7,891 nucleotides of DNA from Paenarthrobacter nitroguajacolicus JCM 14115. Its GTDB lineage: Bacteria > Actinomycetota > Actinomycetes > Actinomycetales > Micrococcaceae. The position numbers and the translations under genes are program-made. Under the pieces are notes generated by a model. It had not been told where the DNA came from. It saw only the letters and a list, made by a program, of their open reading frames with translations, and ran no database searches. Of this stretch, positions 1 through 7,891 are shown in pieces (within the stretch, counting starts at the first letter, position 1; each line of letters starts with the position of its first letter). The stretch covers positions 1 to 7,891 of the forward strand of contig BBFS01000142.1 of the NCBI GenBank assembly GCA_001313365.1, written 5' to 3'.

Positions 1-72
1 GGTGTGCGCGACGGCGTCGTCCGCTGTTTCAAACGCACGGCACCTTGCGCGGGCTGCGGCGCTGGCTGCGGC

Positions 73-1776
73 TCATGGCATTACCGAGGCGGGTTGAGCT
101 TGACTGCCTCGGGTGAGCGCGCGGTCATAGACGCACTCGCCCCCAATCCACGTCTGCGTCACCGCCGACCGGTGCAGCTCCTGCGCAGGGAGATCGAAGA
201 CGTTGAGGTCCAGTACGGCAAGGTCGGCGAGTTTTCCTGGTTCCAGCGTTCCCGTTTCCGTTTCCAAGTGTTGATCCACGCTGAGCCCTGCGTGTAGGCA
301 TCCAGGATCTGTTTGAGGCTGAGCTTTTGCGATTCCGGGCCGAGTGGGGGGGCAGGTCCTCCCCCCGGCGCTATGCGATTCACTGCGACGTGGATGGCCG
401 CAATCGGGTCCGCGGTGGAGACAGGCCAGTCGCTTCCGGCCACCAATCGGGCTCCTGCCGAAGCAAGCTCACCAAAGGGGTAATGCCTGTCCTCGGCGCC
501 GGCTCCAGGAACGGGAGGGTGAGGGTATCCATCTGTTCTTCATGGCAGGCCCAGAGGGCCTGGATGTTGGCCGCCGCATTCAGCCCGGCAAACCGTGGAA
601 CATCCTCGCTGCGGACCACCTGAAGGTGCGCCAGGTGGTGCCGGTTGTCGTTCGACCCGTTGCTGTCCCGCGCTGCCTCCAGCGCGTCCAAAGCATCCGT
701 CACGGCGCGGTCGCCGAGAGCATGGAAGTGAACCTGCATGCCGGAAGCATCTATCGCGGTGACGAATTCCTTCAGCTCCTCGGGCTCGAAGAATTCGATG
801 CCTCGGTTGTCCGTGTGGTGGCCGTGGTGATCGAGGTAGACGTGATGCATTGCGGCTGTGTAATTCTCTGCCACTCCGTCCACCATCACCTTCACGGTGT
901 TGGCGTTGAGCTGATGGTGGTCGAAGGAATCGGCCACCCTGTCCCGGCGTTGCGTGATTGCTTCCAGCTGGGCCAGTCCGGCTGTCCTGTCCCACCATTG
1001 GCATGCGGTGACCCGGACTTTCAAGTCTCCCGCCTTCGCCGCGTCCATGTAGACGTCCAGATGATCGGCATGTTCCCCCCCCTCGGGAATGGGAACCCAG
1101 GCGTCCTGCCAGGCCGTGATGCCCTGCGATAGCAGCAGTTGCTGGGAGGCGAGCAGGCTTGGTACGCCAACTCATACGGCACCGCTGGCTTGACCGCATT
1201 GAACAGGTCCATGGCTCCCTCATGAACTGTGCCTGCGGGCGTCCCGTCTTCTTCGCGTTCCAGCCGGCCGCCCTCAGGATCAGGTGTTTCCCCCCCGCCG
1301 ATTCCCGCCGCCTCAAACGCTGCAGTGTTGGCCCACGCGCGTGGTGGTCCCTGTTGACGAGGTAGACGGGCCGGTCCGGCACCACGGCGTCCAGAAGTTC
1401 CCGTGTTGGAGTGCCGCCCGGGAAAAAATCCATGGACCATCCAGCACCCAGGATCCAGTTCATCCGGGTTGTCGGCTGCGTAACGGGCAACCCTCGCCAC
1501 GGCTTCCTCTGCGCTGGTGGCCTCCGTCAGGTCGCACTGAAGCAATTCGATCCCGGCGAAGATGGGGGGGTGGATGTGGGCATCCTGGAAGCCCGGCACC
1601 ACCAGTTGCCCTTGCAGGTCCACCTTGCGGGTTTCCGGCGTGACCGAACCGTGAAGCTCGTCGGGTGTTCCGACGGCGATGATGCGGCCTTCGGCTATGG
1701 CAAGGTTTGCGCGCAGTGGGCCGGCGTCATTGCCGGTGTACACCCATCCGTTCTCAAACAAAATCTCGGCGTGCAT
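73..1776 (-). CDS. YtcJ-type metal-dependent amidohydrolase, frameshifted as given
   Basis: This is a cytoplasmic amidohydrolase-3 (YtcJ-like) enzyme of about 565 residues, the usual size for the family. Its substrate is unknown; the family cleaves amide or cyclic C-N bonds. The N-terminus (LFENGWVYTGND) is the small beta domain. DAHIHP near residue 65 carries the HxH metal ligands. KVMVDG (about 294) supplies the barrel lysine. VHFHALGDRAV (about 345) and HHLAHLQ supply further histidines, and VAGSDWPVS (about 447) supplies the Asp. The C-terminus LEPGKLADLAVLDLN is typical. The ATG at 1776 is preceded by AAAGGA at a good distance. The frame breaks five times: an extra base in the A6 run at 1423-1428, and single missing bases near 1340, 1153, 506 and 270. 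Correcting them restores FFPGGTPT, RDHHGAWANTAAF, QACLASQQLLL, PFLGAGAEDR and SAWINHLETE. It is divergent from tetR, its likely regulator. The family call is secure; the function is not. Confidence 0.88.
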
Positions 1777-1820
1777 GGTCGAGTCCTTTCGTGGGGGGGA
1801 AATTCAACTCTGCGAGACAC

Positions 1821-1848
1821 ACTATGAGCCGGATCACACTTAAGTCAA
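1821..1848 (-). promoter_or_regulatory. Predicted promoter of the amidohydrolase gene
   Basis: Reading leftward, TTGACT (1848-1843) is a 5/6 match to the -35 consensus. After a 16-base spacer, CATAGT (1826-1821) is a 4/6 match to the -10. A start near 1813 would give a leader of about 37 bases to the ATG at 1776. The -35 lies inside the 1844-1858 palindrome, so a bound TetR dimer would block it. The boxes are seen; promoter activity is inferred. Confidence 0.5.
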
Positions 1849-1858
1849 CAGTGTTGAC
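1844..1858. promoter_or_regulatory. Probable TetR operator, perfect 15-bp palindrome
   Basis: GTCAACAGTGTTGAC is a perfect inverted repeat of 7+1+7 bases in the gap between the divergent amidohydrolase and tetR genes. Its right half is partly repeated just downstream: CAGTGTTGACA (1849-1859) and CAATGCTGACA (1861-1871) match at 9 of 11 positions, 12 bases apart. This suggests a second, weaker half-site. On the plus strand it also contains a consensus -35 TTGACA (1854-1859), but no good -10 follows. Position and symmetry fit autoregulation plus repression of the amidohydrolase. Confidence 0.6.
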
Positions 1859-1890
1859 ATCAATGCTGACAAAGACTTTGACTGGTCCTT

Positions 1891-1899
1891 GAAAGGAGG
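1891..1899 (+). promoter_or_regulatory. Strong Shine-Dalgarno that decides the tetR start
   Basis: GAAAGGAGG is essentially a full complement of the 16S rRNA 3' end and sits 5 bases before the ATG at 1905. No other ATG nearby (1940, 1958) has a comparable site. It therefore marks 1905 as the likely true start of tetR, even though the frame from 1905 closes after 17 codons in the sequence as given. Confidence 0.65.
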
Positions 1900-1904
1900 A
1901 CGCC

Positions 1905-2649
1905 ATGAATCATGTAGTTGATAATCAACCCGGGAACGCATGGAAGGCGGACAACTGATGGTGCAGCCAGCACAGTCGACGGACCGCCGAACGCGCCTGG
2001 ACCCGGCCACCATCATTGACGCCGTCCTGCGGATTTCCAGCCAGGAGCTCGGGGGGGAACGGCTGACCGTGCGACGACTGGGACAGGAACTCGAGGTGGA
2101 CGCCACGGCCGTCTACCGCCACTTCCGGAACAGGGACGCAATCGTCAGGGCAGCACTGGACCAGTTGTTCCTGATGTCCGTTGATCGCACGCTGGCCACA
2201 GCACGCGACCAGGACTGGCGTGCCCGGCTGGAGGCCTACCTTGACGAACTCCTCAAAGCCTTCATGCAGCATCCCTCCCTGGGCAGCGAGTCGTTCGCTA
2301 CGGACACCTATGGCCCCCCGGCGAACTAAAGGCAATCGAGTTCGTCCTTCAATGCCTCACCGATGCCGGGCTGGCAGAGGACCGCGTGGTGCACTACTAC
2401 GCGGCCCTGGAAAGCTACACCCTTGCGCTCGGCGCCGGCATTGCGGTTGAAATCCAGCGGCTCCCGGACTCCGAGGGCCACGATCCTTGGCTCAACCCAC
2501 GGGTTTTCACACGTATCACCGGTCGCCCGCTCCTTGAAAAACACCACGCTGCACTGCAAAACCTCGACTCCCTCAAGGCGTTCCAGGCCGGTCTCTCGGC
2601 CATCCTGGACAGCGCCGAACGCGAGAGCAAGCAGCCACCTCAGGCCTGA
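1905..2649 (+). CDS. TetR/AcrR-family transcriptional regulator, frameshifted as given
   Basis: This is a one-component DNA-binding repressor. The N-terminal domain includes LTVRRLGQELEVDATAVYRHFRNRD, here cited as LTVRRLGQELEVD followed by ATAVYRHFRNRD, the classic TetR helix-turn-helix with its YRHF recognition-helix end. The helical C-terminal ligand domain runs to KQPPQA. Two frame problems exist. Near 2314-2319 the C6 run moves translation to a stop at 2329; two bases fewer, or one G more, joins DTYGP to GELKAIEFVLQCL and continues to 2649. Between 1925 and 1939 one missing base (for example G4 read as G3 near 1932) separates the ATG at 1905, which has the strong ribosome site, from the main frame. 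Without that correction, the ATG at 1940 or 1958 would be the start. Corrected length is about 245 residues, slightly long for TetR. It probably regulates the divergent amidohydrolase and perhaps the aldehyde dehydrogenase downstream. The ligand is unknown. Confidence 0.85.
1917..1929. promoter_or_regulatory. Second perfect palindrome at the 5' end of tetR
   Basis: GTTGATAATCAAC is a perfect 6+1+6 inverted repeat just inside the proposed tetR coding start. It shares GTTGA/TCAAC half-site character with the 1844-1858 palindrome but has different spacing. It could be a second operator or an unrelated regulator's site; chance within coding sequence is also possible. Confidence 0.3.
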
Positions 2650-2707
2650 CGGGGGGGTGCTGGCGCGACCGGCCGCCTGACCAACAACGCAACCCACCTT
2701 CCCCCGC

Positions 2708-2730
2708 ACGACGCCACCATCCGGCGTCGT
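2708..2730 (+). terminator. Hairpin between tetR and the aldehyde dehydrogenase gene
   Basis: ACGACGCC and GGCGTCGT form a perfect 8-bp GC-rich stem around a 7-base loop, about 60 bases after the tetR stop and 53 before the next ATG. No U-tract follows. It may be a weak or Rho-assisted terminator, or an attenuating structure that lowers read-through into the dehydrogenase gene. Confidence 0.35.
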
Positions 2731-2782
2731 CCATTCAGCACTGCCCGGACAGCGACGCCCGGCAGGGAAAGCACGGCACCTC

Positions 2783-4281
2783 ATGCATCAGTTCATCAAC
2801 GGAAAACTGCTCTCCGGAACCTCTGGCAGCAGCTCGATGTCATCAATCCGGCCACCTCGGAGGTAGTGGAAACGGTGGGACTCGCTTCACTTGCGGATCT
2901 GGAGTCGGCAGTGGCGGCGGCCCGCAGCGCCTTCCCGTCATGGTCCCGCACCGCGCCGGGTGAACGCGCCGGGATCCTGCAGAAATTCGCCCGCATCATC
3001 GAAGATCGTGCGGAGGAATTCGCCCGGGTTGAGAGTTCCCAGACGGGCAAACCGCTGCGGCTGACCCGGGAGTTCGACGTCCCCCCCGGCACCATCGACA
3101 ACATCGATTTCTTCGCAGGTGCCGCACGGCACCTCGAGGGCAAGGCCACCGCCGAGTATTCGCCCCCCCAACACACTTCCTCCATACGCCGGGAATCCAT
3201 CGGTGTGGTGGGATCCATCGCGCCCTGGAACTACCCCCCCTGCAAATGGCCGCATGGAAGATCCTTCCCGCCATTGCCGCAGGCAACACAATCGTTCTCA
3301 AGCCTGCCGAGATCACTCCGTTGACGTCGCTGATGTTCGCACAAGCGCTCAGTGACGCCGGACTGCCCGACGGCGTGGTGAACGTGGTGGTGGGCGACGG
3401 CGCCACGGTTGGGGGGGCAGCGCTCATGCGGCACCCCCCCGACGTGGACATGGTCTCTTTCACGGGGTCCACTGCGGTTGGCCGCACAGTTTTGGAGCCG
3501 CGGCCGTCAACTCGAAGCGCGTGCACCTCGAATTGGGCGGCAAGGCACCCTTCGTGGTTTTCGACGACGCCAATCTGGACGCCGCCGTTCATGGGGGGGC
3601 CGTGGCCGGTTCAATGATCAACACCGGCCAGGATTGCACGGCAGCCACCAGGGCTATCGTGCACCGCAGCGTGTATGCGGAGTTCGTAGCGAAGGTGGCC
3701 GCCCGCTTTGATGGGCTCGTCCTGGGCATCCCCGGGGGGGATACCAACGCCGATCTCGGCCCCCTCGTATCCTTCAAGCAGCGTGACCACGTAGCCGGGA
3801 TGGTGGACCGCGCCCGTACTTACAGCAAGGTGATGGCAGGCGGATACGCCCCCCCTACGGACGAGGGCCTGGAAAATGGCGCCTTCTACCGACCCACACT
3901 GGTTGTTGACGCGGCGCCGGACTCTGAAATTGTGAAGGACGAGGTGTTCGGCCCGGTCCTGGTGGTCCTCCCGTTCGAAACGGACGACGAAGCTATCCAC
4001 CTGGCCAACGACACCGTCTACGGACTGGCCGCCTCGGCCTGGACGAACAACCTCCAGCGGGCCTTGCGGGCAACCCGCGAGATCCAGGCCGGCTGCGTGT
4101 GGGTCAACGACCACGTTCCGATCGTCTCCGAGATGCCCCACGGCGGCTTCAAGCAATCCGGGTTCGGCAAGGACATGTCCGCTACTCCTTTGAGGAGTAC
4201 ACCCAGGTGAAGCACGTGATGTTCGAGTTGGAAGGCGTCACCCGGAAAGACTGGCACCGGACCATCTTCAAACTGCGCTGA
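2783..4281 (+). CDS. Aldehyde dehydrogenase, PatD/gamma-aminobutyraldehyde type, frameshifted as given
   Basis: This is an NAD(P)-dependent aldehyde dehydrogenase of about 500 residues. It oxidises an aldehyde, probably an amino-aldehyde, to the acid through a Cys thiohemiacetal. Motifs in order: MHQFINGKL start, IAPWNYP with the oxyanion Asn, SFTGSTAVG at the cofactor site, HLELGGKAP with the general-base Glu (about 249), [11 protein letters not shown] with the nucleophile Cys (about 285), and KDEVFGPV. The C-terminus [18 protein letters not shown] then [15 protein letters not shown] closely follows, from memory, E. coli PatD (putrescine catabolism). Frame breaks: a base missing near 2833, a C7 at 3234-3240 that should be C5 (WNYPLQMAAW), a G missing near 3495 ([13 protein letters not shown]), and a C missing near 4180 (KDMSRYSFEE). 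Several 7-mers add single Pro or Gly residues in frame. The exact substrate is inferred; the family is certain. Confidence 0.92.
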
Positions 4282-4287
4282 CCCTTC

Positions 4288-4333
4288 GCGTTGTGGGGCC
4301 TGCGTTGTGGGGCCCTCGCGTTGCGGGGCCTGC
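4288..4333. repeat. Three imperfect tandem copies of a 14-16-base GC-rich unit
   Basis: GCGTTGTGGGGCCT (4288-4301), GCGTTGTGGGGCCCTC (4302-4317) and GCGTTGCGGGGCCTGC (4318-4333) lie head to tail directly after the dehydrogenase stop. The third copy overlaps the 5' arm of the terminator-like hairpin that follows. G4 runs in this repeat were not lengthened to G7, unlike many in the genes. Confidence 0.6.
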
Positions 4334-4375
4334 TTTGCGCGCTTCCGCCCGATCTAGGGCAGCAGAGCGGGCCTC
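4325..4375. terminator. Probable bidirectional terminator between convergent genes
   Basis: GGCCTGCTTTGC (4327-4338) pairs with GCAGAGCGGGCC (4362-4373) over 12 positions, including two G-U pairs. An inner GCCC/GGGC stem closes around GATCTA. The 3' arm touches the EamA stop codon (4374-4376), and the 5' arm lies about 45 bases after the dehydrogenase stop, so the structure could serve both convergent transcripts. There is no U-tract, as is common in high-GC actinobacteria. Confidence 0.5.
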
Positions 4376-5267
4376 ACAACGGGTGTTTCGGGACGGATCT
4401 TCCTCCGGCGCCGAGCACTGCGGTGGCAACTCCGAGGAGCAGGATCAATCCGCCCACGATTTCGGTCAAGGTAGGAATCTCGTTCAGGACCAGCCACGCG
4501 GCCGTCATCCCCCCCACCACGGGAACCAAAAGCGTGAAGGGCACGACGTCAGAACTCGGTACAGCGATAACAAGCGGTTCCAAATGCCGTATCCAATCAG
4601 GGACGCAAACACGGCCGTGTAGATCGCACTCAGGATGGTGGCCGGCTGCAGGTCCGTGAGCGTTGCCAACACTATGTCAGGCCCATCCACTGCCAGCGAT
4701 AAGCCAGCCAACGGAAGCGGCACCACGGCACCGGACCACACCACCAACCCCAAGCCGGAAGCGGCCTTCGTGTGCCGGGCCACCACATTCCCGATCGCCC
4801 ACGATAACGCCGCGGCAAGAACGATCATGAGCGGCAGAACCGGAGCCACGGCACTTCGCCCCAAGGCCACCACTGCCAAGCCAGCGATGCCCAGCGCCAC
4901 ACCCGCCAATTGGCGCCTACTCGGCCTCTCGCCAGGAATCTCGCCGCAAGCAAGATGGTGAACAGCACTTGTGCCTGCAGCACCAGCGATGCCAGCTGCC
5001 GGCATGCCAAGCGCCATGCCCAGATACAGGAGGCCGAATTGACCGGCACTCATGAAGAGCCCGACGCGACAATCGCCTTCCAGCCCACGTCTGGTTTGCG
5101 GATGAACAGGATGAAGGGAAACACCACCAACAAGAAGCGCATGGCGACGAAGAGCAGGGGGGGCGGGACTTCCCTGCCGTTCGTGTGCAGACCGAGATCG
5201 ATGGCGACGAAGTTAATGCCCCAAAGCACAGCAACCATGAGGGCAAGGCAGAGTGGCGAAGGTTCAC
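4374..5267 (-). CDS. EamA/DMT-family exporter, frameshifted as given
   Basis: This is an inner-membrane drug/metabolite transporter with ten predicted helices in two EamA repeats, about 298 residues, of the type that exports amino-acid-related metabolites. The first repeat begins at LMVAVLWGINFVAIDLGL. The second includes SWAIGNVVARHTKAASG and ends with VGGLILLLGVATAVLG. The proposed start is GTG at 5267, giving MNLRHSALALMVAVLWG once a base missing near 5244 is restored. Further missing bases lie near 5060 (ASGLFMSAGQFG), 4995 (GMPA joined to LASLVLQAQ), 4933 (RFLGERPSRRQ) and 4558 (SLYPSSDVVPF). C7 at 4509-4515 and G7 at 5157-5163 each add one residue in frame (VVGGMT, VPPPLL). The gene is divergent from a LysR gene 72 bases away, which probably controls it. 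The true substrate cannot be told. Confidence 0.87.
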
Positions 5268-5339
5268 AAGTACACTCTGGCCCGTTTTTGGTTGAAGCAC
5301 CAGCGTTGAATTCGACATTTAACAGCGTAGATTTGCTTC
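5268..5339. promoter_or_regulatory. Shared control region between the exporter and lysR genes
   Basis: This 72-base divergent gap should carry both promoters and the LysR site. GTTGAATTCGAC (5305-5316) is an imperfect dyad with a perfect TGAATTCG-like core, and GTTGAA recurs 14 bases upstream (5291-5296). That spacing would put the two half-sites on nearly one helix face plus a few bases. GTAGAT at 5328-5333 is a possible -10-like element. No Shine-Dalgarno is obvious before the lysR ATG at 5340. Assignments are tentative. Confidence 0.4.
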
Positions 5340-6268
5340 ATGATCGACATCTCAGCGCTTAGGGCCTTGGTCGCAGTGGAGCAGCACGGCTCAGTGGTGG
5401 CGGCAGCGGACGTTATGGGCTTCAGCCTTCGGCAATTTCGCAGCAAATCAAGAAACTTGAGAAGCAGACCGGCGTCACTGTGCTGGAACGCAGCGGCCGT
5501 GGTGTGCTCCTTACAGAGCGTGGCTTGGCTCTTGCAGGTTATGGCCGGCGGATCATGGGTGAGCTCGAGGAACTGCAAGCCACCCTGCTCTCCGATCCTG
5601 CAAAGCCTTCCGGACTCCTGAGGCTCGTCGCGTTTTCCACGGCTTGCAGGGGGGGCTTGGTGGGGGCCCATGCTCGGGCGCATCGCAGCTGCCCACCCGA
5701 CTCTGGGCATCACCGTACTGGCTGAGGATCCGCGGGAGGCGGTGCAAAGAGTCGCCTCTGGCGAGGCCGAACTCGCGGTGGTACATAACTGGAATTCGGT
5801 ACCCTTGGTGATCCCGGAGAACCTGGTGCATGAGGACCTCTGCATCGACCAAGCCGACGTCCTCGTCAACAGCACCCACGCGCTGGCGGCGAGCACCGCC
5901 GTCGAGCCTGAAGACCTTCTGGACGAAACGTGGATCAGCACCCCCCCGGCGGGAGCCATCTGCAACGAAGCACTCCTGCAGATCTTCGCTGGACTGGGCA
6001 AGGTCCCCCCCGACATCCGTATTTACGACCCCGACTTCTCCACCCACATCGCCATGGTGGAACAAGGTGTGGCCGTGGCACTCGTACCGAGCTCGGAAGG
6101 CCTCCCCCCCTTCCTGAGGGAGTCGTGGCCATCCCGGTGATCCGTCCGGTCCAACAACGGTCCGTTGGTGTTGTCTACCGCAAAACGATGACAGCCAGTC
6201 CCAACATTCGACTTGCCGTGAACCTGCTGCGCGATATAGCGGCTGAGCTACCGCTGCCGCGAAGCTGA
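5340..6268 (+). CDS. LysR-family transcriptional regulator, frameshifted as given
   Basis: This is a LysR-type DNA-binding regulator of about 305 residues, the normal family size. The N-terminal winged helix-turn-helix reads MIDISALRALVAVEQHGSVV, then FSPSAISQQIKKLEKQTG (recognition helix) and LERSGRGVLLTERG. A linker helix follows, then a periplasmic-binding-like effector domain starting at LRLVAFSTACRG and ending with AVNLLRDIAAELPLPRS. Three frame breaks occur: a C missing near 5427 (GFSL should be GFSPSAIS), G5 at 5662-5666 that should be G4 (LVGPMLGRI), and a G missing near 6119 (PFLRGVVAIPV). In-frame 7-mers at 5649, 5941, 6005 and 6104 each add one Gly or Pro. Divergent placement makes the EamA exporter the obvious target, in the manner of other LysR/exporter pairs. 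The effector is unknown. Confidence 0.88.
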
Positions 6269-6317
6269 CCAGGAGCGATCAACGTCACACAGGGGAACAT
6301 TCGACGCCCGGAAGGTG

Positions 6318-6336
6318 TTAGCTTAGGCTAACCTTA
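6318..6336. promoter_or_regulatory. IdeR/DtxR iron box
   Basis: TTAGCTTAGGCTAACCTTA matches the known 19-bp actinobacterial IdeR/DtxR consensus TTAGGTTAGGCTAACCTAA at 17 of 19 positions, with the central TTAGGCTAACC core intact. It lies 58 bases before the GTG at 6395, and TAGGCT within it could act as a -10. The only gene starting nearby in the right direction is the unknown one at 6395. That gene is therefore expected to be repressed when Fe(II) is plentiful. The match is seen; regulation is inferred from the family. Confidence 0.8.
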
Positions 6337-6394
6337 CCTACCAGCGCCGCCCGGAGCGCGCGACTGTCGAAACTCTTGAAGGGGGGGCCCACCT

Positions 6395-6799
6395 GTGGAA
6401 GCAATCCTCTTTCCCACGGACATGAACCACCACCACACCTATGGCTTGGTCAGTTACATCATGATCGACGACGGCTTTATCCGAGCGCGCACAACCGCCG
6501 GGATCCGTACGCGCTTCCTGCGTTCGATGTCCGCGGTCAATGGGTCTACCCCCAGCCGCTACAACGAATACCTGGCTCCGCAGTTGCCGGTGTACATGTT
6601 CGACGGCGAATTCCTCATCGCAACCGGGCATGGCGAAGAAGCGGCCGGCCTGCCGGTGTTCGAGATCCGCTGCATGTGCATGCCGCAGCTGGCTTACGGG
6701 GGGCGCGGCACCTTGAAGTGCGTCAGCCTGGCGTCCTGGCCGTCGAGCTCAGCCCATGACTTTTCTGTTTCCATTACCGTCAACGCACTCGTTGGGTAA
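6395..6799 (+). CDS. Unknown protein behind an iron box, 3' end uncertain
   Basis: I do not recognise this protein. The frame opens with GTG at 6395, preceded by GAAGGGG-type Shine-Dalgarno sequence (the G run is 7 as given), and stays open for 134 codons. Codon use is convincingly coding with high third-position GC through about residue 100. The N-terminus has DMNHHHTYG and the later part has RCMCMPQ, both plausible metal ligands, which fits an iron-controlled gene. There is no signal peptide or membrane helix. From 6694 the frame lies antisense to the end of the phosphatase gene, so the last 35 residues are doubtful. If the G6 run at 6698-6703 were G5, the frame would instead end at 6716 after LAYGGAAP. 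Because other genes here are frameshifted, part of the sequence may be in the wrong frame. Function is not assigned. Confidence 0.5.
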   Translation: MEAILFPTDMNHHHTYGLVSYIMIDDGFIRARTTAGIRTRFLRSMSAVNGSTPSRYNEYLAPQLPVYMFDGEFLIATGHGEEAAGLPVFEIRCMCMPQLAYGGRGTLKCVSLASWPSSSAHDFSVSITVNALVG

Positions 6800-7228
6800 C
6801 GGTTAGCAGCATCCATGTAAGCATCGTGGTCCGAATCGCGGGAAGCCAGGTGCATGGCAAGATCCTGAACGCCGGGCATATGCGAGATGACCATCAACGT
6901 GGTCACGGTATCGGGTACGTGGTTGATCACCGTCAACATACGGTTGGCTGAGGCGGAGTACAAGCCATCCTCCAGTTTGGGAGTCGGCGCCTTGTCCCCC
7001 AACTCATCGCACACCCAAGTGCAGGTCTGACGAGTCCTCAACGCTGACGAACAAAGGATGAAGTCGGGCACCACACCATGCTTGAGCAACCACTTCCCCC
7101 GCCAACGGGGGGGCCTCCCGATGCCCACGCTCCTCCAAGGGGGGGCGCTCATGATCAGGCACTCCCATGGGCCAATCAGCTTTGGCATGCCGCATGATCA
7201 CCAGGCGTTTGATGTGATGGTCACTCAT
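6694..7228 (-). CDS. SixA-like histidine phosphatase (phosphoglycerate mutase superfamily)
   Basis: This is a small cytoplasmic histidine phosphatase of about 175 residues, the SixA size class; E. coli SixA removes phosphate from a histidine phosphotransfer domain. The start reads MSDHHIKRLVIMRHAKADWP, where RHA holds the nucleophilic His. Then come DHERP-LEERGHREAP, ILCSSALRTRQTC with its conserved Arg, and MVISHMPGVQDLA with the second catalytic His. The end is ARLTHFKVPRPP. One frame break exists: C5 at 7096-7100 should be C4, giving LAGKWLLKHGVVPDF. G7 runs at 7107 and 7139 each add a Pro in frame. The ATG at 7228 has only a weak AGGG-type site upstream. The 3' end overlaps the convergent unknown gene. 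The true substrate is unknown. Confidence 0.88.
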
Positions 7229-7302
7229 AACCCAACCCTATCTGCCGCAGAGCCCAGCGGCTTCCTGCGGGCCGCCGTCACCAACTTTGAATTCGGGGGG
7301 GC

Positions 7303-7339
7303 ACCCTGGACACGCCGTGCGGCCGGGCGTGTCCAGGGT
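7303..7339. terminator. Perfect 14-bp hairpin, terminator-like
   Basis: ACCCTGGACACGCC (7303-7316) and its exact complement (7326-7339) enclose a 9-base loop. No U-tract follows on either strand. It lies 75 bases upstream of the phosphatase start, so it could end an unseen transcript, shape the phosphatase leader, or act as a binding site. Confidence 0.45.
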
Positions 7340-7504
7340 ATTTGGCGGCCAAAGTGGGTGGTGGAGGCACACGGTTTCCTCGAAATTAAACGCCGAAAGG
7401 CGGCATATCCCGATAGCGCCATTGTCGCGCGAAGGATGAGCGCAGGCGCAAAGGGATCGTCCCGCTAAAGCGGAAGCGTCCGCCGCTGGATCACCCCGCG
7501 AACA

Positions 7505-7539
7505 CGAAAGCGCCCGCCCTTACAGGACGAGCGCTTTCG
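7505..7539 (-). terminator. Long hairpin just after the response regulator gene
   Basis: CGAAAGCGCCCGCCCT (7505-7520) and AGGACGAGCGCTTTCG (7524-7539) form a 16-position stem with a 3-base loop. Read leftward from the regulator, the two mismatched positions become G-U pairs. It starts 12 bases after the TAA stop (7552-7554), the normal place for a terminator. The U-tract is missing, which is common in this phylum. Confidence 0.7.
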
Positions 7540-7551
7540 GCGTAGTGCTAC

Positions 7552-7891
7552 TTAGATCGAGTATTCAGGTGCTGCCCAAACGATAACTTCGGGGGTGCTC
7601 GTAGAAACGGTAGCCTTGGCCGCGGACCGTGCGGACCGTGTTCGCGAGGCGGCAAGCTTGGAACGGAGGCGGCGGATGTGCACGTCGATGGTGCGCTCGT
7701 TGGGCACCTCTTCGGCGTTGCGCCACAGGCCCTCAAGGAGTTCGTCGCGGCCCACGGTGCGGGTGCCGTTCTCGACCAGGTAGTTGAGGAGCTCGAATTC
7801 CTTGAACGTCAGGTTCAGCGATTCGCCATCGAGGTGCACTTCGCGGCGGGCGAGGTCGATCAGGACGCCGGACGGACGGGCTTCCTGCTGG
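7552..7891 (-). CDS. OmpR/PhoB-type response regulator, C-terminal part, cut by window end
   Basis: Only the DNA-binding winged-helix domain is in the window; the N-terminus lies beyond the right edge. LNLTFKEFELLNYLVENG is the start of the domain, followed by VGRDELLEGLWR. NERTIDVHIRRLRSKL is the recognition helix, and VRTVRGQGYRFYEHP is the beta-hairpin wing. The protein ends EVIVWAAPEYSI. Two frame breaks are present: a C missing near 7653 (RSKLGRLANTVRTVRG) and G5 at 7591-7595 that should be G4 (EHPEVIVW). The partner kinase is not visible. A SixA-like phosphatase lies downstream on the same strand, but two hairpins and 323 bases separate them, so a functional link is only a possibility. 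Confidence 0.87.
   Translation of the reverse strand, partial: QQEARPSGVLIDLARREVHLDGESLNLTFKEFELLNYLVENGTRTVGRDELLEGLWRNAEEVPNERTIDVHIRRLRSKLAASRTRSARSAAKATVSTSTPEVIVWAAPEYSI

What the first reader, a model, noticed from the sequence alone, without database searches (positions are those of the whole stretch)
346..7301. Sharp excess of G/C homopolymers of exactly seven
By eye I count 25 G or C runs of 7 or more: 24 of length 7 and one of 8. Only about three runs have length 6. A GC-rich random sequence of this size would give only a handful of 7-mers, and 6-mers should outnumber 7-mers. In conserved motifs the 7-mer replaces an expected 4-mer and adds exactly one Gly or Pro. Examples are HPPDVDM for HPDVDM (3434-3440), VHGGAVAG for VHGAVAG (3593-3599), EFDVPPGT for EFDVPGT (3081-3087), and ERPPLEERG in the phosphatase (7139-7145). 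Other G4/C4 runs are untouched (4136, 4748, 5218, 6028). A base-calling or consensus artefact is most likely. A slippage-prone mutator lineage is the biological alternative.
Basis: partly seen in the sequence, partly recalled or inferred. Interest (0 to 1): 0.7.

Follow-up and report, generated by a model that had tools for sequence, protein, structure and literature searches.

The report
Inflated G/C runs: sequencing artefact
In this stretch of soil-bacterium DNA most short runs of four Gs or Cs are written as exactly seven, which is almost certainly an error of the sequencing consensus and not biology; it matters only as a warning about this kind of draft data.

Summary
In detail: 24 G/C runs of exactly 7, one C8, three 6-mers, where about 0.26 seven-mers are expected. 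The window is apparently a whole 7,891-bp public contig, syntenic at about 89% with a Paenarthrobacter MAG. None of nine aligned relatives has a run of 7 at these sites. Of 38 runs inferred to be true G4/C4, 21 read 7, 11 read 4, five read 5 and one reads 6; six of nine true 5-mers read 6, 7 or 8; A/T runs of 4 or more are unchanged, 16 of 16; G/C 3-mers are unchanged, 120 of 122. The attractor is length 7, not +3: two well-supported 5-mers become 7 and break frame, and two 7-mers are noncoding. The contig also has 22 short deletions. No genome piece or viral stretch that I examined shows the same peak. Best reading: a long-read consensus error, probably in base-specific run-length decoding with a false optimum at 7 for G/C. 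The artefact is well supported; the step is inferred. A slippage-prone lineage is very unlikely. Not a real feature.

The parts
346..352 (.). G7; relatives support 5 (9 of 9), frame-breaking, in amidohydrolase gene
361..366 (.). C6; relatives support 5 (9 of 9)
1075..1082 (.). C8; relatives support 5 (8 of 9; they read CGCCC-like)
1290..1296 (.). C7; 4 supported by 6 of 7 relatives scored
1564..1570 (.). G7; 4 supported by 9 of 9
1793..1799 (.). G7, noncoding; 4 (5 relatives) or 3 (4 relatives)
2051..2057 (.). G7 in TetR-family gene; 4 supported by 9 of 9
2314..2319 (.). C6 in TetR-family gene; 4 supported by 9 of 9; +2 shifts the frame
2651..2657 (.). G7, noncoding; pre-length poorly determined (1 relative scored, 5)
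2701..2705 (.). C5, noncoding; 4 supported by 5 of 8 relatives scored, L001 among them
3081..3087 (.). C7, EFDVPPGT for EFDVPGT; 4 supported by 9 of 9
3163..3169 (.). C7, YSPPQHTS for YSPQHTS; 4 supported by 9 of 9
3234..3240 (.). C7; 5 supported by 9 of 9; +2 breaks the dehydrogenase frame after NYP
3411..3417 (.). G7, VGGAAL for VGAAL; 4 supported by 9 of 9
3434..3440 (.). C7, HPPDVDM for HPDVDM; 4 supported by 9 of 9
3593..3599 (.). G7, VHGGAVAG for VHGAVAG; 9 of 9 relatives have GGCG in a four-base space
3734..3740 (.). G7, PGGD for PGD; 4 supported by 7 of 8 relatives scored
3849..3855 (.). C7, YAPPTD for YAPTD; 4 supported by 7 of 7 relatives scored
4509..4515 (.). C7 in EamA-like transporter gene; 4 supported by 9 of 9
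5157..5163 (.). G7 in EamA-like transporter gene; 4 supported by 9 of 9
5649..5655 (.). G7 in LysR gene; 4 supported by 9 of 9
5662..5666 (.). G5 in LysR gene; 4 supported by 6 of 6 relatives scored
5941..5947 (.). C7 in LysR gene; 4 supported by 9 of 9
6005..6011 (.). C7 in LysR gene; 4 supported by 9 of 9
6104..6110 (.). C7 in LysR gene; 4 supported by 4 of 4 scored, 5 relatives below the score limit
6381..6387 (.). G7 at the 5' end of a small ORF; 4 supported by 9 of 9
6549..6553 (.). C5; 4 supported by 9 of 9
6698..6703 (.). G6; pre-length uncertain (5 in 3 of 5 scored)
7096..7100 (.). C5; 4 (5 relatives) or 3 (3 relatives)
7107..7113 (.). G7 in SixA-like gene; 4 supported by 6 of 8 scored (one relative, L008, has six Gs)
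7139..7145 (.). G7 in SixA-like gene; 4 supported by 8 of 9
7295..7301 (.). G7; pre-length poorly determined (1 relative scored, 4)
7591..7595 (.). G5 in response-regulator gene; 4 supported by 9 of 9

Best explanation
The excess is a sequencing-consensus artefact. The contig looks like an under-polished long-read (probably nanopore) assembly of an ordinary Arthrobacter/Paenarthrobacter chromosome segment. Shown by comparison with relatives: G/C runs that should be 4 or 5 long are longer here, most often exactly 7, in genes and between genes, for G and for C, while A/T runs and nearly all G/C runs of 1-3 agree with relatives. Inferred: the step at fault is run-length decoding, in which the consensus program picks, separately for each base, the true length that makes the reads' observed lengths most likely, using a confusion table trained elsewhere. 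Runs of seven G or C are rare in the genomes I looked at, so that row of such a table may be poorly sampled and come to resemble the row for four. With no prior on length, many fours are then decoded as sevens. My confidence of 0.93 is for an artefact of some kind; I put about 0.6 on the run-length-decoding step in particular.
For: Nine syntenic relatives have no run of 7 at these sites, and L001-L009 have no G/C run above 6 in 20.6 kb each. Of 38 inferred true G/C 4-mers (two further runs undecided and dropped) 27 are lengthened, against 0 of 13 A/T 4-mers (Fisher P 5e-6); in the L001 pairing 15 of 23 G/C 4-mers change against 2 of 122 3-mers. G/C runs of 4 or more total 49 against about 55 in the Markov model, so lengths were moved, not runs added. 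5-mers at 346 and 3234 become 7, so 7 is the attractor. Noncoding 7-mers at 1793 and 2651 and frame-breaking +1/+2 changes in genes speak against selection for frame. 22 short gaps stand against 8 or more of 9 relatives. No extra Pro/Gly at seven dehydrogenase motifs among the 239 other proteins fetched, in those where a motif pattern matched (80, 61, 162, 12, 25, 3 and 9; these are the best 120 listed of two large searches). A hand-set toy of prior-free length decoding with a mis-filled row 7 decoded true 4 as 4/5/6/7 at 24/18/3/54%, against 29/13/3/55% here. Passages read: Flye drafts dominated by insertions (P. aeruginosa 14,394 insertions, 439 deletions; 538 insertions after Racon; PMC8011154); overprediction of homopolymer length in polished nanopore-only genomes (PMC7500977); MarginPolish picks the length of greatest likelihood per base, and the Shasta authors call such a model sensitive to calibration errors (PMC7483855); longer C and G homopolymers are read worse than A and T (PMC8486125).
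Against: No reads, coverage, platform or assembler are known for this contig, so platform and step are inferred. Published nanopore error profiles mostly run the other way: long runs are shortened (PMC8486125), and one assembly study found mainly deletions after runs of four to five, more at A/T than at G/C (PMC12007338); PMC7500977 saw no clear pattern and shows polishing adding A and T runs. None of the passages read describes a jump from 4 to exactly 7. At several sites (for example 3593 and 3849) relatives have an interrupted run such as GGCG, so the true length of 4 rests on an assumed substitution. No second record with the same spectrum was found (partial searches). The toy's parameters were chosen by hand and its newer-read setting fits less well: 346 of 400 true fours at 7, 2 at 5. 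That a training genome is poor in G7/C7 was not tested (searches failed).
Confidence: 0.93

Rival explanations
1. Still an artefact (a share of the 0.93 above), but made at the read level (a base caller, a flow-based chemistry, or one uncorrected read) rather than in consensus length decoding.
For: Short deletions outside long runs look like residual read error. [quoted passage not shown] PMC8011154 speculates that base callers may overfit particular lengths.
Against: A read-level effect should give a broad spread of lengths; here 21 of 27 lengthened 4-mers have the same length, 7, which suggests a discrete decoding choice. Flow-based chemistries would not obviously spare A/T runs (16 of 16 unchanged).
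Confidence: 0.3
2. A slippage-prone mutator lineage has really lengthened its G/C runs of four.
For: The changes are at real homopolymers, and most are +3, which keeps reading frame.
Against: Slippage is usually single-step, grows with run length and acts on A/T as well (established knowledge, not tested here). Here A/T runs are unchanged 16 of 16, G/C 3-mers 120 of 122, and the mode is a three-base jump. Noncoding sites also read exactly 7 and coding sites carry frame-breaking +1/+2. The window's ORFs are only fragments of the L001 ORFs for five genes: amidohydrolase, TetR, dehydrogenase, exporter and LysR. 61 congeneric genomes show 0-56 exact G7/C7 each.
Confidence: 0.02
3. The 7-mers are functional elements, such as phase-variable tracts or G-quadruplex-like sites.
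For: Runs of seven or more G/C can be phase-variable in some bacteria (recalled).
Against: Several fall within conserved enzyme motifs, they are both G and C, there are 24 in 7.9 kb, and none is shared with the nine aligned relatives.
Confidence: 0.005

Closest known systems
Homopolymer-length overprediction in nanopore-only assemblies (PMC7500977, passages read)
   Same: Consensus runs longer than supported; frame damage across many genes.
   Different: That paper found no clear pattern and shows A and T runs being added; here there is a sharp single target length of 7, restricted to G/C.
Insertion-dominated Flye draft assemblies (PMC8011154, passages with Tables 1-3 read)
   Same: Insertions far outnumber deletions before polishing, in a GC-rich genome among others.
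   Different: Lengths and bases of the insertions are not given in the passages read. The tally adds up to 81 inserted G/C bases in 7.9 kb, denser than 14,394 over a P. aeruginosa genome (its size, some 6-7 Mb, is recalled).
Maximum-likelihood run-length decoding with base-specific confusion tables (MarginPolish, PMC7483855, passages read)
   Same: Works per base, picks one discrete length, states no prior in the passages read; a similar model is called sensitive to calibration.
   Different: That this contig went through such a program is not known. A comparable table in Flye is recalled from memory only.

Membership tests
Long-read consensus homopolymer error | Length differences from close relatives sit at homopolymers | tested here: met
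   27 of 31 insertions called against 8 or more of 9 relatives lie in or beside G/C runs of 5 or more; the other four are at 61, 65, 7323 and 7477. The 22 deletions are mostly at doublets or single bases
Long-read consensus homopolymer error | Ignores reading frame and gene boundaries | tested here: met
   Noncoding 7-mers at 1793 and 2651; frame-breaking changes at 346, 2314, 3234
Long-read consensus homopolymer error | Reads disagree with the consensus length | not testable with these tools
   No reads are held; no genome is held for the window
Base-specific run-length decoding error | One base class hit, one discrete wrong length | tested here: met
   G/C only; 21 of 27 lengthened 4-mers at 7, the other six at 5 or 6
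Base-specific run-length decoding error | Contig was produced by such a program | not testable with these tools
   No assembly metadata
Slippage mutator lineage | All bases affected, effect rising with run length | tested here: not met
   A/T runs of 4-6 unchanged, 16 of 16; G/C lengthened in 27 of 38 fours and 6 of 9 fives, no rise
Slippage mutator lineage | Mostly single-unit steps | tested here: not met
   Mode is +3; +1 in 5 of 27 lengthened 4-mers
Phase-variable tract | Tract conserved at orthologous sites | tested here: not met
   No run of 7 at these sites in nine relatives

The most novel reading that the evidence does not exclude
A real lineage in which G/C runs of four are expanded to seven in one step by an unknown process that ignores A/T runs and shorter G/C runs.
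Probability: 0.015. Interest if true: 0.85.

Novelty: not a real feature. Interest (0 to 1): 0.15.

Why it matters
It does not reveal biology. It does show a clean, checkable error signature (G/C runs of four written as seven, A/T spared) that adds single Pro or Gly residues to conserved proteins without always breaking frame, so frame checks alone would miss many of the errors. A simple length-spectrum test, more 7-mers than 6-mers, would flag such contigs before their proteins enter databases; the altered dehydrogenase fragment is already in one.

Tried and rejected
Looked for a nearer relative: with window 3521-4200 as query, 150 genomes drawn from a larger genus group gave nothing closer than the 89% MAG (next 87%), so no same-species comparison was possible. 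Three genomes stood out (G257, G487, G428); the eight pieces of them that I read have 0 to 5 seven-mers each and no peak at 7, while some have runs of 10 or more. Other genomes with matches were not read, bar one piece each of G289 and G190 (3 and 4 seven-mers against 9 and 21 six-mers). None of the 120 viral stretches had five or more 7-mers at over twice its 6-mers. One search ran before the loci were visible and was repeated in part. Neighbouring base and G versus C show no evident difference between changed and unchanged 4-mers (32 sites, no test made); order along the contig gives P 0.66 in a runs test. The inserted-base sum of 75 printed came from a list typed by hand and is wrong; the tally gives 81. 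The dehydrogenase hit P0124 (497 aa) was checked as a possible second affected contig; its extra residues are an earlier start. In the toy, a well-specified length table and an old table on new reads did not give the 7 peak for true fours. Paper searches turned up no title, abstract or passage that I saw describing a 4-to-7 G/C jump; only passages of five papers were read.
Full report
WHAT IS THERE. The window has 13, 8, 3, 24 and 1 G/C runs of length 4, 5, 6, 7 and 8. In 90 fetched loci of related and other actinobacteria (1.56 Mb, some overlapping) the same classes number 11,520, 2,808, 380, 52 and 7, a smooth fall. That rate predicts 0.26 seven-mers in the window. Across 61 congeneric genomes exact G7 or C7 runs number 0 to 56 per genome. 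The total number of G/C runs of 4 or more in the window, 49, is near the Markov expectation of about 55, so existing runs were lengthened and few if any new ones were added.

WHERE IT COMES FROM. The protein search lists the window's own dehydrogenase fragment on a contig of 7,891 bases, so the window is apparently a whole public contig. No genome is held for it. The gene order is an amidohydrolase (minus strand), a TetR-family regulator, a gamma-aminobutyraldehyde dehydrogenase, an EamA-like exporter (minus), a LysR-type regulator, a small ORF, a SixA-like phosphatase (minus) and the end of an OmpR-type response regulator (minus) (names by best family match, several below the curated cut-off because the ORFs are fragments). 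It is syntenic with Paenarthrobacter sp. RL58_bin.064 (L001) at about 89% over 1-7385 plus the right end, and with eight further Arthrobacter/Paenarthrobacter loci at 80-84% over most of its length. A draw of 150 genomes of the genus, searched with window 3521-4200, gave nothing nearer.

WHAT CHANGED. In a MAFFT alignment with nine relatives no relative has a run of 7 at any of the sites; L008 has six Gs at 7107, and the alignment around 2651, 6698 and 7295 is poor. Counting only runs with matching flanks against L001, G/C 4-mers read 4, 5, 6, 7 in the window in 8, 3, 1 and 11 cases; 5-mers read 5 and 7 once each; 3-mers are kept in 120 of 122; A/T 4-mers are kept in 9 of 9. Against L003, L002 and L005 the pattern is the same with smaller counts (4 to 7 in 7, 7 and 6), except that one 3-mer of L003 and of L002 reads 7, presumably the site at 1793. 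I then varied the length of each run of 4 or more and asked which length best fits each relative. For G/C the result is 4 to 7 in 21, 4 to 4 in 11, 4 to 5 in 5, 4 to 6 in 1, 5 to 5 in 3, 5 to 6 in 2, 5 to 7 in 3, 5 to 8 in 1, and 2 undecided. For A/T all 16 are unchanged. The weak cases are 2651 and 7295 (one relative each), 6104 (4 of 9 scored), 6698, 7096 and 1793. The 5-to-7 cases at 346 and 3234 are supported by all nine relatives.

WHY IT IS NOT BIOLOGY. The target is a length, 7, not an increment of three, because 5-mers also end at 7 and thereby break frame. Seven-mers at 1793 and 2651 lie outside the L001 ORFs, so keeping frame does not explain the number. G and C runs are both hit (14 and 10), while A/T runs and shorter G/C runs are spared. 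Extra Pro or Gly residues fall in conserved dehydrogenase motifs; among the other 239 proteins fetched (the best listed of two searches), none carries an extra residue where a motif pattern matched (80, 61, 162, 12, 25, 3 and 9 proteins for the seven motifs). The same contig has 22 short gaps where at least 8 of 9 relatives have a base, mostly outside long runs, a second kind of error. For five genes the window's ORFs are only fragments of the L001 ORFs of 565, 234, 492, 321 and 305 aa, as in a poor consensus. Flanking bases show no evident difference between changed and unchanged 4-mers, and their order along the contig is random (runs test P 0.66).

HOW IT LIKELY AROSE. The passages I read describe the ingredients. 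MarginPolish chooses, for each base, the run length that maximises the likelihood of the observed lengths from a table normalised per true length, and the Shasta authors left a similar model off by default as sensitive to calibration errors (PMC7483855). A nanopore-only study found overprediction of homopolymer length despite most reads supporting the right length, and suggested polishing tools had not kept pace with base callers (PMC7500977). Homopolish tables show Flye drafts dominated by insertions, which fell from 14,394 to 538 after Racon in P. aeruginosa (PMC8011154). Longer C and G homopolymers are read worse than A and T (PMC8486125). That Flye uses a base-specific homopolymer table is my recollection and comes from no call. 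My proposal is that the row for true length 7 of G/C, rarely seen in training, resembled the row for 4, so that prior-free decoding sent many fours to seven. A toy with hand-set parameters gave 94, 72, 12 and 216 of 400 true fours decoded as 4, 5, 6 and 7 (and 3 of 400 true threes as 7); with a well-specified table only 1 of 400 fours went to 7. This shows the mechanism can work, not that it did. With the newer-read setting the same toy gave 346 of 400 at 7 and 2 at 5, so the match to the window depends on the settings.

AGAINST. I have no reads and no metadata. Most published nanopore error is shortening (PMC8486125), and one study of assemblies found mainly deletions at runs of four to five, more at A/T than G/C (PMC12007338). 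I did not find a second record with the same peak: the pattern search of 396 genomes, the pieces of outlying genomes and 120 viral stretches gave none, although these searches were partial. At sites such as 3593 and 3849 the relatives have an interrupted run, so the true four is inferred.

VERDICT. It is an artefact, of low biological interest, with a distinctive and easily screened signature.

Noticed in passing
window 270, 499, 1158, 1338, 1458, 1917, 2833, 3497, 4182, 4558, 4934, 5067, 5429, 6475 and others: 22 short gaps (1-3 columns) where 8 or more of 9 relatives have a base, many turning a doublet into a single base.
   Followed up: partly
window 7268-7465: Intergenic-looking stretch that matches three separate places in L007, with an inverted-repeat-like GGACACGCC/GGCGTGTCC look; perhaps a dispersed repeat of the genus.
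   Followed up: no
window 4291-4331: Three near-identical tandem copies of TTG(T/C)GGGGCC between the dehydrogenase and the exporter; alignment to relatives is poor here.
   Followed up: no
window 61-71: Insertion of about 11 bases (GCTG-type) absent from at least 8 of 9 relatives, at the far end of the amidohydrolase gene.
   Followed up: no
G257, G487, G428 (loci L215-L222): Three unnamed actinobacterial genomes with unusually many paired G7 tracts (246, 79 and 31 pattern hits); some pieces of G257 and G487 include G/C runs of 10 or more, a different spectrum from the window.
   Followed up: partly
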